Shown: positions 1-64,000 of the stretch, piece after piece | How the letters are laid out: the number at the start of each line of letters is the position of its first letter | Numbering within the stretch: position 1 is the first letter of the stretch | Assembly: GCA_030445265.1 (NCBI GenBank) | Contig: JAUCSC010000001.1 | Coordinates: 62,001-126,000, forward strand | DNA length: 64,000 nucleotides | DNA from: Candidatus Saccharimonadota bacterium | GTDB lineage: Bacteria > Patescibacteriota > Saccharimonadia > Saccharimonadales > Saccharimonadaceae | Reading direction: 5' to 3' | Position numbers and translations under genes: made by a program | The notes under the pieces: generated by a model | The model's input: only the letters and a program-made list of their open reading frames with translations | What the model was told of the DNA's origin: nothing | The model's database searches: none

Positions 1-917
1 AAGCGCTCAGTGGCGGCGTCGATGCGGCAACGTATCTTGTGAGCCTGCCGAAAGAGCAAGTCATTATCAAGCTGAGCTATATCGGCGTCGATGCCGAAGC
101 AGAAGCGATTGAAGCGTGGCGAAAGCGTCACGTGCGGGTGCCGCGCATGATTAAGACCGGTGTCGTGCCATCAACGCGTAACGACAAATACCCTGTCAAA
201 TATCTGGTGCAACAGGCGCTTCTGGATGATACGGGGCGTTTGATTGAAACCTGTGCAACGTATCTGACACGGGCACCACATAAGGCGCGCAAGATTGGTG
301 TCCTGCTAGGCCGTGAACTAGATAAGCTACATAGTTGTGTCAGCGACCGTCGGTTTGGAGACTTCAACGATACCCGAAGGCGCCCGACGGCCTATGACAC
401 CTGGAACGACTATGTCTATACGGCAATAAAAAAACAAAAGGATTATCTCGTCAGCATAGGAGTGAGCCGCGAGGACCTTCGGGCAGTTCTGCGCTTTGTG
501 AAGTCCTACGATTTTGTCAGAAAAGGTCGGTATTTGCATGGTGATTTCAGTATCCGCAACGTTGCGGTCAAATCCTATGATCCCCTCAAGATCAGTGTCT
601 TTGACCCGAATCCGATCATCGGTGATCCCACGTGGGACGTCTCATTTATATGGAATAATTATCAGTTTGAAAAACGCCGCATTGCCGTTGATAAATCACA
701 GCATGATTTATTTGTTCGTAATCAGCAACTATGGATTGGCTTTAAGCAGGGGTACAACCGCACCATTGATGAAGGCAGCCTAGCCGTATCAAGTGTGATA
801 CAGGCAATCTATCAGGCCCAGTACACCGAAGGCATTAAAGATGCTATCGGCGCCAAAGTGCGTAAAGAGTATATCAAAGACCGCATTGCCTTTTTGCTTG
901 AGCAAGCTGAAATATAA
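1..917 (+). CDS. APH-family (kinase-fold) phosphotransferase, 5' truncated
   Basis: Small-molecule phosphotransferase of the aminoglycoside/choline-kinase superfamily; the substrate cannot be told. The frame is open to the left edge of the window, so the real start lies outside. The GTG at 39 is internal: residues before it (LSGGVDAATYLV) look like the glycine-rich nucleotide-binding hairpin of the N-lobe, and VIIKLS supplies the ATP-binding lysine. HGDFSIRNV (around residues 168-176 counted from the GTG) is the HGDxxxxN catalytic loop, and the following VFDPNP / GDPTWDV segment carries the metal-binding Asp. It converges on the mechanosensitive-channel-like gene across a shared terminator. 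The fold is firm; the function is open. Confidence 0.75.
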   Translation, partial: ALSGGVDAATYLVSLPKEQVIIKLSYIGVDAEAEAIEAWRKRHVRVPRMIKTGVVPSTRNDKYPVKYLVQQALLDDTGRLIETCATYLTRAPHKARKIGVLLGRELDKLHSCVSDRRFGDFNDTRRRPTAYDTWNDYVYTAIKKQKDYLVSIGVSREDLRAVLRFVKSYDFVRKGRYLHGDFSIRNVAVKSYDPLKISVFDPNPIIGDPTWDVSFIWNNYQFEKRRIAVDKSQHDLFVRNQQLWIGFKQGYNRTIDEGSLAVSSVIQAIYQAQYTEGIKDAIGAKVRKEYIKDRIAFLLEQAEI

Positions 918-947
918 AAGCTCCCCAGCTGAGGCTGAGGAGCTTTT
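916..947. terminator. bidirectional intrinsic terminator
   Basis: A 9-bp stem AAAAGCTCC / GGAGCTTTT closes a 14-nt loop between two convergent genes. A-rich and T-rich arms on either side let it work in both directions. It overlaps the stop codon of the plus-strand kinase-fold gene. Confidence 0.85.
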
Positions 948-961
948 GATGGAACTGTTCG

Positions 962-1690
962 TTAGCGTCGGACTGAACGGCGAGCGTTATCGGCAGCCGT
1001 CGTAACTTGTTCCTTAACGCTGTCTTGCCGACTGCGGGCTGCATCCGCGGCCTGATCGAGCAAGCCTTTTGCTGCATCGCGTCCACCAAGACCAAACGCC
1101 AGGGCAAGACCAAGCGCGGCCGAGCCGACGATGGCAGTAAAGAGGATATTAACGATATCGGTGGCCACTTCGAGCTCATTTAAGATCATGAAGATAGCCA
1201 GGCTCATAACGATCACAGGGATACCAGTAGTGACGATTTTCGCCAGGCCACTGCGGCCCATCACTCGCTGCACGAAGCGGGCGCTTCCCGCTGAAATCGC
1301 ACTCGCAACCAAGAAGATGGCGACCGCTGCAATGATGTGAGGTACGTAACCGTAGAGGCCATTCAAGAGGTTGTTGAGCAGTGGCAAGTTCAAGGCGGCG
1401 ACAGCTAGGCTAATGGCGCCGATGAACACCAGCCAGAATACGACACGCCCGGTGAAGCGCGACGGGCTGTCGACCACTCGCGACACGACCGTACCAGCTG
1501 GCGATGAATTGATGGCGCGGTCAAAGCGGAGTCCCCGCAGTCCCCGTCGGGTCAAGCGGTCCAGTCCCATAGCGATAAAGTAGCCGATCAATAGTATCAG
1601 CAGGGCAGCAATTAAGTTTGGTAAAAATGCAATGATGTTGCCAAGGACGTCTTCAAACTCCTGACGTAGGTCGATGCCATTTCCGTTCAT
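962..1690 (-). CDS. MscS-like membrane protein (conserved TM-helix repeats)
   Basis: A 242-residue integral membrane protein. Hydrophobic helices lie at about 20-42, 85-105, 120-140, 155-175 and 180-200. The last one, TAIVGSAALGLALAFGLGG, is the Gly/Ala-rich pore-lining pattern of MscS TM3. The soluble beta domain that follows TM3 in MscS is missing; instead a short charged amphipathic tail (AADAARSRQDSVKEQV) ends the protein, as in short 'conserved TM helix' relatives. The start was moved to the ATG at 1690 because AAAGGAG lies 5 nt upstream of it; the longer frame from 1717 has no such site. The likely role is an osmotic-stress channel or channel-like protein; gating is unproven. Confidence 0.75.
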   Translation of the reverse strand: MNGNGIDLRQEFEDVLGNIIAFLPNLIAALLILLIGYFIAMGLDRLTRRGLRGLRFDRAINSSPAGTVVSRVVDSPSRFTGRVVFWLVFIGAISLAVAALNLPLLNNLLNGLYGYVPHIIAAVAIFLVASAISAGSARFVQRVMGRSGLAKIVTTGIPVIVMSLAIFMILNELEVATDIVNILFTAIVGSAALGLALAFGLGGRDAAKGLLDQAADAARSRQDSVKEQVTTAADNARRSVRR

Positions 1691-1748
1691 AGAAACTCCT
1701 TTATTAAATGGTTGCATCCTCAGGATAACCAGATTTTATATGGGTGAA

Positions 1749-1764
1749 TGTGAAAATAGTTACA
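1749..1764 (+). promoter_or_regulatory. CRP/FNR-type operator (TGTGA-N6-TTACA)
   Basis: TGTGAAAATAGTTACA matches 9 of 10 conserved positions of TGTGA-N6-TCACA. Its centre (1756.5) is 30.5 bp before a -10-like CATACT at 1787-1792, the class II activator position for the sensor-kinase operon. The Crp/Fnr regulator encoded at 6469-7134 is the natural candidate protein. Confidence 0.6.
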
Positions 1765-1800
1765 AATGCTAGGGAATGTGTCGTGGCATACTAAGTAGCA

Positions 1801-4461
1801 ATGGTAAAATTTACGGGAGGCCAATCGGTGCCCTATAATAAGCAAGCAGTAACGAGGAGAGCTAGCGTGGCCGATACGAGAGACTTGGATTATGAGCGCC
1901 TATTCATGGCAACGCCGGGCAACTACGTCATTATCGGTGCCGATGTGCCGACATTTACTATTCTAGCCGCAAGCGACGGTTACTTGAAGGTAACGGGTAA
2001 AGAACGGGCGGAGATTATCGGAAAGCCAATGTTTGAAGTCTTCCCCGACACGTCACCACGTGCCCAGAAGACGGGCAAGGGCGAAGTTCAGCTTTCATTT
2101 GAGCGGTGTATTGAATCAAAGCAGTTAGAGCACACCGGCGTCATCCGCTATGATATCCTTTCGCCTGGTGGCAAACTGTCCGTGCGCTACTGGCAAGCCA
2201 CCCATTATCCGATTATCAATGACGGCACCGTGACAGCGATCATGCAGTCGACTGATGATATTACAGAAGATATCTTTGCTCAAGACCGCTTGCAACTGGC
2301 CGAATTGCAACTTGATCAAGTCCTGGCCGATGGTTTAATCGGGTCATATATCTGGGATATCCAGAAAGATGCAGTCGTTGCCGACAAAGGACTGGCATAT
2401 ATGTTCGGGATCGAAGAATCGGTGGCTCGGGAAGGACTGCCGCTTAAAACCTTTACGGATGCTATTTATCATGACGATCGCAAACGCGTCGAGCAATCCA
2501 TCGCCGACAGTATCAAGGGCAATGGCCGTTTTATGCGCGAATACCGTACGACGAACGCCAAAGGCCAAGTCCGTTGGGTGATTGCTCGAGGGCGGGTCGA
2601 TTACGATGCAAACAAACGGCCACTTCGACTAGCCGGCTTACTCATAGATATCACTGAGAGAAAAGAAAGTGAAGCGGCGCTGGTACGCAGCGAGGAGCGG
2701 CTACGCTTTATGGCCGACGCTATGCCGCAGCTCGTCTGGATTGCGCTTGGCGATGGGACGATTGAGTATTACAATCACCGTTGGTTTGAATTTACCGGTG
2801 TTGACATGATGGACCGAGCCGCGACCTCTAAAGCGCAGATAATTCATCCTGATGACCGTCCTGAAGTAGAGCGGAGCTGGAAAAAAGCGCTTAACAGCAG
2901 CGAGCCGTATGAATATGAGTATCGTATCAAAAATCACAAGACCAACTCGTACTATTGGTTCGTCGCCCGCGCCGAACCGTACAAAGATGCGAATGGTAAC
3001 GTCATTCGCTGGTATGGAACCAGTACAAATATCGACGAACAAAAACGAACGACGCAGATCCAAACGTTTCTAGCCAAAGCATCAAAAGAACTTTCGTCCT
3101 CGCTGGAGTATAAAAAAACCGTCGATAGTGTCGGCAAATTGGTGGTGCCGGAACTAGCTGATTGGTATACGCTTAACCTGTACGATGAAGCGAAAGGCTG
3201 GGAAGAAATAAGTGTTGTCCATAAGGATGCGAAAAAACTTTCGTATGCCAAGAAATATCGCTCGCTTAACCCGACACATATCGATGCGCCGACTGGTCTT
3301 GGCAAAGTGGTCCGGACTGGAGAACCGGAGTTTTATCCCCGTATCGACCCCGATGAGTATAAAGGATTAATTTCCGACGATGCCTATCAGCTGCTCAAGA
3401 CGCTCAATATCCGTTCGTTTATCATAGCGCCGATTACGATCGGCAGTAAACCAGTTGGTGGTATCACGTTCGTGTCGTCTGATTCTGGTCGTTACTATAC
3501 CGATAGGGACTTTGAAATGGCTCAAGAGTTAGCTCGGCGCATCTCACTGACAATGACCAATACGACATTATTTGAAGCTTCGCAGGAAGAGGTCAAACAA
3601 CGCCGTCAGCTTGAAAAAGAGCTGCGTAAAGCGACTCGTGAGCTGGAAGCTCGCGTCAAAGAACGCACTAAGCAGTTACAGGAGACGAACCAAGGCCTGT
3701 ACGAGGAAATTGCTCGACGCCAAGAAATTGAAGATGAGCTTCAAACCTATAGCAAGAGCTTACAGCTGAGTAATCAGGAGTTGCAAGACTTTGCCTATGT
3801 TGCGTCACACGATCTTCAGGAGCCACTGCGCAAGATTCAAGCTTTTGGTAACTTGCTTGAGTCAGAGTATGCTCGGGAACTCGGCGACGGTGCCGATTAT
3901 CTCCACCGTATGCATAATGCCGCCTCGCGGATGAGCGTGCTCATCCAGGATCTCCTGGCATTTTCACGCGTGACGACAAAAGCAAAGGATAGCGAATGGG
4001 TCGATATGAACCGTATTGTCAAAGAAGTGCTCGGTGACCTCGAGATGCGAATCGAAGAAACCGATACAAAGGTGACTGTCACTAAGTTGCCGAAACTCTT
4101 ATCTGACCCAACGCATATGCGCCAATTGATGCAGAACCTTATCAGTAATGCGATCAAATTCCGCACGCCCGACCAGGCTCCCGTCATTAAGATATCGGCA
4201 AAACATGACACCCAGGCACATACCTATACGTTCTTTGTGCAGGATAATGGCATCGGCTTCGATATTAAATATCTGGATCGAATCTTCTCCGTCTTTCAGC
4301 GGCTCCACGGTCGAGACGCCTACGAAGGAACTGGTATTGGTCTCGCCGTGTGTCGAAAGATCGTTGAACGGTATGGTGGTACAATAACAGCTGATAGTAA
4401 ACCGGGCCATGGAGCGACCTTCATTGTCACACTACCTGATAATAAGGAGAAAAAAGCATGA
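1801..4461 (+). CDS. multi-PAS/GAF sensor histidine kinase
   Basis: Soluble sensor kinase of 886 residues with no membrane helix. In order: a PAS domain (about 30-150), a second PAS (about 170-290), a third PAS (about 298-415, YWFVARAEPY...IRWYGTSTNI), a GAF domain (about 425-590), a coiled coil (about 595-660), HisKA with the phospho-acceptor His in VASHDLQEPLRKI, and HATPase with N box LMQNLISNAIKF and G boxes DNGIGF and GTGIGLAV. Two starts compete. The ATG at 1801 sits 8 nt after the CATACT -10, which would give a leaderless mRNA. A GTG at 1867 has GAGGAG upstream and a TATAAT at 1834-1839, and would drop 22 non-domain residues. ATGA couples it to the next gene. Confidence 0.93.
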   Translation: MVKFTGGQSVPYNKQAVTRRASVADTRDLDYERLFMATPGNYVIIGADVPTFTILAASDGYLKVTGKERAEIIGKPMFEVFPDTSPRAQKTGKGEVQLSFERCIESKQLEHTGVIRYDILSPGGKLSVRYWQATHYPIINDGTVTAIMQSTDDITEDIFAQDRLQLAELQLDQVLADGLIGSYIWDIQKDAVVADKGLAYMFGIEESVAREGLPLKTFTDAIYHDDRKRVEQSIADSIKGNGRFMREYRTTNAKGQVRWVIARGRVDYDANKRPLRLAGLLIDITERKESEAALVRSEERLRFMADAMPQLVWIALGDGTIEYYNHRWFEFTGVDMMDRAATSKAQIIHPDDRPEVERSWKKALNSSEPYEYEYRIKNHKTNSYYWFVARAEPYKDANGNVIRWYGTSTNIDEQKRTTQIQTFLAKASKELSSSLEYKKTVDSVGKLVVPELADWYTLNLYDEAKGWEEISVVHKDAKKLSYAKKYRSLNPTHIDAPTGLGKVVRTGEPEFYPRIDPDEYKGLISDDAYQLLKTLNIRSFIIAPITIGSKPVGGITFVSSDSGRYYTDRDFEMAQELARRISLTMTNTTLFEASQEEVKQRRQLEKELRKATRELEARVKERTKQLQETNQGLYEEIARRQEIEDELQTYSKSLQLSNQELQDFAYVASHDLQEPLRKIQAFGNLLESEYARELGDGADYLHRMHNAASRMSVLIQDLLAFSRVTTKAKDSEWVDMNRIVKEVLGDLEMRIEETDTKVTVTKLPKLLSDPTHMRQLMQNLISNAIKFRTPDQAPVIKISAKHDTQAHTYTFFVQDNGIGFDIKYLDRIFSVFQRLHGRDAYEGTGIGLAVCRKIVERYGGTITADSKPGHGATFIVTLPDNKEKKA

Positions 4462-4919
4462 GTGAAATCAAAGACCCGATCGTAATATTAATGGCCGATG
4501 ACGATGATGACGATTACGTGCTGACCGAAAAAGCACTCCGTGAGAGCAAGCTACTCAACACACTGATTCGTGTGCAAGACGGCGAAGAGCTGCTTGATTA
4601 TCTAAATGCTGAGGGCAGCTATGCTGGCCAACAGACGCTCCGGCCAGGCGTCATTTTGCTTGACCTCAACATGCCGCGCAAGGATGGCCGAGAAGCCCTC
4701 AAAGATATTAAGTCAAACGAAAATTTACGAGACATTCCGGTAGTGGTATTTACGACCTCGAAAGCCGAAGAGGATATTTACCGCTCTTATAAATTAGGTG
4801 TCAATTCCTTTATTACCAAGCCAGTGACTTTTGACAACTTGATAACCGTCATGCAAGCGCTCGGTAAGTACTGGTTTGAGATTGTTGAACTACCAAAAAA
4901 CCATGATGAAAGCAGCTAG
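4458..4919 (+). CDS. single-domain response regulator (Rcp1-like)
   Basis: A stand-alone receiver of 153 residues that takes phosphate from a histidine kinase, presumably the upstream one, whose stop it overlaps by 4 bp. The acidic pocket is MADDDDDDYV, the phospho-acceptor Asp is in ILLDLNMPRKDG, the conserved Thr is in VVFTTSKAEED and the Lys is in FITKPVTF. The loop of extra acidic residues and the LxxLNMPxxDG pattern are those of receivers paired with phytochrome-like kinases (Rcp1 family). There is no output domain, so it passes the signal on by phosphotransfer or protein contact; the receiver-kinase encoded immediately downstream is the obvious partner. Confidence 0.92.
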   Translation: MSEIKDPIVILMADDDDDDYVLTEKALRESKLLNTLIRVQDGEELLDYLNAEGSYAGQQTLRPGVILLDLNMPRKDGREALKDIKSNENLRDIPVVVFTTSKAEEDIYRSYKLGVNSFITKPVTFDNLITVMQALGKYWFEIVELPKNHDESS

Positions 4920-6018
4920 CAGGAAGATCCGCGTTTTACTCGTCGATGATGACGAAGATGACTACTTGATTATCAGGCAGATTTTTTCCAAGATTCCGGA
5001 GGCTCCCTTTTCACTTGAATGGTCTGATGATTACGATAAAGCTTGGCGCCTTATCGGGCAAAGGAAGCACCACCTGTATTTAATTGATTATCGACTGGGT
5101 GAAAAAAGCGGCATGGATCTCATGCGGGGCATGCTGCCGCAGGCACGACCCGAGCCGTTCATTATTCTGACGGGCGCAGGTGACCGCGATCTTGAACGAC
5201 AGGCCATGCGTGAAGGAGCATCTGATTATCTGGTCAAAGGATCGTTTGGCCCTGAGCTTCTATCGCGAACGCTCCAGTATGCAATCGGTCGTAAAAATGC
5301 CGAACAGCAGCGCGTCCAGTATTTAATCGAATTAAATCGATCAAAGGACGAGTTCATTTCAATTGCCTCCCACCAACTTCGCACACCAGCAACCGGCGTC
5401 AAGCAATATCTCGGCATGGTACTTGAGGGCTTTGTCGGCGAGGTAACTGATCGCCAGCGGGATATTATTCAAAAAGCGTATCAGAGCAACGAACGGCAAC
5501 TTCGCATCGTCGCTGATCTTTTAAAAGTTGCTCAAGTCGACGCGGGTAAAATACGCCTTCATAAACAAAAAGTGAGCGTCGGCGAAATGCTCGGTGATAT
5601 TATTGGCGAACAGGCTGACACGTACCGAATGCGTCAGCAGTCAATTCGCTTTACGTCACCATCGAAAGCTACCACAGCCCATATCGATGTCGATGCCGTC
5701 CGTATGGTGCTCGAGAATATTATCGATAACGCCAGTAAATATTCATCCGAAGGAACCACTGTCAACGTCGCCGTAAAGGAGGATGATCATAGTTTTGAAA
5801 TCACGGTCGCCGATCAAGGTGTCGGTATCGCGGACGACGAACACGCCAAGGTTTTTGAAAAGTTCTCCCGGATTGAAAATCCCCTCTCAACCAAAGTAGG
5901 GGGAACGGGACTTGGGCTGTACTGGGCAAAGAAAATCGTCGATCTGCATGGCGGCAGCGTCCGCTTCACTTCAGAACCGGGCGATGGTACCACGTTCTAT
6001 ATCACGCTGCCAAAATAA
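4903..6018 (+). CDS. receiver-histidine kinase hybrid (REC-HisKA-HATPase)
   Basis: An N-terminal receiver (VLLVDDDEDDY, Asp in LYLIDYRLGEKSG, Lys in SDYLVKGSFG) is followed by HisKA (SIASHQLRTPATGVKQYL, His is the acceptor) and HATPase (VLENIIDNASKYSS, DQGVGI, GGTGLGLYWAKKIV). Input through phosphorylation of the receiver would set the activity of the kinase, making this the second tier of a phosphorelay. It overlaps the preceding receiver gene; the adjacent ATGs at 4903 and 4906 are the likely starts, because the 4876 codon would only add residues that are read from the previous gene's end. No membrane segment is seen. It closes the three-gene operon. Confidence 0.9.
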   Translation: MMKAASRKIRVLLVDDDEDDYLIIRQIFSKIPEAPFSLEWSDDYDKAWRLIGQRKHHLYLIDYRLGEKSGMDLMRGMLPQARPEPFIILTGAGDRDLERQAMREGASDYLVKGSFGPELLSRTLQYAIGRKNAEQQRVQYLIELNRSKDEFISIASHQLRTPATGVKQYLGMVLEGFVGEVTDRQRDIIQKAYQSNERQLRIVADLLKVAQVDAGKIRLHKQKVSVGEMLGDIIGEQADTYRMRQQSIRFTSPSKATTAHIDVDAVRMVLENIIDNASKYSSEGTTVNVAVKEDDHSFEITVADQGVGIADDEHAKVFEKFSRIENPLSTKVGGTGLGLYWAKKIVDLHGGSVRFTSEPGDGTTFYITLPK

Positions 6019-6022
6019 AAGG

Positions 6023-6038
6023 TGTGAAATAAATCACA
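6023..6038 (+). promoter_or_regulatory. perfect CRP-type operator
   Basis: TGTGAAATAAATCACA is a perfect TGTGA-N6-TCACA inverted repeat. Its centre, 6030.5, lies 30.5 bp before TATTAT (6061-6066), the -10 box of the receiver gene that starts at 6096. This is the class II activation geometry. Confidence 0.75.
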
Positions 6039-6095
6039 TGAATATGTCGTGACTCCGTCGTATTATTGGTTAAGAAGAAGGGACATAGAGACAAT

Positions 6096-6482
6096 ATGGC
6101 TGAAAAAAGCGCGCAGACTATTTTTATTGTTGAAGATGATCAGGACTTGAACGGAGCCTACCATATGATCTTAGAGTCAAGTGGCTATGATGTCACCGTT
6201 GCCTTTAATGGCAAGGAGGCCCTGGAGAAATTATCATCGATGGTGGAGCCGCCCCGAATTATTTTTCTTGATTTACGCATGCCAGTACTCGACGGTATCG
6301 GCTTTCTGAAGGAATATAACGCCCCTGCGCACCCCGAGACAACCGTTGTTGTCTTTAGTAACTACGATGCTCAAAAAGAAGTTGATGAAGCCTACGAGCT
6401 CGGCGCAAGCCGCTACGTGTTAAAAGCACGGGCAACGCCCAACGAATTGGTACGAATTGTTCGTGACATTATGTCAGATTAA
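6096..6482 (+). CDS. single-domain response regulator
   Basis: A receiver-only protein of 128 residues: IFIVEDDQDL acidic pocket, phospho-Asp in IIFLDLRMPVLDG, Ser in VVVFSNYDAQ and Lys in SRYVLKARATP. It has its own promoter under the perfect CRP-type operator at 6023. The ATG at 6096 was chosen because AAGAAGGGA precedes it and the receiver fold begins at once; the TTG at 6066 would lie inside the promoter. It converges with the Crp/Fnr gene and the two overlap by 14 bp, so their transcripts are antisense at the ends. The partner kinase is likely one of the two encoded upstream. Confidence 0.9.
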   Translation: MAEKSAQTIFIVEDDQDLNGAYHMILESSGYDVTVAFNGKEALEKLSSMVEPPRIIFLDLRMPVLDGIGFLKEYNAPAHPETTVVVFSNYDAQKEVDEAYELGASRYVLKARATPNELVRIVRDIMSD

Positions 6483-7134
6483 GATTGCGGAAGCTGTCTT
6501 CGCCGATGAAGGCTTCCAGTTTCGCCTTGTTGACGAAATAGGTAGAATGTTCGTACGTGATGATGCCTTTGGTCCGAAGGATCTTTAAGTTCTTAGTGGT
6601 ACTTTCCCGGGTGAGTCCAACGAGGTTGGCAATCGTCAATTGACTCAGTTTGAGATTAACGGCATAGATACCGTTTTCTTGTTCTTCGCCGTAGCGGAAC
6701 AGCAGGTAATACAAGGTGAAGCCGATTTTCTCAACGGCACGCGACTGCTCAAGTCCAGTAATCCGAAGGAGCATCGACGTATATTGCTTGCTGATGAATG
6801 TGAGTAGCAAGCTCATCATCTGCGGATCGTTCTTGATGCAGTCTTGAAACGCTTCTTTAGGAATCGCGACTAAGCGGACGTCGGTCACTGCCTCGTAGTA
6901 GAACAGCGTGTTGGTGGTTTCGCCAAGGAGCCATGATAGGGGGAGGATATCACCTTTGGCGTAGAACGAGACAATCCGCTCTTCGCCGGTACTGGTGATC
7001 GTATATGCTCTGACGACGCCGTCGCGTACCAAATAGCCTCGACGAGGTACCTCTCCCTGGAATAGGATGTTGGCGCCTTTTCGAATGGAACGGGGGAGGC
7101 CGTGCGGTCGCAAGCGGATAAATAATTCTTCCAT
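6469..7134 (-). CDS. Crp/Fnr-family transcription factor
   Basis: A DNA-binding regulator of 221 residues. Residues about 15-125 form the cyclic-nucleotide-binding-like beta roll, about 126-150 the dimer helix, and about 160-215 the winged helix-turn-helix. The recognition segment GLTRESTTKNLKIL aligns with GCSRETVGRILKML of CRP: the Arg-Glu pair that reads TGTGA is kept, and the later Arg is Lys. The phosphate-binding cassette residues for cAMP are not recognisable (GDILPLSWLLGETTN), and there is no N-terminal Cys cluster as in FNR, so the effector is unknown. A TGTGA-type site lies just upstream of its start, suggesting autoregulation. Confidence 0.92.
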   Translation of the reverse strand: MEELFIRLRPHGLPRSIRKGANILFQGEVPRRGYLVRDGVVRAYTITSTGEERIVSFYAKGDILPLSWLLGETTNTLFYYEAVTDVRLVAIPKEAFQDCIKNDPQMMSLLLTFISKQYTSMLLRITGLEQSRAVEKIGFTLYYLLFRYGEEQENGIYAVNLKLSQLTIANLVGLTRESTTKNLKILRTKGIITYEHSTYFVNKAKLEAFIGEDSFRNLNLT

Positions 7135-7167
7135 TACCCTATAATTATACCTCTCAGACGGTAGTTA

Positions 7168-7183
7168 TGTGAAATTAATCACT
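7168..7183. promoter_or_regulatory. CRP-type operator beside the regulator gene
   Basis: TGTGAAATTAATCACT matches 9 of 10 key positions. It lies between the Crp/Fnr gene (minus strand; TATAAT at 7149-7144) and the small gene at 7261 (plus strand; CATATT at 7205, 29.5 bp from the centre). It could activate rightward and autoregulate leftward. Confidence 0.65.
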
Positions 7184-7260
7184 AATTATCAGTAACTTAG
7201 AGCACATATTTCTAAGCATGAACTTCTTATACTGAGGATACCTAAGTGGAGGGGGAATAA

Positions 7261-7437
7261 ATGAGCAAATATAGCGACGCAGATTTAAATACAAGAATTG
7301 ACTCTTTTTTAGAGGAAAAATATGATAAATATCCAGATTTACGTGAACGGCGCGTGAAACGACTCTGGCGCAAGCACGGTCTTAGCATGAAGTTTCCGCA
7401 AATTTTATTACGAGATGGATTACCGAAAGGAATATAG
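7261..7437 (+). CDS. 58-residue hypothetical protein
   Basis: A short charged protein, MSKYSDADLNTRI... ending in LRDGLPKGI, with an acidic N-terminal half and a basic middle (LRERRVKRLWRKHGL). It is soluble with no membrane helix. A strong Shine-Dalgarno stretch GTGGAGGGGG stands 5-6 nt before the ATG, which supports real translation despite the short length. The promoter is probably the CATATT box at 7205 under the CRP-type operator at 7168. It is followed after 2 nt by another tiny basic ORF and then a terminator, so the two form a small operon. No family recognised. Confidence 0.65.
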   Translation: MSKYSDADLNTRIDSFLEEKYDKYPDLRERRVKRLWRKHGLSMKFPQILLRDGLPKGI

Positions 7438-7439
7438 AA

Positions 7440-7547
7440 ATGTCACGCACGCGTAAACAACTTGCTACTATCTTCCGAAAACGCACGTTGAAACCGTACC
7501 GCCGAAACGAAGAGCGACGAGAATTACACCAGCTAGCCTCATTCTAA
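7440..7547 (+). CDS. 35-residue very basic peptide
   Basis: MSRTRKQLATIFRKRT... to LHQLASF: about a third of the residues are Arg or Lys. It begins 2 nt after the stop of the 58-residue gene, with GGAAT from that gene's last codons as the only SD-like stretch, and it is followed by a strong terminator. Such peptides often bind nucleic acid or ribosomes, but there is no direct evidence here. Being small, it may also be chance; position and operon layout favour a real gene. Confidence 0.45.
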   Translation: MSRTRKQLATIFRKRTLKPYRRNEERRELHQLASF

Positions 7548-7569
7548 AAACCTGCACCTGACTCTCCCA

Positions 7570-7605
7570 TACATCCGCTATCCTAGCGGATGTATTTTTT
7601 ATTTT
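7570..7605 (+). terminator. intrinsic terminator
   Basis: An 11-bp perfect stem TACATCCGCTA / TAGCGGATGTA with a 3-nt loop, followed by TTTTTTATTTTA. It ends the two-peptide operon. Confidence 0.9.
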
Positions 7606-7632
7606 AGTTCCTGCATCACCTAATTGCGGATT

Positions 7633-7648
7633 AGTAAAAAATATCACA
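7633..7648 (+). promoter_or_regulatory. weak CRP-type site before the 7698 gene
   Basis: AGTAAAAAATATCACA keeps the right half TCACA and three of five bases of the left half. It is listed because its centre (7640.5) is exactly 29.5 bp before the -10-like TATGCT at 7670, the spacing seen at the stronger sites in this window. Confidence 0.35.
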
Positions 7649-7697
7649 GAACAGTTACTTGATACCTTATATGCTGGGTAAAGAATAGGAGGTAGCC

Positions 7698-8078
7698 ATG
7701 ACAAAATTCTTATTAGTCGGAACAATTATATTACTCGCTCTACTGTTCGTTGGAGGAATCTTTTCGCCGAGCAGTCCGCTTATGTGGCTGGCGTCGTCAG
7801 ATCTGCTTTTTGCGTTCATCCGAGCAGCCTTAATCGCCGTATTAACGGTACTGATTGTGACTAATCCACCACGCTCAATGATGTTCCGAGTCATCATCGG
7901 TATGTTTAGTATTGTGCTCGGTGGACTGACCGTTGTGTTCGCACAGCTTTATACGATCGGAATCGTCGATGCAGTCGCATTTCTACTCGTATCACTAGCC
8001 AGCGCGGTGGAAGCGCTCGAAATGAATGTGGAAGATTTCAAACCGAAACGTGTCCGCATCCCTATTAAACAAGCATAA
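7698..8078 (+). CDS. small multi-pass membrane protein
   Basis: 126 residues with about four hydrophobic segments (4-22, 30-52, 60-82 and 85-105) and a short charged tail (VEDFKPKRVRIPIKQA). AGGAGG is placed 5-6 nt before the ATG. Family not recognised. A CRP-type half-conserved operator in the class II position suggests it belongs to the same local stress regulon as the two-component genes and the small genes beside it. It is monocistronic. Confidence 0.7.
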   Translation: MTKFLLVGTIILLALLFVGGIFSPSSPLMWLASSDLLFAFIRAALIAVLTVLIVTNPPRSMMFRVIIGMFSIVLGGLTVVFAQLYTIGIVDAVAFLLVSLASAVEALEMNVEDFKPKRVRIPIKQA

Positions 8079-8142
8079 ATTATTCCTAAGACCGATGTAA
8101 CTTTTTGTCCAGTTCCCTGGAAGAGAGACCGAGCAAATATTT

Positions 8143-9126
8143 ATGGAGACTGCCATACCAACTACTATCGTCATTACCGGCGCATCAAGCGGTATTGGCC
8201 GGGCGCTCGCCGAGCGAGTCGCGAGTCACAACACTCATCTCGTCCTGGTTGCGCGCGGTGAAAAAGCCCTCTCGAGCATAGTCGCCCTTTGTCGACAAAA
8301 AGGAGCGGTGGTATCGCCGGTCGTGGCTGATGTGGCTATTGCCGAAGATGTGGAGCGTGTCGGTGTCGCCGCCTCGGCTCTGACCGGCGCTATTGATGTG
8401 TGGGTCAATAATGCCGGCGTTTTTCAGCACGGGGCAGTCGACACCATTACCCCAGACAAATTTGCCCGCATTATAGCCGTCAATACCCTCGGTACTGTCT
8501 ATGGATCACAGGTGGCTATCCGTCAATTCAAGCAGCAATCCAGCGGCAGCCATCTGATCAATGTTGCTTCGGCTCTCGGCGCCGTGCCACTGCCGTATGC
8601 CAGCGCCTATGTGACGAGTAAATATGCCGTCCGTGGCTTCACGGCTTCGGTGCGACAAGAATTAAAACTCGAAAAGCATCAGAATATTGCCGTATCAACG
8701 GTGATGCCGGCAACAATCGACACACCGATATATCAGCATGCTGCCACCACCATCCATCAACCAACGAAGCCCTTGCCGCCGGTTTACTCAGTCGACAAAG
8801 CAGTCGACACTATTATTCAGGTCATGGATAAGCCTCAAGACGAAGTCTATGTTGGTGGAGTGGGGCTGATGACCAAGCTCTATGGCATATCACCGAAAAG
8901 CGCCGAAACGATTATGGCAAAATATGCTAAGCGGGCGATATTCCAGTCATATGACGGAAGAAAACATGAGGACCGCTCGGGTAATTTGTTTGTTTCGAGA
9001 AGTGAAGGGAAGGTAAGCGGCGGCTGGAAGCACTCGAGTGATCAGCTGAAGCAATTTGCAAAACTTGGCGCGGTTGTCGGTAGTATTGGCATCTGGCTGC
9101 TGTTCCGCCGGAAGGAGCGGGTATGA
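8143..9126 (+). CDS. short-chain dehydrogenase/reductase
   Basis: NAD(P)-dependent oxidoreductase of the classical SDR family, 327 residues. The Rossmann motif TGASSGIG is at about 12-19, NNAG follows at about 88, and the catalytic Ser and YxxxK are in VASALG and YVTSKYAV. The C-terminus is longer than in a minimal SDR (about 250 residues) and ends in a hydrophobic anchor (LGAVVGSIGIWLLF) followed by RRKE, so the enzyme is probably tethered to the membrane. The substrate is not known. It overlaps the next membrane gene by 4 bp (ATGA), a sign of coupled translation. Confidence 0.88.
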   Translation: METAIPTTIVITGASSGIGRALAERVASHNTHLVLVARGEKALSSIVALCRQKGAVVSPVVADVAIAEDVERVGVAASALTGAIDVWVNNAGVFQHGAVDTITPDKFARIIAVNTLGTVYGSQVAIRQFKQQSSGSHLINVASALGAVPLPYASAYVTSKYAVRGFTASVRQELKLEKHQNIAVSTVMPATIDTPIYQHAATTIHQPTKPLPPVYSVDKAVDTIIQVMDKPQDEVYVGGVGLMTKLYGISPKSAETIMAKYAKRAIFQSYDGRKHEDRSGNLFVSRSEGKVSGGWKHSSDQLKQFAKLGAVVGSIGIWLLFRRKERV

Positions 9127-9473
9127 CGGATATTGCCGTCATCATTATCCATGCTGCCGTTGGACTGACAATGGTCCTGTTTGGTGTCAACCAGCTCATC
9201 TGGCCACAGCACTGGTTTAGCTACGTACCGCAGTTTGTGACCAAGCGGCTCCCCGGTATCGTTGAAGCATGGGGAATGCGTTTTCATGGCCTCATTAATA
9301 TTACCCTCGGCGCGTTATTCGCACTTAGCTTGCTGACACCGGCCTTAACCTGGGTGACCTTTGCCTGGTGGATCTCGGTCGTTCCGTTCGCTTTCCTGCA
9401 TGATTGGCGGGATGGGCTGAGAGATATTTGTATTGTGACCGGCCTATTTTTCATTGCCGTCCTCGGCATGTAA
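9123..9473 (+). CDS. DoxX-like small membrane protein
   Basis: 116 residues, four predicted membrane helices (about 5-25, 50-72, 75-92 and 97-115). The arrangement and the GxNQLxWP start resemble the DoxX/DoxD superfamily, but the match is by general pattern only. It is translationally coupled to the membrane-anchored SDR gene (stop and start overlap), so the two may work together in a membrane redox step. The next gene has its own SD sequence. Confidence 0.6.
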   Translation: MTDIAVIIIHAAVGLTMVLFGVNQLIWPQHWFSYVPQFVTKRLPGIVEAWGMRFHGLINITLGALFALSLLTPALTWVTFAWWISVVPFAFLHDWRDGLRDICIVTGLFFIAVLGM

Positions 9474-9496
9474 TAACTAATGAAAAGGAGAAATGT

Positions 9497-9784
9497 ATGA
9501 CCCAAAATACGACACCAGTTGACCCACGTGATGATGAGATCAGAAGTTATCAAGAGGAATTATCAACTGATGAATCAGCCGTCGACGAGGTAACGCACGC
9601 GCAAACCGATGATCCGACTCAGGATCTCGGCGTGAGCCCGCGGAAATTTAAAGAAGAGCTCGATAACTATGCTTTTGATGACTCCGGGCACGGCGAGAAC
9701 GAAAAAGCGGACGATGATATGCTTGAAACGCTTGAAGATTTGGACGATCAAGGGAATGATGACGGTGACGCCCGCGGTAATTAG
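9497..9784 (+). CDS. acidic low-complexity protein
   Basis: 95 residues, very rich in Asp and Glu with few hydrophobics, likely largely disordered. A short more ordered centre (LGVSPRKFKEELDNYAF) is flanked by acidic tails. AAAAGGAG lies 6 nt before the ATG at 9497; a longer in-frame start would run through the upstream gene. No family recognised. It follows the DoxX-like gene by 23 nt and is probably its operon partner. Confidence 0.65.
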   Translation: MTQNTTPVDPRDDEIRSYQEELSTDESAVDEVTHAQTDDPTQDLGVSPRKFKEELDNYAFDDSGHGENEKADDDMLETLEDLDDQGNDDGDARGN

Positions 9785-9795
9785 TATCGACACAC

Positions 9796-9825
9796 TTGAC
9801 ATACATTTCATACCAGCAGTATACT
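9796..9825 (+). promoter_or_regulatory. consensus promoter giving a leaderless mRNA
   Basis: TTGACA (9796-9801), an 18-bp spacer, then TATACT (9820-9825). The ATG of the AbrB-type gene follows only 8 nt after the -10 box, so transcription should begin within 1-2 nt of the start codon. Confidence 0.8.
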
Positions 9826-9833
9826 AAAGAGTA

Positions 9834-10070
9834 ATGCATCGTAAAAAACTGTACGGTACCGCCACGGTAGGTACCAAGGGACAAATTGTTATTCCGGCGG
9901 AAGCTCGGGCAGAGCTTGGTATTGTCACCGGTGAGCGCCTGTACGTAGTGGGCTCAGACGAAAGTGGCGTTTTGATCCTCCTTCCTGAAGAAAAAATCGA
10001 GGGATATATTGACCAGGTTAACATGCAAATAGAATCATTTAAAAAGTTAAAAGAACAGGGACAACGGTAA
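9834..10070 (+). CDS. AbrB/SpoVT-type DNA-binding protein
   Basis: A 78-residue swapped-hairpin regulator. The pattern YGTATVGTKGQIVIPAEAR then LGIVTGERLYVV is the diagnostic AbrB/MazE N-terminal fold; the tail (about 50-78) is helical and charged. The start is certain since the domain begins at once. It is followed after 6 nt by a drug-efflux MFS gene, so it probably controls that two-gene operon, including itself. No toxin gene follows, which argues against a classic antitoxin role. Confidence 0.88.
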   Translation: MHRKKLYGTATVGTKGQIVIPAEARAELGIVTGERLYVVGSDESGVLILLPEEKIEGYIDQVNMQIESFKKLKEQGQR

Positions 10071-10076
10071 CCTCTT

Positions 10077-11762
10077 ATGCATCACCATCTCAGCTTGCGT
10101 AGCAAGATTATTATTATGTTGTCAGTCATGGCCAGCTTATTCTTAGTGGCTCTTGATCAGACGATTATTGCCACGGCGCTTGGCAAAATTGTTGAGGAAT
10201 TTAATGCGTTTGATGCGCTGAGCTGGATCGTGACGGCGTATTTGATTACGACGACGTTAACTGTGCCGATCGCCGGTAAACTGTCCGACCTTTTCGGCCG
10301 CCGGACGATGCTGCTCGTCGGCGTGGCAGTGTTCACCCTTGGGTCGCTCCTCAGCGGCGCCAGTACTTCCGTGATTGAACTAGTTGGTTGGCGGGCGCTT
10401 CAAGGCATCGGGGGTGGTATTATTACCGCTAACGCGTTTACGATTGTGGGTGACCTCTTTGCGGCCCGCGAACGGGGAAAATGGCAGGGTATCATCGGGG
10501 CTGTCTTTGGCCTCAGCTCGGTCATTGGGCCATTGCTGGGTGGCTGGCTCACCGATGGACAATCAATCTTCGGCGTGACGACAGATTGGCGCTGGACCTT
10601 CTTTATTAATGTTCCTGTCGGCATCCTGGCGTTTATCATTATCGCTATCTATAGTCCGAAGTTGAAGCATGCCATTCGACCAGTTATTGACTACTTAGGA
10701 GCCGGCTTATTAGCGGTCGTGCTGGGCGTCTTGATATTAGCAGTGGATAATACCGAAACTATTTTTTCTGGCTTTCTGGAAGCGACAAGTATGAGTCTCG
10801 CCACCCTGCGTATTATCATGTTTAGTATTGTGGCCGTTGCGACTGCTGGCCTGATTGCGGTCGAACGACGTGCGGCTGAGCCTATTTTGCCGTTGGCATT
10901 TTTCAAGAACCGAAACTATGTCCTCATCATGATTGTGGCGACGTTGTTCGGTGGTGCCTTTATGGGCTCAATTCTTTACCTAACGCAGTTTAATCAGCAA
11001 GTATTTGGGGCAACACCGACTGAGTCGGGTCTCATGCTATTGCCAATGGTCGGAGGGATTATGTTGACCAGTATCGTCTCTGGACAAATCATTTCTCGGA
11101 CGGGGAAGTACAAGATATTCATGCAGATTGGCTTTGTTGTGGCGACGCTGGCGATGATACTACTGACGACCCTGTCGCCTGAAAGCAGCTATGGGTACGA
11201 AGCAATAATCATGATAGCGCTCGGCCTCGGTATGGGTGTCGCACTGCCGGTCATTAACCTAGCCGTTCAAAACGAATTCCAGCAACATCAGCTGGGGGCC
11301 GCCACGAGCTCCAGCCAGCTCTTTCGGAGTCTGGGCTCAACCATAGGCACGGCTGTCTTTGGCGCCATGCTGACGGCCGGCATTGTCGCTCAGATCGGCA
11401 CCATTCAGCAGTCAGCCTACCTGACCAGCCTCAAAGCCAACCCGGCGGCGGCGCAGATTGGTGATCTCAATGACGCCAATACCTTACTGAACCTTAATAT
11501 GCCGACCGTCAAAGCTGAAGTAACATCAGCAGCCGAAGCTCAGTTTGCCAAGAATCCCTCGGCTGAACCGGCACTGAAGCAGGCGTTTAGCGAGCAGCAG
11601 ACAGACTTTTCAAACCGCGTGACTCACGCCTTTAGTGATAGCCTGCGCCAGATCTTCTATGTTGCCGCTGGCCTGATGGCAGCTGCTACGGTCGCGGTCT
11701 TTGCGGTCAAAGAGCGGCCACTGCGGTCAGCTCGTCCTACCGAGACACCCAGCGAAGCCTGA
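10077..11762 (+). CDS. DHA2-family multidrug efflux MFS transporter
   Basis: 561 residues with about 14 membrane helices, the size and number typical of EmrB/QacA proton-driven drug exporters. Motif D1-like LDQTIIATALGKI is at about 26-38, motif A GKLSDLFGRR at about 67-76, and the motif C-like Gly/Pro helix GAVFGLSSVIGPLLGG at about 142-157. A long polar stretch (about 440-515) lies before the last helix. It begins 6 nt after the AbrB-type regulator and shares its promoter. It probably exports hydrophobic or cationic compounds; the substrate is unknown. Confidence 0.9.
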   Translation: MHHHLSLRSKIIIMLSVMASLFLVALDQTIIATALGKIVEEFNAFDALSWIVTAYLITTTLTVPIAGKLSDLFGRRTMLLVGVAVFTLGSLLSGASTSVIELVGWRALQGIGGGIITANAFTIVGDLFAARERGKWQGIIGAVFGLSSVIGPLLGGWLTDGQSIFGVTTDWRWTFFINVPVGILAFIIIAIYSPKLKHAIRPVIDYLGAGLLAVVLGVLILAVDNTETIFSGFLEATSMSLATLRIIMFSIVAVATAGLIAVERRAAEPILPLAFFKNRNYVLIMIVATLFGGAFMGSILYLTQFNQQVFGATPTESGLMLLPMVGGIMLTSIVSGQIISRTGKYKIFMQIGFVVATLAMILLTTLSPESSYGYEAIIMIALGLGMGVALPVINLAVQNEFQQHQLGAATSSSQLFRSLGSTIGTAVFGAMLTAGIVAQIGTIQQSAYLTSLKANPAAAQIGDLNDANTLLNLNMPTVKAEVTSAAEAQFAKNPSAEPALKQAFSEQQTDFSNRVTHAFSDSLRQIFYVAAGLMAAATVAVFAVKERPLRSARPTETPSEA

Positions 11763-11973
11763 TTAATTGTTGTATAATTTGCTTTTTAAGCATAAGCCCC
11801 TTGTCGCCGTCTGGGAAATTAGATACTATGATAATCACAAGCGTGATATCACGCGTCTTACTTGTGTTTTAGCATGTGATTTGCTAATATAAATGATGTG
11901 CCTAACGCCAACGAAGTTTAATTAAAGGTCGACGCGCGTGAGGTTGTACATAGTACAAGGAGTATTAAATCAC
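11763..11973 (+). other. 211-nt gene-free leader region with palindromes
   Basis: This stretch holds a TATAAT at about 11773, a perfect 14-bp palindrome GCGTGATATCACGC (11841-11854) flanked by CACAA / TTGTG, another -10-like TAATAT near 11892, and the hairpin TTGTAC-ATA-GTACAA (about 11944-11958) immediately before an AAGGAG. No coding frame of its own. It may be a regulatory leader for the 30-codon ORF that follows or a small RNA; there is no proof of either. Confidence 0.4.
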
Positions 11974-12066
11974 ATGCCAATAGCCATCGAGTTTGTGCCT
12001 AGCGGGCGCAAAAAGATAGCAGTGGATGTGGTGCCTGCCGAATGGCAAATCTATCTAGCTCACTAG
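11974..12066 (+). CDS. possible 30-residue peptide gene
   Basis: MPIAIEFVPSGRKKIAVDVV... ends with IYLAH. An AAGGAG stands 11 nt upstream, and the SD is part of the foot of a 6-bp hairpin (TTGTAC/GTACAA), so translation could be gated by that structure. A terminator follows 25 nt after the stop. Short length leaves real doubt. Confidence 0.35.
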   Translation: MPIAIEFVPSGRKKIAVDVVPAEWQIYLAH

Positions 12067-12090
12067 AATCAAACAGTCTATAAAAAATAA

Positions 12091-12118
12091 AACACCCCAA
12101 GGCACCGGGGTGTTTTTT
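12091..12118. terminator. intrinsic terminator
   Basis: AACACCCC / GGGGTGTT stem with an 8-nt loop, then TTTT on the plus strand, and an A-rich approach that would serve the minus-strand DsbA-like gene as well. Confidence 0.85.
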
Positions 12119-12138
12119 CATATTCGTGATGTTATTTA

Positions 12139-12828
12139 TTAGAGCTTTGAGTCGAGGAGCTCTCGGAGGAGATCTCCGTTGCCTTGGATAGCGTCCTTCG
12201 ATATATCGGCTGAGACGCGCTCGCCATTAACGACAAAAATTGGTGTCTCCATTTGATAGCCAGTTTTCTTAAACAGCGCCAGGTCGTAGGCTAACTTCTG
12301 CTTTACGGCGCTACTGGATAGGGCAGTGACAAACTTGTCGGCATCGATACCGATATCGGAGGCATACTGCTTGAATACATCAGTCCGCTCGTCAGTCCCA
12401 AGCGTGCTCCAGCGGTCCTGCTCGTCGAACAGAAGATTGTGCATTTCCCAATATTTGCCTTGTAGGCCGGCAGCTTCGGCCGCTGTCGCAGCAGCGTTGG
12501 CATTCGGGTGGACAGTCTTGAGCGGCAGATTACGGAAAATGAACGCAATCTTATCTTTGTATTCATCGCTGATCGCCTGTATCTGTGGGTGAGCGGCACC
12601 ACAGACCGGACACTGAAAGTCGCCGTACTCGACTAACGTGACTGCGCTGGTGGCCTTGCCGAACGTATGGTCGGCGATGTTACCATTTTGTTCATTTGCC
12701 GTCTGAACTTTAGATAAATCGACATTGCTGACGTCGACTCCGGGGTTGGCGATGCGTGACCATGCCACTAAGCCCCCCAGTAGCGCGATGACTACCACGA
12801 CAAATATGATCCACGTACGTTTGCTCAC
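12139..12828 (-). CDS. membrane-anchored DsbA-like thiol oxidoreductase
   Basis: 229 residues. An N-terminal anchor (about 5-25, WIIFVVVVIALLGGLVAW) is followed by a thioredoxin-fold domain with the active site GDFQCPVCGAAHPQI (CPVC, about 75-78). The inserted helical domain (about 100-170) and the cis-Pro loop METPIFVVNG (about 195) are those of the DsbA / Thioredoxin_4 group. It probably introduces or isomerises disulfides in exported proteins outside the membrane. The start is a GTG with AAGGAG 8 nt upstream. No DsbB or VKOR partner lies next to it. Confidence 0.9.
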   Translation of the reverse strand: MSKRTWIIFVVVVIALLGGLVAWSRIANPGVDVSNVDLSKVQTANEQNGNIADHTFGKATSAVTLVEYGDFQCPVCGAAHPQIQAISDEYKDKIAFIFRNLPLKTVHPNANAAATAAEAAGLQGKYWEMHNLLFDEQDRWSTLGTDERTDVFKQYASDIGIDADKFVTALSSSAVKQKLAYDLALFKKTGYQMETPIFVVNGERVSADISKDAIQGNGDLLRELLDSKL

Positions 12829-12900
12829 AAAAGTATCTCCTTCAACTTACTTCATCTATTGTAGCAAACGCCGCAAGTGATACGGTACAATAAGCGTAAG

Positions 12901-13920
12901 ATGTTTACATTCTTGGTGATACTCAGCTGTGCTGTCCTAGCCGCACTCATCATTTCGACAGGTATGAAGCCGGAGCATGGCCTTATTAGTGTCTTTGAAC
13001 TTGAGCGCCGTGAACAAGAAGGCGATCATTCGGTCAGGAGCGCTTTGGACCGGGAGCGTTACTTTGCGGAGATTTGTTCGTTACATCGCCTTCTGACAAC
13101 GCTACTCCTCGTCATGAGCGTATATCTTATTGTGCTGGCCTTCGGCTGGCTGGCTGGTGTTATATTGGCCCTGGTCGTCGTCCTGGAGTACGGAGTCATT
13201 GCGCGTCTCCAACCTGTCTTAAAGGTTTCACGTTCGCTGTACGTTAAGCTTGAACCGGCCATTATCCGCTTGATTGAACGATTTCCGAAACTTTTTCAGC
13301 TTCTGAGAAATGTTCCTTATGAATCTACCGACCAATTCCGCCGGATCGATTCACGTCCAGAGCTGGAGCGACTGATTGAGCGGGCCGAAAGTGTGCTGAC
13401 GACAGATGAGCGAGCCGTCATCCGTCATAGCTTGGCATTCGATCGGACACTGGTGAATACCATCATGACACCGCGGAGTATGATCAATGTGATTGATAAG
13501 AAAGAGCTACTTGGTCCACTGGTGCTTGATGACCTTCATAAGCATGGGCACAGCCGAGTACCGGTTATCGATGGTGATATTGATCATACGGTCGGTATAC
13601 TGCATCTACAGAGCTTACTCGCTCTTGATGTGAAGCGATCGACGACGGCAGAGAAGGCGATGGAACCGAAAGTGTTTTATATTCGAGAAGATCAAACGTT
13701 GCAGCACGCACTGGCCGCCTTTATAAAGACCAAACACCATCTTTTTATTGTGGTGAACGAGTTTCGGGAAACAGTCGGACTGCTCTCACTGGAAGACGTT
13801 ATTGAGGCGCTCCTTGGACGGCGTATTATCGACGAGTTTGACACTCATGAAGACCTTCGGGCCGTCGCCCTACGCAATCCTCACGATAACAATTCGCCCC
13901 GAACCCACCGTGACGTCTAG
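12901..13920 (+). CDS. CBS-pair membrane protein (CorC/CNNM-like)
   Basis: 339 residues. Two hydrophobic segments (about 3-20 and 62-95), then a linker and a CBS-domain pair: first CBS about 190-250 (NTIMTPRSMINVID... HGHSRVPVIDG), second about 255-315 (FYIREDQTLQHALAAFI... FRETVGLLSLEDVIEALLG). MTPR and the SRxPV/DG patterns are typical of CorB/CorC-type regulators of divalent-cation transport, but the DUF21 membrane domain is replaced by a shorter one. The start was set at the ATG 9 nt after TACAAT (12886-12891), fitting the leaderless pattern; upstream codons lie inside the promoter. Confidence 0.8.
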   Translation: MFTFLVILSCAVLAALIISTGMKPEHGLISVFELERREQEGDHSVRSALDRERYFAEICSLHRLLTTLLLVMSVYLIVLAFGWLAGVILALVVVLEYGVIARLQPVLKVSRSLYVKLEPAIIRLIERFPKLFQLLRNVPYESTDQFRRIDSRPELERLIERAESVLTTDERAVIRHSLAFDRTLVNTIMTPRSMINVIDKKELLGPLVLDDLHKHGHSRVPVIDGDIDHTVGILHLQSLLALDVKRSTTAEKAMEPKVFYIREDQTLQHALAAFIKTKHHLFIVVNEFRETVGLLSLEDVIEALLGRRIIDEFDTHEDLRAVALRNPHDNNSPRTHRDV

Positions 13921-13953
13921 CACCCCAGAGGTCAGGGTGGTACACTAAGAGCA

Positions 13954-15270
13954 ATGAACGACCGAATTTTAACACGTGATATCGCCGCGCATGCGGGGCA
14001 GCACATCACGATTCAGGGCTGGCTCCACAAAAAACGACTACTTGGTGGTCTCAACTTCATTACACTCCGTGATCGATCCGGTATCGCTCAAAGCTTAGTC
14101 GACAACAAAGATGAGCTGGAAAAGCTACGCGGACTACAGACTGGAACCGTGCTGGCGCTCAGCGGCATGGTGGTGAGTGACGAAAGAGCTCCGGGTGGTG
14201 CTGAGTTGCATGACGTTACCATTGACGTCATTGTCCCGGTTGAATATGAGTCGCCGATTGAAATCGATAAACCGCTTGATCATAAATCAGAGAATCTTGA
14301 TACGCTGTTTGAACATCGGGTCATCGGCCTACGCAACCTTCAGGAGACGGGTATTTTTAAGGTGCAAGCTGGCATAAAACAAGCCGTGCGAACTTATCTC
14401 AATGACTTAGACTTTACTGAATTCAACTCGCCAAAGCTTTTGCCAGAAGCGACCGAAGGCGGTGCCGAAGTCTTCAAGCTGGATTATTTTGGCAAAGAAG
14501 CAACCTTGGCCCAGAGCGCCCAATTTTATAAGCAAATGATGGTTGGCGTATTTGAGCGTGCCTATGAAATTAACCCAACCTACCGGGCGGAACTATCTGC
14601 CACAACGCGGCACATGACAGAATTTATCCATATTGATGCAGAGACTGGCTTCGTCGATTTCCAGGAGCTCTTAGGCGTCGTCGGCGGACTACTTAGGTCA
14701 GTTACCACCAGTATCTGGCAGACACACGGCGAGATACTGACCAAATTGAACGCTCACCCAGCCGTACTGCCTGAGGCTATTCCGCAGCTGGCCCTTGAGG
14801 AGATTCACCAGCTATACAGTAATGCGACTGGCCAGAACAGTATCGGTGAAAAAGATATGCGTCCCGACGAGGAAAAGTGGATTTGCGACTATGCCAAGAA
14901 AAATCTGGGGAGTGAGGCGGTACTCGTAACGCAGTGGCCAGCTAGTGAGATGAAGTTTTATCACCGTACATCTGCTGACAACCCTGAGTTTGCTGAGCGC
15001 GCCGACTTAATTTTCCGCGGTGTCGAAATTGCCACTATCAGTATGCGAGAACATCGCTATGATGTACTGGTGCAGCAGCTGAAAGATATCGCCGGCGGCG
15101 ATCCAACGGCTGATGGTTTCCGCTATTATCTCCAGGCGTTTCAATACGGCTTGCCGCCGCACGGTGGCTTTGGCATGGGCCTCGAGCGCCTTACCCAGAA
15201 AATCATTGGACTGAGTAACGTCAAAGAAGCAACCCTCTTCCCGCGCGATATAAACCGCTTGACGCCGTAG
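13954..15270 (+). CDS. aspS: aspartyl-tRNA synthetase, archaeal-type (non-discriminating form likely)
   Basis: Charges tRNA-Asp, and possibly tRNA-Asn, with aspartate. 438 residues: an OB-fold anticodon domain (about 15-105, IQGWLHKKRLLGGLNFITLRD), then the class II core with motif 2 region (YFGKEATLAQSAQFYKQMM) and motif 3 (GFGMGLERL near the C-terminus). The 150-residue GAD insertion found in the roughly 590-residue bacterial enzyme is absent, so this is the archaeal/eukaryal-type enzyme, often non-discriminating and paired with GatCAB. Whether it misacylates tRNA-Asn cannot be read with certainty. TACACT lies 7 nt before the ATG (leaderless pattern). Confidence 0.93.
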   Translation: MNDRILTRDIAAHAGQHITIQGWLHKKRLLGGLNFITLRDRSGIAQSLVDNKDELEKLRGLQTGTVLALSGMVVSDERAPGGAELHDVTIDVIVPVEYESPIEIDKPLDHKSENLDTLFEHRVIGLRNLQETGIFKVQAGIKQAVRTYLNDLDFTEFNSPKLLPEATEGGAEVFKLDYFGKEATLAQSAQFYKQMMVGVFERAYEINPTYRAELSATTRHMTEFIHIDAETGFVDFQELLGVVGGLLRSVTTSIWQTHGEILTKLNAHPAVLPEAIPQLALEEIHQLYSNATGQNSIGEKDMRPDEEKWICDYAKKNLGSEAVLVTQWPASEMKFYHRTSADNPEFAERADLIFRGVEIATISMREHRYDVLVQQLKDIAGGDPTADGFRYYLQAFQYGLPPHGGFGMGLERLTQKIIGLSNVKEATLFPRDINRLTP

Positions 15271-15726
15271 TTATTCGTCGAGTGCTTGACGCAGTGCGTC
15301 CAGGTCGGATTTGAGCGACAATGAATGAACCAGGAGTTCTTGTAAGGTTCGCAGCTCGCGGTGAATAAGTAAGTCCTTCACCGATACCAGCATAAAGCCC
15401 GGCACGCCCATGCCAGCGCCCTCGATTAATGCTTCGATCTTTTGTACATATTGCCCGAGCAGTGACTTATGTGACCCGGACAGCCGCTTCGGGTACAAGC
15501 CGTAGATTATCAACCAGATGACGACACTGATAATACCGACGATAAGAGCGACAACAGCGGTTGGAATAAGTAGTAGCCACCACCAGCCGCTGAAGCTGGC
15601 CGCCAGAAGCCATACGACGCCGACCAGCAAAAAAATGATAATAGCGATCAGAAGGAGCGCGGTACGAAAGAGCCGTTTAGCATAGAAGGCGGATAAGGCG
15701 CGTAGAACCATTAATCGTGTCACCAT
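15271..15726 (-). CDS. two-helix membrane protein, unknown
   Basis: 151 residues with two long hydrophobic helices (about 18-42 and 45-75) and a C-terminal amphipathic region (about 85-150) with heptad-like leucines. Stop abuts the aspS stop (convergent, no gap). TAGACT lies 6 nt before the ATG on the minus strand. It diverges from the TM2-domain gene across 45 bp. No family recognised. Confidence 0.6.
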   Translation of the reverse strand: MVTRLMVLRALSAFYAKRLFRTALLLIAIIIFLLVGVVWLLAASFSGWWWLLLIPTAVVALIVGIISVVIWLIIYGLYPKRLSGSHKSLLGQYVQKIEALIEGAGMGVPGFMLVSVKDLLIHRELRTLQELLVHSLSLKSDLDALRQALDE

Positions 15727-15771
15727 ACCTCAAGTCTAGCACGGTCTGAGGTGGTGTATACTTGTAAGCAT

Positions 15772-16263
15772 ATGCAAGAAGCTCCTATCCCACCGGCTCC
15801 TTTGGTAGCAGCACCCGTATCGGTGACCCCGCCTCAGCCTTCTCGGCAGCGGCATTTTTTGGCTGTCTTCTTCTTTAGCTTTATGTGGGGCACCTTTGGG
15901 GTAGACCGCTTTTACCTTGGCAAGATCGGGACTGGCATTTTGAAGCTCATATCCTTCGGTGGATTCGGTATTTGGACCTTAATCGACATGGTACTCATCA
16001 TGTCTGGTGCCATGAAGGACAAAGAGGGGCGAGACATGGTAGGCGTGCAAGAGTATAAACGCTTCGCTAATCTGACGGTGCTGTGGTTTGCCATTATCTT
16101 AGGCGCCTTCATTTTGATAAACGGTCTTTTACTTATCTTGGGCGTCGTTCAGTTGTTCACCGCTTTTCAAGATGGCAGTTTTAATCAATTCCAGATTCCC
16201 GGTTTGAATGGAACCGACCTGAATCAGCTGCAGCAATCGAATCCCGATCTCCAAGGTTTATAG
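15772..16263 (+). CDS. TM2-domain membrane protein
   Basis: 163 residues. A Pro-rich N-terminus is followed by a TM2 domain (about 28-85): FFFSFMWGTFGVDRFYLGK then GGFGIWTLIDMVLI, with the DRFY turn that marks the family. A third hydrophobic helix (about 100-125) and a Gln/Asn-rich tail follow. The role of TM2 proteins in bacteria is unclear. The start at 15772 was chosen because TATACT (15757-15762) lies 9 nt upstream; the GTG at 15751 overlaps the promoter. Confidence 0.82.
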   Translation: MQEAPIPPAPLVAAPVSVTPPQPSRQRHFLAVFFFSFMWGTFGVDRFYLGKIGTGILKLISFGGFGIWTLIDMVLIMSGAMKDKEGRDMVGVQEYKRFANLTVLWFAIILGAFILINGLLLILGVVQLFTAFQDGSFNQFQIPGLNGTDLNQLQQSNPDLQGL

Positions 16264-16271
16264 CAGCCGGA

Positions 16272-16910
16272 TTATGATTTGAGCGTGATGGTCTTGCCAT
16301 CAATCCGCTCATACTGAAGCTGCAAGTCTTTGGCGATATTACCTATCATCGTGTCAACTAGCTTCTTACCCGTGTCCGACAAAATAGCGTCATGCGTCGG
16401 AAAAACCATTGACGGCTGGATACTGCGCAGAAAGTCGATACTCTCACTGAGCTTGAGCCAAGGAGCTGCCACGGGCAGTGCCAAGTTCTTAACCGGTCCA
16501 TCTGGCGAGGCGAATGAATCTCCCGGATAATAGAGATTATCATTGACCACCACGCCGATGTTAGCCATAGGGGGAAATGAGGGGTGGATCACGGCGTGAG
16601 CGCCACCAGTGAATCGCAACGAAAACGGCCCGACCTCAAACGATTCGCCGGCAGCCACGGGCTTTTTGTGCGGAGCTGATATATTTTCCAGCACAGTCTT
16701 ATCGGCATAGACGACGGCATCGGGACTTTGTGCGATTAAGGCTTTGAGCAGGTCAGTATCAATATGGTCATGATGCTCATGGGTGATAACAATGGCGACG
16801 ATATGCTTGGACGCGTCGAGGTCAGTGGTATATGCACCCGGATCAATCACCAGTTTATCTCCATCAATGTCGATGACCAGACAAGCGTGTTCATATTTCG
16901 TAATGTCCAT
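16272..16910 (-). CDS. metallo-beta-lactamase-fold hydrolase (UlaG-like)
   Basis: 212 residues. The metal-binding HxHxDH motif appears as VITHEHHDHID (about 58-68); later ligands are in GGAHAVIHPS, YPGDS and VFPTHD. The layout matches the UlaG/YtxM-like group of Zn- or Mn-dependent hydrolases. The substrate is unknown. It is the second gene of an operon led by msrA: one base separates them, and AAGGAG from the msrA end serves as its SD. Confidence 0.85.
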   Translation of the reverse strand: MDITKYEHACLVIDIDGDKLVIDPGAYTTDLDASKHIVAIVITHEHHDHIDTDLLKALIAQSPDAVVYADKTVLENISAPHKKPVAAGESFEVGPFSLRFTGGAHAVIHPSFPPMANIGVVVNDNLYYPGDSFASPDGPVKNLALPVAAPWLKLSESIDFLRSIQPSMVFPTHDAILSDTGKKLVDTMIGNIAKDLQLQYERIDGKTITLKS

Positions 16911-16911
16911 A

Positions 16912-17436
16912 CTACTCCTTAAACCAGGTTTGAAAGGCGCCGCGCGCTTTACTTAGTTTAGGACTGATAATAATCTGGCAATAACCTTGATCGGGGTGCT
17001 TCTCGAAATAGTCCTGATGCTCATCCTCGGCAGGATAGAAAGCCTCGAGGGGGCTTAGCTTGGTCACTATCGTCTGGTCCCAGTGTGTCTGAGCGCGCTC
17101 GCGGGCAGCTTCAAAGACGACCTTCTGCGTATCATCGCTGTAAAACATCGCTGATCGATACTGAGTGCCGACGTCAGCACCTTGTCGATTGAGCGATGTT
17201 GGGTCGTGTATCAAGAAAAAGATATCAAGAATGACTTCCGCCGGGATTACCGTTTCGTCGAACGTGACGCGGACCACTTCGGCGTGCCCCGTTTCACCTG
17301 AGGATACCTCGTAGTAGCTAGGCGTTTGTGTTTGCCCGCCGCTATAACCGCTGACCACTTCTGATACGCCTTTCAGGCGCCGGTACACTGCGTCCAAGCA
17401 CCAGAAACATCCACCAGCTAATACGTAACTCGTCAT
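16912..17436 (-). CDS. msrA: peptide methionine sulfoxide reductase A
   Basis: Reduces the S-form of methionine sulfoxide in proteins. 174 residues; the catalytic motif GGCFWCLDAVYRRLKGV (about 8-24) places the nucleophile Cys in GCFW; downstream YSGGQTQTPSYYEVSSGETGHAEVV is the family core. Extra Cys near the end (YCQII) could act as a recycling residue. TATAAT (17448-17443 on the minus strand) lies 6 nt before the ATG. It is transcribed away from mutY across only 30 bp, so two oxidative-damage genes share one tiny divergent promoter region. Confidence 0.95.
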   Translation of the reverse strand: MTSYVLAGGCFWCLDAVYRRLKGVSEVVSGYSGGQTQTPSYYEVSSGETGHAEVVRVTFDETVIPAEVILDIFFLIHDPTSLNRQGADVGTQYRSAMFYSDDTQKVVFEAARERAQTHWDQTIVTKLSPLEAFYPAEDEHQDYFEKHPDQGYCQIIISPKLSKARGAFQTWFKE

Positions 17437-17466
17437 ATACCTATTATACGCCGGTATAATAAAGAG
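17437..17466. promoter_or_regulatory. 30-bp divergent double promoter (msrA / mutY)
   Basis: Both start codons are only 30 bp apart. The space holds TATAAT on the minus strand (17448-17443) and TATAAT on the plus strand (17455-17460), each 6 nt from its ATG. The -35 regions must lie inside the opposite gene, so the two polymerases compete. Confidence 0.75.
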
Positions 17467-18267
17467 ATGAATGAACTCGAGTTCCGTGAGCTTGTCTGGG
17501 AAAAAGGACGCGAACTGTTTCGGCCGATGCCGTGGCGGGATGACCCGTCTCCTTACCGCGTACTCGTCAGTGAATTAATGCTCCAACAAACGCAGGTTGA
17601 GCGAGTGGTTCCTAAGTTTAATGCCTTTGTGGCGGCCTTCCCTGACGTGCATACTTTAGCAGCTGCGACCCTGGCGGACGTACTCACTATGTGGAGCGGA
17701 CTGGGCTATAACCGGCGGGCCAAATTTCTGCATGAAGCTGCCAAGCGAATCGTCGGAGAGTGGCAGGGAGTCATACCTGATGACACGGCGCTACTCACGA
17801 CGCTGCCGGGGATTGGTCCGAATACGGCCGGGGCTATTAGGTGTTATGGCTTCAATCAACCGGCTGATTTTATTGAGACTAATATTCGGACCGTTTATAT
17901 TCACCATTTCTTTGATGACCAAGAAGCTATTGCCGATAGTGACATTATCGATGTGGTGAAGCGGACAGTCGATAGGGAACATCCGAGGCAGTGGTACTGG
18001 GCGTTGATGGATTACGGGAGTGACTTAAAGCGTCGTGGCCTAGGGAGTATCCGTCGAAGCACTGGGTATACCAAGCAGTCGCCGCTCAAAGGAAGCGTCC
18101 GTGAAATTCGTGGCCATATTCTCCGGCTGCTGACCACGGGAGGGCTTGCCGAAGGGGACATGCGTCAGCAAGTCACGGTCGACGAACGGTTTGACCGGGC
18201 CTTGGCTGGGCTTCGCCAAGATGGTTTGGTGCAGGAAACGAATGGCCAATTACATTTACCGCTTTAG
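17467..18267 (+). CDS. mutY: MutY-like adenine DNA glycosylase without Fe-S cluster
   Basis: Base-excision repair enzyme that should remove A mispaired with 8-oxoG. 266 residues: HhH-GPD core with SELMLQQTQVERV (catalytic Glu36), HhH motif LPGIGPNTAGAI (113-124; Asn where bifunctional enzymes have Lys, so monofunctional) and the helix FIETNIRTV. Two oddities: the four-Cys [4Fe-4S] loop expected after about residue 180 is missing (the region reads RRGLGSIRRSTGY), and the catalytic Asp of E. coli MutY (D138) aligns with Glu137. The C-terminal Nudix-like 8-oxoG domain is also absent. A clusterless MutY group is known; the Glu is unusual. Confidence 0.8.
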   Translation: MNELEFRELVWEKGRELFRPMPWRDDPSPYRVLVSELMLQQTQVERVVPKFNAFVAAFPDVHTLAAATLADVLTMWSGLGYNRRAKFLHEAAKRIVGEWQGVIPDDTALLTTLPGIGPNTAGAIRCYGFNQPADFIETNIRTVYIHHFFDDQEAIADSDIIDVVKRTVDREHPRQWYWALMDYGSDLKRRGLGSIRRSTGYTKQSPLKGSVREIRGHILRLLTTGGLAEGDMRQQVTVDERFDRALAGLRQDGLVQETNGQLHLPL

Positions 18268-18285
18268 ACGGTATAATAAAAGGAT

Positions 18286-18831
18286 ATGAAAAGTATGCTC
18301 CGGTCACTGACGGTTGGCTTGCTCAGTGCGGGCGTATTACTTGTCGTTGCTGTTTTTCCGGTTCAGGCGCAGTCGACTACGCTCAGCGACGATCAGTTAC
18401 AGTACATCCGGGCCAATTGTCTGCCGATCAAGAACACGCTGAAGCAGTTGCATGCAACCGACGCATTACTCCGCGTTAACCGCGGTCAGCAGTATGAATC
18501 AATGACGACAAAGCTGATGGAACGACTCGGTACGCGACTGGTCGCCAATGGTCTGACGGTCGCGCCACTGAGTGACGGCCTGACGGAATATAACAAAACG
18601 CTCGCCAAATTCCGGACGACCTATCAAAGCTATGAAGAACAACTTGCCAGTACGCTCCGTATCGACTGCACGAAGCAACCAGCCTCATTTTTCCAAGCAA
18701 TCGAATCAGCCCGTACGAAACGGACCGCCGTCCACGACGCGGTACTTGATCTCCACAAGGCAATTGATACCTACCGAGCTGCCTTTAACGCCTTCCGAGA
18801 AAGTTTTCGACAGGTGAGTAAAGATGAATAA
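18286..18831 (+). CDS. secreted helical protein, unknown
   Basis: 181 residues with a clear signal peptide (positively charged start, hydrophobic core about 9-27, AQA cleavage near 30). The mature part is all-helical with two Cys (ANC and RIDC), perhaps one disulfide made by the DsbA-like enzyme. TATAAT is 8 nt before the ATG. It overlaps the following membrane gene by 8 bp, so the two probably form a surface pair. No family recognised. Confidence 0.65.
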   Translation: MKSMLRSLTVGLLSAGVLLVVAVFPVQAQSTTLSDDQLQYIRANCLPIKNTLKQLHATDALLRVNRGQQYESMTTKLMERLGTRLVANGLTVAPLSDGLTEYNKTLAKFRTTYQSYEEQLASTLRIDCTKQPASFFQAIESARTKRTAVHDAVLDLHKAIDTYRAAFNAFRESFRQVSKDE

Positions 18832-19189
18832 CGATATTATTCCTTCAAAGGGCGCATTTTGGGAGCACCGTCGCTTGCTTATTCTCATTACACTGACGAT
18901 TACCGTCGCCCTCATACTGGTCAGCGTCAGTATGGCGCTCTATTCAGCCAGCGGTGCAGCGCAGCTTGACCTGAGCCGCCCCGGGTATCGTTCAGTGAGT
19001 GATCAAGCGATTGTTGACGACAAAAGCTTTGGTGAGTATGCTCCTCTCGGAACAATCAATGAGGACTCGCTCGACGAGTTTGAAAAGCTGTACGAAAGCC
19101 AGTCAGCCAAAGCCAAAGCTGTCGACGCTTTTAGTGGCGATCCATTGAACCCTGAAGTGCTTCTCAGCGGTTCGACAGCCACCGAATAA
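18824..19189 (+). CDS. single-pass membrane protein, unknown
   Basis: 121 residues: a short cytoplasmic tail, one membrane helix (about 19-42, LLILITLTITVALILVSVSMALY) and an acidic extracellular tail without Cys. It starts inside the end of the secreted helical gene (8-bp overlap) and is probably translated with it. No family recognised; the pairing suggests a secreted protein and its membrane partner. Confidence 0.6.
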   Translation: MNNDIIPSKGAFWEHRRLLILITLTITVALILVSVSMALYSASGAAQLDLSRPGYRSVSDQAIVDDKSFGEYAPLGTINEDSLDEFEKLYESQSAKAKAVDAFSGDPLNPEVLLSGSTATE

Positions 19190-19209
19190 GGGTTACCGCC
19201 ACGAGGCCA

Positions 19210-19887
19210 TTAGGGCTGGAAGGTTACTTCAAACAATTCGCAGAGGAGAGCGTGGTCTTCGACTAGTTCGGGGAACTCCGGGAATGACTCGGCGATTCGT
19301 CGGTGGAGCAGGACGTGACAGCGCTGGAGTTGTTCGGTCGTGGTTATATCGAAGTCTTCGCGCATCACTCTTTCGCCGTCACCGATGATATCGACGACGA
19401 GGGGGAGCAGCTTATCAACCATACGGACGAAGCGAGCTTCTGGGTCAGACTGGGCTTCATAGGCCCTGAGGAGGCGCGCAGTGTAGGGTGGCAGCTCACG
19501 AAGGAGTGACTCAAGCGCATCATGTTCATTTTTCTCTTTATCGGCAAGTTCCTGGGTATTGAGGGTCAAGGTAGCGACGTCACCAGTTTTGAGCTCTATT
19601 AAATCATGGACAATCGCATACTGACTGACAAGTGACGGATTTAACCGATCGTGGTACAGCGCATCGGCTAGCTCGGTCGCGACGAGCGCCAGCATAAAGC
19701 TGTGCTCGGCATCATTCTCTTGCTCGCTGTCCTCATAGCGCGGAACACGCTCAACTCGCGCAAATTTCATAGCTGCTGCTCCAAGTGAAAGGGTGATGAC
19801 TGATGAATTGATATACGGATGCGCCTCATTCAACCGTTCTTTTTCTTGTGAAATTAAGTCAAACTTTCTTGTATGGAGCTTTTCCAT
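19210..19887 (-). CDS. HD-domain phosphohydrolase (YfbR-like)
   Basis: 225 residues. The HD signature is spread as H in ENDAEHSFML, HD in AIVHDLIELKTGD and a later D in VRMVDKLLPL, the pattern of metal-dependent 5'-nucleotidases / HDDC2-type enzymes acting on deoxynucleoside monophosphates. The start was moved to 19887 (MEKLHTRKF), which has AGAAGGG upstream; the long frame adds an unlikely N-terminus. It diverges from a Nudix-like gene and lies near a DNPH1-like gene, a group fitting nucleotide-pool cleaning. Confidence 0.78.
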   Translation of the reverse strand: MEKLHTRKFDLISQEKERLNEAHPYINSSVITLSLGAAAMKFARVERVPRYEDSEQENDAEHSFMLALVATELADALYHDRLNPSLVSQYAIVHDLIELKTGDVATLTLNTQELADKEKNEHDALESLLRELPPYTARLLRAYEAQSDPEARFVRMVDKLLPLVVDIIGDGERVMREDFDITTTEQLQRCHVLLHRRIAESFPEFPELVEDHALLCELFEVTFQP

Positions 19888-19986
19888 GACATTTGCCCTT
19901 CTGTCCTCTATCGTTATGTAACAGAGAACACTTTCACTATATAAACTTGTTAAAAGCATGGATAGAAAGTATAATTTGAGTCAAAT

Positions 19987-20670
19987 ATGTTTGAGCTTGC
20001 ATCAATCGACCATCACATCAAGCGTCACATCATGGCTGTGCTCATGTATCAAGAGACGGCCCGTTTTCGCGATCTACGGCCACCGCGTACCGATACGAAC
20101 CTCTTTAGCTATCACCTGAATGGCCTGATTCGAAGTGGCATGATGGAAAAAAACGTGGGAGGCTATCAGCTCAGTGCGAGCGGACTCGCCTATGTCGATC
20201 GGGTGAGTACCGAAAAAAATACCATACGCTCTCAGCCCAAGATCATCACCATGCTACTCGTTCAGAACAGTGATGGGGATGTACTGATTCAAAAACGCAC
20301 CAAGCAGCCATATATCAATGCCTGGACCCTGCCGTATGGAAAGGTCCATATTGATGATCGGTCTGTTGACGATGCGGCAAGTCGAGAAGCATATGAAAAG
20401 CTCGGACTTACGGATCAGCCGAAGGTTCATATTGGCGATTGTTATATTAGGGTTACAGGCGATGATGCCATCATGTCCACGACGCTGGCTCATGTGTTTC
20501 GATTTGACTCGGATGATGTCGTGACGTCAGATACCATCCAGTGGGCTCGTCCTCACAAGCTGCGGCAGTATCGGCTGGCACCAGCCGTCGAATCAATCGT
20601 TGCTCGAGGTTTCTTCAACGATCCATTCTTTTTTGAGGAGTTTAATGAACACTGGACGACACCCAGTTAA
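19987..20670 (+). CDS. winged-helix plus Nudix-like protein
   Basis: 227 residues. Residues about 1-75 form a winged helix (FRDLRPPRTDTNLFSYHLNGLIRSGMMEK, transcription-factor-like). Residues about 85-200 are a Nudix fold, but the Nudix box is degenerate: GKVHIDDRSVDDAASREAYEKLGL has Asp at the first Glu and Lys at one of the catalytic Glu positions. It may therefore be a ligand-sensing regulator (in the manner of NrtR, with the domains in the reverse order) rather than an enzyme. TATAAT is 11 nt before the ATG. It converges on the DNPH1-like gene with a 4-bp overlap. Confidence 0.75.
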   Translation: MFELASIDHHIKRHIMAVLMYQETARFRDLRPPRTDTNLFSYHLNGLIRSGMMEKNVGGYQLSASGLAYVDRVSTEKNTIRSQPKIITMLLVQNSDGDVLIQKRTKQPYINAWTLPYGKVHIDDRSVDDAASREAYEKLGLTDQPKVHIGDCYIRVTGDDAIMSTTLAHVFRFDSDDVVTSDTIQWARPHKLRQYRLAPAVESIVARGFFNDPFFFEEFNEHWTTPS

Positions 20671-21095
20671 CGTTTATTAATAAATTGTGTGATGGTCGTT
20701 ACCGGGATATCCGATGGCTGATAATCCACGGTCGTAAAGTACGCATTCCCCGCAATCATGGCCGACAGCATCGAGCGAGCAGCCGAGTTAAACAGGCAAA
20801 GAATCGGTTTATGTAAGTTCTCGGCATAAGCAAGTTCATAACCGACTCCGAGAGACGGATTCGTCACCTCGGCAATGACAATATCTGCTTGGTTGATCAT
20901 GGCGATATCGCGGGCATAGATCTCATCAACAGGGAGTGGACTGCCACCATATAAAATCGCGTCATTAACGAATATCTCACTAAGCACGGCACCGCCCGCT
21001 TCTTTAATGGCAGTAACGATTGCTTGATATGACGACATATCACCACCGCCCCGAATAGAGCAGGCGAAATATACCTTAGGCTTTGAGCCGGTCAC
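20667..21095 (-). CDS. DNPH1-like 2'-deoxynucleoside 5'-phosphate N-hydrolase
   Basis: Splits deoxynucleotides into base and deoxyribose 5-phosphate in this family (nucleoside 2-deoxyribosyltransferase fold). 142 residues from a GTG at 21095: KVYFACSIRGGG (P-loop-like start), DIAMINQADIVIAEVTNPS and SLGVGYELAYAENLHKPILCL with the catalytic Glu in AEV. The pattern is that of DNPH1/Rcl. It overlaps the last codons of murC by 20 bp. A longer frame to 21197 exists but runs wholly through murC. Role inferred: removal of modified dNMPs. Confidence 0.75.
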   Translation of the reverse strand: MTGSKPKVYFACSIRGGGDMSSYQAIVTAIKEAGGAVLSEIFVNDAILYGGSPLPVDEIYARDIAMINQADIVIAEVTNPSLGVGYELAYAENLHKPILCLFNSAARSMLSAMIAGNAYFTTVDYQPSDIPVTTITQFINKR

Positions 21096-22329
21096 GCACC
21101 CATCCGTCAATCGCGCCGGCGCCCATACATATGACCAGTTTTCCATCCGCTCGGGCTTGCTCGATCGCCGCCCATAATGCGTCATCAAAGTCGGCAATGA
21201 TCACCCGGTCTTTATTGGTGAGGGTCTGTATTAATTCTTCGGGGGGTAAGATAGTCAGTGAAGGGTCTTCGCGGGACAGGTAGGTCGGTAGCCAGTAAAC
21301 CGTCTCCGCCGCTTCAAACTGGTTGGTGTACTGGTCTTTGATTTCATGCTGCCGAATATTCTGGTGAGGCTGATACACGAGCACCACCTGATGATTAAGC
21401 TCACTTGCCAGTTGTAGGGTAGCAGCAATCTCGGCTGGGTTATGGCCGTAATCACTATAAAGGTTCTCGGCGAGCTTCTCGAAGCGACGATCAGTGCCCG
21501 GGAAATTATTGAGAATACTATCACTCGACTCAGTCAGTCCCAGCTGGTGCAGTCCAGCCTGGACGAGGGTGGCGTTGCGGCGATTATGCGCTCCCGGCAG
21601 GTGCAGTTCATTATTCACTTCATCAATGCCAAGCAAGGTGGCATGAGCAAGTCCATCAAAAATCTGGCCCTGCTCTTGTTGCCAGGCGATGACATGGCTG
21701 GACTGTTCGGCAAATTGACGAAACGACGTAAAATAGTCGTCTTCGGTCGGAAAAGTATCAAAATGATCGTGTTCAATCGAGGTAATTAACGACAGATACG
21801 GCTGGTAGCGTAAGAAATTCTTATCAAACTCATCACATTCATAGACAAAATATTCGCTCGTCGGCTCAAACAAGCCGCTTGGCCCAAAGCTGATAGTCGT
21901 ACCGATAGAATAGCTGACGGTGATACCAAGCTGTTGGAGCGCCCAAATCATCATGCCCGTGGTTGTTGTTTTGCCGTGTGAGCCCGATATAGCAATCAGC
22001 TTCAGCTGCTTTTCGGTGATGATGTGTGCGAGTAGATCATCACGTTTCCCAGTGCGGATACCGAGTTCGCGGGCTAGGACAAGCTCCGGATGATTATCAG
22101 GGAGGGCTGCGGTGTAGATAAACCAGTCAATTGACTTGGCGTGATGCGAGGTACGCAGGAATTCACCGTCCTGTGGACCGATGTGAACCTGTGCGCCGCT
22201 GTGCTCCAGTTGCTCGGTCATAAGGCCAGGGTAGAGGTCAGAGCCGAGGATTTCGTAGCCAGCATCACGAGCAATTTCTGCCAATGGGCCAATGCCGACA
22301 CCACCGATACCGGAGAAATAAATATTCAT
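21076..22329 (-). CDS. murC: UDP-N-acetylmuramate-L-alanine ligase
   Basis: Adds L-Ala to UDP-MurNAc in peptidoglycan synthesis (cytoplasm). 417 residues, a little shorter than the usual 450-490. N-terminal Rossmann segment MNIYFSGIGGVGIGPLAEIA (HIGGxGM-like), P-loop ISGSHGKTTTTGMM (about 110), the ligase core EYFVYECDEFDKNFLRYQP and ITSIEHDHFDTFPT, and the C-terminal DYGHNPAEIAATL. The Mpl recycling ligase is an alternative, but length and context favour MurC. The start at 22329 follows TATACT by 7 nt (leaderless pattern); the ORF upstream of it contains the promoter. Confidence 0.88.
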   Translation of the reverse strand: MNIYFSGIGGVGIGPLAEIARDAGYEILGSDLYPGLMTEQLEHSGAQVHIGPQDGEFLRTSHHAKSIDWFIYTAALPDNHPELVLARELGIRTGKRDDLLAHIITEKQLKLIAISGSHGKTTTTGMMIWALQQLGITVSYSIGTTISFGPSGLFEPTSEYFVYECDEFDKNFLRYQPYLSLITSIEHDHFDTFPTEDDYFTSFRQFAEQSSHVIAWQQEQGQIFDGLAHATLLGIDEVNNELHLPGAHNRRNATLVQAGLHQLGLTESSDSILNNFPGTDRRFEKLAENLYSDYGHNPAEIAATLQLASELNHQVVLVYQPHQNIRQHEIKDQYTNQFEAAETVYWLPTYLSREDPSLTILPPEELIQTLTNKDRVIIADFDDALWAAIEQARADGKLVICMGAGAIDGWVRDRLKA

Positions 22330-22373
22330 TGTGCTTAGTATATCACTTGTTTCTACCTCTGTTGTATGGTGTA

Positions 22374-23618
22374 ATGGAAATAACAGTTCTAAAAACAAAC
22401 ATTATGATTAAAACCATTATCCATAAATTATATGAGAGTCGCCATTTTTGGCGAACAGCCACCTTCAGCGAGGTGGCGGAGCTGTATGCATCGCGTACAC
22501 TTCGGACGATGGCCATTTATATCGGTGGTGGCTTTGCCTCGGTGTACTTGTTTGAAGAAGGGCTGAGTCTGATGGTCATCGTCAGCTACTGGGCCTGCTA
22601 CTATCTCCTCAAAGTCCCCGCGACCTTTATCGCGGCGCCAGTGACGGCATACTTTGGCCCCAAACACAGTATTCTCTTTAGCAACATCCTGTATATCCCG
22701 GCGATGATTGCTCTTGGTTTTTACCCTCAACTTGGCTTTGCATCGGTATTGATTTGGGGATTACTCAACTGCATGTCGATGGCACTGTATCAGGTGGCCT
22801 ATCTCGTCGATTTTTCACAGGTAAAAAGCATGGAACACGGCGGCAAAGAGCTTGGCTATATGAATATCTTAGAGCGGGTCGCGATCGGTATCAGCCCGCT
22901 CATCGGGGGAGTGATTGCCCTCTTTTATGGCGCCCCGTCGATTATGTGGGTGTCGGCCGCCGTCTTTTTGGTCGCTTCTTTACCCCTTATGCAAACGCTT
23001 GAGCCCACCCCGACCAGACAGAAGATTCGCATCGAGGGTTTTCCGTGGCGTTACCACCGCTCAAGTATCGTGTCACAGATTGGACTTGGGTTTGATGTGC
23101 TGGCGTCTGGTACAGTTTGGAGTTTGTTTATTGCCGTTGTCATTCTTCCAGGGGCTGGCGATGAGCTCTACGTTACCTTAGGAGCATTATCATCGGTCAC
23201 GATCCTAGTGGCCATCGTCACGTCCTATACGTTTGGCCGTTTGATCGACCGGCGGCGGGGCGGTGATCTTCTCAACATCAGCACCATTGCCAACGCCATC
23301 ATTCATGCCTTTCGCCCCTTTGTCACGACGCCAGCTGGAGTGGTTGGGGTCAATGTCACCAATGAAGTTTCCACGACTGGCTATAAGCTGGCATATACGC
23401 GGGGGCTTTTTGATACGGCTGACATCTCCGGCCAGCGCGTTTTTTACTTGGTCGTCACCGAAGCCTCGGGCAATATGGGCGCATCAATCGCGGCCTTCAT
23501 ATTGGTTGGGTTGCTTTATTTCCTGCCAGATATCACGGCCATGCAGCTATTCTATTTCATCGTGGCGCTTGTCGTCCTGCTGATTACCACCGTTCATTTC
23601 CGCATCTATCGCCGTTAA
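22374..23618 (+). CDS. MFS-type membrane transporter
   Basis: 414 residues with about 11-12 membrane helices in two bundles separated by a hydrophilic loop (about 195-215, EPTPTRQKIRIEGFPWR). Signature residues are weak (FGRLIDRRRGGDLL resembles motif A of the second half). Substrate unknown. The start is uncertain: ATG 22374 or ATG 22404 (MIKTIIHKLYESRHF); neither has a clear SD. It diverges from murC. Confidence 0.7.
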   Translation: MEITVLKTNIMIKTIIHKLYESRHFWRTATFSEVAELYASRTLRTMAIYIGGGFASVYLFEEGLSLMVIVSYWACYYLLKVPATFIAAPVTAYFGPKHSILFSNILYIPAMIALGFYPQLGFASVLIWGLLNCMSMALYQVAYLVDFSQVKSMEHGGKELGYMNILERVAIGISPLIGGVIALFYGAPSIMWVSAAVFLVASLPLMQTLEPTPTRQKIRIEGFPWRYHRSSIVSQIGLGFDVLASGTVWSLFIAVVILPGAGDELYVTLGALSSVTILVAIVTSYTFGRLIDRRRGGDLLNISTIANAIIHAFRPFVTTPAGVVGVNVTNEVSTTGYKLAYTRGLFDTADISGQRVFYLVVTEASGNMGASIAAFILVGLLYFLPDITAMQLFYFIVALVVLLITTVHFRIYRR

Positions 23619-23660
23619 CCCCTTATGCTATACTGATAGCACAAATAGGTAGGTGGGTAG

Positions 23661-24293
23661 GTGGCTGACAAACGAACCATTAGTCGGAGTATTAAGGAGC
23701 TGCAGCGGGTAAAGACGTGGCAGCTTGTTGTTTTGCTCATCTTGGCTTGTTTCCTATCGGCTACATTCCTCCGACTCAATAACATTGGTATGGTCGAACG
23801 GCGTAGCGCCGTTCAATTCGCCGACGAGGGCGGTGATCAAGACACGATCATTAAGCGATTGTATGAATTACAACGCTATGTCTCGAGTCACATGAACACT
23901 GACATGGGCCGGGGGATTTATCTCGAGCAAAGCTATAAGCGTGATGTCCAAGCCGCCTATGATAAGGCATCAAATGACCAAAATCCTAATGGTAATATTT
24001 ATAAAAAAGCTCAAGAGGTTTGTGCACCGCAGTACAGTCGCTACTCCAGCGCCTATCTGGCCTGTACCACTGGTGAATTACAGAAATATCCCGCAGCACA
24101 GGACCTCATAAGCTCGGTCGCACTACCGCGCGCGGACAGTTATTTGCATGCTTTTGCTTCACCGCTTTGGTCACCAGACTTTGCCGGCTGGTCGGTGGTG
24201 CTTTGTGGCGTTATCCTGCTCGTCATTGTGGCTCGCTTGCTTAGCTTGCTGGTCCTGAGGGCGCTACTCCATCAGCACTACCGTAGCGTTTAG
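23661..24293 (+). CDS. membrane protein with two helices and an external helical domain
   Basis: 210 residues. One helix near the N-terminus (about 21-40), an external region (about 45-165) with two Cys (EVCAPQY and LACTTG) and a C-terminal helix (about 175-200). The start is GTG, preceded by a TAGG/AGGT repeat (23647-23661) in place of a normal SD; TATACT is near 23628. Unknown family. Confidence 0.6.
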   Translation: MADKRTISRSIKELQRVKTWQLVVLLILACFLSATFLRLNNIGMVERRSAVQFADEGGDQDTIIKRLYELQRYVSSHMNTDMGRGIYLEQSYKRDVQAAYDKASNDQNPNGNIYKKAQEVCAPQYSRYSSAYLACTTGELQKYPAAQDLISSVALPRADSYLHAFASPLWSPDFAGWSVVLCGVILLVIVARLLSLLVLRALLHQHYRSV

Positions 24294-24296
24294 GTG

Positions 24297-24325
24297 TTGA
24301 CAGGGGCGGGCGCTCGCGGTACGCT
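24297..24325 (+). promoter_or_regulatory. promoter of the 68-residue gene
   Basis: TTGACA (24297-24302), 17-bp spacer, TACGCT (24320-24325). Its SD-bearing leader of about 30 nt differs from the leaderless genes around it. Confidence 0.6.
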
Positions 24326-24363
24326 AACACTCACAAGCACTAATAGGAGGTATAAGAATACTT

Positions 24364-24570
24364 ATGGCTTACAGTCACACAAACTCAAAGGGCGTTACAT
24401 ACTACTTGCACAGCACCGAAGTAACCCTTCGTGGTGGCAAACCACAGACCATCTTCTTTTTCGCAAAAGTAGAGAAGAACGAAAAAGGTACACCAGTTGA
24501 CCTACCATCTGACCGCATCGTCAAAGAAAATCCTCGCAATGGTTTCTTGACGGTTTCTAAGAAAAAGTAA
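24364..24570 (+). CDS. 68-residue conserved-looking small protein
   Basis: A compact beta-rich sequence: MAYSHTNSKGVTYYLHSTEV, GKPQTIFFFAKVEK, then VDLPSDRIVKENPRNGFLTV and a Lys-rich end. AGGAGG is 10 nt upstream. It has a strong -35, an SD and its own terminator, so it is likely well expressed. The order of strands and the NPRNGFLTV ending suggest a small nucleic-acid- or ribosome-associated fold, but no named family was recognised. Confidence 0.7.
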   Translation: MAYSHTNSKGVTYYLHSTEVTLRGGKPQTIFFFAKVEKNEKGTPVDLPSDRIVKENPRNGFLTVSKKK

Positions 24571-24639
24571 TTCAGATTACTATTGCAGCATAAGCACCAT
24601 ACGGAGTATAGTAATACCCAAACAAACAGGTGCCAAAAT

Positions 24640-24664
24640 TGCCCCCTCCCCGGGGGCATTTTTT
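24640..24664 (+). terminator. intrinsic terminator
   Basis: TGCCCCC / GGGGGCA stem, 5-nt loop, then TTTTTT. It ends the 68-residue gene. Confidence 0.88.
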
Positions 24665-24728
24665 GTTGGTGTTTACAGGGGTATTTTCTGCTTGGGTCAT
24701 AGTATAGCCATGCCAATAATGGCCTGTA

Positions 24729-24744
24729 TGTAACATTTATCACA
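24729..24744 (-). promoter_or_regulatory. CRP-type operator with minus-strand promoter
   Basis: TGTAACATTTATCACA matches 9 of 10 positions. Its centre (24736.5) is 30.5 bp before TATACT on the minus strand (24706-24701), the class II position. The transcript would start near 24694 and soon meet the hairpin at 24640-24658, so it may be a short RNA antisense to the end of the 68-residue gene's transcript. Confidence 0.4.
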
Positions 24745-24812
24745 TCAGTTTGCTAATAATCTTTGAACTAACTGCTGGCAAAAGTACAACGGCGCTCGAG
24801 AGGTGTCATGAT

Positions 24813-24841
24813 TGACTAAACATATAGCTTGTGCTATAATA
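24813..24841 (+). promoter_or_regulatory. promoter giving a leaderless mRNA
   Basis: TTGACT (24813-24818), 17-bp spacer, TATAA-type -10 (24836-24841), ATG 7 nt later at 24849. Confidence 0.75.
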
Positions 24842-24848
24842 TAAAATA

Positions 24849-25769
24849 ATGAATTATAAAGAAACACTCATCGATGGCGTCAGTTATGAATCCGAGGACG
24901 GTGACGTTCTGCCGCACGCTGGTGATTTCGGGACTATAAAGATTGCCGGTGGTCCGGATCCGACCGAGTATATGGTCGAGCGGGCTGTGTCGTCTGATAA
25001 GTTAGCGATCAGCTATGCTCACTTACCGAGCTACGACGGGATGACTGAATTCTTTCCAGCGACGCCGGAAGAACAGGCTCAGCCAGTGCCAGCGGAACGG
25101 CCTGGCGAAATGACCCGCGAGCAGAAGCTCTATTTACTCAAGCAACGGGAAGGCTTTTATCCTCAGACAAATGATGAGTTCGTCCGGATGATGGTAATGA
25201 CCGGTAATACTGAGGGTCGATTCCCGGCGCTGTCCCACTTAGATGAAGTCTATGCGCATCAACGCAATCACAAAGTAGAAGAGCCGTTTAAGGCCCTCCG
25301 CCATATTATGAATGAGTTTCATAGCTATGCACGCGATGCTCAGCTCACCAGCCATTTTGTCGAAGAGTTGCACGATAGGATCGAGGCTTGTGGCGTGAGC
25401 AACTTTACTGCCTTTTCGAATATCCCGGATCTTCGTGACTGGAAATATGAAGATACGACCCGCCGCGCCCTCACGGTGCTTGCTAAGCACATAGAAATTG
25501 ATGCCTATGCCCGCGAAGAGGGCACTGACCCCCTTAGTAAAAAGACATTGATTGATACGGCTCGGGATAAGGATAGCCGGATTGCTCATCGTATTGGTTC
25601 ACTGCGCGTTAATGATATTACCCGGATAAGCGCCGACGTCATACTCGAGCAGGAAAAACGGCTCGACTATTGGATCACACGGATCGAAGAAGCCAAGCGT
25701 CATATGGCGGTTCGCGGCCAGGGCTATCAAGCGCTCCGTAATCTCGGGATCGAGAAGTATAAAAAATAA
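24849..25769 (+). CDS. hypothetical soluble protein (306 residues)
   Basis: No membrane segment. A beta-rich N-terminal part (about 1-75) with PDPTEYMVERAV, an acidic Pro-rich linker (about 78-95, EEQAQPVPAERPGE), then an all-helical C-terminal part (about 95-306) rich in charged residues (EQEKRLDYWITRIEEAKRHM). No family recognised. It has its own consensus promoter with a leaderless start and a strong shared terminator with the tRNA gene, so it is a single-gene unit. Confidence 0.65.
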   Translation: MNYKETLIDGVSYESEDGDVLPHAGDFGTIKIAGGPDPTEYMVERAVSSDKLAISYAHLPSYDGMTEFFPATPEEQAQPVPAERPGEMTREQKLYLLKQREGFYPQTNDEFVRMMVMTGNTEGRFPALSHLDEVYAHQRNHKVEEPFKALRHIMNEFHSYARDAQLTSHFVEELHDRIEACGVSNFTAFSNIPDLRDWKYEDTTRRALTVLAKHIEIDAYAREEGTDPLSKKTLIDTARDKDSRIAHRIGSLRVNDITRISADVILEQEKRLDYWITRIEEAKRHMAVRGQGYQALRNLGIEKYKK

Positions 25770-25796
25770 CCGATCGGATTGATCGGTTCTTTTTTA
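25768..25796. terminator. bidirectional terminator
   Basis: AACCGATC / GATCGGTT stem, 5-nt loop, with T-runs on both strands. It serves the 306-residue gene on plus and the tRNA on minus. Confidence 0.9.
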
Positions 25797-25872
25797 TGGT
25801 GGGGGCGGTTGGAATCGAACCAACTACCAAGTGGTTATGAGCCGCCTGCTCTAACCGATGAGCTACGCCCCC
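25797..25872 (-). tRNA. tRNA with CAU anticodon, probably tRNA-Ile2 (lysidine type)
   Basis: A full 76-nt cloverleaf with the 3' CCA encoded. Acceptor GGGGGCG/CGCCCCC, T arm GTTGG/CCAAC, anticodon loop CTCATAA. The anticodon stem has a C29-A41 mismatch. The D arm, GGCG-start anticodon stem and variable loop TTGGT follow the tRNA-Ile2 pattern rather than tRNA-Met; tilS, which makes the needed lysidine, is at 44020. The Met/Ile assignment is inference. Confidence 0.85.
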
Positions 25873-25926
25873 GCGCCTCGATATTATAGCCTACTTACCC
25901 CCGCTGGGCTATAATAGGAACGGATC

Positions 25927-26376
25927 ATGAAAAAAATAAACATCCGACGCGTCCTTTATCATGTCCGTCACAAATACTTCACCATGAATAATGTCGTGAT
26001 TGCCGTGGCGTTTATTATTGCTGCCAGTTGGATCTGGGGCGCACTCGGAATGATGGAGCGTAATTACAAATTGCAAAAAGTACTTGATCTCAAAAAGCGA
26101 GAGCTTCGGCTTGTTGATCTCCAGACGCAGAATCTTCAGTTTCAGAAACGGTATTATCAGACCGATGAATATAAAGAACTCGCCGTCAGGCAGTCACTGG
26201 GGCTGGGTCGGCCAGGGGAAAGTGTACTCGTCCTACCCGCGAATAGTGAGGAAGCCAAGCGTGTGGATGCCCAAGCGGCGGCACAAACGGCGGCATTGCC
26301 GGCCACCAGCAACCTCGAGCAGTGGGTGAACTTTCTGTTTGGTGGCTATAGTCACAGTCTTGCACAAGACAGTTAG
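25927..26376 (+). CDS. FtsB/DivIC-like cell-division protein
   Basis: 149 residues. A basic cytoplasmic tail (1-20), one membrane helix (about 22-42), a coiled coil (about 48-80, LQKVLDLKKRELRLVDLQTQ) and the family end motif TDEYKELAVRQSLGLGRPGESVLVL. This is the septum-formation-initiator layout of FtsB/DivIC, bridging FtsL and FtsQ in the divisome. A longer Ala/Gln-rich tail follows the usual end. TATAAT is 11 nt before the ATG. Confidence 0.82.
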   Translation: MKKINIRRVLYHVRHKYFTMNNVVIAVAFIIAASWIWGALGMMERNYKLQKVLDLKKRELRLVDLQTQNLQFQKRYYQTDEYKELAVRQSLGLGRPGESVLVLPANSEEAKRVDAQAAAQTAALPATSNLEQWVNFLFGGYSHSLAQDS

Positions 26377-26391
26377 CTATAATAAAAGAGT

Positions 26392-26655
26392 ATGCAAAAT
26401 AGTGAAATTATCCGTGAACTGCGGCAAGTCCTGGAAGACATGGACTATTTTAGTGTCTATCCAGCGAGTGGCAAGCGCATAGGCAACGCTCTGAGTGACG
26501 CCACGACCGACGGCGACCGTATCCGCATTATTCTCAGGGACGATGCTGTCCAAGAATACTTATTTCCCGATTGGCGCACGGTTCGGTCGAAGATTTTCGA
26601 CCCGATTGATTACTATGTGACGCTACGCAGGAATGGTACTATTCCGCCACGGTAA
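26392..26655 (+). CDS. 87-residue hypothetical protein
   Basis: A mixed alpha/beta small protein (MQNSEIIRELRQVLEDMDYF... YYVTLRRNGTIPPR). No membrane segment or known motif. TATAAT (26378-26383) is 8 nt upstream of the ATG, within the 15-nt gap after the DivIC-like gene, so it has its own leaderless promoter. Confidence 0.6.
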   Translation: MQNSEIIRELRQVLEDMDYFSVYPASGKRIGNALSDATTDGDRIRIILRDDAVQEYLFPDWRTVRSKIFDPIDYYVTLRRNGTIPPR

Positions 26656-26666
26656 GCCTAGCCCTT

Positions 26667-26695
26667 TTGACCCCATATGGCTCATGCTTTATACT
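26667..26695 (+). promoter_or_regulatory. pilin promoter
   Basis: TTGACC (26667-26672), 17-bp spacer, TATACT (26690-26695); ATG 10 nt later at 26706. This fixes the pilin start and excludes any start codon inside the promoter. Confidence 0.8.
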
Positions 26696-26705
26696 CATAT
26701 TCAAC

Positions 26706-28139
26706 ATGTTGACACAGAGAAAGCATCGGCCGGGGTTCACAATTGTTGAACTCCTCATCGTCATCGTTATTATTGGTATTTTAGCGGCGATCGCCATTGT
26801 GGCTTATAACGGCATCCAAAATCGAGCCCGAGCTGCTAGCGTGTCAGCAGCGTTATCGCAGGCCGCTCGTAAGATTGCAGCATTCCAGGTGGACAATAGT
26901 GACGCGTATCCCACAACATTAAGTGACGTTGGTGTGACGGATGGTAGTGCGGTGACGTATCAATACTCGGTAAACAACACGAGTAGTCCGCGCACGTATT
27001 GTATTACGGCAACGGCAACGACGATAAGCTATTTTGTCAATTCAGCAAGTAGTACTCCACAAGCCGGTGCTTGTCCTGGTCACGGCCTGAATGGCGTATC
27101 AGCTATCACCAATCTAGCAACAAATCCTAGCTTTGAGACAAATATGAATGGCCTTGCTTCCGGCCGCGCATTTAGTACACGAGATACGAGTTGGGCCACA
27201 AGTGGCACGTATAGTTTACGCATTACTCCAAACGGCAGCTTGACGGATGACGACTCGTTCATGGCTCCTGGCGGCGATACGGGCGGCATGCGTCTTGGCA
27301 TGGAAGCGGGGAAGACATATACCGTGTCGGCATCAGCTCGTTTACCACTTGACCAAGTCGTCAATCAAATAACTAATCCTAGCTTTGAAACCGATTGGAC
27401 AACCGGACCAACAGTTTCATATATCACGACAGACAAGCATTCTGGCAATCGTTCAGTCGAAATAAATAACGTTACGGGTGCGACCGCTGTCGTATATCCG
27501 CAGACAATACCTGTGACGGCCGGCCAGGTTTGGCGAGTCCAGGGATGGTGGAAGACGAGTGCTGACAATAATGGTACTCCGGCCAGTCAAAAAATTCGGA
27601 TTGGTGATCAATCAGGAGGTCTTATTAATGCACTCCCGACTAATGTACAAGTCAACTGGAACCAAGCCTATATTGACGTCACAATTCCAGCGGGAGTCAC
27701 TGGTATCCGCATCCAGGTCGGTAGCGACTCTACTGTGGGCTGGATTCGTTACGATGACATCAGTGCATTGAATATCACCGGAAGAACGAATTTGCCAACT
27801 TCTGCCAGCGAACTTGGCAGTATAGACCCGCGTGCCAGGCGCATTCAAGCGTATTGGAAGACGAGCGCCGGTGCATATATTGTTGCGGAGTCTGCACAAT
27901 TACCAAACACCACCGGTGCAAGTCAGCGTCTATCGACTACCTTTACCATCCCTGTTGGTGCGACCGAAGCCTTCATCCGTCTTTATGATGGAGCGATCCA
28001 AGGAGGAGGCGATATATTATGGGACGCACTTATGCTGACCGAAGGTGCGTCGCAGCCAAACTATGCCGATGGCTCATCTGCCAATTGGGTATGGAATGGC
28101 ACCGATCACAATTCAACGTCGACCGGCCCGCCGCTATAA
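26706..28139 (+). CDS. type IV pilin-like protein with carbohydrate-binding-like repeats
   Basis: 477 residues, far longer than a usual pilin (about 150). The class III signal is RKHRPG|FTIVELL, with cleavage after Gly and Glu at +5, followed by the hydrophobic pilin helix (VIVIIGILAAIAIVAY). A pilin domain runs to about 125 with two Cys (YCITAT and GACPGHG). Then come at least two beta-sandwich modules, each starting with a TNPSFET motif (about 142 and 222), the start typical of CBM4/9-like or DUF642-like carbohydrate-binding modules. It probably sits at a pilus tip and binds glycans on a host cell. Confidence 0.85.
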   Translation: MLTQRKHRPGFTIVELLIVIVIIGILAAIAIVAYNGIQNRARAASVSAALSQAARKIAAFQVDNSDAYPTTLSDVGVTDGSAVTYQYSVNNTSSPRTYCITATATTISYFVNSASSTPQAGACPGHGLNGVSAITNLATNPSFETNMNGLASGRAFSTRDTSWATSGTYSLRITPNGSLTDDDSFMAPGGDTGGMRLGMEAGKTYTVSASARLPLDQVVNQITNPSFETDWTTGPTVSYITTDKHSGNRSVEINNVTGATAVVYPQTIPVTAGQVWRVQGWWKTSADNNGTPASQKIRIGDQSGGLINALPTNVQVNWNQAYIDVTIPAGVTGIRIQVGSDSTVGWIRYDDISALNITGRTNLPTSASELGSIDPRARRIQAYWKTSAGAYIVAESAQLPNTTGASQRLSTTFTIPVGATEAFIRLYDGAIQGGGDILWDALMLTEGASQPNYADGSSANWVWNGTDHNSTSTGPPL

Positions 28140-28209
28140 ACTGTATTGTGCTTGTGTTTCGAAAGTAGTGGGGTACAATTGGGTTATCACATCAACACGG
28201 GAGACAAAC

Positions 28210-28542
28210 ATGAGCGAAGTAGTCGAAAACGAATTTATTGATAACAATAGAGATATTGATTCGCCTTATTGGGAGTTATATCGGAGTAGTGACTATGCCG
28301 ATGAGGAGCTCTACTCGACAGATCGATTATGGGAGATAGGTCGCTACTGGAAGAAAGAACTCGACGCACCCGATCCTCGACGGAGCGAGCGGAGCATCCA
28401 GGAGATTGAGTCTCTCGTAAACCGAATTGTTTTCGAAATAGAATACCGTAAACGTGATTTTAAGATAATCTGTGAGCAACAGCTGGCGGATGTCGCTCTG
28501 GTCGGTGTTCGTATTTTCCAAGAAACACCTGAAGCCGCCTGA
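28210..28542 (+). CDS. hypothetical protein, tandem paralogue A
   Basis: 110 acidic residues, soluble, helical. It shares its leader (GGGAGACAAACATGAGCGA), opening MSE-V/A-V, the WxxGxYWxxE centre, the xxExxIxxRIxxE helix and a C-terminal LxDVAL motif with the next gene, so the two arose by duplication. TACAAT (28174-28179) is at normal distance, with an SD (GGGAG). No family recognised. Confidence 0.65.
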   Translation: MSEVVENEFIDNNRDIDSPYWELYRSSDYADEELYSTDRLWEIGRYWKKELDAPDPRRSERSIQEIESLVNRIVFEIEYRKRDFKIICEQQLADVALVGVRIFQETPEAA

Positions 28543-28610
28543 TATCTGCGAACGCTTGCATTTTATACCATAAGCGGTACAATGTGGCTATACCAACAAG
28601 GGAGACAAAC

Positions 28611-28931
28611 ATGAGCGAGGCAGTCAAACATGGATTCATCAGCGATGGTGAGTCCGGTGACGTACCGGCATCATCGATAGAGCTAATTCGAAGCACCAGC
28701 TACGGCGATCAAACGCAATATAGCATCGATGACCTGTTGTGGCTTGGCGCGTATTGGGGTACCGAAATGGAGAATCGCGACCGGTGCGAAGCGAGTCGAC
28801 AAGAAATCCATCTCATTATTGAACGGATTATTGAAGAAACCGATACACGTCATGCTTTTGAGCAAATTTGGCAGCTGAATCTCGGTGATGTTGCGCTCAA
28901 AAGCGCTAATATTGTAGCAAAGTTAAGCTAG
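28611..28931 (+). CDS. hypothetical protein, tandem paralogue B
   Basis: 106 residues, the diverged copy of the gene just upstream: the same leader and SD, the centre LLWLGAYWGTEM against LWEIGRYWKKEL, and NLGDVALKS against QLADVALVG near the end. It has its own promoter (TTGCAT-16 bp-TACAAT), so the duplication included the promoter. The role is unknown; paired copies kept side by side suggest divergence of partner specificity. Confidence 0.65.
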   Translation: MSEAVKHGFISDGESGDVPASSIELIRSTSYGDQTQYSIDDLLWLGAYWGTEMENRDRCEASRQEIHLIIERIIEETDTRHAFEQIWQLNLGDVALKSANIVAKLS

Positions 28932-28940
28932 CTAAGTAGC

Positions 28941-29030
28941 TTAGCGGTTGAGCTTGATTTTGATCGACTTTAGTTTCTTTTTTAAGAGTCGTTTGCGGGC
29001 GGCGCCGTGCCAGTTCTTGTGCTTTGCCAT
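28941..29030 (-). CDS. 29-residue highly basic peptide
   Basis: MAKHKNWHGAARKRLLKKKL... SIKIKLNR: 13 of 29 residues are Lys or Arg. AGGAAA is 5 nt before the ATG. It lies 21 nt after a 77-residue gene on the same strand. Composition is like tiny ribosome-associated proteins, but no family is recognised. Too short for ordinary gene finders. Confidence 0.5.
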   Translation of the reverse strand: MAKHKNWHGAARKRLLKKKLKSIKIKLNR

Positions 29031-29051
29031 ACTATTTCCTGTACTTATATA

Positions 29052-29285
29052 TTAATTAATGCGGGTCATGAGCCGTAGGTTCGACATGTACTCATTTGGG
29101 TTCACTTTTGGGTGAGTACTGAGATATGTCATGTGCTTGTCAACGAAGGTTATGTCTTCGGTTGATTTTGGTGAATAGGTCGAGCGGGTATTAAAGCTCG
29201 GACTTTTCATCATTTCATTTAGTCCAGTTCGGATCACATTTGCTTCCTCTGATTTGTAAAACTGCTGCGCGTTTAAGGTTTGCAT
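29052..29285 (-). CDS. 77-residue hypothetical protein
   Basis: A polar, soluble sequence (MQTLNAQQFYKSEEANVIRT... SNLRLMTRIN). AAAAGGA precedes two adjacent ATGs at 29288 and 29285; the second has the better spacing. It leads a two-gene unit with the basic 29-residue peptide. No family recognised. Confidence 0.5.
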   Translation of the reverse strand: MQTLNAQQFYKSEEANVIRTGLNEMMKSPSFNTRSTYSPKSTEDITFVDKHMTYLSTHPKVNPNEYMSNLRLMTRIN

Positions 29286-29288
29286 CAT

Positions 29289-29517
29289 ATGTCCTTTTGG
29301 AGGTTAACATAGGTTTTTATTAAAACTATTACTACTATTATGCGCTATTTTGCGCAAATATCCTAATCCGCCCCTGTCGAAGCAAAGAAGGTATGGGGTA
29401 AATTGCTAGTATGGTCACGTAAAAATGAGCAGTATATTGCGATAAGGACTACTTCTAAGTCGCAGAATTATATGACGGCGAACTCAAAAGGGAGATTCTA
29501 CGCGAGCTATTCCTAGG
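29289..29517. other. 229-nt stretch without a recognised gene
   Basis: AT-rich. An open frame without a start codon (about 29409-29516, reading WSRKNEQYIAIRTTSK...) may be a decayed fragment. A GCGCTATTTTGCGC inverted repeat lies at about 29342-29355. No promoter, RNA or repeat could be assigned. Confidence 0.3.
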
Positions 29518-29733
29518 TTAAGCCTTACGGCTCTTGATAAGACTATTTAGTTTATAACCAACTATTAAGCCGAAGACTGCTCCGACGACAAAGTTTATCC
29601 ACGAAGAGGCATCCGCGTAGGTACCGATGTTACCTGCGACGAAGGCAAGAAGAATGCCTATGACTCCACTTACTAGCGCGGCGATAATGATTGTAATAAC
29701 GATCTCTACAATGAATTTTGAAGTATTGTTCAT
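29518..29733 (-). CDS. 71-residue two-helix membrane protein
   Basis: MNNTSKFIVEIVITIIIAAL then VGAVFGLIVGYKLNSLIKSRKA: two membrane helices with a short polar loop and a basic tail. The start was set at 29733 because TATACT (29745-29740, minus strand) lies 6 nt upstream; the longer frame would read through the promoter. One of a run of small membrane genes up to 31860. Confidence 0.6.
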   Translation of the reverse strand: MNNTSKFIVEIVITIIIAALVSGVIGILLAFVAGNIGTYADASSWINFVVGAVFGLIVGYKLNSLIKSRKA

Positions 29734-29829
29734 GGCAGAAGTATAGCATAACGAAGGATAACCAATAAAAAAACAGCGGAAGTTAATCACTATGCAACTC
29801 GTATTCATGTTTAACGTATAATTGTGCGT

Positions 29830-30081
29830 ATGGATCCCAAAAATAAATACAGACCAAACAAAGCGCTAATCATTCTAGCCGTATTCATCTATATAGCTGG
29901 TCCAGTATTGGCGTTCGTAATACCACCATTCTTGCATCCGTTAACTTGCTATGAAGATGCTATTGGAGATTTTATTCGGACAACCTGTAATGATCTTGGG
30001 CCGGGCCTTATTATAAATGCCCTCGCTCTCACAATCGGGACAGCCTTGCTCTTTATCAGTCTTCGAATACCAAAGAAGTAA
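29830..30081 (+). CDS. 83-residue two-helix membrane protein
   Basis: Two helices (about 10-30 and 57-77) flank an external loop with two Cys (LTCYEDAIGDFIRTTCNDLG) that could form a disulfide. A similar two-Cys loop exists in the gene at 30696. TATAAT (29817-29822) lies 7 nt before the ATG at 29830, which rules out the GTG at 29824. Unknown function. Confidence 0.6.
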   Translation: MDPKNKYRPNKALIILAVFIYIAGPVLAFVIPPFLHPLTCYEDAIGDFIRTTCNDLGPGLIINALALTIGTALLFISLRIPKK

Positions 30082-30104
30082 ATGCTCATGAAATAAGAAG
30101 AGGA

Positions 30105-30278
30105 TTAAACAAATATACTAAAAGCATGTATGGCCAGCAACGCCACTCCCAGCAACAAGAATGCGAATATGACCGTTCCTATCTTCTCTTTATTTGTCAT
30201 CTCCTGCCGGTCCATGAAGGAAGGTAGCCTTATTCCGATTATAATTGCCGCCATGACGAGGAGCATTGTGTAGATCAT
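30105..30278 (-). CDS. 57-residue two-helix membrane protein
   Basis: MIYTMLLVMAAIIIGIRLP, a polar turn (DRQEMTNKEKIG), then VIFAFLLLGVALLAIHAFS. Two complete hydrophobic helices in 57 codons are unlikely by chance. A weak SD only. Same strand as the next two membrane genes. Confidence 0.5.
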   Translation of the reverse strand: MIYTMLLVMAAIIIGIRLPSFMDRQEMTNKEKIGTVIFAFLLLGVALLAIHAFSIFV

Positions 30279-30319
30279 ATTCTTATGGTAACAAAAAATA
30301 CTCTTTTGAAAATCAGATT

Positions 30320-30655
30320 CTACTGGTATAGATAGCCTGTTGTTTCGGCAATATAAATATCATATGCTGCAATAATACTTGCTGTAGCTGCTATAACAAT
30401 TGCAGCAACTCGCCAGTACTTTGAACGCTTGCTTCTTAGAATAACTGCACGAATTTCATACGCCATTCCAGAAAAAACGAATAGGTATATTATCATACCG
30501 AGCAAAGATGGAATGATGAAATTTGGCTCAGCAGCACCGATTGTTGCGTTATTTATGTATTCCCAGATAATAACGAGTGATACAGCCGCTGTAAACAAAA
30601 ATAGATAGAGATACCAAGTTTTAAAATTATACTTGATCGTCTTTTTCTTAGTCAT
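30320..30655 (-). CDS. 111-residue three-helix membrane protein
   Basis: Basic start (MTKKKTIKYNFK), helices at about 14-32, 45-65 and 82-102. TATACT (30667-30662) is 6 nt upstream of the ATG at 30655. Unknown function; part of the small-membrane-gene run. Confidence 0.6.
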   Translation of the reverse strand: MTKKKTIKYNFKTWYLYLFLFTAAVSLVIIWEYINNATIGAAEPNFIIPSLLGMIIYLFVFSGMAYEIRAVILRSKRSKYWRVAAIVIAATASIIAAYDIYIAETTGYLYQ

Positions 30656-30695
30656 AGCTTGAGTATAACAAAAAAAGTCTTTTGAATGAGTCGTG

Positions 30696-31052
30696 TCATC
30701 GGGACATAAAGGAAAGGATGCCAACAACAGAGTAGCCGACTGCTGAATAGATGAACGTAAAAACAATTGTGGATAGTATATTATGACCTCGTGGCTTGTT
30801 GGGAAAGAGCCTAGGTACAGTCCCAAGCGCTATTAAGAACCCAAATATTATGAACGGAGTCATAATCAAATACTGCGCATTATTGATGGCGCCGTAGCAG
30901 TCATCCCTGTTTAATTCACAAGGCAGATTGTGCACCAAGTCGCCGCTAGCGACAACTATCATCCATGCTAAGATTCCTACTATTCCGGCAATCAAGAAAG
31001 CAGTGGCAATATTCCGGTTTTTAACTAACTGAGGGCTTTTTGATTTTGACAT
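30696..31052 (-). CDS. 118-residue four-helix membrane protein
   Basis: Helices at about 15-35, 60-80 and 90-115, with a loop after the first carrying two Cys (LPCELNRDDCYG), like the loop of the 29830 gene. TACTAT lies 6 nt before the ATG. The two may be distant paralogues. Function unknown. Confidence 0.6.
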   Translation of the reverse strand: MSKSKSPQLVKNRNIATAFLIAGIVGILAWMIVVASGDLVHNLPCELNRDDCYGAINNAQYLIMTPFIIFGFLIALGTVPRLFPNKPRGHNILSTIVFTFIYSAVGYSVVGILSFMSR

Positions 31053-31127
31053 ATCACCATAGTAGCATGGCCAATTTCACTACCAAGTCACCAAAACTGG
31101 AAGCAACTATGGCCTGTAGCTGTTATT

Positions 31128-31430
31128 CTAAGACAATTGGCTCATTACACTGAAGTATTGGGCGAACAGATACATCATAACTATAGCTGCGATAAGTGCA
31201 ATTCCACACTTTATAATAAGCCTTTGACGTGAGAAAAGGCTGATGCCAATACCTAGGAGCAGGGAAGGAGGCAACAGACTGTAAGTCTGTATGTCGCCCA
31301 TCGGACTCTGCCGACTTTCGAAGATGAATACCATGATTAGGTATGCAAATCCGGTAGCTACGACCAAAATGCCGATAAGCTTATCTCGATTCTCGTTTTT
31401 TGCTGGCTGTTTATTTTTAAGATCTGGCAT
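31128..31430 (-). CDS. 100-residue three-helix membrane protein
   Basis: Basic, polar start (MPDLKNKQPAKNENRDK), helices at about 18-36, 50-66 and 72-92. TATGAT about 11 nt upstream. No Cys loop. Unknown function. Confidence 0.58.
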   Translation of the reverse strand: MPDLKNKQPAKNENRDKLIGILVVATGFAYLIMVFIFESRQSPMGDIQTYSLLPPSLLLGIGISLFSRQRLIIKCGIALIAAIVMMYLFAQYFSVMSQLS

Positions 31431-31506
31431 ATCTCGACTCTATCATATATAGCAAAGCTTCTGAAGCTCAACAACTGAACCACTTTAATCATGATAATAT
31501 TTATGC

Positions 31507-31860
31507 ATGACTTCTAAAATAAACAAAAAGAGCAATACTCAAATTTCGGGACGGTCATTAGTCGTAGTATCTGCAGTATGGATAATCGTTTGGGGAATTT
31601 ATCTAATAAGTTCAGATGCGGCTGAGTCACTAAACGATATCTTCACAAACACGGGTGACTATGTTTCAGCTGGCGCCTAAACTACGATATTATTCTACTT
31701 GCCATTTGTCGTAGGTGCTGTCGGATTGGCAACCGGCGCTAGCCTGTACAGATTGAAAGAAAAAAATAATATTATCCTTTCTTCATTCTTAGGTTCCGTG
31801 CTGATTGCTTTAGTACTTTGCAGTGTTGCTAGTGCTATAAACTTCGTCATAAATTATTAA
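31507..31860 (+). pseudogene. small membrane protein broken by an in-frame TAA
   Basis: From the ATG at 31507 the frame encodes 57 residues (MTSKINKKSNTQISGRSLVV... DYVSAGA), meets TAA at 31678-31680, and then stays open for 59 more codons with clear membrane helices (ILFYLPFVVGAVGLATGASL and GSVLIALVLCSVASAINFVI). The polar tail, helix, loop, helix, helix order matches its neighbours. A point mutation has probably disabled the gene; a sequencing error is the other option. Confidence 0.7.
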
Positions 31861-31893
31861 AAGAGAGTGTTCCCTCAAGCTTTATTGAGCTCG

Positions 31894-32101
31894 GGGTTAC
31901 CCGCCAATCGCTAACGAGTAGTCCACGCCAACGAAGGATCAACTCAGCTCACCTATGTGCGACCGCATCGTCGTTCTGTTCGTCACCAGCATGAGTACGC
32001 GTGCTGTGGTGCAGGAGGTCGGCGTCGCGAAGTCGAGTGTACTGCGGGTGATGACTACGGCAGGCATCAAGCTTCGGCCAAGCGGAGGACGCAACTATTG
32101 A
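31894..32101 (+). repeat. diverged copy 1 of a 208-nt repeat (recombinase-type HTH tail)
   Basis: Aligns with 33208-33416 over its whole length. It contains an open 48-codon ORF (31955-32101), MCDRIVVLFVTSMSTRAVVQ... LRPSGGRNY, ending in the same GGRNY stop as copy 2. The helix-turn-helix (STRAVVQEVGVAKSSVLRVM) resembles C-terminal DNA-binding tails of recombinases. Likely a gene fragment. Confidence 0.65.
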
Positions 32102-32331
32102 ACGTTGTAAAAAGAACTGTGGATTTTCAGTGCTGCACCGGGATGGTCGTTTTGCACCTCTGGTTCTCATCTGTCAGTAATAGCAGCAAATAGTATTGAC
32201 AATAGTAAACCAGTTGTAAACTAACCTTGGAAGACGGCTATTTACATTCAATCTCGTGAATGTCAAATTGGGATCTATAGCTACGGAATGATTAATAATA
32301 GCTTAAGCCGGGAGAAGGAATAGGCCAACTT

Positions 32332-32907
32332 ATGATACAGCCAAGTAACATCGTTATCGACAAAATCAAATGGATTGTTTATCAAACATCACCCGGCGTG
32401 CGGGAAACACAGCCCCTATGTCCGCAGCATTACTTGCGACTTAGGCCTAGCCCAGACCAGATTTACAGCCAGGTTAGCCATAAGTACATTTCTCGTCCGG
32501 ACTCAACCGCCACACAGCTCCAATGTGCGGAAGGTCCTCATTTCTTGGATATCAAACGAAAATATTCAGAAGAGAAGCTGTATGTGATTGATCGCCTGGA
32601 TGCTCTAACATTCGAAAAGGCAACTTACATATATTTAGACGATAAGGCTATACCGCTTGCCACCGATGAACATAAAGGTAAGGATAGTCCGGTATGGGTA
32701 AAAGCTAAAGTCACAGAGTCGAAGTCGGGTCTGCGACTCATCGTCTGGGCGGGAGATCGATCGAAGAAGTCGAAGGCGCAACTTTTCATCGAACCCGAAA
32801 TACAACGTATGAGCTTTGATCAGAATGACGACCATCCATTGAAAGTATTCGCCAAGGTTGACGCGCTCTTTGCTGGAGGCGTGAAGGCTCAAATTAGAAA
32901 GGGGTAG
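32332..32907 (+). CDS. hypothetical protein with Cys/His pairs
   Basis: 191 residues. LCPQHYLRL (about 29-37) and LQCAEGPHFL (about 64-73) give a C-x2-H ... C-x4-H set that could hold one zinc ion. After it comes a mostly beta part with many Lys/Asp (KVTESKSGLRLIVWAGDRSKK). GGAGAAGGA is 10 nt before the ATG; TTGACA near 32190 may be its -35. It lies in the accessory region between the two HTH repeats and faces the Shedu gene. No family recognised. Confidence 0.6.
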   Translation: MIQPSNIVIDKIKWIVYQTSPGVRETQPLCPQHYLRLRPSPDQIYSQVSHKYISRPDSTATQLQCAEGPHFLDIKRKYSEEKLYVIDRLDALTFEKATYIYLDDKAIPLATDEHKGKDSPVWVKAKVTESKSGLRLIVWAGDRSKKSKAQLFIEPEIQRMSFDQNDDHPLKVFAKVDALFAGGVKAQIRKG

Positions 32908-33230
32908 GATGCCGAGCGGAGTTGTACGCGTGTGCAATTTCGTTCGCATTAGGGTCACGAATGAACCTTATTACAACCAACGATAGGGGTAGGATCTGGT
33001 CACGTTCCGCGACCCCGCAACTTCACGATTGAAAAACCAGTTTTCATCGGAAGATTTCCTTGCAGACTGCCACCGGCAGTCCTCACCTCCGACCTTGCAA
33101 GGTCGTATATTCAACCAGACTCATAACCAAGAAAAAATCCCTATCTGTCGATAAGGATTCTTTCTTGGTTGTCCTAGCGCATGCCAAAACCAACCCCGTT
33201 ATCGGGGGGACGGGGTCTACCGCTCGCTCT
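32908..33230. other. hairpin-dense region
   Basis: Within 320 nt there are a GACTGCC-ACC-GGCAGTC hairpin (33065-33081), a perfect palindrome GACCTTGCAAGGTC (33091-33104), a long hairpin (33125-33140 with 33155-33170, 15 of 16 bp paired, plus an inner TATC/GATA) and CCCC-GTTATC-GGGG (about 33194-33207). GGGGTAGGAT occurs twice (32901 and 32986). An ORF (33060-33269 part) crosses it but has no coding character. It may be a recombination site, a structured RNA or a degraded mobile element. Confidence 0.45.
33125..33170. repeat. long inverted repeat
   Basis: Arms AACCAAGAAAAAATCC and GGATTCTTTCTTGGTT (one mismatch) with an inner 4-bp TATC/GATA and a 4-nt loop: a stem of about 20 bp, by far the strongest hairpin of the region. 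No T-run follows, so it is not a normal terminator. Confidence 0.7.
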
Positions 33231-33416
33231 CGCGTAAATCCGCCAACGAAGGCTCGACTTACCTCATCGATGCGCGACCGCATCGTCGTTCTGTACGTCA
33301 CCGGCATGAGCACTCGTGCCGTGGCTAAGGAAGTTGGTGTCGCGAAGTCGAGCGTGCTTCGGGTCCTCAATACGGCCGGTATCACGCTACGGCCGCCGGG
33401 AGGTCGCAACTACTAA
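33208..33416 (+). repeat. copy 2 of the recombinase-type HTH repeat
   Basis: Direct-repeat partner of 31894-32101. See the CDS call at 33270 for its coding content. Confidence 0.65.
33270..33416 (+). CDS. helix-turn-helix fragment (recombinase/transposase tail)
   Basis: 48 residues from ATG 33270: MRDRIVVLYVTGMSTRAVAK... RPPGGRNY. The HTH is STRAVAKEVGVAKSSVLRVL, preceded in frame by PPTKARLTSS, a common linker in serine-recombinase C-termini. A longer frame starts at 33060, but its first 70 codons run through the hairpin region and look non-coding. Probably a remnant of a larger recombinase, or a small stand-alone DNA binder that was duplicated. Confidence 0.45.
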   Translation: MRDRIVVLYVTGMSTRAVAKEVGVAKSSVLRVLNTAGITLRPPGGRNY

Positions 33417-33430
33417 CTAATGAGTCGCTA

Positions 33431-34459
33431 TTAGCTAAGCAGCTTGAGCTTCTCAAACACTTCGCTGTAGGTAAGGACAACTGTGTGACGCCTATCTTTG
33501 CGGTTTAATTCAAAGGATCGGCGCTTAACTGGCATATTAAGTTCGTCTGAGTTACCGACAATCACGTATGTAGGTATGTTAACCGCATCGAAGTCTTCAA
33601 AATCTTCTGTTGCTGCGCGAAGGTTCTTAAGTAGCTCGTACTTGTAGTTTTGAACCTGGACAATTGCACCGCTCAATTCATGTGATGGTGGGTACAGACT
33701 TCTGTACTCCGGACCCAGGAGGGCAGTTAGGGGAGTCTTTAGTTCCACGAGTGCCGTGTTCATGGTTTGTCGGTTGACGAGTCCATAGTCGACTGTTTTG
33801 CCACCTTTAGCGGTAGCATTCGTACCCCCTACGTACATCTTCGACTTGAGGATTACAATTGGCTCGGCAAACAAAAGCGTCAAGATCCAAGGACGACTAG
33901 AGAAGAATTTTTGCCACGCTTCCTCGCTTGCGTCGGTTTTGTGTGTCTCCCAATATTTTATTGCCTCCCGAATACGCGCCTGTAGTACCAGGTCATTTAA
34001 GCGTAATCCTATGTCTGCGCCAAGCCGCCCAAGCTCTGTAATAAGCTCCTCGTTGGTAGTAGTCTCGACTAGTCTCTTCAAGATCGGGGCGATCTCTGTC
34101 TTCGTAGGAACGTAGGTTGTATTGGTTGCGCCTTCATTGACTTGTTTGGCAATTTCTTTGATCTGCATTAGACCTTCGACTAGTTTTGACACCGCGTCGG
34201 TCGAAAGGTCAAGTTGATATCCTTCTCCAGCCTTGAGCTTGGATAGTGATTGATCAGCGATGGTTACTTTTTCCCACTCATCTGCCTTGCGCTTACGCTG
34301 ATACACGAAGGTACCTCTTACGGCGCCATTCTTATCTGCATTATCATGGATAAGAGGAAGGAACACGAGTCGGCGAGTATTATCGCCGGAGACTGATAAC
34401 AAGATCGGATCTACCTCCGACACACCTCTTGATACCGATTGGACATGAACCGACTCCAT
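33431..34459 (-). CDS. Shedu-type (DUF4263) antiphage nuclease SduA
   Basis: 342 residues. The C-terminal half is a DUF4263 domain: EEAWQKFFSSRPWIL entry motif, VDYGLVN with the metal-binding Asp (about 224), ALVELKTP with the E-x-K of the PD-(D/E)xK nuclease core (Glu239, Lys241), the SGAIVQVQNYKYEL helix and the ELNRKDRRHTVVLTYSEVF end. The N-terminal half (about 1-150) is a separate sensing or assembly region. Shedu acts alone against phage by nicking DNA after activation. The start at 34459 was preferred (GTGGAGGA upstream); an ATG at 34522 would add 21 residues. Confidence 0.85.
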   Translation of the reverse strand: MESVHVQSVSRGVSEVDPILLSVSGDNTRRLVFLPLIHDNADKNGAVRGTFVYQRKRKADEWEKVTIADQSLSKLKAGEGYQLDLSTDAVSKLVEGLMQIKEIAKQVNEGATNTTYVPTKTEIAPILKRLVETTTNEELITELGRLGADIGLRLNDLVLQARIREAIKYWETHKTDASEEAWQKFFSSRPWILTLLFAEPIVILKSKMYVGGTNATAKGGKTVDYGLVNRQTMNTALVELKTPLTALLGPEYRSLYPPSHELSGAIVQVQNYKYELLKNLRAATEDFEDFDAVNIPTYVIVGNSDELNMPVKRRSFELNRKDRRHTVVLTYSEVFEKLKLLS

Positions 34460-34522
34460 ATACTGATGATTATCCTCCACGTTTGAAATATTGCAAAGGC
34501 TAGTGCGGTGCCTAGGGAACAT

Positions 34523-34725
34523 CGGAAAAGCATCCAGTAAGATTGGAGGGTGAGTAAAGGCACTATAACGGACGATGTTCTGATCGCTTTAGCGCCCCGA
34601 CTGGACCTTGTTAGAACCAGAACCTAGGGGTGGAACAGCGGCGCAATACCATAGCGACGTTTACAACGTTGGACCTTGTGAATATAATTGCAGCGAAACG
34701 TGCATGTGCACGTAACAGGGGTAAC
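34523..34725. other. 203-nt spacer without a gene
   Basis: Only an inverted repeat ACGTGCA-TG-TGCACGT (about 34700-34715) was noticed. No ORF of note, no promoter assigned. It separates the Shedu gene from the initiator tRNA. Confidence 0.3.
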
Positions 34726-34756
34726 AAAAAATCTCGGAGCAAAATGTTCCGAGATT
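34726..34756 (-). terminator. terminator of the initiator tRNA
   Basis: Minus strand: AATCTCGGA / TCCGAGATT stem with a 9-nt loop, then TTTTTG. It ends the tRNA transcript 16 nt after the CCA. Confidence 0.85.
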
Positions 34757-34771
34757 CTTAAGAATTTCTCA

Positions 34772-34849
34772 TGGTTGCGGGGGTAGGATTTGAACCTACG
34801 ACCTTGTGGTTATGAGCCACACGAGCTGACCAGACTGCTCCACCCCGCG
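34772..34849 (-). tRNA. initiator tRNA-fMet (CAU)
   Basis: 78 nt with encoded CCA. Initiator marks: C1-A72 mismatch (CGCGGGG against CCCCGCA), A11-U24 in the D stem (GAGC/GCTC). The anticodon stem is TGTGG/CCACA: the usual three G-C pairs next to the loop are reduced to two, with U29-A41 in place of G29-C41. Confidence 0.93.
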
Positions 34850-34959
34850 GCGCACGTACTATCTTAACAGATAGAGGGGACTTATTCAACCCGTAAAAAG
34901 GGCTTTACAGCTTATGCTTGTGGGGCGTATGATTCGAATATCAATCATAGGAGGGGATC

Positions 34960-35148
34960 ATGCCAGGCGAGATCATATCATTTGTAACCGATACGGAGCA
35001 AAAAGCAGAGACGAGACGGGCTGATATGTTAACGACACCAGGTCTAGCGTTTGACCGACTCTTGCCACGATTTCCCTTTTTAAAAACGGCCGAGCTTGCT
35101 CGTGCCGCATTACAATCACTTCGTCTTGATGAACAAATTGAAAGCTAG
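34960..35148 (+). CDS. 62-residue hypothetical protein
   Basis: MPGEIISFVTDTEQKAETRRAD... with a hydrophobic-basic centre (FDRLLPRFPFLKTAELARAAL). AGGAGG stands 6 nt before the ATG; TTTACA-18 bp-TATGAT forms the promoter. Soluble, unknown family. The SD is strong, which supports expression. Confidence 0.6.
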   Translation: MPGEIISFVTDTEQKAETRRADMLTTPGLAFDRLLPRFPFLKTAELARAALQSLRLDEQIES

Positions 35149-35154
35149 GTGAGT

Positions 35155-35187
35155 TGGGTGGGAGTCGGCGATGAAGCCTTCTCCCAC
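35155..35187 (-). terminator. GC-rich hairpin after the 35217 gene
   Basis: GGTGGGAG-TC-GGC ... GCC-TT-CTCCCACC: 8 + 3 bp around a 6-nt loop, without a T-run. It lies at the 3' side of the minus-strand GC-rich gene; the second GC-rich gene (56172) has a like hairpin in the same place. Confidence 0.55.
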
Positions 35188-35216
35188 CTGAGTGAACCCA
35201 TCCGTGAGTGCTCGAC

Positions 35217-35507
35217 TCATCTCCCGGTTTGTTGCTGGAGACGATCGCGTCGCCGTTGCTCCTTCTGGATCTCCTTGTTCAGGAACCAGTAGATGAAGCA
35301 GCCCATGGCAATTGCTGCCCCGAGAAGTGCTCCGATGACTGGGCCACCGAAGAAGCTCCCGATGAGGGCGCCGACTGCTGCACCAGCTCCCATGTAGAAC
35401 ACGGGGATGATGAGAAGCGGCAAGCCGGCAACTGCCGAGGCGAGGACGATGATCAAAAAGATGATCAACACCCCAATCAGGGTTACTTGTAAATCTGTTG
35501 ACATCAT
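35217..35507 (-). CDS. small glycine-rich membrane protein, foreign codon use
   Basis: 96 residues: two or three Gly/Ala-rich membrane helices (about 8-40 and 42-72) and a basic, Gln-rich tail (NKEIQKEQRRRDRLQQQ). Third codon positions are mostly C or G (ATC, CTC, GCC, AAG, GAG), unlike the neighbours. GAAGGG is the SD; the promoter is TTGACA-17-TAAAAT. This design recurs at 56172. Function unknown; likely acquired by transfer. Confidence 0.65.
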   Translation of the reverse strand: MMSTDLQVTLIGVLIIFLIIVLASAVAGLPLLIIPVFYMGAGAAVGALIGSFFGGPVIGALLGAAIAMGCFIYWFLNKEIQKEQRRRDRLQQQTGR

Positions 35508-35547
35508 TGTCTACCACCCTTCAAGCGAAAGAACAGATTACCGTATC

Positions 35548-35576
35548 ATTTTACCATAATTTATAACATATGTCAA
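35548..35576 (-). promoter_or_regulatory. promoter of the 35217 gene
   Basis: Minus strand: TTGACA (35576-35571), 17 bp, TAAAAT (35553-35548). An SD-bearing leader of about 30-35 nt follows. Confidence 0.7.
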
Positions 35577-35577
35577 A

Positions 35578-36951
35578 TTAGATGAGGCGGTTGGCAGCGA
35601 CGCGGATAGCTTCGCTCCAGCTCAGAAATGCATGGGGAGTGGCCGCTAGTTGTTCGGCGGTAAGGTTATATTTGACCGCCAGGCCGATCTCGTGGATCAT
35701 CTCACCGGCACTTGGTGCGGCGATCGTACCACCAAGTAGCACGCCCTTTTTATCGGTAATGAGCTTGACGAAGCCGTTACGGAAGTCTGACGTGTTGCTG
35801 CGAGCGATGATGTTAAGCGGCGCGATCGCCTTATTGATGGACAGATCGCGGCGAATGCAGTCGTCTTCACTGAGGCCAACGTGAGCGATCTCCGGTGTGG
35901 TCGAGATGATGCCTGGCATGGCGGTGTAGTCAGGGACGATTTTGCCCCGGTGCAAAATATTGTGAACGGCAACTTGGCTTTCCAGTAAGGCAGAGTGAGT
36001 ATATCGCTGCCGGCCGAGGACGTCACCAGCTGCGTAGATATGTTTGGCAGTGGTTTGCAGGTGATCATTGACGTCAACACCTTTTGGCGTGTATTTCACA
36101 GAGGCATTTTCAAGGCCAAGGTCAAGTTCCGGTTCACGGCCAGCGGCGATTAAGACTTCTTCGACTTTGATACTTTTTTCGACACCGCCGCGGGTGTAAA
36201 GGACGGTCTTGGTGATACCTTCCTTGACGACCGAGAGAACCCGCGAATGGGTGAGTACAGAGACGCCTTTTTGCTCCTCGAGCGTTTTTTCAATCAACTC
36301 CCCTACTTCCTCATCAAGCTTCGGCAGCAGGCGACCGGCTTTTTCAGCGATGTAGACACGAGTACCAAAGGTAGCCATCAGCTGGGCAAACTCAACGCCG
36401 TGACTGCCGCCGCCGATAATAAACAGGCTCTTTGGCGGGCGGATGAGATCAAGCAGCGTGCGGGGAGTCTGAAAACCAGCATCATCCAGGCCCTGGATGT
36501 TCGGCGTAGTCCATGATGAGCCAGTTGCTATCAGGAAGCTCGCCGATGATAGATGGCGACGATTAACCGTAATTTCATTTGGTGAAAGGAAATGCGCACT
36601 GCCATTAAAAGCACTAATGCCGTGGCTTTCATAATAACGGCGGTTGTTGCCAGCACCAGTGCGCTGGACAGCCAAGTTTTTCCAGTTGCGGACAAGGGGA
36701 TAGTTATACCCCATCATTGAACCGCGAAGACCAAACTTCTCTCCATGCTTGGCCTCGTCGTAGAGGCGAGCCGCATGAATCAAGGCTTTTGTCGGTACAT
36801 CGCTCCAGTTTGGTGAGTCGCCACCAAAGGTTTCAGCCTCGACGATAGCGACGCGCTTGCCTTCTCGGGCCGCAATAGTCGCCGCCGCGCTTCCGCCAGC
36901 ACCGCTGCCGATGACGATGAGGTCAAAATCAAAGTTGGATGATTGTGCCAT
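35578..36951 (-). CDS. pyridine nucleotide-disulfide-type flavoprotein without the redox Cys pair
   Basis: 457 residues of the lipoamide dehydrogenase / mercuric reductase family: FAD motif VIGSGAGGSAAATIA (12-26), NAD(P) motif FIIGGGSHGVEFAQLM (about 173-188), second FAD motif IYAAGDV, and the dimerisation domain with the His-Glu pair in TPHAFLSWSEAI. The segment that should read GGTCxNxGCxPTK is GGDSPNWSDVPTK: both catalytic Cys are replaced (Ser46, Asp51). It therefore cannot use the disulfide mechanism; a transhydrogenase- or oxidase-like reaction is possible. Third gene of an operon with an ATP-cone protein and a membrane protein. Confidence 0.88.
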   Translation of the reverse strand: MAQSSNFDFDLIVIGSGAGGSAAATIAAREGKRVAIVEAETFGGDSPNWSDVPTKALIHAARLYDEAKHGEKFGLRGSMMGYNYPLVRNWKNLAVQRTGAGNNRRYYESHGISAFNGSAHFLSPNEITVNRRHLSSASFLIATGSSWTTPNIQGLDDAGFQTPRTLLDLIRPPKSLFIIGGGSHGVEFAQLMATFGTRVYIAEKAGRLLPKLDEEVGELIEKTLEEQKGVSVLTHSRVLSVVKEGITKTVLYTRGGVEKSIKVEEVLIAAGREPELDLGLENASVKYTPKGVDVNDHLQTTAKHIYAAGDVLGRQRYTHSALLESQVAVHNILHRGKIVPDYTAMPGIISTTPEIAHVGLSEDDCIRRDLSINKAIAPLNIIARSNTSDFRNGFVKLITDKKGVLLGGTIAAPSAGEMIHEIGLAVKYNLTAEQLAATPHAFLSWSEAIRVAANRLI

Positions 36952-36959
36952 AAGCCCCC

Positions 36960-37247
36960 TTACAAGGTCACTCGATGTTGTTGATAAAGATAGGCCGCGT
37001 CGGGATGGTGGGCTTCAAGGTGGCGGCCAGCAACGAGGCGCAGGTCACGACTTGTCACTTCCGGTTTGCTCTCGAGCCATTCAATCACCTTTTTGCAAAC
37101 GTTCTTGGCGATTGATTCGGCTTGACCGATCGGGCTACGGACGCTGAGACAGGCAGCGACGAGGCTAGCTTCAAGCTTAGATTGCGAGAAGGACTCTGTT
37201 GGTCGTTGACCTTCACGTTTGATGACATCACTGAGGACACTTGCCAT
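36960..37247 (-). CDS. stand-alone ATP-cone-like protein
   Basis: 95 residues: VIKREGQRPTESFSQSKLEASL, a run of helices (IGQAESIAKNVCKKVIEWLE), then VTSRDLRLVAGRHLEAHHPDAAYLYQQHRV. The order matches the ATP-cone, the nucleotide-binding regulatory module of ribonucleotide reductases and NrdR. Here it stands alone, with no reductase or zinc ribbon attached, between a membrane gene (1 nt away) and the Cys-less flavoprotein (8 nt). It could sense ATP/dATP for that pair. Assignment by pattern. Confidence 0.65.
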   Translation of the reverse strand: MASVLSDVIKREGQRPTESFSQSKLEASLVAACLSVRSPIGQAESIAKNVCKKVIEWLESKPEVTSRDLRLVAGRHLEAHHPDAAYLYQQHRVTL

Positions 37248-37248
37248 C

Positions 37249-37962
37249 CTACATTCCTCCTACGGCGGTTGATAAGACCTTGCTGACGTATACGAAGATG
37301 CCGAGGATCAAGAGGCCACTGCCGGCGGCAAACTGCAGAAAACGTTTGTTCGACTCGCGCCACTTCTGGATGCCGCTTAGGGCATGGCCACTGCCGATGA
37401 GGACCCAGACGATGATGAGGGATAGGCTAGCGATGACCGTATAGACCGCGATGCCGATCAGCTGCCAGAGCGCCGGGAGTTCGACGAGCACCAGGGCACT
37501 GACAAGCAGCGGTGCAATGATAAAGAGCAGTTCCGCGATAACACTCGTTAAGCCCAGGCTGAAAGCTTCGGCGGGATGCGTCGTTGCTTTGGTCCGGTCA
37601 CTAAGGAACCGCGCGGTACCTCTCGGCAGCCAGAGTGATGTCCCCTGCTCTCTTCTGTAGTAAAAAATCCATACGGCAATGCCGACACCTGATAGTAGTC
37701 CGCAGGCCACAGCCCAGACAACCAGCGGTACCTCGGTCTCATAGACTGAAATGACAACGAGAGCGACAAAAGACAATAGCAGCAGTGTCATGACAGCAGC
37801 ACCGATGACGAAGCTGGTAGTGAGACTAAGCAAATTCTTAAGTGGCCGCTTCGACCCGATCGAATGACTCGAAAGAAGCGTCAAGACACTCACGCTCAGT
37901 TGAAAGCTGGCGTGAAGGAGAGCGGCGAAGGCCACGATAGCGAGGGAGGTAGGGATATCCAT
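37249..37962 (-). CDS. six-helix membrane protein (LysE/DsbD-like layout)
   Basis: 237 residues. Helices at about 5-28, 45-72, 75-98, then a basic loop (about 100-130), 135-160, 162-190 and 213-232. The 3 + 3 layout with a Gly/Ser-rich first helix resembles LysE/CcdA-type exporters or electron carriers, but the paired Cys of CcdA/DsbD are missing. It leads the operon with the ATP-cone and flavoprotein genes, which suggests a membrane redox or export role. Confidence 0.6.
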   Translation of the reverse strand: MDIPTSLAIVAFAALLHASFQLSVSVLTLLSSHSIGSKRPLKNLLSLTTSFVIGAAVMTLLLLSFVALVVISVYETEVPLVVWAVACGLLSGVGIAVWIFYYRREQGTSLWLPRGTARFLSDRTKATTHPAEAFSLGLTSVIAELLFIIAPLLVSALVLVELPALWQLIGIAVYTVIASLSLIIVWVLIGSGHALSGIQKWRESNKRFLQFAAGSGLLILGIFVYVSKVLSTAVGGM

Positions 37963-38124
37963 ATTGTTTATTTTTTGTTAACCTCTATGGCTATTTATAG
38001 CATAAGCACCTCCTCTGAGTCAAAAGATTAAACATAGTTATAAAAAGGTATTGCTATTTAATAAAGTTTATGCTAATATAACGTTATAAGAAACTAAAAC
38101 AAAAAGAAAGCAAACACCAACATC

Positions 38125-38271
38125 ATGGAAACCACCCAAAGCAACATCGAACCAGTCACAATGAGCGACGTCTTAGCACTTGCCAGCTGGGAACGAGAAC
38201 GTAGTAGTGATGAACTACTTAGCTTTATTAGCCGCCGCGAAGCCGTTGTCTCAAGCCTCGTCGAAGAATAA
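38125..38271 (+). CDS. 48-residue acidic peptide
   Basis: METTQSNIEPVTMSDVLALA... LVSSLVEE, soluble and helical. Extended -10 TGCTAATAT is near 38071; no clear SD (AAAGAAAG only). An alternative gene on the minus strand covers the same bases, but its start lacks a promoter. Real but uncertain. Confidence 0.4.
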   Translation: METTQSNIEPVTMSDVLALASWERERSSDELLSFISRREAVVSSLVEE

Positions 38272-38319
38272 TCTCCGTTGTCCACGCACCTTTACAACTA
38301 GTCGGTATAATAAGAGGGC

Positions 38320-39054
38320 ATGTTGATTCAGCCCCTCCAACTTAGCCGTCACCGCGTCGTCGTCACGTCCTCGCTAAATATCAGTCGTCCATCGATTCTA
38401 CTCGTCCATGGTATTGGTGTGTCGAGCCGATACTTCACGCGACTGGTCAACGCTTTGGTGCCGTACTATGACGTTCACGCCGTTGACTTACCGGGCTATG
38501 GCAAAGCACCGACTCCCCCACGGCCGTTATCAATTGAAGAGCTCGCGGATTTAGTCCACGAGGTCTGTGATCGATTACAGCTGAAAACGCCGACACTCAT
38601 CGGCCAGTCCATGGGTTGCCAGATCGTTGCCAACCTAGCGCATCGGAAGCCCGAGGTTATGAGCCGCTTGATATTGCTTGGGCCGACGGTCAATAAGGCT
38701 GAGCGGCATCTGCTCATTCAAGCATGGCATTTATGCCAAGACACGTTCCACGAACCGCTCAGTGTCAACCGGATTGTTATCGCTGATTACTTACGAATGG
38801 GCTTCCGCCGCTATCTGCAGACGTCACGATCGATGATAGCGGACCGTATTGAAGATGCGCTGGCAGATAATCCCGTGCCGACGCTTGTCATGAGCGGCTC
38901 GCGCGATAAGATCGTCCCAAAAGAGTGGGGAGTGTACCTCGCTGAGCTGCCGCAAATAGGCGAGTATGCGCTCATAGACGGGGCGCCGCATTTATTGCAG
39001 TGGACTCATACTGATGAGGTGGCGCGCAGATGCCGCGAATTCATCGAAAGTTAA
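38320..39054 (+). CDS. alpha/beta hydrolase
   Basis: 244 residues. Oxyanion strand LLVHGIGVSSRYF (about 26-38), nucleophile elbow GQSMG (Ser about 102), acid in SGSRDKIVP (Asp about 196), His in GAPHLLQW (about 223). The cap resembles that of haloalkane dehalogenase/esterase types. Substrate unknown. TATAAT (38306-38311) is 8 nt before the ATG. The next hydrolase starts 25 bp before this gene ends, so the two are coupled. Confidence 0.88.
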   Translation: MLIQPLQLSRHRVVVTSSLNISRPSILLVHGIGVSSRYFTRLVNALVPYYDVHAVDLPGYGKAPTPPRPLSIEELADLVHEVCDRLQLKTPTLIGQSMGCQIVANLAHRKPEVMSRLILLGPTVNKAERHLLIQAWHLCQDTFHEPLSVNRIVIADYLRMGFRRYLQTSRSMIADRIEDALADNPVPTLVMSGSRDKIVPKEWGVYLAELPQIGEYALIDGAPHLLQWTHTDEVARRCREFIES

Positions 39055-39737
39055 CCAGGCTCGCTCGGCGTAGCTTGGACTGGTCACTTGATTATCAGTA
39101 TGTGGCGTGGCGGCAATTAGTAGGCTTCCTGCGCCCGACGAAGCTGGTCAAGCAGGGGAAAGGTGAGCGGGAAGTATCGGTCCTGCTTATTCCTGGCGTC
39201 TATGAAAGCTGGCAATTTATGCGACCGATTGCTGATGTATGCACGGAGGCTGGCTACGACGTGCACGTTGTCGATCAGCTGGGGTATAACCGCGGATCTA
39301 TTGAAGCAATGAGCGAGGTCGTGCGTCGTTATATCACGGAGCAGGGGCTAAAGCGCTGTGTCATCGTGGCGCATAGTAAGGGCGGGCTGATTGGGAAGTA
39401 TCTCCTGGCGCAGCAAAATGAAGGCGGGGAGATCAGGGGATTAATTGCTATCAACTCCCCCTTCGCTGGCTCCATTTACGCGTACCTGATGCCCGTCAAA
39501 AGTCTGCGTATCTTCCTCCCCCACTCCCCGCTTATCGCTCGCCTCGCCGCAAACCGCGAAGTCAATGATCGAATCATTTCAATCTATAGTTCGTTTGATC
39601 CGCACATCCCAGGAGGAAGTTACTTAGAAGGGGCCCAAAATATCGAGCTATCAATCAGCGGTCATTTCAAGCCCGTCAATGACAAGGCCGTACACCAGGC
39701 GGTCATCGAAGGCATTAAGAAGTTGTCGGCGAATTAA
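39030..39737 (+). CDS. alpha/beta hydrolase (lipase-like)
   Basis: 235 residues. VLLIPGVYESWQFM (oxyanion strand), AHSKGG with the Ser nucleophile (about 116), Asp in IYSSFDPHIP (about 192) and His in SGHFKPVND. The fold is closest to PGAP1/lipase-type hydrolases acting on acylated or bulky lipids. The first 35 residues are basic. Overlaps the upstream hydrolase by 25 bp in another frame; the pair may work on one lipid substrate. Confidence 0.85.
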   Translation: MPRIHRKLTRLARRSLDWSLDYQYVAWRQLVGFLRPTKLVKQGKGEREVSVLLIPGVYESWQFMRPIADVCTEAGYDVHVVDQLGYNRGSIEAMSEVVRRYITEQGLKRCVIVAHSKGGLIGKYLLAQQNEGGEIRGLIAINSPFAGSIYAYLMPVKSLRIFLPHSPLIARLAANREVNDRIISIYSSFDPHIPGGSYLEGAQNIELSISGHFKPVNDKAVHQAVIEGIKKLSAN

Positions 39738-40711
39738 TCTTTGACGTAGTCGTAGAACTTGACGCTTTGGACTTCCAGGCGCGCTTCATTGAGAGAGCTA
39801 TCGATTTCCTGGCCTCCGCTCCCGCCCATGGCGAGATTGAGGATAGCGTAAAACTGATTTTTGCCGTCGATTGGCCACTCATCGAGATTGTCGGACGGTT
39901 TATCAAAGGAATAATACGGTTGGCCATCTATCGTCCAGACCAGACGAGTCGGCGTAATTTCAATCCCGTATGTATGGAAAGCGTGGCTGGCATCGGATAG
40001 CGTGACTTTGCTATCATGACTTTCTAAGTAAGTGTGTAGCGTGGCTTCCACGACTCCTGGTGTATGGCCGTACGCTTCCATAATGTCGATCTCACCATCT
40101 TTCATGTATAAACGATCCTGGTTCAGATTGCTGTCCGTCACTTGTTGGGTGTTGGGCTCGTTTGCCGATAGCAGCCAAAAGGCAGGCCAGGTGCCAGCGC
40201 CCTCGGGGAGCTTCATTGTGGCTTCAAGTTTGCCGTACGCAAAGGTAAGGCTGTCTTTGGTATCGATTCGGCCGGAAGTGAATGCGTACTCTTTTGAGCT
40301 TTGTGAGTAGCGGTAAGATTCGCGGCAGGCTTCGAGGATGAGATTGCCGTTCTCGATGCGAACGTTCTTCGTACTATCAGTGTAGGCCGCAGCCTCATTA
40401 TTATAAGTCGGGACGTCGGCATCAAGCTCATAGCGCCAGACGCGCGAATCGATTGGCCCATCGGGGAGCTGACTGAAATCTTGTTCCCAGCTCGGTTTGG
40501 CACTGAATTCGCCGCTATTTTCAAGTGATAGAGTTTCCGGTGTCTGAAAAGTTTCGGCTACTTCCTGAGTGGCGCAAGTAGCTTGTGTTGAGGGGGCTTC
40601 GATACACGTAGCGAGAAGGCAGGTGAGTCCGATGCTACCAATGACCGCCATCAGCCGAACGCCGCTCAGGCGGTTTTGACGTTCAGATTGTGGGAGGTTG
40701 CGCTCAACCAT
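39734..40711 (-). CDS. secreted GH16 glucanase
   Basis: 325 residues. A membrane-targeting N-terminus (hydrophobic about 20-37, MAVIGSIGLTCLLAT), perhaps a lipoprotein although the lipobox (LATC) is not ideal. The GH16 domain starts at about 72; the catalytic motif is GEIDIMEAYG (nucleophile and acid/base Glu around Asp). SFDKPSDNLDEWPID and the FYAILNLAMGG strand are typical of laminarinase-like beta-1,3(4)-glucanases. Role inferred: degrading glucans outside the cell. TATAAT (40750-40745) is upstream, with a 33-nt leader and GGAG SD. Confidence 0.9.
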   Translation of the reverse strand: MVERNLPQSERQNRLSGVRLMAVIGSIGLTCLLATCIEAPSTQATCATQEVAETFQTPETLSLENSGEFSAKPSWEQDFSQLPDGPIDSRVWRYELDADVPTYNNEAAAYTDSTKNVRIENGNLILEACRESYRYSQSSKEYAFTSGRIDTKDSLTFAYGKLEATMKLPEGAGTWPAFWLLSANEPNTQQVTDSNLNQDRLYMKDGEIDIMEAYGHTPGVVEATLHTYLESHDSKVTLSDASHAFHTYGIEITPTRLVWTIDGQPYYSFDKPSDNLDEWPIDGKNQFYAILNLAMGGSGGQEIDSSLNEARLEVQSVKFYDYVKD

Positions 40712-40852
40712 ATTGATTATGACTCCAAAAACTTAATTCAATGTATTATACCACTAATTCGATAAAAAAGCAATAGCGACAGCGATGCGCAGTAGACTAT
40801 CCCCTATTTCCATTGCCGCCGGGTCCTTCTTTCGACCTCGTAATAGCTGCAC

Positions 40853-41464
40853 ATGTGTGGTATTACAGGAGGAAGGAATAACGCGACAATGATATCACCT
40901 GATTTTTATCCAGAGCAGCGACCACATGGGGAAGATCTCTTTGAGCGCGAGGTGACACATCTCACGCAGATGACACTGGCGAGCTTGGTAGAAGAGATTG
41001 CACTGAATGGAAAGCAGGCCAGTGATTCTTATCAGCCACTAACATTCCAGCAGTCAGTAGTGCTTGAAGACCGGAGCGATCTATATGCCACCCGGCATTT
41101 CACCGCAGATGCAGAGGAACTTCCTCTTGGTGAAAAGTTGATCGATATTGTCATTCGTAGATACCGGCCGATTGACATAGCCTCTCGCCAAAAGCCGGCG
41201 GCGATTGATTATGAATATATTAATTACTATTTCGTTAATGATGGTCAGGATGAGAACGGCATGCCGTTGTATCGGGTAGAAAAGCACTGTTTTTGGTGCC
41301 GTTCAGATGATTTGATATATATCATTGCCGGCAACCATCTCACCTCGGACCCGGAGTATGTGATGGATAAAGCCGCCGGTGTGAACATCGTTTCCGAAGG
41401 GGAAGCGGTCGAACTGATAAATATCTTGGCGCCGTATGCGGATCAAAGCGTACATACAGTATAA
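40853..41464 (+). CDS. hypothetical protein (203 residues)
   Basis: A soluble alpha/beta protein with no recognised motif; KHCFWCRSDD near residue 144 gives a short Cys pair. The start is uncertain: ATG 40853 has no SD, whereas ATG 40889 (MISPDFYPEQ) has AGGAGGAAGGA 12-17 nt upstream and is the better translation start. Single gene followed by a tRNA on the other strand. Confidence 0.6.
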   Translation: MCGITGGRNNATMISPDFYPEQRPHGEDLFEREVTHLTQMTLASLVEEIALNGKQASDSYQPLTFQQSVVLEDRSDLYATRHFTADAEELPLGEKLIDIVIRRYRPIDIASRQKPAAIDYEYINYYFVNDGQDENGMPLYRVEKHCFWCRSDDLIYIIAGNHLTSDPEYVMDKAAGVNIVSEGEAVELINILAPYADQSVHTV

Positions 41465-41486
41465 AAAATAGCGGACATGTCCGCTA
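41462..41486 (-). terminator. terminator of tRNA-Met
   Basis: Perfect palindrome TAGCGGACATGTCCGCTA (41469-41486); on the minus strand TTTTTTAT follows, ending the tRNA transcript. Confidence 0.82.
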
Positions 41487-41499
41487 AAATTCTATATTT

Positions 41500-41576
41500 T
41501 GGTAGCAGCGGCAGGAATTGAACCTGCGACCTTAGGCTTATGAGTCCTACGCTCTAACCAACTGAGCTACGCTGCC
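41500..41576 (-). tRNA. elongator tRNA-Met (CAU)
   Basis: 77-nt cloverleaf with encoded CCA: acceptor GGCAGCG/CGCTGCT (G1-U72), anticodon loop CTCATAA, anticodon stem TAGGA/GCCTA (A31-G39 mismatch), T arm GCAGG/CCTGC. D arm GTAGCTCAGTTGGTTAGAGC and GAGCGTA follow elongator Met. A pyrimidine at position 11 excludes an initiator. Confidence 0.9.
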
Positions 41577-41579
41577 TCG

Positions 41580-41753
41580 TCAAAATTTACTTCAGGTTTT
41601 CACTTCAACAGCAGGCTGTTAAAGCTGGCACCTTTCGTTGTTTTTCCTCTCGATTGCCCAAACAGCTGAAGCTTGGTTTGACCAATCGGATTTATCGCAC
41701 GAATGCAGGGATGATTGTACCAAAAAAACGGTTAATATTCCAGAGAGGTAATC
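41580..41753. other. 174-nt spacer upstream of tRNA-Met
   Basis: Contains the AACAG-CAGG-CTGTT inverted repeat (about 41607-41620) and should hold the tRNA promoter on the minus strand, but no clear -35/-10 pair could be assigned. No ORF. Confidence 0.3.
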
Positions 41754-42092
41754 TCAGAGAATGTTTTCGCCGCGAAGGTTATTGATGTCGCGCGTCAGTT
41801 GCGCTACCTTCGCGGTGTGCTGATCGTTTTCTTGACGTAGCTCGTCTTCAAGTTCTTTCGCTTTCTGCTCAAGCTGTTCCATTTCGGTGCGTAGTCGTTC
41901 AATCTGCTCTTCCATATCATCAGACTGCTCATCAAAGCGGTTGCCGTCAAGGCGCAGGCGGGCAGCCTTATTATCGTTAACCGTATCGTAACTATTAGCA
42001 TTGAGTCGGTATGACTGGGCCATGCGTCTTTTGTGATCACTATCAATCTCAAGTCGCTGGATTTCAGTACGGAGGTGTCGGATATCTGCCAT
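41754..42092 (-). CDS. coiled-coil protein
   Basis: 112 residues, almost one continuous coiled coil (IEIDSDHKRRMAQ... IERLRTEMEQLEQKAKELED ... LTRDINNL) with no Cys and no membrane segment. The start was set at 42092, because AAAAGGAG lies 8 nt before it; the longer frame crosses the promoter (TATAAT near 42120). It is transcribed away from the dinB operon. Possibly a structural or DNA-associated protein; no family recognised. Confidence 0.65.
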   Translation of the reverse strand: MADIRHLRTEIQRLEIDSDHKRRMAQSYRLNANSYDTVNDNKAARLRLDGNRFDEQSDDMEEQIERLRTEMEQLEQKAKELEDELRQENDQHTAKVAQLTRDINNLRGENIL

Positions 42093-42312
42093 GTATAATG
42101 CTCCTTTTAACTCTCTCATTATAATCCCAAAACTTTTGCTATAATAGAGGTAACCGCGTGATACACACCGACTGCCTCCTTGATGGAGCAGCCAAGCGTC
42201 CCTCACGAACCGGTCATTCATCGTCTTCGGATTGTCTCGTTAGAAACGGATAAGACAAAACGGGCGAACAGTTCAACATCGTTTCTCTAGAAAATTTTAG
42301 AGGATTATTGAA

Positions 42313-42582
42313 ATGAATGACGAACTCTTTTTGAACGAACGAATTAAAGTAATTGCTGCTTTTGGCGACGGGCTGAATCCAGCTCGTCCGATCAGATTCC
42401 AGCGGGCCAGCGGGCGGGAAGTGGAGATTACGGAAATAGGCCTGCGGCATCCGACATCAGCGGGTAAGCGGACGGTACACGTCTTTGACGTGACGGATGG
42501 GGGCGCAGACTACCGGCTGGAATTTGATAGTGAGCGGCTCACCTGGCACTTAACGATGGAGGCTGATCACTATGCGAACTGA
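42313..42582 (+). CDS. dinB-linked small protein
   Basis: 89 residues, beta-rich: IRFQRASGREVEITEIGLRH then DVTDGGADYRLEFDSERLTWHLTME. It overlaps dinB by 11 bp and shares its promoter (extended -10 TGCTATAAT near 42139), with a leader of about 160 nt. The size, beta content and place are like small partners encoded before Y-family polymerases (as YolD or DUF6504), but the family was not recognised with certainty. It probably works with DinB. Confidence 0.6.
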   Translation: MNDELFLNERIKVIAAFGDGLNPARPIRFQRASGREVEITEIGLRHPTSAGKRTVHVFDVTDGGADYRLEFDSERLTWHLTMEADHYAN

Positions 42583-43804
42583 TTACAACTCGGAGCGTCC
42601 GTTGATCATGCACATTGACCTGAACAGTTGCTTTGCGACCGTCGAACAACAGGCGCGTCCGCTCCTGCGCGGCAAACCAATCGCGATCGTCAATCGACGA
42701 ACCGACAACACGGCTATTATCACCGCCAGTTATGAAGCAAAAGCACTTGGCGTGAAGGTGGGTATGAAATTCCGCGAGGCTAAGCTACTGGCTCCTGGTA
42801 TTATTCCGCTAGAAAGTGATCCGCCAAAGTACCGGTTTGTTTACCATAAATTGCTCGATATCATGCGGGATTACTCGGCGCACGTGACGATGAAGAGTAT
42901 CGATGAGGGAGTGATTGATTTTCATGATACCAGCGAGGTGATCAAGGGGCGAGAGCTGATCGACGTTGGCCAAGAAATTAAGCAGCGGCTTAAGGACGAA
43001 ATCGGCATCTGGATGCGCTGCAATGTCGGCATCAGTACCAATCGCTTCCTGGCCAAGACGGCAGCCAGCTTGCATAAGCCAGACGGGCTGGATGTCATTA
43101 CCGCTCATAATCTCCGGGATGTGTATAGTACGCTCAAGCTTACCGACCTGACTGGTATCGCCCGCCATAACGAGCAGCGGCTTAATAGTGTCGGTATTTA
43201 TACGCCGCTCGAATTTTTGGACGCCGATCCCGTAACGCTCGAAAAGATTGTGTTTAAAAGCATTGTCGGGCAGCAGTGGCACCAACGGTTGCGGGGCTGG
43301 GAGGTGGATGACCGAGAGTTCGACGTCAAGCGAGTCGGCCGACAGTATGTTCTCGATAGTCCGCGTTTATCGTATGACCAGATATTAAAACGTCTTCATC
43401 ACCTCTGTGAGTCGGTCGGTAGCCGGTTGAGAAGTCAGGGGAAAGCGGCGCGGGGCGTCTACGTTTATGCCAAGACGTACGAACGGCAGTATTGGCATGC
43501 GAGTTTTGTTGCCCAACTCCCCTTCTATACTGACCAGACAATTTACGAACTTGCTCGCCAGCTGTTTGAACGAGCACCAGATCAAATGCGAGAAATCGGC
43601 GTGCATTGTTATGAGCTGGCATCAATCGATGATGCCCAGTTGAGTTTATTCCATGATCAAATCGTGCGTGAGCGTCACCGGACGGAAGCGATTGACGCGA
43701 TCAATCAGCGCTTCGGCGATCGAACGGTTCACTCTGCGGATACGCTGGGAACAGGCATCTACGTCAAGCAGAAAATTCCATTTGGCAGTACGCGGTACTT
43801 ATAG
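42572..43804 (+). CDS. dinB: Y-family DNA polymerase IV
   Basis: Translesion polymerase, 410 residues. The palm motifs MHIDLNSCFATVE (Asp and steric gate region) and MKSIDEGVIDF (Asp-Glu pair; usual is SIDEA) hold the metal ligands; the HhH region DLTGIARHNEQRLNSVGI and the little-finger domain (about 240-350) follow. The C-terminus lacks a clear beta-clamp motif (QLSLF-like AQLSLFHD at about 367-374 could serve). Start ATG 42572 overlaps the upstream partner gene. No LexA box was found. Confidence 0.92.
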   Translation: MRTDYNSERPLIMHIDLNSCFATVEQQARPLLRGKPIAIVNRRTDNTAIITASYEAKALGVKVGMKFREAKLLAPGIIPLESDPPKYRFVYHKLLDIMRDYSAHVTMKSIDEGVIDFHDTSEVIKGRELIDVGQEIKQRLKDEIGIWMRCNVGISTNRFLAKTAASLHKPDGLDVITAHNLRDVYSTLKLTDLTGIARHNEQRLNSVGIYTPLEFLDADPVTLEKIVFKSIVGQQWHQRLRGWEVDDREFDVKRVGRQYVLDSPRLSYDQILKRLHHLCESVGSRLRSQGKAARGVYVYAKTYERQYWHASFVAQLPFYTDQTIYELARQLFERAPDQMREIGVHCYELASIDDAQLSLFHDQIVRERHRTEAIDAINQRFGDRTVHSADTLGTGIYVKQKIPFGSTRYL

Positions 43805-43858
43805 GTGAAAGGGTATGATCGTCACTGAATTATGCCGGGCCGAGCTATAATATGACAT

Positions 43859-44029
43859 ATGAAGACAATCATTCTATTATCGGTAACTATCTTTAGTATT
43901 GCCGGCGCATATATTCCATTCCTCTGGGGGGATACTGATATGTTGGGCGGCTGGAGCATTATACTCGGAACGGTCGGCGGACTATTTGGCATTTGGGTAG
44001 GTGTATTGGTGGCGAGGCGATGGCTGTAA
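43859..44029 (+). CDS. 56-residue two-helix membrane protein
   Basis: MKTIILLSVTIFSIAGAYIP, a short polar turn (WGDTDMLG), then WSIILGTVGGLFGIWVGVLV and RRWL. TATAAT (43846-43851) is 7 nt upstream. It overlaps the tilS start by 10 bp, so tilS translation is probably coupled to it. Short, with a strong -10 and a good membrane pattern. Confidence 0.65.
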   Translation: MKTIILLSVTIFSIAGAYIPFLWGDTDMLGGWSIILGTVGGLFGIWVGVLVARRWL

Positions 44030-44859
44030 AGGAGCCACCTCGATACATCGTTGCAGTCAGTGGTGGGGTGGATTCGGTCATATTGTTGCATATGCTTGTT
44101 CGGCAGGCGAAATATGAATTGATCATTGCTCATTTTGATCACGGTATCCGGCATGGTTCAGCGGCGGACGCAACCTTCGTTGAGGAGCTGGCAGCGAAAT
44201 ACGACGTGCCAGTCTATGTGAAGCGGGAAGAATTAGGCGAAAAGGCGAGTGAAGAACTTGCTCGGACGCGCCGCTACCAGTTTCTACGTAAACTCGCCGG
44301 TCAGCATCAAGCCAAAATTATGACAGCGCATCATGCCGATGATGCGATTGAATCAGTCGCCATTAATCTCACCAGGGGCACTGGCTGGCGTGGCTTGGCC
44401 GTTATGGATTCTGACATCATTCGTCCGCTCCTCACCTTTACCAAAGACGAGCTGCTGGCATATGCGCGTAAACATCAGCTGGAATGGCGAGAGGATCACA
44501 CGAATGCGAGTGATGCTTACCTGCGCAACCGGCTCCGACCAAAAACCATGGTCTTGGATACTGATATAAAACGGCAACTACTGGCGTTACGGGCGGCACA
44601 GATTGACATCAAGCAGCAGATAGATGAGCTGATAGAATCTATACAATTTTTGAACAGCCGCTATTATTTAACAGCCGCACCCGTCAAGGTGGCCGTAGAA
44701 ATCCTCCATGCACAGACGAATAGGCGTCTGACTGGTCCACAGTGCGAACGAGCGCTGCTCGCTATCAAGACAGCAAAAAGCGGTTCTATATTTGAAGCCG
44801 GTGGAGGGGTTTCTCTCCGTTTCAGTACTCGCAATTTCACGGTAGAACTGGTAAAATAA
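44020..44859 (+). CDS. tilS: tRNA(Ile)-lysidine synthase
   Basis: Makes lysidine at C34 of tRNA-Ile2 (CAU), so that it reads AUA and not AUG. 279 residues; the PP-loop VAVSGGVDSVILLHML (about 12-27), TAHHADDAIESV and the NxxxDxxLRNRLRP motif (HTNASDAYLRNRLRP). The C-terminal domain found in longer TilS proteins is short. The start is ATG 44020, inside the small membrane gene. Its substrate is probably the tRNA at 25797. Confidence 0.92.
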   Translation: MAVKEPPRYIVAVSGGVDSVILLHMLVRQAKYELIIAHFDHGIRHGSAADATFVEELAAKYDVPVYVKREELGEKASEELARTRRYQFLRKLAGQHQAKIMTAHHADDAIESVAINLTRGTGWRGLAVMDSDIIRPLLTFTKDELLAYARKHQLEWREDHTNASDAYLRNRLRPKTMVLDTDIKRQLLALRAAQIDIKQQIDELIESIQFLNSRYYLTAAPVKVAVEILHAQTNRRLTGPQCERALLAIKTAKSGSIFEAGGGVSLRFSTRNFTVELVK

Positions 44860-44907
44860 TAGTAAAGAGACCTTCTCCATAACTCAGCCCGAAAGGAAGA
44901 TATTTTT

Positions 44908-46770
44908 ATGGCATTGAAAAACCCGGCCCCGATTAAGAAACCAGGAAACTTTTTACGACTCAGTTTATTTTGGGCAGTCTTAGTGATCGGTGTACTCGCG
45001 ACGATCGCGGTACTCAGCCCACAGGACAACCTTAAGCAAGTGCCGATCTCAAGTGTGATTGAGCGAGCAAACAAAGGCGAGATCGACAAAATCGAGATTC
45101 AAGGCAATGAACTCAGAATTACTCCTGATGGTGCCGATAAGCCAACCGAGAAATCTGTCAAGGAAGCGGATAGCAGTATCTACGAGCAAGGACTCAATCC
45201 GAATACTGAAGCTGAAGTGGCCGTCACGCCACCGAACACGTCGGGTGATGTCTTGTGGAATCTGGCTATCATTATTATTCCCGTCGTCTTAATTGCGGCT
45301 TTCTTCATGTTTATGATGCGGCAAGCTCAGGGACAGAATAACCAGGCACTCGGCTTTGGTAAGTCAAAAGCCAAGCTGTATGGTTCGGACAAAGAAAAAG
45401 TTGTCTTTACTGATATTGCTGGTAACGATTCTGCTAAACAAGATCTGGAAGAGGTCGTTGACTTCTTGAAGCACCCAAAGAAATATCAATCGCTCGGCGC
45501 CAAAATTCCAAAGGGTGTCCTGTTGGTTGGTAGCCCAGGTACTGGTAAGACGATGCTGGCGCGAGCTGTGGCCGGTGAAGCAAATGTCCCCTTCTTTAGT
45601 ATCAGCGGTTCTGAATTCGTTGAAATGTTTGTCGGTGTTGGCGCGAGCCGTGTGCGTGACTTGTTTGCGAAAGCAAAGAAAAATGCACCTGCCATTATCT
45701 TCATCGATGAGATTGACGCGGTCGGCCGCCGCCGAGGAAGTGGCATGGGCGGTGGACATGATGAACGAGAACAGACTCTAAACCAAATCCTGGTGGAGAT
45801 GGACGGGTTTGAAGTAGGCACGAATGTCATCGTCCTTGCGGCAACCAACCGTGCCGACGTACTTGACCCTGCCCTACTGCGACCAGGCCGATTCGACCGC
45901 CGCACCAACATAATGCTGCCAGAGCGTCGGGATCGTGAAGCAATCCTCCGGGTACACTTCAAGAACAAGCCGATTGACGACACGGTGAATATTGATGCGC
46001 TGGCTGCTAAAACCGCCGGTTCATCGGGAGCAGACCTGGCGAACATCGCGAATGAAGCCGCAATTATCGCTGCCCGCCGTGATTCGAAGAAGATTAGTAA
46101 TGCCGATCTCACCGAAGCGTTCGAGAAGGTAGCTATTGGTCCTGAGCGCAAGACCAAAGTCATGAGCGAAAAGGAAAAAGAGATTACTGCCTACCACGAA
46201 GCTGGGCATGCCATCGTCGGACACATCCTTCCTGACAGCGATCCTGTCCACAAGGTGACGATTATTCCCCGCGGTAGTACTGGCGGCGTCACGTGGTTCC
46301 TCCCGCCGGAAGATAAAAGCTATACGAGCCTGATCGAATTCAAGGACGTCCTTGCCCGCGCACTTGGTGGACGTATTGCTGAGAAGATCATTTATGGCAA
46401 TGACCGTATTACGACTGGAGCTGGTTCGGATCTCCGTAAGGCAACTGAGATCGCCCGCGACATGGTCATCGAGCAGGGAATGGGCACCAAGCTCCGCGAT
46501 CAAGTTTTCCACGAAGATAATGGTGGCATGATGTTCGACCGTATGACTCATGAGCGGCCATACAGTGACGACACGGCGAAGGAAATCGATGCCGAAGTCG
46601 CTACCTTGATCAAAGAGGCGGCTAACCGAGCGGAACTCGTGATTAAAGGAAACCTTGACCACCTGCACAAACTGGCGAAAGCCCTCCTGAAAGAAGAGAC
46701 GATCGAAGAAGAGGGTGTTGTCCGCATTTTGAAAGACACCATTTTGCCGAAGGAGGCTCGCCTCTACTAA
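44908..46770 (+). CDS. ftsH: ATP-dependent zinc metalloprotease FtsH
   Basis: Membrane quality-control protease, 620 residues. Two membrane helices (about 20-38 and 113-132) flank an external domain; the AAA domain has Walker A GSPGTGKT, Walker B IIFIDEID and the SRH region [21 protein letters not shown]; the protease motif is HEAGH (zinc) with a later Asp. GAAAGGAAG is the SD, and the leader is of normal length. It is followed after 18 nt by murJ. Confidence 0.97.
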
Positions 46771-46788
46771 GCGCGGCGCGAATCCTTA

Positions 46789-48417
46789 ATGGGTCCAATA
46801 AAAAAAACAGTAGAACGAGCGAACAAGAAGCTCACTATCCAGCTAGCAGCCTATCTGCTAGCTGGTTCTACACTACTATCGAGTCTGGTCGGTCTGCTCC
46901 GCGACCGTTTACTGAACAGCCTCTATATCGATACCTATCCATCTGGTATTGATGCCTATACCGTCGCTTTCACCGTACCGGATTTCATGTTTATTCTGCT
47001 GGTCAGCGGCGCCCTTAGCGTCACGTTTATTCCCGTCTTTAACGAACGGCTGGCAAAAGGAAATAAGAATTCTGCTTGGCGGCTGAGTACCAGCTTACTC
47101 AACCTGATGGCGCTTGCAACGCTGGTAGCCAGTATTCTGATTATGATTTTTGCCGACCCATTAGTCGGATACGTGGTCGGTCCAGGGTTAGACGAAGCCA
47201 GCCACGCATTAGCGGTCAGTATGATGCGCGTCCTGGCGGTCAGTCCATTCCTCTTTGCTGTTTCCACGGTCATCACGAGCATGCAGCAAGCGATAGGGCG
47301 CTTTACGTTCTTTGCGCTGGCGCCGACCATCTACAATATCGGTATTATCTTTGGCGCGCTGGTCTTTACCAATGGCATTAATATTTTTGGCTGGCAGGTG
47401 TTTGAAGGTGGCATTATGGGCGTCGCACTCGGTGTCGTACTCGGCGCCGTGATGCAGCTGGTCGTGAGTAGCATCGGGCTATTCGGGATGGGCTTTGACT
47501 ATCGGTTTAAGATATATTGGAAAAACAAAGGCTTTCGCAAAGTACTCGGTCTTTTACCAGCTCGTTCCTTCGATCAGGGCATCGATTATGTGAATAGCAT
47601 CGTCGAAACAAACCTTGCTTCCCGTATGGTAGCCGGGAGCATTCGTGCCTATCAGCAGGCGACGACCTTGTCATACGTACCAATTAATCTTATCGGTGTG
47701 GCTATCAGTACGGCGGCGTATCCGAAAATGACTGAACGTATCGCCCAGGGACGACCCGATCTCTTTAAAAAAGAATTGCAGTCAGTCCTGCGTGTAATTA
47801 TCTGGCTCGCGCTCCCTGTCAGCGTCGTGACGTTTTTCGGACGTGGCTATCTCATCAACTTTATTAAAAACGGTGGTAATCAAGTCATGGCCAGTATCCT
47901 TGGTATACTAGCGCTCACCATTCTGTTTCGCTGTATTTATCATATTTCGGCGCGAAGCTTTTATGCCCAGCAGGATACGAAGACGCCGCTCTATATTTCG
48001 ATATTTGCCATCGGTCTCAATATTGCGCTGGCTGCGTACTTTACCTTTGCCGTGAAAATGGGAGTCCAGGGATTAGCTTGGGCGGCGGTCACGTCTGCCT
48101 CGATTGAAGTGGTCATACTTTTCGTCGTGATGTCTCGCCGAATTAAGGGATTGTTTGACGCGGTGTTTGTCCACGCGGTTGCTCGCATGGCGAGTGCCAC
48201 TGGCTTCATGGCAATTGTCACCTATATATCCGTACAACTCTTTCCCTTGAACGCGACCGACCAAAGTTTCGTGGCTACTTTTCCAAAATTCGTCCTGATT
48301 GTCTCGATTAGTGCACTCGCCTACTTTGTATTGAGTTACTTACTGCATCTCCCGGAGGTAAAACCGGTCGTTTCATTTACACAGAAGGTTCTCTTTAGCC
48401 GGGCGGGGAAGAAATAA
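46789..48417 (+). CDS. murJ: lipid II flippase MurJ
   Basis: 542 residues with 14 predicted membrane helices (MviN/MOP family). N-terminal LLSSLVGLLRDRLL with the conserved Arg pair of the cavity, NIGIIFGAL and the SDQG-like RSFDQGIDYVNS region. It flips lipid II across the membrane for cell-wall growth. The start ATG 46789 has no strong SD, suggesting coupling to ftsH; the stop overlaps the lepA start (TAATG). Confidence 0.93.
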   Translation: MGPIKKTVERANKKLTIQLAAYLLAGSTLLSSLVGLLRDRLLNSLYIDTYPSGIDAYTVAFTVPDFMFILLVSGALSVTFIPVFNERLAKGNKNSAWRLSTSLLNLMALATLVASILIMIFADPLVGYVVGPGLDEASHALAVSMMRVLAVSPFLFAVSTVITSMQQAIGRFTFFALAPTIYNIGIIFGALVFTNGINIFGWQVFEGGIMGVALGVVLGAVMQLVVSSIGLFGMGFDYRFKIYWKNKGFRKVLGLLPARSFDQGIDYVNSIVETNLASRMVAGSIRAYQQATTLSYVPINLIGVAISTAAYPKMTERIAQGRPDLFKKELQSVLRVIIWLALPVSVVTFFGRGYLINFIKNGGNQVMASILGILALTILFRCIYHISARSFYAQQDTKTPLYISIFAIGLNIALAAYFTFAVKMGVQGLAWAAVTSASIEVVILFVVMSRRIKGLFDAVFVHAVARMASATGFMAIVTYISVQLFPLNATDQSFVATFPKFVLIVSISALAYFVLSYLLHLPEVKPVVSFTQKVLFSRAGKK

Positions 48418-50207
48418 TGGACCAAGCTCACATAAGGAATTTTTGTATTATTGCGCATATCGACCACGGCAAGTCGACACTGGCTGACCGCATGCTGGAA
48501 ATCACTGGTACCGTCTCAGCTCGCGATATGAAATCACAGTTGCTGGACAGTATGGATCTAGAGCGCGAGAAGGGTATTACGATCAAGTTAGCGCCTGTTC
48601 GCATGGCCTACAGCTCACAGGATACGACGTATGATCTCAATCTTATTGATACGCCAGGACACGTTGACTTTAGCTACGAAGTTTCGCGCTCACTTGCCGC
48701 CTGTGAAGGCGCCATCGTAGTCGTCGATGCGAGTCAGGGTATCCAGGCGCAGACGCTGGCCAACGTATATTTGGCGATCGCCGCCGACCTGGCAATTATC
48801 CCAGTGATTAATAAGATTGATCTACCGGCGGCTGACGTCCCGAGAGTAAGTGCAGAGATTATTAATCTGCTCGGATGCACCGATGACGACATTTTTAAAA
48901 TTAGTGCCAAGACCGGAGAAGGCGTATCGGAAGTGCTCGACGCAGTCGTGGCCCGCGTCCCAGCTCCAAAAGGTCATGCCGACGAGGCCACACGCTCCCT
49001 TATCTTTGATAGTTATTTTGATGATTACCGAGGAGTTATTCTGTATACTCGCGTGGTCGACGGGACAATTAAGAAAGGTGACACGATCGAGATGTTGGCG
49101 ACGAGTGCTAACGGCATCGCTCTAGAGGTTGGCTCGCTGTGTCCGACGATGCAACCGAGTGACGTCCTGACGACCGGAGAGATTGGCTATATTGTCACGA
49201 ACCTCCGTACCACCCGGGACGCGCGCGTGGGTGATACGGTCACAACGAAACGGGCAGTGGCCTCGAGAGCCCTGCCTGGCTATAAGCTCGTAAAACCGTT
49301 TGTCTATGCCGGGTTCTTCCCAGTGAGTAATGATGACTACCAAGATCTTAAGGATGCAGTCGAGAAATTAAGCTTGAGTGACTCGGCCCTTCAATTTGAG
49401 CCAGAGAACTCTCCCGTCCTCGGCTTTGGCGTCCGAATTGGCTTCCTTGGACTCCTGCACATGGATATTATTCGAGAGCGATTAGAGCGCGAATACGATC
49501 TTGATCTCGTCGTGACGAATCCCTCGACCGATTATCAAGTGAGTTTAAGCAGCGGTGATGATATTGATATCAAGAGCGCTAGCGATTTACCAGACGTCAC
49601 GAAGATTACCGAGATACGTGAACCCTGGATTAAAGGAGAGATCGTCGTACCGCAAAACTATATCGGCGGCGTTATCCAGCTGATCGTCAATAAACGTGGC
49701 CGTCAGGATAACCTCAGTTATATTGATGAACGAGCACTGATCAGTTTTGAAGCACCACTCGCGAATCTCTTAACTGACTTTTATGATCAGTTAAAATCAA
49801 TTACCAGTGGTTACGGCTCCTTCAATTATGAGCTCGATAGTTATCGACCGGGAGATCTTGTTCGAGTTGATTTTTATGTTTCTGGCGAAACAATCGACGC
49901 GTTAAGTGTGATGGCGCACCGCACCGAAGCTCAGAGCCTCGGACGGGAAATGGTCAAGAAATTAAAAGAAGTTATACCCCGCCAAAACTTCCAGGTCAGC
50001 CTCCAAGCGGCGATCGGCGGCAAATTCATCGCCCGCGAAGATATCAGTGCATACCGTAAAGACGTTACGACCGGTCTCTATGGCGGCGATGTTTCCCGTA
50101 AGAAGAAAGTCCTGGCCAAACAGGCAAAGGGAAAGAAGCGTATGAAACGCTTTGGTAAAGTCGACATTCCATCCGAAGCCTTCATGGTGATGCTTAAGCG
50201 CGACTAA
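48417..50207 (+). CDS. lepA: elongation factor 4 (ribosome back-translocase)
   Basis: 596 residues, the normal LepA length. GTPase motifs AHIDHGKSTL, REKGITIK, DTPGHVDF and NKID, then domains II, III, V and the LepA-specific C-terminal domain (KKVLAKQAKGKKRMKRFGKVDIPSEAF). It overlaps the murJ stop by one base (TAATG coupling). Confidence 0.96.
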   Translation: MDQAHIRNFCIIAHIDHGKSTLADRMLEITGTVSARDMKSQLLDSMDLEREKGITIKLAPVRMAYSSQDTTYDLNLIDTPGHVDFSYEVSRSLAACEGAIVVVDASQGIQAQTLANVYLAIAADLAIIPVINKIDLPAADVPRVSAEIINLLGCTDDDIFKISAKTGEGVSEVLDAVVARVPAPKGHADEATRSLIFDSYFDDYRGVILYTRVVDGTIKKGDTIEMLATSANGIALEVGSLCPTMQPSDVLTTGEIGYIVTNLRTTRDARVGDTVTTKRAVASRALPGYKLVKPFVYAGFFPVSNDDYQDLKDAVEKLSLSDSALQFEPENSPVLGFGVRIGFLGLLHMDIIRERLEREYDLDLVVTNPSTDYQVSLSSGDDIDIKSASDLPDVTKITEIREPWIKGEIVVPQNYIGGVIQLIVNKRGRQDNLSYIDERALISFEAPLANLLTDFYDQLKSITSGYGSFNYELDSYRPGDLVRVDFYVSGETIDALSVMAHRTEAQSLGREMVKKLKEVIPRQNFQVSLQAAIGGKFIAREDISAYRKDVTTGLYGGDVSRKKKVLAKQAKGKKRMKRFGKVDIPSEAFMVMLKRD

Positions 50208-50225
50208 AGTGTTAAAATAATCAAA

Positions 50226-50819
50226 ATGCCCATTGCCCCGACTGGAAGAAAACATATCATTACTATTGCCGGAATGCCTGCTTCCGGAAAGTCTACTACG
50301 GCGCGATTGCTTGCTGAAGGTCTGAACTATCGGCACTACTCAACCGGGGCCCTGTTTCGTGAAATTGCCTCGTCAAATCAAATGGATGTTCTACATGCTA
50401 ATTTGGATGCTGAAAAAAATGCGGCAATAGATTTTCAGGTCGACGAGCATCAGAAAAAGTTAGGTGAGACACAAACTAACTTTGTGATAGACGGTCGTCT
50501 CGCATGGCATTTTATTCCTCAGTCATTTAAAGTCTACCTTGGTCTAGATACGGCAGTTGGTGCACGGCGCGTTCTGGCAGACATGGACGAAGCTCGCCGT
50601 CAGAGAGAGGATGTTCCCAAGGATCCGGCAGAATATGCAAAACTCCTCGATGCTCGTTTGGAAAGCGAATCGCGACGGTATCGGAAGCTGTATGGCGTAG
50701 ATGGTCATGACCCTCACAATTTTGACCTTTTCTTGGACACATCCGACAGAACACCCGAGCAAATAAAAGAAGTTATTATTACTGAGTACAGAAACTGGAT
50801 GACTACTGGCACTCATTGA
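50226..50819 (+). CDS. cytidylate-kinase-like P-loop kinase
   Basis: 197 residues. P-loop IAGMPASGKSTTARLLA (about 12-28), STGALFREIA, the LID region with Arg pairs (DEARRQREDV) and the family end DTSDRTPEQIKEVI. The pattern is of the archaeal-type CMP kinase (short, about 180-200 residues) rather than the bacterial Cmk. The substrate, CMP or dCMP, is likely. TAAAAT is 7 nt before the ATG; hrcA with its CIRCE begins right after it, and the operator overlaps its last codons. Confidence 0.78.
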   Translation: MPIAPTGRKHIITIAGMPASGKSTTARLLAEGLNYRHYSTGALFREIASSNQMDVLHANLDAEKNAAIDFQVDEHQKKLGETQTNFVIDGRLAWHFIPQSFKVYLGLDTAVGARRVLADMDEARRQREDVPKDPAEYAKLLDARLESESRRYRKLYGVDGHDPHNFDLFLDTSDRTPEQIKEVIITEYRNWMTTGTH

Positions 50820-50845
50820 CAGCGAGTGCTAAAAATCGATATAAT
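50806..50845 (+). promoter_or_regulatory. CIRCE operator and promoter of hrcA
   Basis: CTGGCACTC-N9-GAGTGCTAA (50806-50832; two changes from consensus), overlapping the cmk-like stop; TATAAT (50840-50845) follows, with the hrcA ATG 6 nt later. HrcA represses its own leaderless transcript. Confidence 0.85.
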
Positions 50846-50851
50846 ACCACT

Positions 50852-51565
50852 ATGACGGAACGACAATTCCAAATCCTGGCGGCTATCATCGAGCAACACG
50901 CCGAAATTGCCGCACCAATCGGTAGCGTGCTGCTGGCAAAGCTTTTTAATGTGTCGAGTGCGACCATTCGCAGCGAAATGTCCCGGCTGGAAGAGATGGG
51001 CTATATTGTACAGCCGCACACCAGTGCTGGTCGTATCCCCACAGATACTGGCTACCGATATTACGTCAACAGCTTAACCCAAAATCCGCCAATCGTGGAT
51101 AAGTTAGCGCCGCCAGACCGTGGAGCCCGGGCGATTGATGCCCGCGTGTCCACGCACGTCAATCGAGCCGATCGAGCAATCAGGAGCGCCGTCGATAGCT
51201 TGGTGGAGCTCACTCACAATCTTGGCATTGCTACCATTGGTGATGAGCTTTATATGAGTGGGATCGGCAATCTTTTCTCACAACCAGAGTTCTTGCAATC
51301 ACAGCATACGCTGGCCGTCGCCCGCTTGCTTGATAATCTGGAGCCATGGCTTCGGGAAGCCGCGCCCAATGAACCACTCAACGTCTACATCGGCAGCGAA
51401 AATCCCATTGGTAAAACGAGCGGCGCCACACTTATCATTAGTCGTTTTCGATCACCTTATAGCGACCGCAGCTATATCGGCGTGCTAGGTCCAACGCGCC
51501 AAAGCTATGCCAAGGTAATGAGCCTGGTGCGCCATACGGGCGCAATGCTCGAGGAGGTCCTGTAG
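50852..51565 (+). CDS. hrcA: heat-inducible repressor HrcA, short form
   Basis: Represses heat-shock genes at CIRCE. 237 residues against a usual 330-350: the N-terminal winged helix is complete (LFNVSSATIRSEMSRLEEMGYIVQPHTSAGRIPTDTGYRYYV in parts), and the C-terminal dimerisation region is trimmed. The start was set at 50852 (MTERQFQIL), 6 nt after TATAAT; upstream codons lie in the CIRCE. It overlaps the next gene by one base (GTG start). Confidence 0.9.
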   Translation: MTERQFQILAAIIEQHAEIAAPIGSVLLAKLFNVSSATIRSEMSRLEEMGYIVQPHTSAGRIPTDTGYRYYVNSLTQNPPIVDKLAPPDRGARAIDARVSTHVNRADRAIRSAVDSLVELTHNLGIATIGDELYMSGIGNLFSQPEFLQSQHTLAVARLLDNLEPWLREAAPNEPLNVYIGSENPIGKTSGATLIISRFRSPYSDRSYIGVLGPTRQSYAKVMSLVRHTGAMLEEVL

Positions 51566-51825
51566 TGAATAATTATGTGAAGTTTGGTATCGCTATCCTG
51601 CTTTTTCTCATCGGCTCTTCACTGGTTATCGGTGCGTTTGAGTCAACCGGCACGCTCTGGCGGCTGATCCCGGGCATTATTTTAATTGGCTTAGCCTACC
51701 CCTGGGGGCATATGCTATGGGCGCGGCTCCAGTCGGGATATAGGCAGAAGACGGATGAAGAAATTTTAGCAGAAGCAAGAGCAGCAATAAGGAGAAGTGA
51801 TGGCGGAAAAAGCGAAGAAAAGTAA
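51565..51825 (+). CDS. 86-residue membrane protein in the hrcA operon
   Basis: Two helices (about 6-24 and 32-50) and a charged, helical tail (TDEEILAEARAAIRRSD). Starts with GTG overlapping the hrcA stop; grpE begins before it ends. Unknown family; possibly a small heat-shock-related membrane factor. Confidence 0.6.
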   Translation: MNNYVKFGIAILLFLIGSSLVIGAFESTGTLWRLIPGIILIGLAYPWGHMLWARLQSGYRQKTDEEILAEARAAIRRSDGGKSEEK

Positions 51826-52276
51826 AAACGAGATAGAACTTGAACAACGCGTCGTAGAATTGACGGGTGATCTGCAGCGGACGCGGGCTGATTTTGAAAA
51901 TTACCGAAAGCGTGTTGATACTGAGAAGCAATCTGCTCGCGAAGCAGGGCAGGCTGGCGCTATTGTGAAGCTGCTCCCGGTCATTGATAACATCGAGCGG
52001 GCTATTATGTATACGCCAGAGGAAATCAAAGATAATGCCTGGGTGAAAAGCGTCGAGGGACTCGTTAAGAATCTTGAAAAGTCGCTAGAGAGTCTCAATC
52101 TCAAGCGTATTGATGCGAAACCGGGAACGGTGTTTGATCCTCAGCTCCATGAAGCAATTCAGTTTGACGATGATGCAACCGGGGAACAAGAAGTGATTGC
52201 CGACGAGCTACAGGGCGGCTACCAGCTCGGCGGACAAGTCATCCGGCACGCTATGGTCAAGGTAACGCGTCAGTAG
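51800..52276 (+). CDS. grpE: nucleotide exchange factor GrpE
   Basis: 158 residues: a long N-terminal coiled coil (about 8-55) and the beta-wing domain (VFDPQLHEAIQFDD ... VIRHAMVKVT), the family signature. It drives ADP release from DnaK. The ATG at 51800 has AAGGAG 5 nt upstream. Overlaps the small membrane gene. Confidence 0.93.
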   Translation: MAEKAKKSKNEIELEQRVVELTGDLQRTRADFENYRKRVDTEKQSAREAGQAGAIVKLLPVIDNIERAIMYTPEEIKDNAWVKSVEGLVKNLEKSLESLNLKRIDAKPGTVFDPQLHEAIQFDDDATGEQEVIADELQGGYQLGGQVIRHAMVKVTRQ

Positions 52277-52308
52277 GCGCACACTTCACACTCAGCTATA
52301 CTATCGAT

Positions 52309-53265
52309 ATGCCGCAACCAACCTACGCAATTATTGCCAAAAATTTAAAGAAGTCATATGGGAAAAATCAGGTCCTCAACGGTATTTCATTGAAAGTAGA
52401 GCGGGGGACAATGCTTGCCTTGCTCGGGCCTAATGGCGCTGGCAAGACAACGACGGTTCGTATTCTCAGTACTCTGCTCAATTTTGATGGCGGGACTGTC
52501 ACGATCGAAGGCTATGATGTGGCTAAAGAAGGTGATGCGGTACGGGCGATTATTGGACTGACTGGACAATCAGCAGCCGTTGACGAGATGCTGACAGGAC
52601 GGGAAAACTTGATAATGATGGGTCAGCTCTACCATCTTTCGAAAGCGGATGCTCGGCAACGAGCTGAAGAGTTACTAAAAGAATTTAATTTAGTTGATGC
52701 GGCGAGTCGCCCGCTCAAGGACTATTCAGGCGGTATGCGGCGGCGGCTTGACCTAGCGGTCAGCATGATTGCAACGCCACCGATTATTTTCCTTGATGAA
52801 CCGACGACCGGCCTTGATCCACGTTCACGAATTGCTATGTGGGGAAGTATTAATCGTCTAAAGGAGAGCGGGGCGACCATTCTGTTGACGACACAGTATC
52901 TGGAAGAAGCCGACCAGCTAGCCGATCAGATCGTGGTTATTGACGGCGGCAAGGTCATCGCTGAAGGAACCGCTAAAGAATTAAAGAGTACCGTTGGCAA
53001 AGACCGGCTTGAAATTATATTTGATAACAAGTCGGCGTATGCGGCCGCGCAAGAAGCGCTCGGTTCACGGGTGCTGGAGAAAAATGATAAAGACTTGGCT
53101 GTCACGTTGATGATCAACGATACGAATAAAGACGTACGGAGTGCACTCGAGATTTTAGCGGACGCGAAGATACATTTTAGTACGATGAGTATCCATAAAC
53201 CGACGCTTGACGATGTGTTTTTATCGCTCACCGGTAAAAGCAAGCACGACGAGGAGACAGCATAA
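52309..53265 (+). CDS. ABC transporter ATPase (DrrA-like)
   Basis: 318 residues. Walker A GPNGAGKTTT, signature YSGGMRRRLDLA, Walker B IIFLDEPTTGLDPRSR, and a C-terminal domain (about 225-318) as in DrrA / ABC-2-type drug or polysaccharide exporters. TATACT (52297-52302) is 6 nt before the ATG. Coupled to the permease (TAATG). It sits between grpE and dnaK, an unusual place. Confidence 0.93.
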   Translation: MPQPTYAIIAKNLKKSYGKNQVLNGISLKVERGTMLALLGPNGAGKTTTVRILSTLLNFDGGTVTIEGYDVAKEGDAVRAIIGLTGQSAAVDEMLTGRENLIMMGQLYHLSKADARQRAEELLKEFNLVDAASRPLKDYSGGMRRRLDLAVSMIATPPIIFLDEPTTGLDPRSRIAMWGSINRLKESGATILLTTQYLEEADQLADQIVVIDGGKVIAEGTAKELKSTVGKDRLEIIFDNKSAYAAAQEALGSRVLEKNDKDLAVTLMINDTNKDVRSALEILADAKIHFSTMSIHKPTLDDVFLSLTGKSKHDEETA

Positions 53266-54059
53266 TGACCGCCACACCCATAAAACGTTCGAAACTTTGG
53301 TTTGCGATCAGCGACTCACTTATTATGATTCGGCGCAGCGCTACCCATATCATCCGTAACACTGACCAGCTCCTGGGAACATTCTTTCAGCCAATCATGT
53401 TTTTGGTGTTGTTCACTGCTGTGTTTGGCGGCGCGATTAAGACGGAAGGTGGGAGCTATATCAACTTCCTGATGGCCGGAATCATTGTACAAACCCTCGC
53501 CTTTGGCTCCACGACAACAGCGATTGCGGTTGCGACTGACCTCAAGAAAGGCATTGTTGATCGTTTTCGTTCGCTGCCGATGTCAAACCTCGCACTGCTC
53601 ACTGGGCATGTTATTTCTGATATCTTCCGCAACTTCATATCAGTCATCGTCATGATTGTGGCCGGTCTTATCATTGGTTTCCGCCCCAACGCGAGCTTGA
53701 CGGACTGGCTGGCATTTATTGGGCTGGTGACACTCTTTACGCTCGCTCTTTCCTGGCTGATGGCTATTATAGGCGTGGTCGCCAAGAGCGTTGAAGGGGT
53801 GCAGTGGCTGACGTTTATCATTATATTTCCACTGACATTCGCCAGCAGCGCATTTGTTGATACCTCAACAATGACGAGCTGGCTAAAAATATTTGCCGAG
53901 AATCAGCCAGTCACGCACATGGTCAATGCCGTCCGCTCACTCTTAATTGGGACTCCTATGGGTTCAGCCGGTCTTTGGTCGCTTATCTGGAGTATCAGCA
54001 TTCTCATCATTGCCATGCCTCTGGCAGCGTACGTTTTCAAGCGAAAAACGTCGAATTAA
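53265..54059 (+). CDS. ABC-2-type permease
   Basis: 264 residues with six helices (ABC-2 family): one near 35-60, then 72-95, 105-130, 140-165, 172-195 and 232-255. It forms the exporter with the ATPase just upstream. The substrate (drug, lipid or glycan) is unknown. Ends 5 nt before the CIRCE of dnaK. Confidence 0.88.
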   Translation: MTATPIKRSKLWFAISDSLIMIRRSATHIIRNTDQLLGTFFQPIMFLVLFTAVFGGAIKTEGGSYINFLMAGIIVQTLAFGSTTTAIAVATDLKKGIVDRFRSLPMSNLALLTGHVISDIFRNFISVIVMIVAGLIIGFRPNASLTDWLAFIGLVTLFTLALSWLMAIIGVVAKSVEGVQWLTFIIIFPLTFASSAFVDTSTMTSWLKIFAENQPVTHMVNAVRSLLIGTPMGSAGLWSLIWSISILIIAMPLAAYVFKRKTSN

Positions 54060-54063
54060 ATGC

Positions 54064-54102
54064 TTAGCACTCTTGACATGAGAGTGCTAATATTCCTATA
54101 AT
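54064..54102 (+). promoter_or_regulatory. CIRCE and promoter of dnaK
   Basis: A perfect CIRCE: TTAGCACTC (54064-54072), 9-nt spacer, GAGTGCTAA (54082-54090). The -35 TTGACA (54073-54078) is inside the spacer and TATAAT (54097-54102) follows with an 18-bp gap. HrcA binding would block the polymerase directly. The leader is about 75 nt. Confidence 0.95.
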
Positions 54103-54183
54103 AGAGATAGTTAGCAATTGCACTCGTCGATTGCTGGTGATATACAGTATTGCTAAATCGTGAAAGAAAAGGAGAGTATCAAA

Positions 54184-56067
54184 ATGGGAAAGATTATCGG
54201 AATTGACCTCGGTACCACTAACAGTGCCGTCGCGTACATGATCGCCGGAAAACCAGAAGTAATTGCCAATGCCGAAGGCAATCGCACGACGCCGAGCGTT
54301 GTTGCCATTAATAAGAGCGGCGAACGATTGGTCGGCCAAGTCGCCCAGCGCCAACGCGTCACCAATGCCAGTAACACTATCTACGGCGTAAAACGCTTAA
54401 TCGGTCGTAAGTTTGGTGATAAGGAAGTCCAGAAGGACCTTGATATCATGCCATATGCCATCGTCAAAAAGGGAGACGGCGTAGCGGTTACCTTAGGCGA
54501 TAAAGACTATACGCCAGAAGAAGTATCTGCCATGATCCTCTCCAAGATTAAAGCCGATGCTGAAGCCTTCCTCGGTGAAAAAGTCACCGAAGCAGTCATT
54601 ACCGTCCCTGCCTACTTCGATGATTCGCAGCGTCAAGCCACGAAAGATGCGGGTAAGATCGCCGGCCTCGAAGTGAAGCGTATTATCAATGAGCCAACAG
54701 CGGCTGCCCTCGCCTATGGTCTTGAGAAGAAGAAAGAAGAAAAGATCGCCGTGTTTGACCTTGGTGGAGGTACATTCGACGTTTCCGTTCTTGAACTCGG
54801 TGATGGCGTCTTTGAAGTCCGCTCAACCAACGGTGATACGCACCTTGGTGGTGAAGATTTCGATAACCGTATCGTCAATTTCTTTCTCGATGAATTTAAA
54901 AAAGAGTCTGGTATCGACCTCAAGGGCGACAATGCTGCTATGCAGCGCCTGAAGGACGAAGCCGAGAAGGCCAAGAAGGAATTATCTTCAACGACCGAGA
55001 CCGACATCAACTTGCCATTCTTGACGGCCGACGCTAATGGTCCAAAGCACTTCGAATACAAGCTGACCCGTGCCAAGCTCGAAGAGCTGGTGAAAGACCT
55101 CATCGATCGCCTAGCTGGACCAGTTGAAAAAGCTATTAAAGATGCCAAACTGAAAGCCAGTGATATTGACGAAATCGTGCTCGTTGGAGGCATGACCCGT
55201 ATGCCCGCCGTTGTCGAGAAGGTGAAGAGTATCTTTGGTAAAGAGCCACTCAAGGGTGTCAATCCTGATGAAGTTGTGGCCGTTGGTGCCGCTATCCAGG
55301 GTGGTGTACTGCAAGGTGATGTCAAGGATGTTCTCCTGCTCGATGTGACGCCACTGAGTCTCGGTATTGAAACGATGGGCGGCGTGACGACGAAGCTGAT
55401 TGAACGTAATACGACAATTCCTACGAGCAAGAGTGAAACGTTCTCGACTGCAGCCGATAATCAACCGCAAGTGGAGATCCATGTCTTACAAGGTGAGCGG
55501 GAAATGTCGAGTGACAATAAGTCTCTCGGACGTTTTGTGCTCGATGGTATCGCCCCAGCTCCGCGCGGAGTACCGCAAGTCGAAGTGACGTTTAACCTGG
55601 ATGCGAATGGTATCTTGAATGTTACTGCTAAAGATAAAGGAACGGGTAAGGAGCAATCGATTACCATCCAAAACAGCGGCAATCTTTCAAAAGAAGATAT
55701 CGAAAAGGCACAAAAAGAAGCCGAAGCACACGCCGAAGAAGACAAGAAGAAGCGAGAAGCGGTCGAAGCCCGCAACCAGCTCGAGAATGCCATCTACCAA
55801 GCCGAAAAGATGCCTGATGAGTATAAAGATAAAATTAGCGATGATGACAAGAAGGCAATTCTAGCCGCCGTCGAAGAAGCGAAAAAGCACAAAGATGCTA
55901 CCGACAAAGATGAGCTTGAGGCAGCCGTCAAGGCACTCAATGAAGCCATCATGCCAATCGGAGCAAAGTTGTACCAAGCTAAAGCTGACGAGGAAGCACC
56001 TGCCTCGGACAGTGACAAAAAGACGGATGAGCCGGTAGAAGGCGAAGTCGTCGACGAAAAGAAATAG
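54184..56067 (+). CDS. dnaK: chaperone DnaK (Hsp70)
   Basis: 627 residues. Start [16 protein letters not shown] with AAAGGAG upstream; the longer frame from 54160 has no domain. Phosphate motifs [20 protein letters not shown] and [10 protein letters not shown]; the substrate-binding part is from about 380 and the helical lid ends in an acidic EGEVVDEKK tail. Folds proteins with DnaJ and GrpE; CIRCE-controlled. Confidence 0.98.
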
Positions 56068-56083
56068 TCAAACCTGAAAAAAG

Positions 56084-56117
56084 AAACCGCCCGTATCGAA
56101 AGACAGGGCGGTTTTTA
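56084..56117 (+). terminator. terminator of dnaK
   Basis: AAACCGCCC / GGGCGGTTT stem with a 13-nt loop and a following T-run. Confidence 0.88.
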
Positions 56118-56132
56118 TGTGCTGTGGAAAAG

Positions 56133-56158
56133 GCCTGCAGACGCGTTGTCTACAGGCC
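56133..56158 (-). terminator. GC-rich hairpin after the 56172 gene
   Basis: AGGCCTG-C-AGAC / GTCT-A-CAGGCCT: 7 + 4 bp with a single C-A mismatch and a 5-nt loop; no T-run. Same design as the hairpin behind the 35217 gene. Confidence 0.55.
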
Positions 56159-56171
56159 TGATCCATGGCAT

Positions 56172-56615
56172 TCATTGATGGAGACGGAGCACGATGTCGT
56201 AGTGCGGGGTGCCGTTCGGGCGACGCGTGGCCTGGGCCTTCTCGTTGATCTTCTCGAACACATCCGACGGCACGTTGAGCGCCGTGAGGACGTGCCGGCT
56301 GAGGTCGGCGCCCGATCCGTGGTAGCCGATGGCGGCATCCTTGATGTGGATGACGACCGTGCCATCTTCCCGGCGGAGCAGCGCTCCGCAGATGTACAGC
56401 TCACCGTCGTCGCTCACGCCGCGTGCGAACTCCACGATGTGGATCTCGTCGCGGAGGAGCGGCAGTAGCACGTCGAACAGACGCTCGCTGCGGCCCGTAC
56501 CGCCGTCGAGGACCACTTCCGCGGCCCGGACCGGCAACTGGTGATGGTCCTCCTGGAAGTGGGTCGGCGTCAGCTCGTCGATCTCGGCAAATACCATGGA
56601 ATCGAAGACACTCAT
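56172..56615 (-). CDS. hypothetical protein, GC-ending codons, foreign origin likely
   Basis: 147 residues, soluble alpha/beta: MSVFDSMVFAEIDELTPTHF, LLPLLRDEIHIVEFARGVSD, GTVVIHIKDAAIGYHGSGAD. Almost every codon ends in C or G, unlike dnaK before it. SD GAAGGG, promoter TTGACT-17-TATAAT and a GC hairpin beyond the stop repeat the design of the 35217 gene. Family unrecognised. Confidence 0.65.
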   Translation of the reverse strand: MSVFDSMVFAEIDELTPTHFQEDHHQLPVRAAEVVLDGGTGRSERLFDVLLPLLRDEIHIVEFARGVSDDGELYICGALLRREDGTVVIHIKDAAIGYHGSGADLSRHVLTALNVPSDVFEKINEKAQATRRPNGTPHYDIVLRLHQ

Positions 56616-56677
56616 AGTTGAGTTCCCTTCTATCGAGCCTCGTTCACCGCGGATGCAGGAACATAAGCTATCTATAT

Positions 56678-56706
56678 ATTATAGCAAAAAAATCAACAAA
56701 AGTCAA
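56678..56706 (-). promoter_or_regulatory. promoter of the 56172 gene
   Basis: Minus strand: TTGACT (56706-56701), 17 bp, TATAAT (56683-56678). It overlaps the stop side of the neighbouring glycosidase gene. A leader of about 55 nt with GAAGGG follows. Confidence 0.72.
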
Positions 56707-56707
56707 G

Positions 56708-57817
56708 TTAAGCGGGGACTGGCAGTTCAAGAAATAGCGCTACCCAGACCATGCCGGGATCTCCGCGGTAAATCGGAGCGTAGTACCATGAGCCGTCTTT
56801 ATTAAGCATTTCTGGAAACGTTTTATGACGTTCGACCATGGCCGCAAACCGCACATACTGTTCGTTGTATTCAGGCCGTTGATATTTTTTTAGAACATGC
56901 AGGTAGTATTCGCCGTGCCAGCTCCAAACTGACTCGCCGGCATAATTTGGCATAAACGGAGCCGTCATCCACCAGTGATAGGTAAAGGCATGCGGTTGGT
57001 TCGTATAAATGAGGGGATAGGGCTCGTTCAGCTTGTGCTTATTGATGTATTCAAATGTCTTGCTGGCCATATCGGCATCATCAATAACGTCGAGGAAGAA
57101 CGGAAAGAGCGCGCATTCGGCACTGAAAGCGGTGGTCTTGCGATCGGCGCTAAAGTAATTCCCATTCCAGTAGGTCGTGGTTAGTTCTTTTTGGTATAGC
57201 TCGACACCAAACGGAAAGTTGAGGCCGAGCTGTTTGGTGCAGCGGGCAAGACGGGCGACCAGGCTGACGGCGTATGCGCTGCGGTCGTAAATGACGGCAT
57301 CACGCATCTCGGCGTACTTCATTGACTTGAGCCGGCCATCTTCCTTAAGGAAAATTGAGCAATACTTTTTTAACTGTCGATTTAAGAATTCATGTTCGGA
57401 TTTGTTCAGCGGGTAGTGACTGACCACCAGGCAGTGGAGAAGCCACGGTAACGTATCGATGGCTCGGCCCGGGGCCTCAAAACAGTTACCTGCCTTATCG
57501 ATACAAGTACTGATAATGTTTGCTCGGCGGTATTGCAGAAGAGTCCAGCGGAGCGTATGATGCACTTCTTTTTCATGACCAAGGCGCACGAGAGACTGAC
57601 AGACTGTCCCAAAATCACGCATCCAAAAGAAGTCAAAATGCCCGAGGCTGGTGCGGTAGAAATCACCTTGCCAAAGCCGTTCGAGAATTTGATTGCATAT
57701 TTCCCAGGCATTGCCGTCAAAGCGTTCAATCGTACCGAAGTAGCGGTTCGCTAATTGACGGTATTCGGCGCGGATTGTTCCGAAGATCACGCCAGCGTAA
57801 CGGATGAGAGGTTTCAT
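56708..57817 (-). CDS. six-hairpin glycosidase-like protein
   Basis: 369 residues of repeated helical hairpins: WQGDFYRTSLGHFDFFWMRDFG, NKAGN/CFEAPGRAIDTLPWLLH, YNYFSADRKTTAFSAECALFPFFL and the C-terminal GESVWSWHGEYYLHVLKKY, a (alpha/alpha)6 barrel as in GH15/GH63 or amylo-1,6-glucosidases. The likely acids are in MRDFG and the late Glu (GESVWSWHGEY). No signal peptide, so intracellular. TATACT is 7 nt before the ATG. Substrate: a glucan or trehalose-like sugar, by inference. Confidence 0.7.
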   Translation of the reverse strand: MKPLIRYAGVIFGTIRAEYRQLANRYFGTIERFDGNAWEICNQILERLWQGDFYRTSLGHFDFFWMRDFGTVCQSLVRLGHEKEVHHTLRWTLLQYRRANIISTCIDKAGNCFEAPGRAIDTLPWLLHCLVVSHYPLNKSEHEFLNRQLKKYCSIFLKEDGRLKSMKYAEMRDAVIYDRSAYAVSLVARLARCTKQLGLNFPFGVELYQKELTTTYWNGNYFSADRKTTAFSAECALFPFFLDVIDDADMASKTFEYINKHKLNEPYPLIYTNQPHAFTYHWWMTAPFMPNYAGESVWSWHGEYYLHVLKKYQRPEYNEQYVRFAAMVERHKTFPEMLNKDGSWYYAPIYRGDPGMVWVALFLELPVPA

Positions 57818-57918
57818 TATTCACAGTATAGGTGTTCGGGTGCGGAGCGACAATAGCCATTAGGGGAATGTGCCTTCGCAGGTTCCTGCCAGCTTTTGCG
57901 TGTACTATAATAGTACTT

Positions 57919-59001
57919 ATGGATGAAGCACCAAACACCGAAAACCCGATCTCGCGCCAGACCCCTCATTCTCCCACGAGGCGAAAAGTCCCGGCTTTTT
58001 TATTAGTCCTGGCCGCAGTTGTTATTGGTCTGACGATTGCCGCAGTTGTTAGCTGGCTGGTGTATGTCGGATCCGGCCTCTATGAATACGATAGTCTTGA
58101 TTCAGCACCGACACATCTCCTCATCCAAGCGCTTGCTTGGATCGTCGGGGGCACGTTTGGCGTACTCTATCTGCTATCTCGTTTCCTTAAAAAAAGTAGT
58201 CGTCGATCCGCTCGTATCGGGCGTTGGACGATTCATATTCTCAATGCCACTGTTCTCGTACTCGGCGGTGTAGCGATTATACTTTTAGCGATCGCCACTC
58301 AGTTCAGCCAGGCTGTTAATCGATCGACGCCACTCCCGGCGACGTCGACAGCCCCGTCGGTGAGTGTGTCGGACAAATCCAAATCTTCGAGCGATACGAC
58401 TTGTGACATGGAGACAACGCTCGAGAAAGCCATCGGCGCGACATATCCCGTGGCGACGGAAAATGGCACTGGTACGGCTTTTGCGATTGATGCCAACGGG
58501 ACACTCCTGACCGCGTATCATGTCATCGAGGGCGCTCAATCGATCGTGCTCAACCTCGAAGACGGGCAGGTGAAAGTCGATGTCGTGAACACAGCGCCAG
58601 ACTATGACCTGGCGCTCCTAAAAGTCGACCGCGCGACACCGGAGTATTTGGATATCGTGACCAATTACGATCTGGCTGAAGATGTTTACGTGCTTGGTTG
58701 GCCGGGGAACACCTTCTTTACGGGCCAGGTAACGTTAAGCCAGGGTATCGTCTCGCGTACGGTCAGCACAGTAGATGTTCAGTATGTCGTTAAATCCGCG
58801 CCTGACGATATTTCCTTCGTACAGACGGATGCGGCAGTCAACCCAGGCAACTCCGGCGGGGCCTTGGTCAATGCCTGTGGAGCAATCGGGGTCATTAGTG
58901 CCATCTCAACATCGTCATATTACAGTGGGCTTCCGCGAGAAGAAGGCATCACGTACGCTATCAGCGGCCAATCTGTAAAGAACGCCTTTAACAGTCAGTA
59001 A
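57919..59001 (+). CDS. membrane-anchored HtrA-like serine protease
   Basis: 360 residues. Three N-terminal helices (about 35-60, 75-98 and 115-138), then an S1C trypsin-like domain: His in TAYHVIE, Asp in APDYDLALLKV, Ser in VNPGNSGGAL. No PDZ domain follows, and the protein ends shortly after the core, so it is a short DegP/HtrA relative facing the outside. Role inferred: surface protein quality control. TATAAT (57906-57911) is 7 nt before the ATG at 57919. Confidence 0.87.
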   Translation: MDEAPNTENPISRQTPHSPTRRKVPAFLLVLAAVVIGLTIAAVVSWLVYVGSGLYEYDSLDSAPTHLLIQALAWIVGGTFGVLYLLSRFLKKSSRRSARIGRWTIHILNATVLVLGGVAIILLAIATQFSQAVNRSTPLPATSTAPSVSVSDKSKSSSDTTCDMETTLEKAIGATYPVATENGTGTAFAIDANGTLLTAYHVIEGAQSIVLNLEDGQVKVDVVNTAPDYDLALLKVDRATPEYLDIVTNYDLAEDVYVLGWPGNTFFTGQVTLSQGIVSRTVSTVDVQYVVKSAPDDISFVQTDAAVNPGNSGGALVNACGAIGVISAISTSSYYSGLPREEGITYAISGQSVKNAFNSQ

Positions 59002-59029
59002 AACACTGTTTTATTGACCTTCCTTATCT

Positions 59030-59045
59030 TGTGACATTTCTCACA
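59030..59045 (+). promoter_or_regulatory. perfect CRP-type operator
   Basis: TGTGACATTTCTCACA, a perfect TGTGA-N6-TCACA. The centre is 29.5 bp before TACAAT (59067-59072), so at -41.5 from the expected start: class II activation of the ymgE-like gene. Confidence 0.78.
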
Positions 59046-59109
59046 GCGTGCAAGTCCATCGCTCTTTACAATGAGGGCGTAATCAATAAGTAAATAAGGA
59101 GAATTACAT

Positions 59110-59391
59110 ATGGACGCAATGGGAATAATTAGTTGGATTATACTTGGTGGTTTGGCCGGATGGGTCGCCTCAATGATTGTGGGTAATAATCGTGAACAAG
59201 GTGTCATTGGTAATATCGTTGTCGGTATCATCGGTGCATTCCTCGGCGGATTCATTGTTAGCCTCTTTGGTGGTAGTGGCGTAACAGGATTTAACCTTTG
59301 GAGCTTCCTTGTTGCTCTTCTCGGTGCAGTCGTTGCCCTCTTTATCTGGCGCGCTGTTAGTGGCCGTAGCCACCGTGTGACGCACAGCTAA
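59110..59391 (+). CDS. GlsB/YeaQ/YmgE-family stress membrane protein
   Basis: 93 residues, three Gly-rich helices: MGIISWIILGGLAGWVASMI, VIGNIVVGIIGAFLGGFIV, WSFLVALLGAVVALFIWRAV. The pattern is that of the transglycosylase-associated (PF04226) family, often induced by stress. AAGGAG is the SD. It is under the perfect CRP-type operator at 59030 and probably cotranscribed with the SPW-like gene that follows. Confidence 0.88.
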   Translation: MDAMGIISWIILGGLAGWVASMIVGNNREQGVIGNIVVGIIGAFLGGFIVSLFGGSGVTGFNLWSFLVALLGAVVALFIWRAVSGRSHRVTHS

Positions 59392-59459
59392 TCGTAAGGA
59401 TCTTCACCGTCTTTACCGAGCATTCTATTAATCGGCGTTGCTACTAAAAGGAGGTTATT

Positions 59460-59843
59460 ATGGACGTAAAATTTATACCAACAGCAGTACATGGTGTACT
59501 CGACTATATTGTCGCCGTCGCCTTGTTCTTCGCTCCTGTAATCTTTGGCTTTCAAGAGCTCGGAGGTGCGGCAGTGATCATCCCCATGGTGCTCGGTATA
59601 GGTTTGTTCGTCTATAGTCTCCTCACTCGCTATGAGCTCGGCTTGTTCAAGGTCATACCGATGCCGATTCACCTTGCCATCGACTATGTCGCTGCAGCAT
59701 TTTTGGCACTATCCCCCTTCCTCTTCGGCTTCATTAACGAAGCACCTAATGCCTGGATGCCGCACATCGTTGTCGGACTTGCCGTGTTGCTTGTGACGGT
59801 CTTTACCCAAACCGTACCAAGTCGTAGCGCTGTAGAAAGCTAG
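59460..59843 (+). CDS. SPW-repeat-like membrane protein
   Basis: 127 residues with two related halves: HGVLDYIVAVALFFAPVIFGF and HLAIDYVAAAFLALSPFLFGF, each helix-turn-helix, and a last helix (HIVVGLAVLLVTVFTQT). The SPxLFGF signature is that of SPW-repeat proteins. AAAGGAGG is the SD. It follows the ymgE-like gene by 68 nt and is probably in the CRP-type regulon. Confidence 0.75.
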   Translation: MDVKFIPTAVHGVLDYIVAVALFFAPVIFGFQELGGAAVIIPMVLGIGLFVYSLLTRYELGLFKVIPMPIHLAIDYVAAAFLALSPFLFGFINEAPNAWMPHIVVGLAVLLVTVFTQTVPSRSAVES

Positions 59844-59861
59844 CTCGTCGACGACACTTTT

Positions 59862-59896
59862 AAGAAAAGGAGCCTTCCCCTAGGCTCCTTTTCTTC
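59862..59896 (+). terminator. intrinsic terminator
   Basis: A 13-bp stem AAGAAAAGGAGCC / GGCTCCTTTTCTT with an 8-nt loop; it ends the ymgE-like/SPW operon just before the dnaJ CIRCE. Confidence 0.88.
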
Positions 59897-59908
59897 GTCA
59901 GGAAGTGC

Positions 59909-59946
59909 TTGGCACTCTGGACAGTGAAGTGCTAATTCAGTACAAT
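59909..59946 (+). promoter_or_regulatory. CIRCE-like operator and promoter of dnaJ
   Basis: TTGGCACTC-N9-AAGTGCTAA (59909-59935), two changes from consensus. TGGACA (59918-59923, in the spacer) and TACAAT (59941-59946) are 17 bp apart; dnaJ starts 8 nt later, so it is leaderless and separately regulated from dnaK. Confidence 0.85.
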
Positions 59947-59954
59947 TAGTGTAG

Positions 59955-61055
59955 ATGAGTAAAAGAGATTATTACGAAGTTCTCGGTGTTTCCAAGGACG
60001 CCTCGGCCGATGAGATCAAGAAGGCGTTTCGTCGCATGGCCGTTAAATACCACCCCGACAAGGAAGGTGGTGATGAAACGAAGTTTAAGGAAGTTAATGA
60101 AGCCTACGATATCCTTAAGGATGCCCAAAAACGCCAGCGTTATGACCAATTCGGTCACGCCGGTGTCGGTGGTTCGGGTGGCGGAGGCAGCGGCTATGAC
60201 GGCAATCCGTTTGAAGGCTTTGGCGGCTTCGGTGGCCAGAACGTTCATTTTGATTTCGGTGATGGCGGCCTCGGCGATATTTTCGGACAATTCTTCGGCG
60301 GCGGTAGTCGGCAGCAGGCACCGCAGCGCGGACGTGACCTTGAAGTCAGCCTGCAACTGACATTCGAGGAAGCAATCTTTGGCGTTGAACAAGAAATAGA
60401 GCTTGAAATCGATCAAGAATGCCTCCACTGTAAGGGGACACGGGTCGAGCCTGGTTATGAGCTGGAGACTTGCCCGACCTGTAAGGGAGCGGGACAGCAG
60501 ATTCGCGTCGTCAGTACGATGTTCGGCCAAGTCCAGCAAAGTGTAACGTGTGCCACCTGCCACGGACGGGGGAAGGTACCGCAAAAAGTCTGTAGCGTTT
60601 GCCGCGGTAAGGGCACGGAGCGACGCAAGCAATCAGTCAAGCTGAAAGTCCCTGCTGGTATTGATGACGGCGCCACAATTCGTCTGAGTGGACGTGGGGA
60701 AGCGATTGCCGATGGACAACGGGGTGACCTCTATGTTCATATTCGCGTCAAGGCTCATAAGCACTTCACCCGCGAAGGCGACATTATTCTCTCCGAAGAG
60801 CATATTGGCATGGTGGAGGCTGCCCTAGGAACTGACATTGATGTTGAGACCGTCGACGGCATGATCCGTATGAAAGTACCGGCCGGTACGCAGAGTGGAA
60901 CGGACTTCAAGTTATCCAGTCACGGCGTGCCGCACATGAATGGGAACGGCCGTGGGCCACATATTGTCAGTGTCATTGTGGATACGCCGACTAAACTAAC
61001 AAAGAAACAAAAAGAGATTTTGCAACAGTTTACTGCTAAGAAAAGCATGTTCTAA
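59955..61055 (+). CDS. dnaJ: chaperone DnaJ (Hsp40)
   Basis: 366 residues. J domain with VKYHPDKEG (HPD), Gly/Phe-rich linker (about 70-120), zinc domain with four CxxCxGxG motifs ([32 protein letters not shown]) and the C-terminal substrate domains. Delivers clients to DnaK. It overlaps the following ATP-grasp gene by one base, so heat stress may co-express that gene. Confidence 0.98.
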
Positions 61056-62005
61056 TGAGCGCCTATCGTCTCAAAGATGAATTGGTCCTACGCGGGTATA
61101 GCGTCAGCGACGTTATACTTGAACGTACCTACCAGCGGTACATTTCTCCGAACGGGAAAGCCATTCTTTTTAAAGGAGCTTATTATGACTACCCCTTCGT
61201 TTCTGCGCTTGCCAAAAAAGTCAGCAAAGATAAGACGCTCGGCTACCAGTTCGCCCAGCAGTTTGAGGTTCCGGTACCGGTAACCGTCCAAACCACAGAC
61301 ATGCACGTAGCATCTCAGTTTCTCGAGAGATATAAGCAGGTCATCGTCAAGCCACTCGACCGGAGCGGCGGCAAGGGCTTAACGTTAAATATTCGGACCG
61401 AAGATCAGTTGCGCGAGGCATTACCGCTCGCCGTTCATAAAGGACAGGCCCCGCTGATTCAGCGACAATTTATTGGCCAGGAAATTCGGCTGACGGTTAT
61501 CGACGGGCAGGTGACCTCGGTGATTCTGCGACAAAAACCTCAGGTTGTCGGTGACGGATGGCGCACCGTACAAGAACTAATTGCCGCTGAAAACAGTAGT
61601 CGCCGTAGCCTTCAGTTTCCGCTGCTGGCCTATCCGGAGCTGGACATTTCGAATATCCCAGCTCATTTCCTGACCGACCAGCAAATACTAGTCGAAGGGG
61701 ACATCCTTGAGCTTTCGCAGACGACGATGATCGGAATGGGGGCATCACTCTATGGTGTGACTGATGTTGTGCACCCGAGTTATCGTGATGTTGCACGGCG
61801 GCTAGCGGGTGAACTCAGCCCCCGGTTTCTCGTCATTGACCTTATGGCAGAGGATTACCAGAAGGCAGCCAGCGACGACAACTATATCTTTTTGGAGTTT
61901 AATACCTCACCGGCACTGCAGATGTACACGTCGTTACGGGATGGCGATACGCCGGACGTCATCGGCGCATTGGCTGACCTTATGGACCGGACTGCTAACG
62001 CGTAA
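61055..62005 (+). CDS. ATP-grasp ligase (cyanophycin-synthetase-like)
   Basis: 316 residues. ATP-grasp core: Lys in VSKDKTLGYQ (about 48), VIVKPLDRSGGKGLTLNI (about 103-120), LIQRQFIGQEIRLTVIDGQV and the RQKPQVVGDGWRTVQELIA segment, which matches the CphA/GshF type ATP-grasp; Glu-Asn metal ligands in IFLEFNTSPALQM. It forms an amide bond between a carboxylate and an amine. The Mur-ligase part of CphA is not attached but encoded by the gene at 63133. Coupled to dnaJ (TAATG). Confidence 0.85.
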   Translation: MSAYRLKDELVLRGYSVSDVILERTYQRYISPNGKAILFKGAYYDYPFVSALAKKVSKDKTLGYQFAQQFEVPVPVTVQTTDMHVASQFLERYKQVIVKPLDRSGGKGLTLNIRTEDQLREALPLAVHKGQAPLIQRQFIGQEIRLTVIDGQVTSVILRQKPQVVGDGWRTVQELIAAENSSRRSLQFPLLAYPELDISNIPAHFLTDQQILVEGDILELSQTTMIGMGASLYGVTDVVHPSYRDVARRLAGELSPRFLVIDLMAEDYQKAASDDNYIFLEFNTSPALQMYTSLRDGDTPDVIGALADLMDRTANA

Positions 62006-62012
62006 GAGGCTA

Positions 62013-62041
62013 TTGCTTTTTTATCAAGTTTATGCTATAAT
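62013..62041 (+). promoter_or_regulatory. promoter giving a leaderless mRNA
   Basis: TTGCTT (62013-62018), 17-bp spacer, extended -10 TGCTATAAT (62033-62041); ATG 6 nt later. Confidence 0.75.
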
Positions 62042-62047
62042 TTAAGT

Positions 62048-63112
62048 ATGAGTATCGAATATGACCGAACGGCCCTCCTCGCTCTCCCCGGTATACGCGA
62101 CGGTAATCCTGAAGAAAAAGGGTTATTGTCGTGGTCTCGACCATATCTAGTCAACGAAATCCGCCAGCATGGCGTTGATGTGGCTGTTGCCAGAGGGCTC
62201 GCTTCGTTAGATGAGACAGAGGCGATGGCGCATGACGTCATACGACCAGTCTACGGCGATCACGACCGCCAGGTCACGATAGAACGCCTTGGTTCTGTCG
62301 GGGTAGGGGAATTTTCCGTGGTTCGGAATATTCTTCGGCCGCTTCATATGGAGACAGATACACCACTTCTGAACCCAAATAATGTACGGGCCCTCGCTCG
62401 TGACAAATATCAGGTCGCCCAGACGGTGTTCGGACCAAACGATATGTATGGCAGAGAAGCGACGTTGATTGATAGAGAAGATAGCGGCTCGGATGTACAG
62501 GCGAAGCTTGAATCGCTCCCTGGAGACCTTGTCGTTGCAAAACCGATTAATGGGCAACGCAGTAAGGGTGTGTATGTTGGCACGAAGGAAGAGGTTAGTC
62601 AGGCACTAACTGAGAGGACAGCTGGCTACATTGTTGAGGAAAAACTTGATTTCAGTTCGCCACTCCCGCATCTTCGTGGTGTCGACGCAGAGCAACAGTC
62701 ACGCCTCGAGCACGCCAACCAAGAGGGCGTGAACAAAGAGGTGCGCCTGTATTATTTCGGAAATGATCAATGGGATGTTGTCGGCCGGGTTGCAAAACGC
62801 GGTGAAATCGACTTCCGCAGTGACGAGTGGCTCTATCTTGATCTTGAGTCAACGCCTGGCTACCTGGTAGAGGGTGCGCGGCAAGTGATTGCTCGCCTCC
62901 AGGAGATTACCGGCAGCGACGAATTCAATATTGCAATCGACTGGGTATACGCCAGTTCAGCCTCACGTCCCGAGCCTGAATGGAAGCCGATGGAGTTGAA
63001 CGCCGCTGAGCCCCAGCTTGTCCAGCTCGGTGAACATGATGAAATCGGTCGCCGACATCACCGTAAACTTGCGGAACAGATTAGCCGTATCGCCCTGAAC
63101 AGGTATAATTAA
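62048..63112 (+). CDS. second ATP-grasp enzyme
   Basis: 354 residues, distinct from the first: ATP-grasp pieces DLVVAKPINGQRSKGVYV (about 158-175), YIVEEKLDF and VRLYYFGNDQWDVVGRV, with the metal ligands in KPMELNAAEPQL. The N-terminal part (about 1-110) is a pre-ATP-grasp fold. Substrate unknown. It stands between the CphA-like ATP-grasp and the Mur-ligase gene and follows its own leaderless promoter; probably another ligase of the same pathway. Confidence 0.8.
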   Translation: MSIEYDRTALLALPGIRDGNPEEKGLLSWSRPYLVNEIRQHGVDVAVARGLASLDETEAMAHDVIRPVYGDHDRQVTIERLGSVGVGEFSVVRNILRPLHMETDTPLLNPNNVRALARDKYQVAQTVFGPNDMYGREATLIDREDSGSDVQAKLESLPGDLVVAKPINGQRSKGVYVGTKEEVSQALTERTAGYIVEEKLDFSSPLPHLRGVDAEQQSRLEHANQEGVNKEVRLYYFGNDQWDVVGRVAKRGEIDFRSDEWLYLDLESTPGYLVEGARQVIARLQEITGSDEFNIAIDWVYASSASRPEPEWKPMELNAAEPQLVQLGEHDEIGRRHHRKLAEQISRIALNRYN

Positions 63113-63132
63113 TAGAGAAGAAGGAGAACCAT

Positions 63133-64000
63133 ATGGCTACTGTTCCTATTATTTCTGTCACTGGCACAAAGGGCAAGACAACAACTGTCTCTGTCATTGC
63201 TGACGTGCTATTGCAGCTCCAGCACAACGTTCTCAAAGTAGATACGACGGGGCATTTCATGAATGGTGAACGTCGCAGCACGCTTGACGATTCCAAGTCA
63301 GCCTGGCGACTCGTACCCAGTGTCGCGCCTGGTCGCTATTTGTGGGAATTTCACGCTCGTCCCGAATTGAAAGAAAACGGTGTTGCCGTACTTGAATGCT
63401 CGCTTGGCTGTAGTGCTTCATCTGGTTTAGCCTATCGATATCACAAGGTGGGAATATTTTTGAACGTGTTTGAAGACCACCTTGGCTCGTCGGACCGTAT
63501 CAAAACCAAGGAAGATATCGCTCATGCCAAAGAATTTATATTCTCCCGCCTCCTCCACCAGGATGCGTATGCCGTATTCAACGCCGACGATATATTGGTT
63601 GTCGATCGACTGGAAGTCAGACCGAAAGTTGGTGTCACGCTGATCCCGTTTGGTCTCACGTTCAGCCACTTTGATATTCAGAGGCACCTGGCGGACGGCG
63701 GTGTTGCTGTCACGATGACTGAAGATAAGCGGATTGTACTACGCCGCCAAGAAAGCGACGAGACTATCCTCGACCTGAGGCAGATCCCTTGGACGTTTGA
63801 CGGTAATTTCTTACCCTCAGTCTGGAACCTCATGGCAGCCGTCGGAGGGATATATGGTATGTACGACGGTCAATTACCCGCAGGCGTCAAAGCAGTCTTC
63901 GAAGCAGTCAGACTTGACCCTTATGGCGGCCGCCTCACTATGCTCCGTAATCAAAATAACGTTCAGGTTCTGGCAGACTATGCCCATGAAAAAATATCAC
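63133..64000 (+). CDS. Mur-ligase-family enzyme (CphA C-terminal-like), 3' truncated
   Basis: 289 residues visible, cut by the window end. P-loop ISVTGTKGKTTTVSVIADVL, FLNVFEDHLGSSDRIKTKED (the metal/ATP region), DPYGGRLTML and VLADYAHEK (the DYAH sugar-nucleotide/ATP motif). These are the Mur-ligase marks in the CphA-like arrangement. AAGGAG precedes the ATG; TATAAT near 63103 gives a leader. It is the third enzyme of the ligase run. Confidence 0.85.
   Translation, partial: MATVPIISVTGTKGKTTTVSVIADVLLQLQHNVLKVDTTGHFMNGERRSTLDDSKSAWRLVPSVAPGRYLWEFHARPELKENGVAVLECSLGCSASSGLAYRYHKVGIFLNVFEDHLGSSDRIKTKEDIAHAKEFIFSRLLHQDAYAVFNADDILVVDRLEVRPKVGVTLIPFGLTFSHFDIQRHLADGGVAVTMTEDKRIVLRRQESDETILDLRQIPWTFDGNFLPSVWNLMAAVGGIYGMYDGQLPAGVKAVFEAVRLDPYGGRLTMLRNQNNVQVLADYAHEKIS

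Follow-up and report, generated by a model that had tools for sequence, protein, structure and literature searches.

Class-I pyridine nucleotide-disulphide oxidoreductases are recognised by FAD, NAD and dimerisation domains and by a redox-active CxxxxC cysteine pair. Members of the superfamily that are short of this pair are already known (SthA and mycobacterial LpdA), so the absence of the cysteines is not new by itself. ATP-cones are known mainly as parts of nucleotide metabolism and of its control, where they form an allosteric switch of DNA-precursor synthesis. CcdA, the third system relevant here, belongs to the wider LysE-type superfamily. ATP-cones, CcdA and flavoproteins without the Cys pair have each been described before; we know of no ATP-cone or CcdA-type partner of either SthA or LpdA.

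We analyzed a stretch of 64,000 nucleotides (the window) from a Saccharibacteria genome that consists of a single contig of 645,641 bases and is an estimated ~78% complete. Three genes lie on the minus strand of the window in the order MP, AC and FL, encoding a membrane protein, an ATP-cone and a flavoprotein (Table 1). The intergenic gaps, 1 nt between MP and AC and 8 nt between AC and FL, are those given in an earlier note on this DNA, which had staked its proposal in advance on the three-gene order being conserved. This order was indeed kept in 96 of 102 FL loci across Saccharibacteria, with AC and MP upstream of FL on the same strand and AC mostly overlapping FL or at most ~20 nt away; the six exceptions include one locus (L264) that is cut by a contig end. 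Two contigs of Levyibacteriota (L041, L042) have this order too. Of the 151 genomes of the window's family, 128 gave a strong FL match (E of 1e-70 or lower). Since the module is near-universal in an ultrasmall, gene-poor family, its function is probably central there.

Table 1. Features of the three-gene operon, in positions of the window.
Feature	Position	Strand	Remarks
FL, class-I pyridine-nucleotide-disulphide-oxidoreductase-fold flavoprotein without redox Cys pair, 457 aa	35578..36951	-	
FL residues 43-55, GGDSPNWSDVPTK	36787..36825	-	Ser46 and Asp51 at the CxxxxC cysteine positions; coordinates computed from the ORF
AC, stand-alone ATP-cone, 95 aa	36960..37247	-	K10, E18, K24 and T65 nearly invariant (alignment A3)
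MP, CcdA/DsbD-derived membrane protein, 237 aa	37249..37962	-	both active-site cysteines absent
MP residues 17-27, HASFQLSVSVL	37882..37914	-	aligned with DSINPCAIGVL of intact CcdA-type relatives; Cys22 to Leu
MP residues 144-151, ELLFIIAP	37510..37533	-	aligned with ELPCTGAP of intact relatives; Cys147 to Phe, Glu144 kept

For close relatives with unsaturated dS (NG86 method), dN/dS was 0.01-0.06 for FL, 0.015-0.125 for MP and mostly 0.01-0.17 for AC, with one pair at 0.31. Values well below 1 in all three genes indicate purifying selection and exclude pseudogenes and chance. As to the surroundings of the operon, a survey of flanking genes showed a 147-aa protein in the neighbourhood of tilS and ftsH at 37 of 66 loci; this looks like synteny rather than function. 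Just 3' of FL in the window is the gene for a 96-aa protein (35217-35507, minus strand) that has hydrophobic stretches and a segment resembling a glycine zipper; its Pfam matches were weak and below cut-off. Close downstream of the operon, this very small Saccharibacteria genome encodes a Shedu-type anti-phage protein (33431-34522, minus strand; SduA N and C domains, PADLOC 229 bits).

FL contains the domains Pyr_redox_2 (PF07992, 172 bits) and Pyr_redox_dim (PF02852, 75 bits), and thus has the FAD, NAD and dimerisation domains of the class-I enzymes. The FAD GxGxxG, NAD GxGxxG and GD motifs as well as His440/Glu447 were all found, in agreement with the motifs listed in the note. The CxxxxC pair is replaced by Ser46/Asp51, and C365 is the only Cys of the protein. 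A disulfide pair within the chain is therefore impossible, and the note's reading of a flavoprotein without the redox cysteines holds.

The window AC scored above the cut-off of the Pfam ATP-cone family (PF03477; 27.5 vs 25.8 bits), and the ACs of L041 and L042 reached 50.7 and 39.7 bits. All top PDB matches of an AF2 model of AC (pLDDT 85) were ATP-cones of NrdR or ribonucleotide reductase (RNR), with a Foldseek probability of 1.00 and, for the leading matches, VIA Z scores of ~9-12. Residues K10, E18, K24 and T65 correspond in the alignment to residues conserved in the ATP-cone of NrdR, and we take them to be candidate nucleotide-binding residues. All four are present in the window AC and the full set is kept in 70 of 100 ACs. 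As judged by profile and predicted fold, AC is a true ATP-cone, and the note's assignment of a stand-alone module of 95 residues holds. No RNR (PF02867) was found in the ~78% complete window genome.

The note had left the six-helix protein of the operon unplaced. It is a membrane protein, and homology connects it to CcdA/DsbD. By itself the window MP reached the cut-off of no Pfam family, transporter families included. A homologue occupies the same operon position in L041 and L042 (phmmer 6.6e-11 from the window MP to L041; 1.3e-12 for the reverse search of the window genome) and in two further genomes of the same taxonomic order (L206, L207). The first transmembrane segment of these four MPs contains DSINPCAIGV and the fourth VELPCTGAPY, which is the CcdA/DsbD arrangement. 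The MP of L206 passes the cut-off of Pfam DsbD_TM (PF02683; 33.4 vs 27.1 bits), and those of L207 and L212 pass that of SfLAP (PF11139). Profile-profile comparison (hhalign) of the Cys-less with the intact MP set gave 99.1% at an E value of 1e-18. We further aligned 12 intact and 54 other MPs (A2). Both cysteines and their NP/LP neighbours were 100% conserved in the intact proteins (12 of 12). In the 54 non-intact MPs, Cys22 was replaced by Leu in 94% and Cys147 by Phe in 89%, and Glu144 stayed. The window MP has Leu22 and Phe147 at the positions of the active-site cysteines (TM1 and TM4), with no Cys near either former site. In the AF2 model of MP (pLDDT 95.9) the helices break at residues 19-21 and 144, which are the two former Cys motifs. 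A PDB sequence search with the MP profile found nothing, and comparison of the model with the PDB (Foldseek, VIA) produced scattered transporter-like helical matches, none of them convincing. On sequence grounds, the window MP is derived from a thiol-relay protein of the CcdA/DsbD type that lost its two cysteines, a descent on which the understanding of the module turns.

How the cysteines were lost can be followed among the relatives. The intact outgroups (L206 and L207, of the same taxonomic order, and L041 and L042) have all four cysteines, two in the NPC/LPC motifs of CcdA and two in the CxxxxC of FL. Comparison with them shows that the operon stems from a CcdA/DsbD-type transmembrane thiol relay with a CxxxxC flavoprotein, a two-cysteine MP and a stand-alone AC. 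The MP pair was absent from every examined member of the window's family. An FL tree, built with the motif columns masked and with weak SH-aLRT support for some backbone branches, had CxxxxC in the outgroups and all early branches and one main loss leading to the rest of the family; a separate loss occurred in L215, and the placement of the long-branched L169 is uncertain. Five early branches (L124, L125, L130, L134 and L136) keep CxxxxC in FL and have no CcdA pair in MP, suggesting by parsimony that MP lost its pair first. After the loss in FL, S, A, V, W, N, F, Q, Y or T stands at the outer position (C1), while C2, which we take to lie beside the flavin, is almost always Asp, apart from Asn in one clade, Glu in L132 and Thr in L215. 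This difference between the two positions suggests that an acid beside the flavin has a selected role. Thus, of the Ser/Asp replacement pointed out in the note, the Asp is conserved but the Ser drifts, and CxxxxC still stands in five members. Thioredoxin_4 (DsbA-like) proteins were present in 20 of 21 genomes, both with and without an intact relay, and therefore do not explain the Cys loss. Classical thioredoxin (PF00085) was not found in the window genome at its ~78% completeness.

In all eight intact CcdA-AC loci, which include loci with and without FL, the CcdA gene is adjoined by the gene of a membrane-anchored protein that carries HWHAD/HEH motifs and four cysteines that hardly vary. The gene of this extracytoplasmic protein lies upstream in the outgroup loci. 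The protein occurred in no Cys-less locus and was undetected in the 151 genomes of the window's family, a set without a positive control. We infer that it was the former extracytoplasmic electron acceptor. Reading by eye, we also noted that the intact CcdA-ATP-cone cluster of L041, L042 and L206-L211 adjoins a gene for a P-type cation ATPase, and we saw a P-type-like N-terminal ORF in L215 and a pterin-4a-carbinolamine dehydratase-like gene after the CcdA-ATP-cone pair in the FL-less L208-L211.

The note had proposed that the ATP-cone controls the flavoprotein. However, L208-L211, four genomes from a different family of the phylum, encode CcdA and AC but no FL, and L218 encodes DsbD_TM and a C-terminal ATP-cone in one polypeptide (3920-5092, plus strand; both over the Pfam cut-offs). 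Since the ATP-cone goes with CcdA where FL is absent and is fused to it in L218, its partner is probably the membrane protein rather than FL, and any control of the flavoprotein is probably indirect. Among the matches listed for 380 genomes of the phylum, no further CcdA-ATP-cone fusion was found. Other ATP-cone arrangements were seen by eye. In L259 (2973-4246, plus strand) a stand-alone ATP-cone lies directly 3' of a VIT1/CCC1-type-transporter-like gene, which may be another case in the phylum of a membrane protein paired with an ATP-cone. In L260 (3986-4825, plus strand) an ATP-cone-like N-terminus is fused to a restriction-endonuclease-like domain.

We then compared the module with the distribution of a terminal oxidase. 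Cytochrome oxidase subunit I (COX1) was over cut-off in 58 of the 151 genomes of the window's family, and a terminal oxidase is therefore not obligatory for FL. Most family genomes, the incomplete window genome included, had no COX1 match and keep the module. In genomes with COX1, the GD and His-Glu motifs of FL were intact in 37 of 37 and the candidate binding residues of AC likewise in 37 of 37. The corresponding counts in COX1-negative genomes of at least 90% completeness were 29/43 for GD, 30/43 for His-Glu and 19/41 for the AC residues (Fisher p ~2e-8 for AC, relatedness ignored). Over nine independent pairs, which are too few for significance, the association was not significant in a sign test; its direction is what a role in aerobic electron flow would lead one to expect. 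An NDH-2-like ORF was read by eye elsewhere in the window genome (L003), and a Saccharibacteria genome with an Ndh-cytochrome bo3 chain has been described, its quinone thought to be scavenged (PMC6031116).

The direction of the oxidase association, the NDH-2-like ORF and the published chain lead us to favour an electron path, in which the Cys-free flavoprotein, on a platform derived from CcdA and under ATP-cone control, would pass electrons from NADH to quinone or another membrane acceptor. We propose this tentatively and give it not quite an even chance. For the ancestor, we infer from the parts a path from NAD(P)H to FAD, to CxxxxC, to CcdA and on to the extracytoplasmic 4-Cys protein. In the window's family the MP cysteines would have been lost first, with the 4-Cys partner gone, and then the FL pair, Asp replacing the flavin-proximal Cys. 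At present, FL would oxidise NADH on its FAD, and the flavin would deliver the electrons directly to an acceptor that is small or lies in the membrane, most likely a quinone, with FL docked on the re-purposed MP during transfer. AC would bind ATP or dATP on the MP/FL complex, so that the path could be turned up or down with the nucleotide pool. Against this electron path, about one third of lineages show erosion of FL at the NAD site, GD or His-Glu, which an obligatory dehydrogenase should not tolerate. Furthermore, the module is kept without COX1, and the NDH-2-like ORF looks separate from it in the window genome. A broader version, possible but doubtful as a whole, is that the ATP-cone gates a CcdA/DsbD-type conduit, which in most Saccharibacteria would have been rebuilt free of cysteines, with Asp by the flavin and direct flavin transfer, coupling cell-surface or respiratory redox reactions to the ATP/dATP pool.

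The same erosion feeds the main rival to the electron path, namely that the proteins form a regulator built on a pseudo-enzyme, with FL as a nucleotide- and flavin-binding scaffold or redox sensor, MP as its anchor and AC as the ATP/dATP sensor. Many lineages have lost the NAD GxGxxG, GD and/or His-Glu motifs from ORFs that are still full-length, and every Cys pair is gone. A new set of residues, unrelated to thiol chemistry, is conserved in the 54 non-intact MPs (H17, Q21, R103, W111, R114, E132, R202 and K206). However, the window FL and most of its close relatives have all motifs intact except for the Cys pair, all 92 members that could be scored for the FAD GxGxxG retain it, and the dN/dS of FL is the lowest or near-lowest of the three genes in most pairs. 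We consider such a regulator unlikely.

The reading of the note itself, a soluble NAD(P)H oxidase or SthA-like transhydrogenase with the ATP-cone as its direct allosteric partner, appears improbable. Class-I flavoproteins short of the Cys pair do exist, and the FL gene lies beside AC in nearly all relatives. Yet FL fell short of the curated cut-off of every NCBIfam model listed, by a wide span in the case of the SthA equivalog NF003585 (221 vs 465 bits) and of the LpdA-type NAD(P)H-quinone dehydrogenase NF005883 (206 vs 479 bits), and the FL-less genomes together with the fusion in L218 make MP the likelier partner of AC. That MP is a small-molecule transporter to which FL and AC report redox and energy state is decidedly improbable: the match of intact relatives to SfLAP, a family named for a lipid-addressing role, and the newly conserved polar and charged MP residues would fit, but the window MP matched no transporter family at cut-off and the flanking genes of the operon loci contained no conserved substrate-related neighbour. 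Persistence of thiol chemistry through other cysteines is highly improbable: the early-branching L124, L130 and L134 have a lone MP Cys near TM1, three residues before the lost Cys22 site, and C365, a Cys in 68 of 93 Cys-less FL members, might act with an external thiol, but the window MP has no Cys near either site and FL no second Cys, no MP pair is conserved, and several members are without any MP Cys.

If the electron path with nucleotide gating is true, the ATP-cone, the switch of DNA-precursor synthesis, would have been placed in membrane redox control. The family also offers living intermediates of a thiol-disulfide relay that sheds its redox cysteine pairs stepwise while strict selection persists. 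The strict retention of a set stripped of these pairs, together with an ATP-sensing protein, points to a possible new means by which electrons are carried or sensed. Cultures and genetic tools now exist for some Saccharibacteria (PMC10633639). In the literature searched, we found no paper on an ATP-cone together with CcdA, Saccharibacteria or Patescibacteria, and neither the fixed combination of ATP-cone, CcdA and flavoprotein nor a stepwise stripping of cysteines under selection.

Compared with known systems, FL shares with dihydrolipoyl dehydrogenase, mercuric reductase and glutathione reductase the fold family, the FAD and NAD motifs, the dimerisation domain and the His-Glu dyad; unlike these enzymes, it has Ser/Asp in place of CxxxxC, and its gene lies with those of a membrane protein and an ATP-cone. 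SthA and mycobacterial LpdA/NAD(P)H-quinone dehydrogenase belong to the same superfamily and likewise do without the full Cys pair, direct flavin-to-acceptor chemistry being the probable parallel, but FL scores less than half of the cut-off of either model. AC resembles the ATP-cones of ribonucleotide reductases and NrdR in profile score, predicted fold and aligned conserved residues, but it is a stand-alone protein whose gene accompanies a CcdA-type protein rather than RNR. Finally, MP is homologous to the transmembrane domain of CcdA/DsbD (PF02683; related SfLAP, PF11139), with helix breaks at the former Cys sites, and differs from it in the Leu and Phe that stand for the cysteines, in its linkage to an ATP-cone and a flavoprotein, and in its newly conserved residues.
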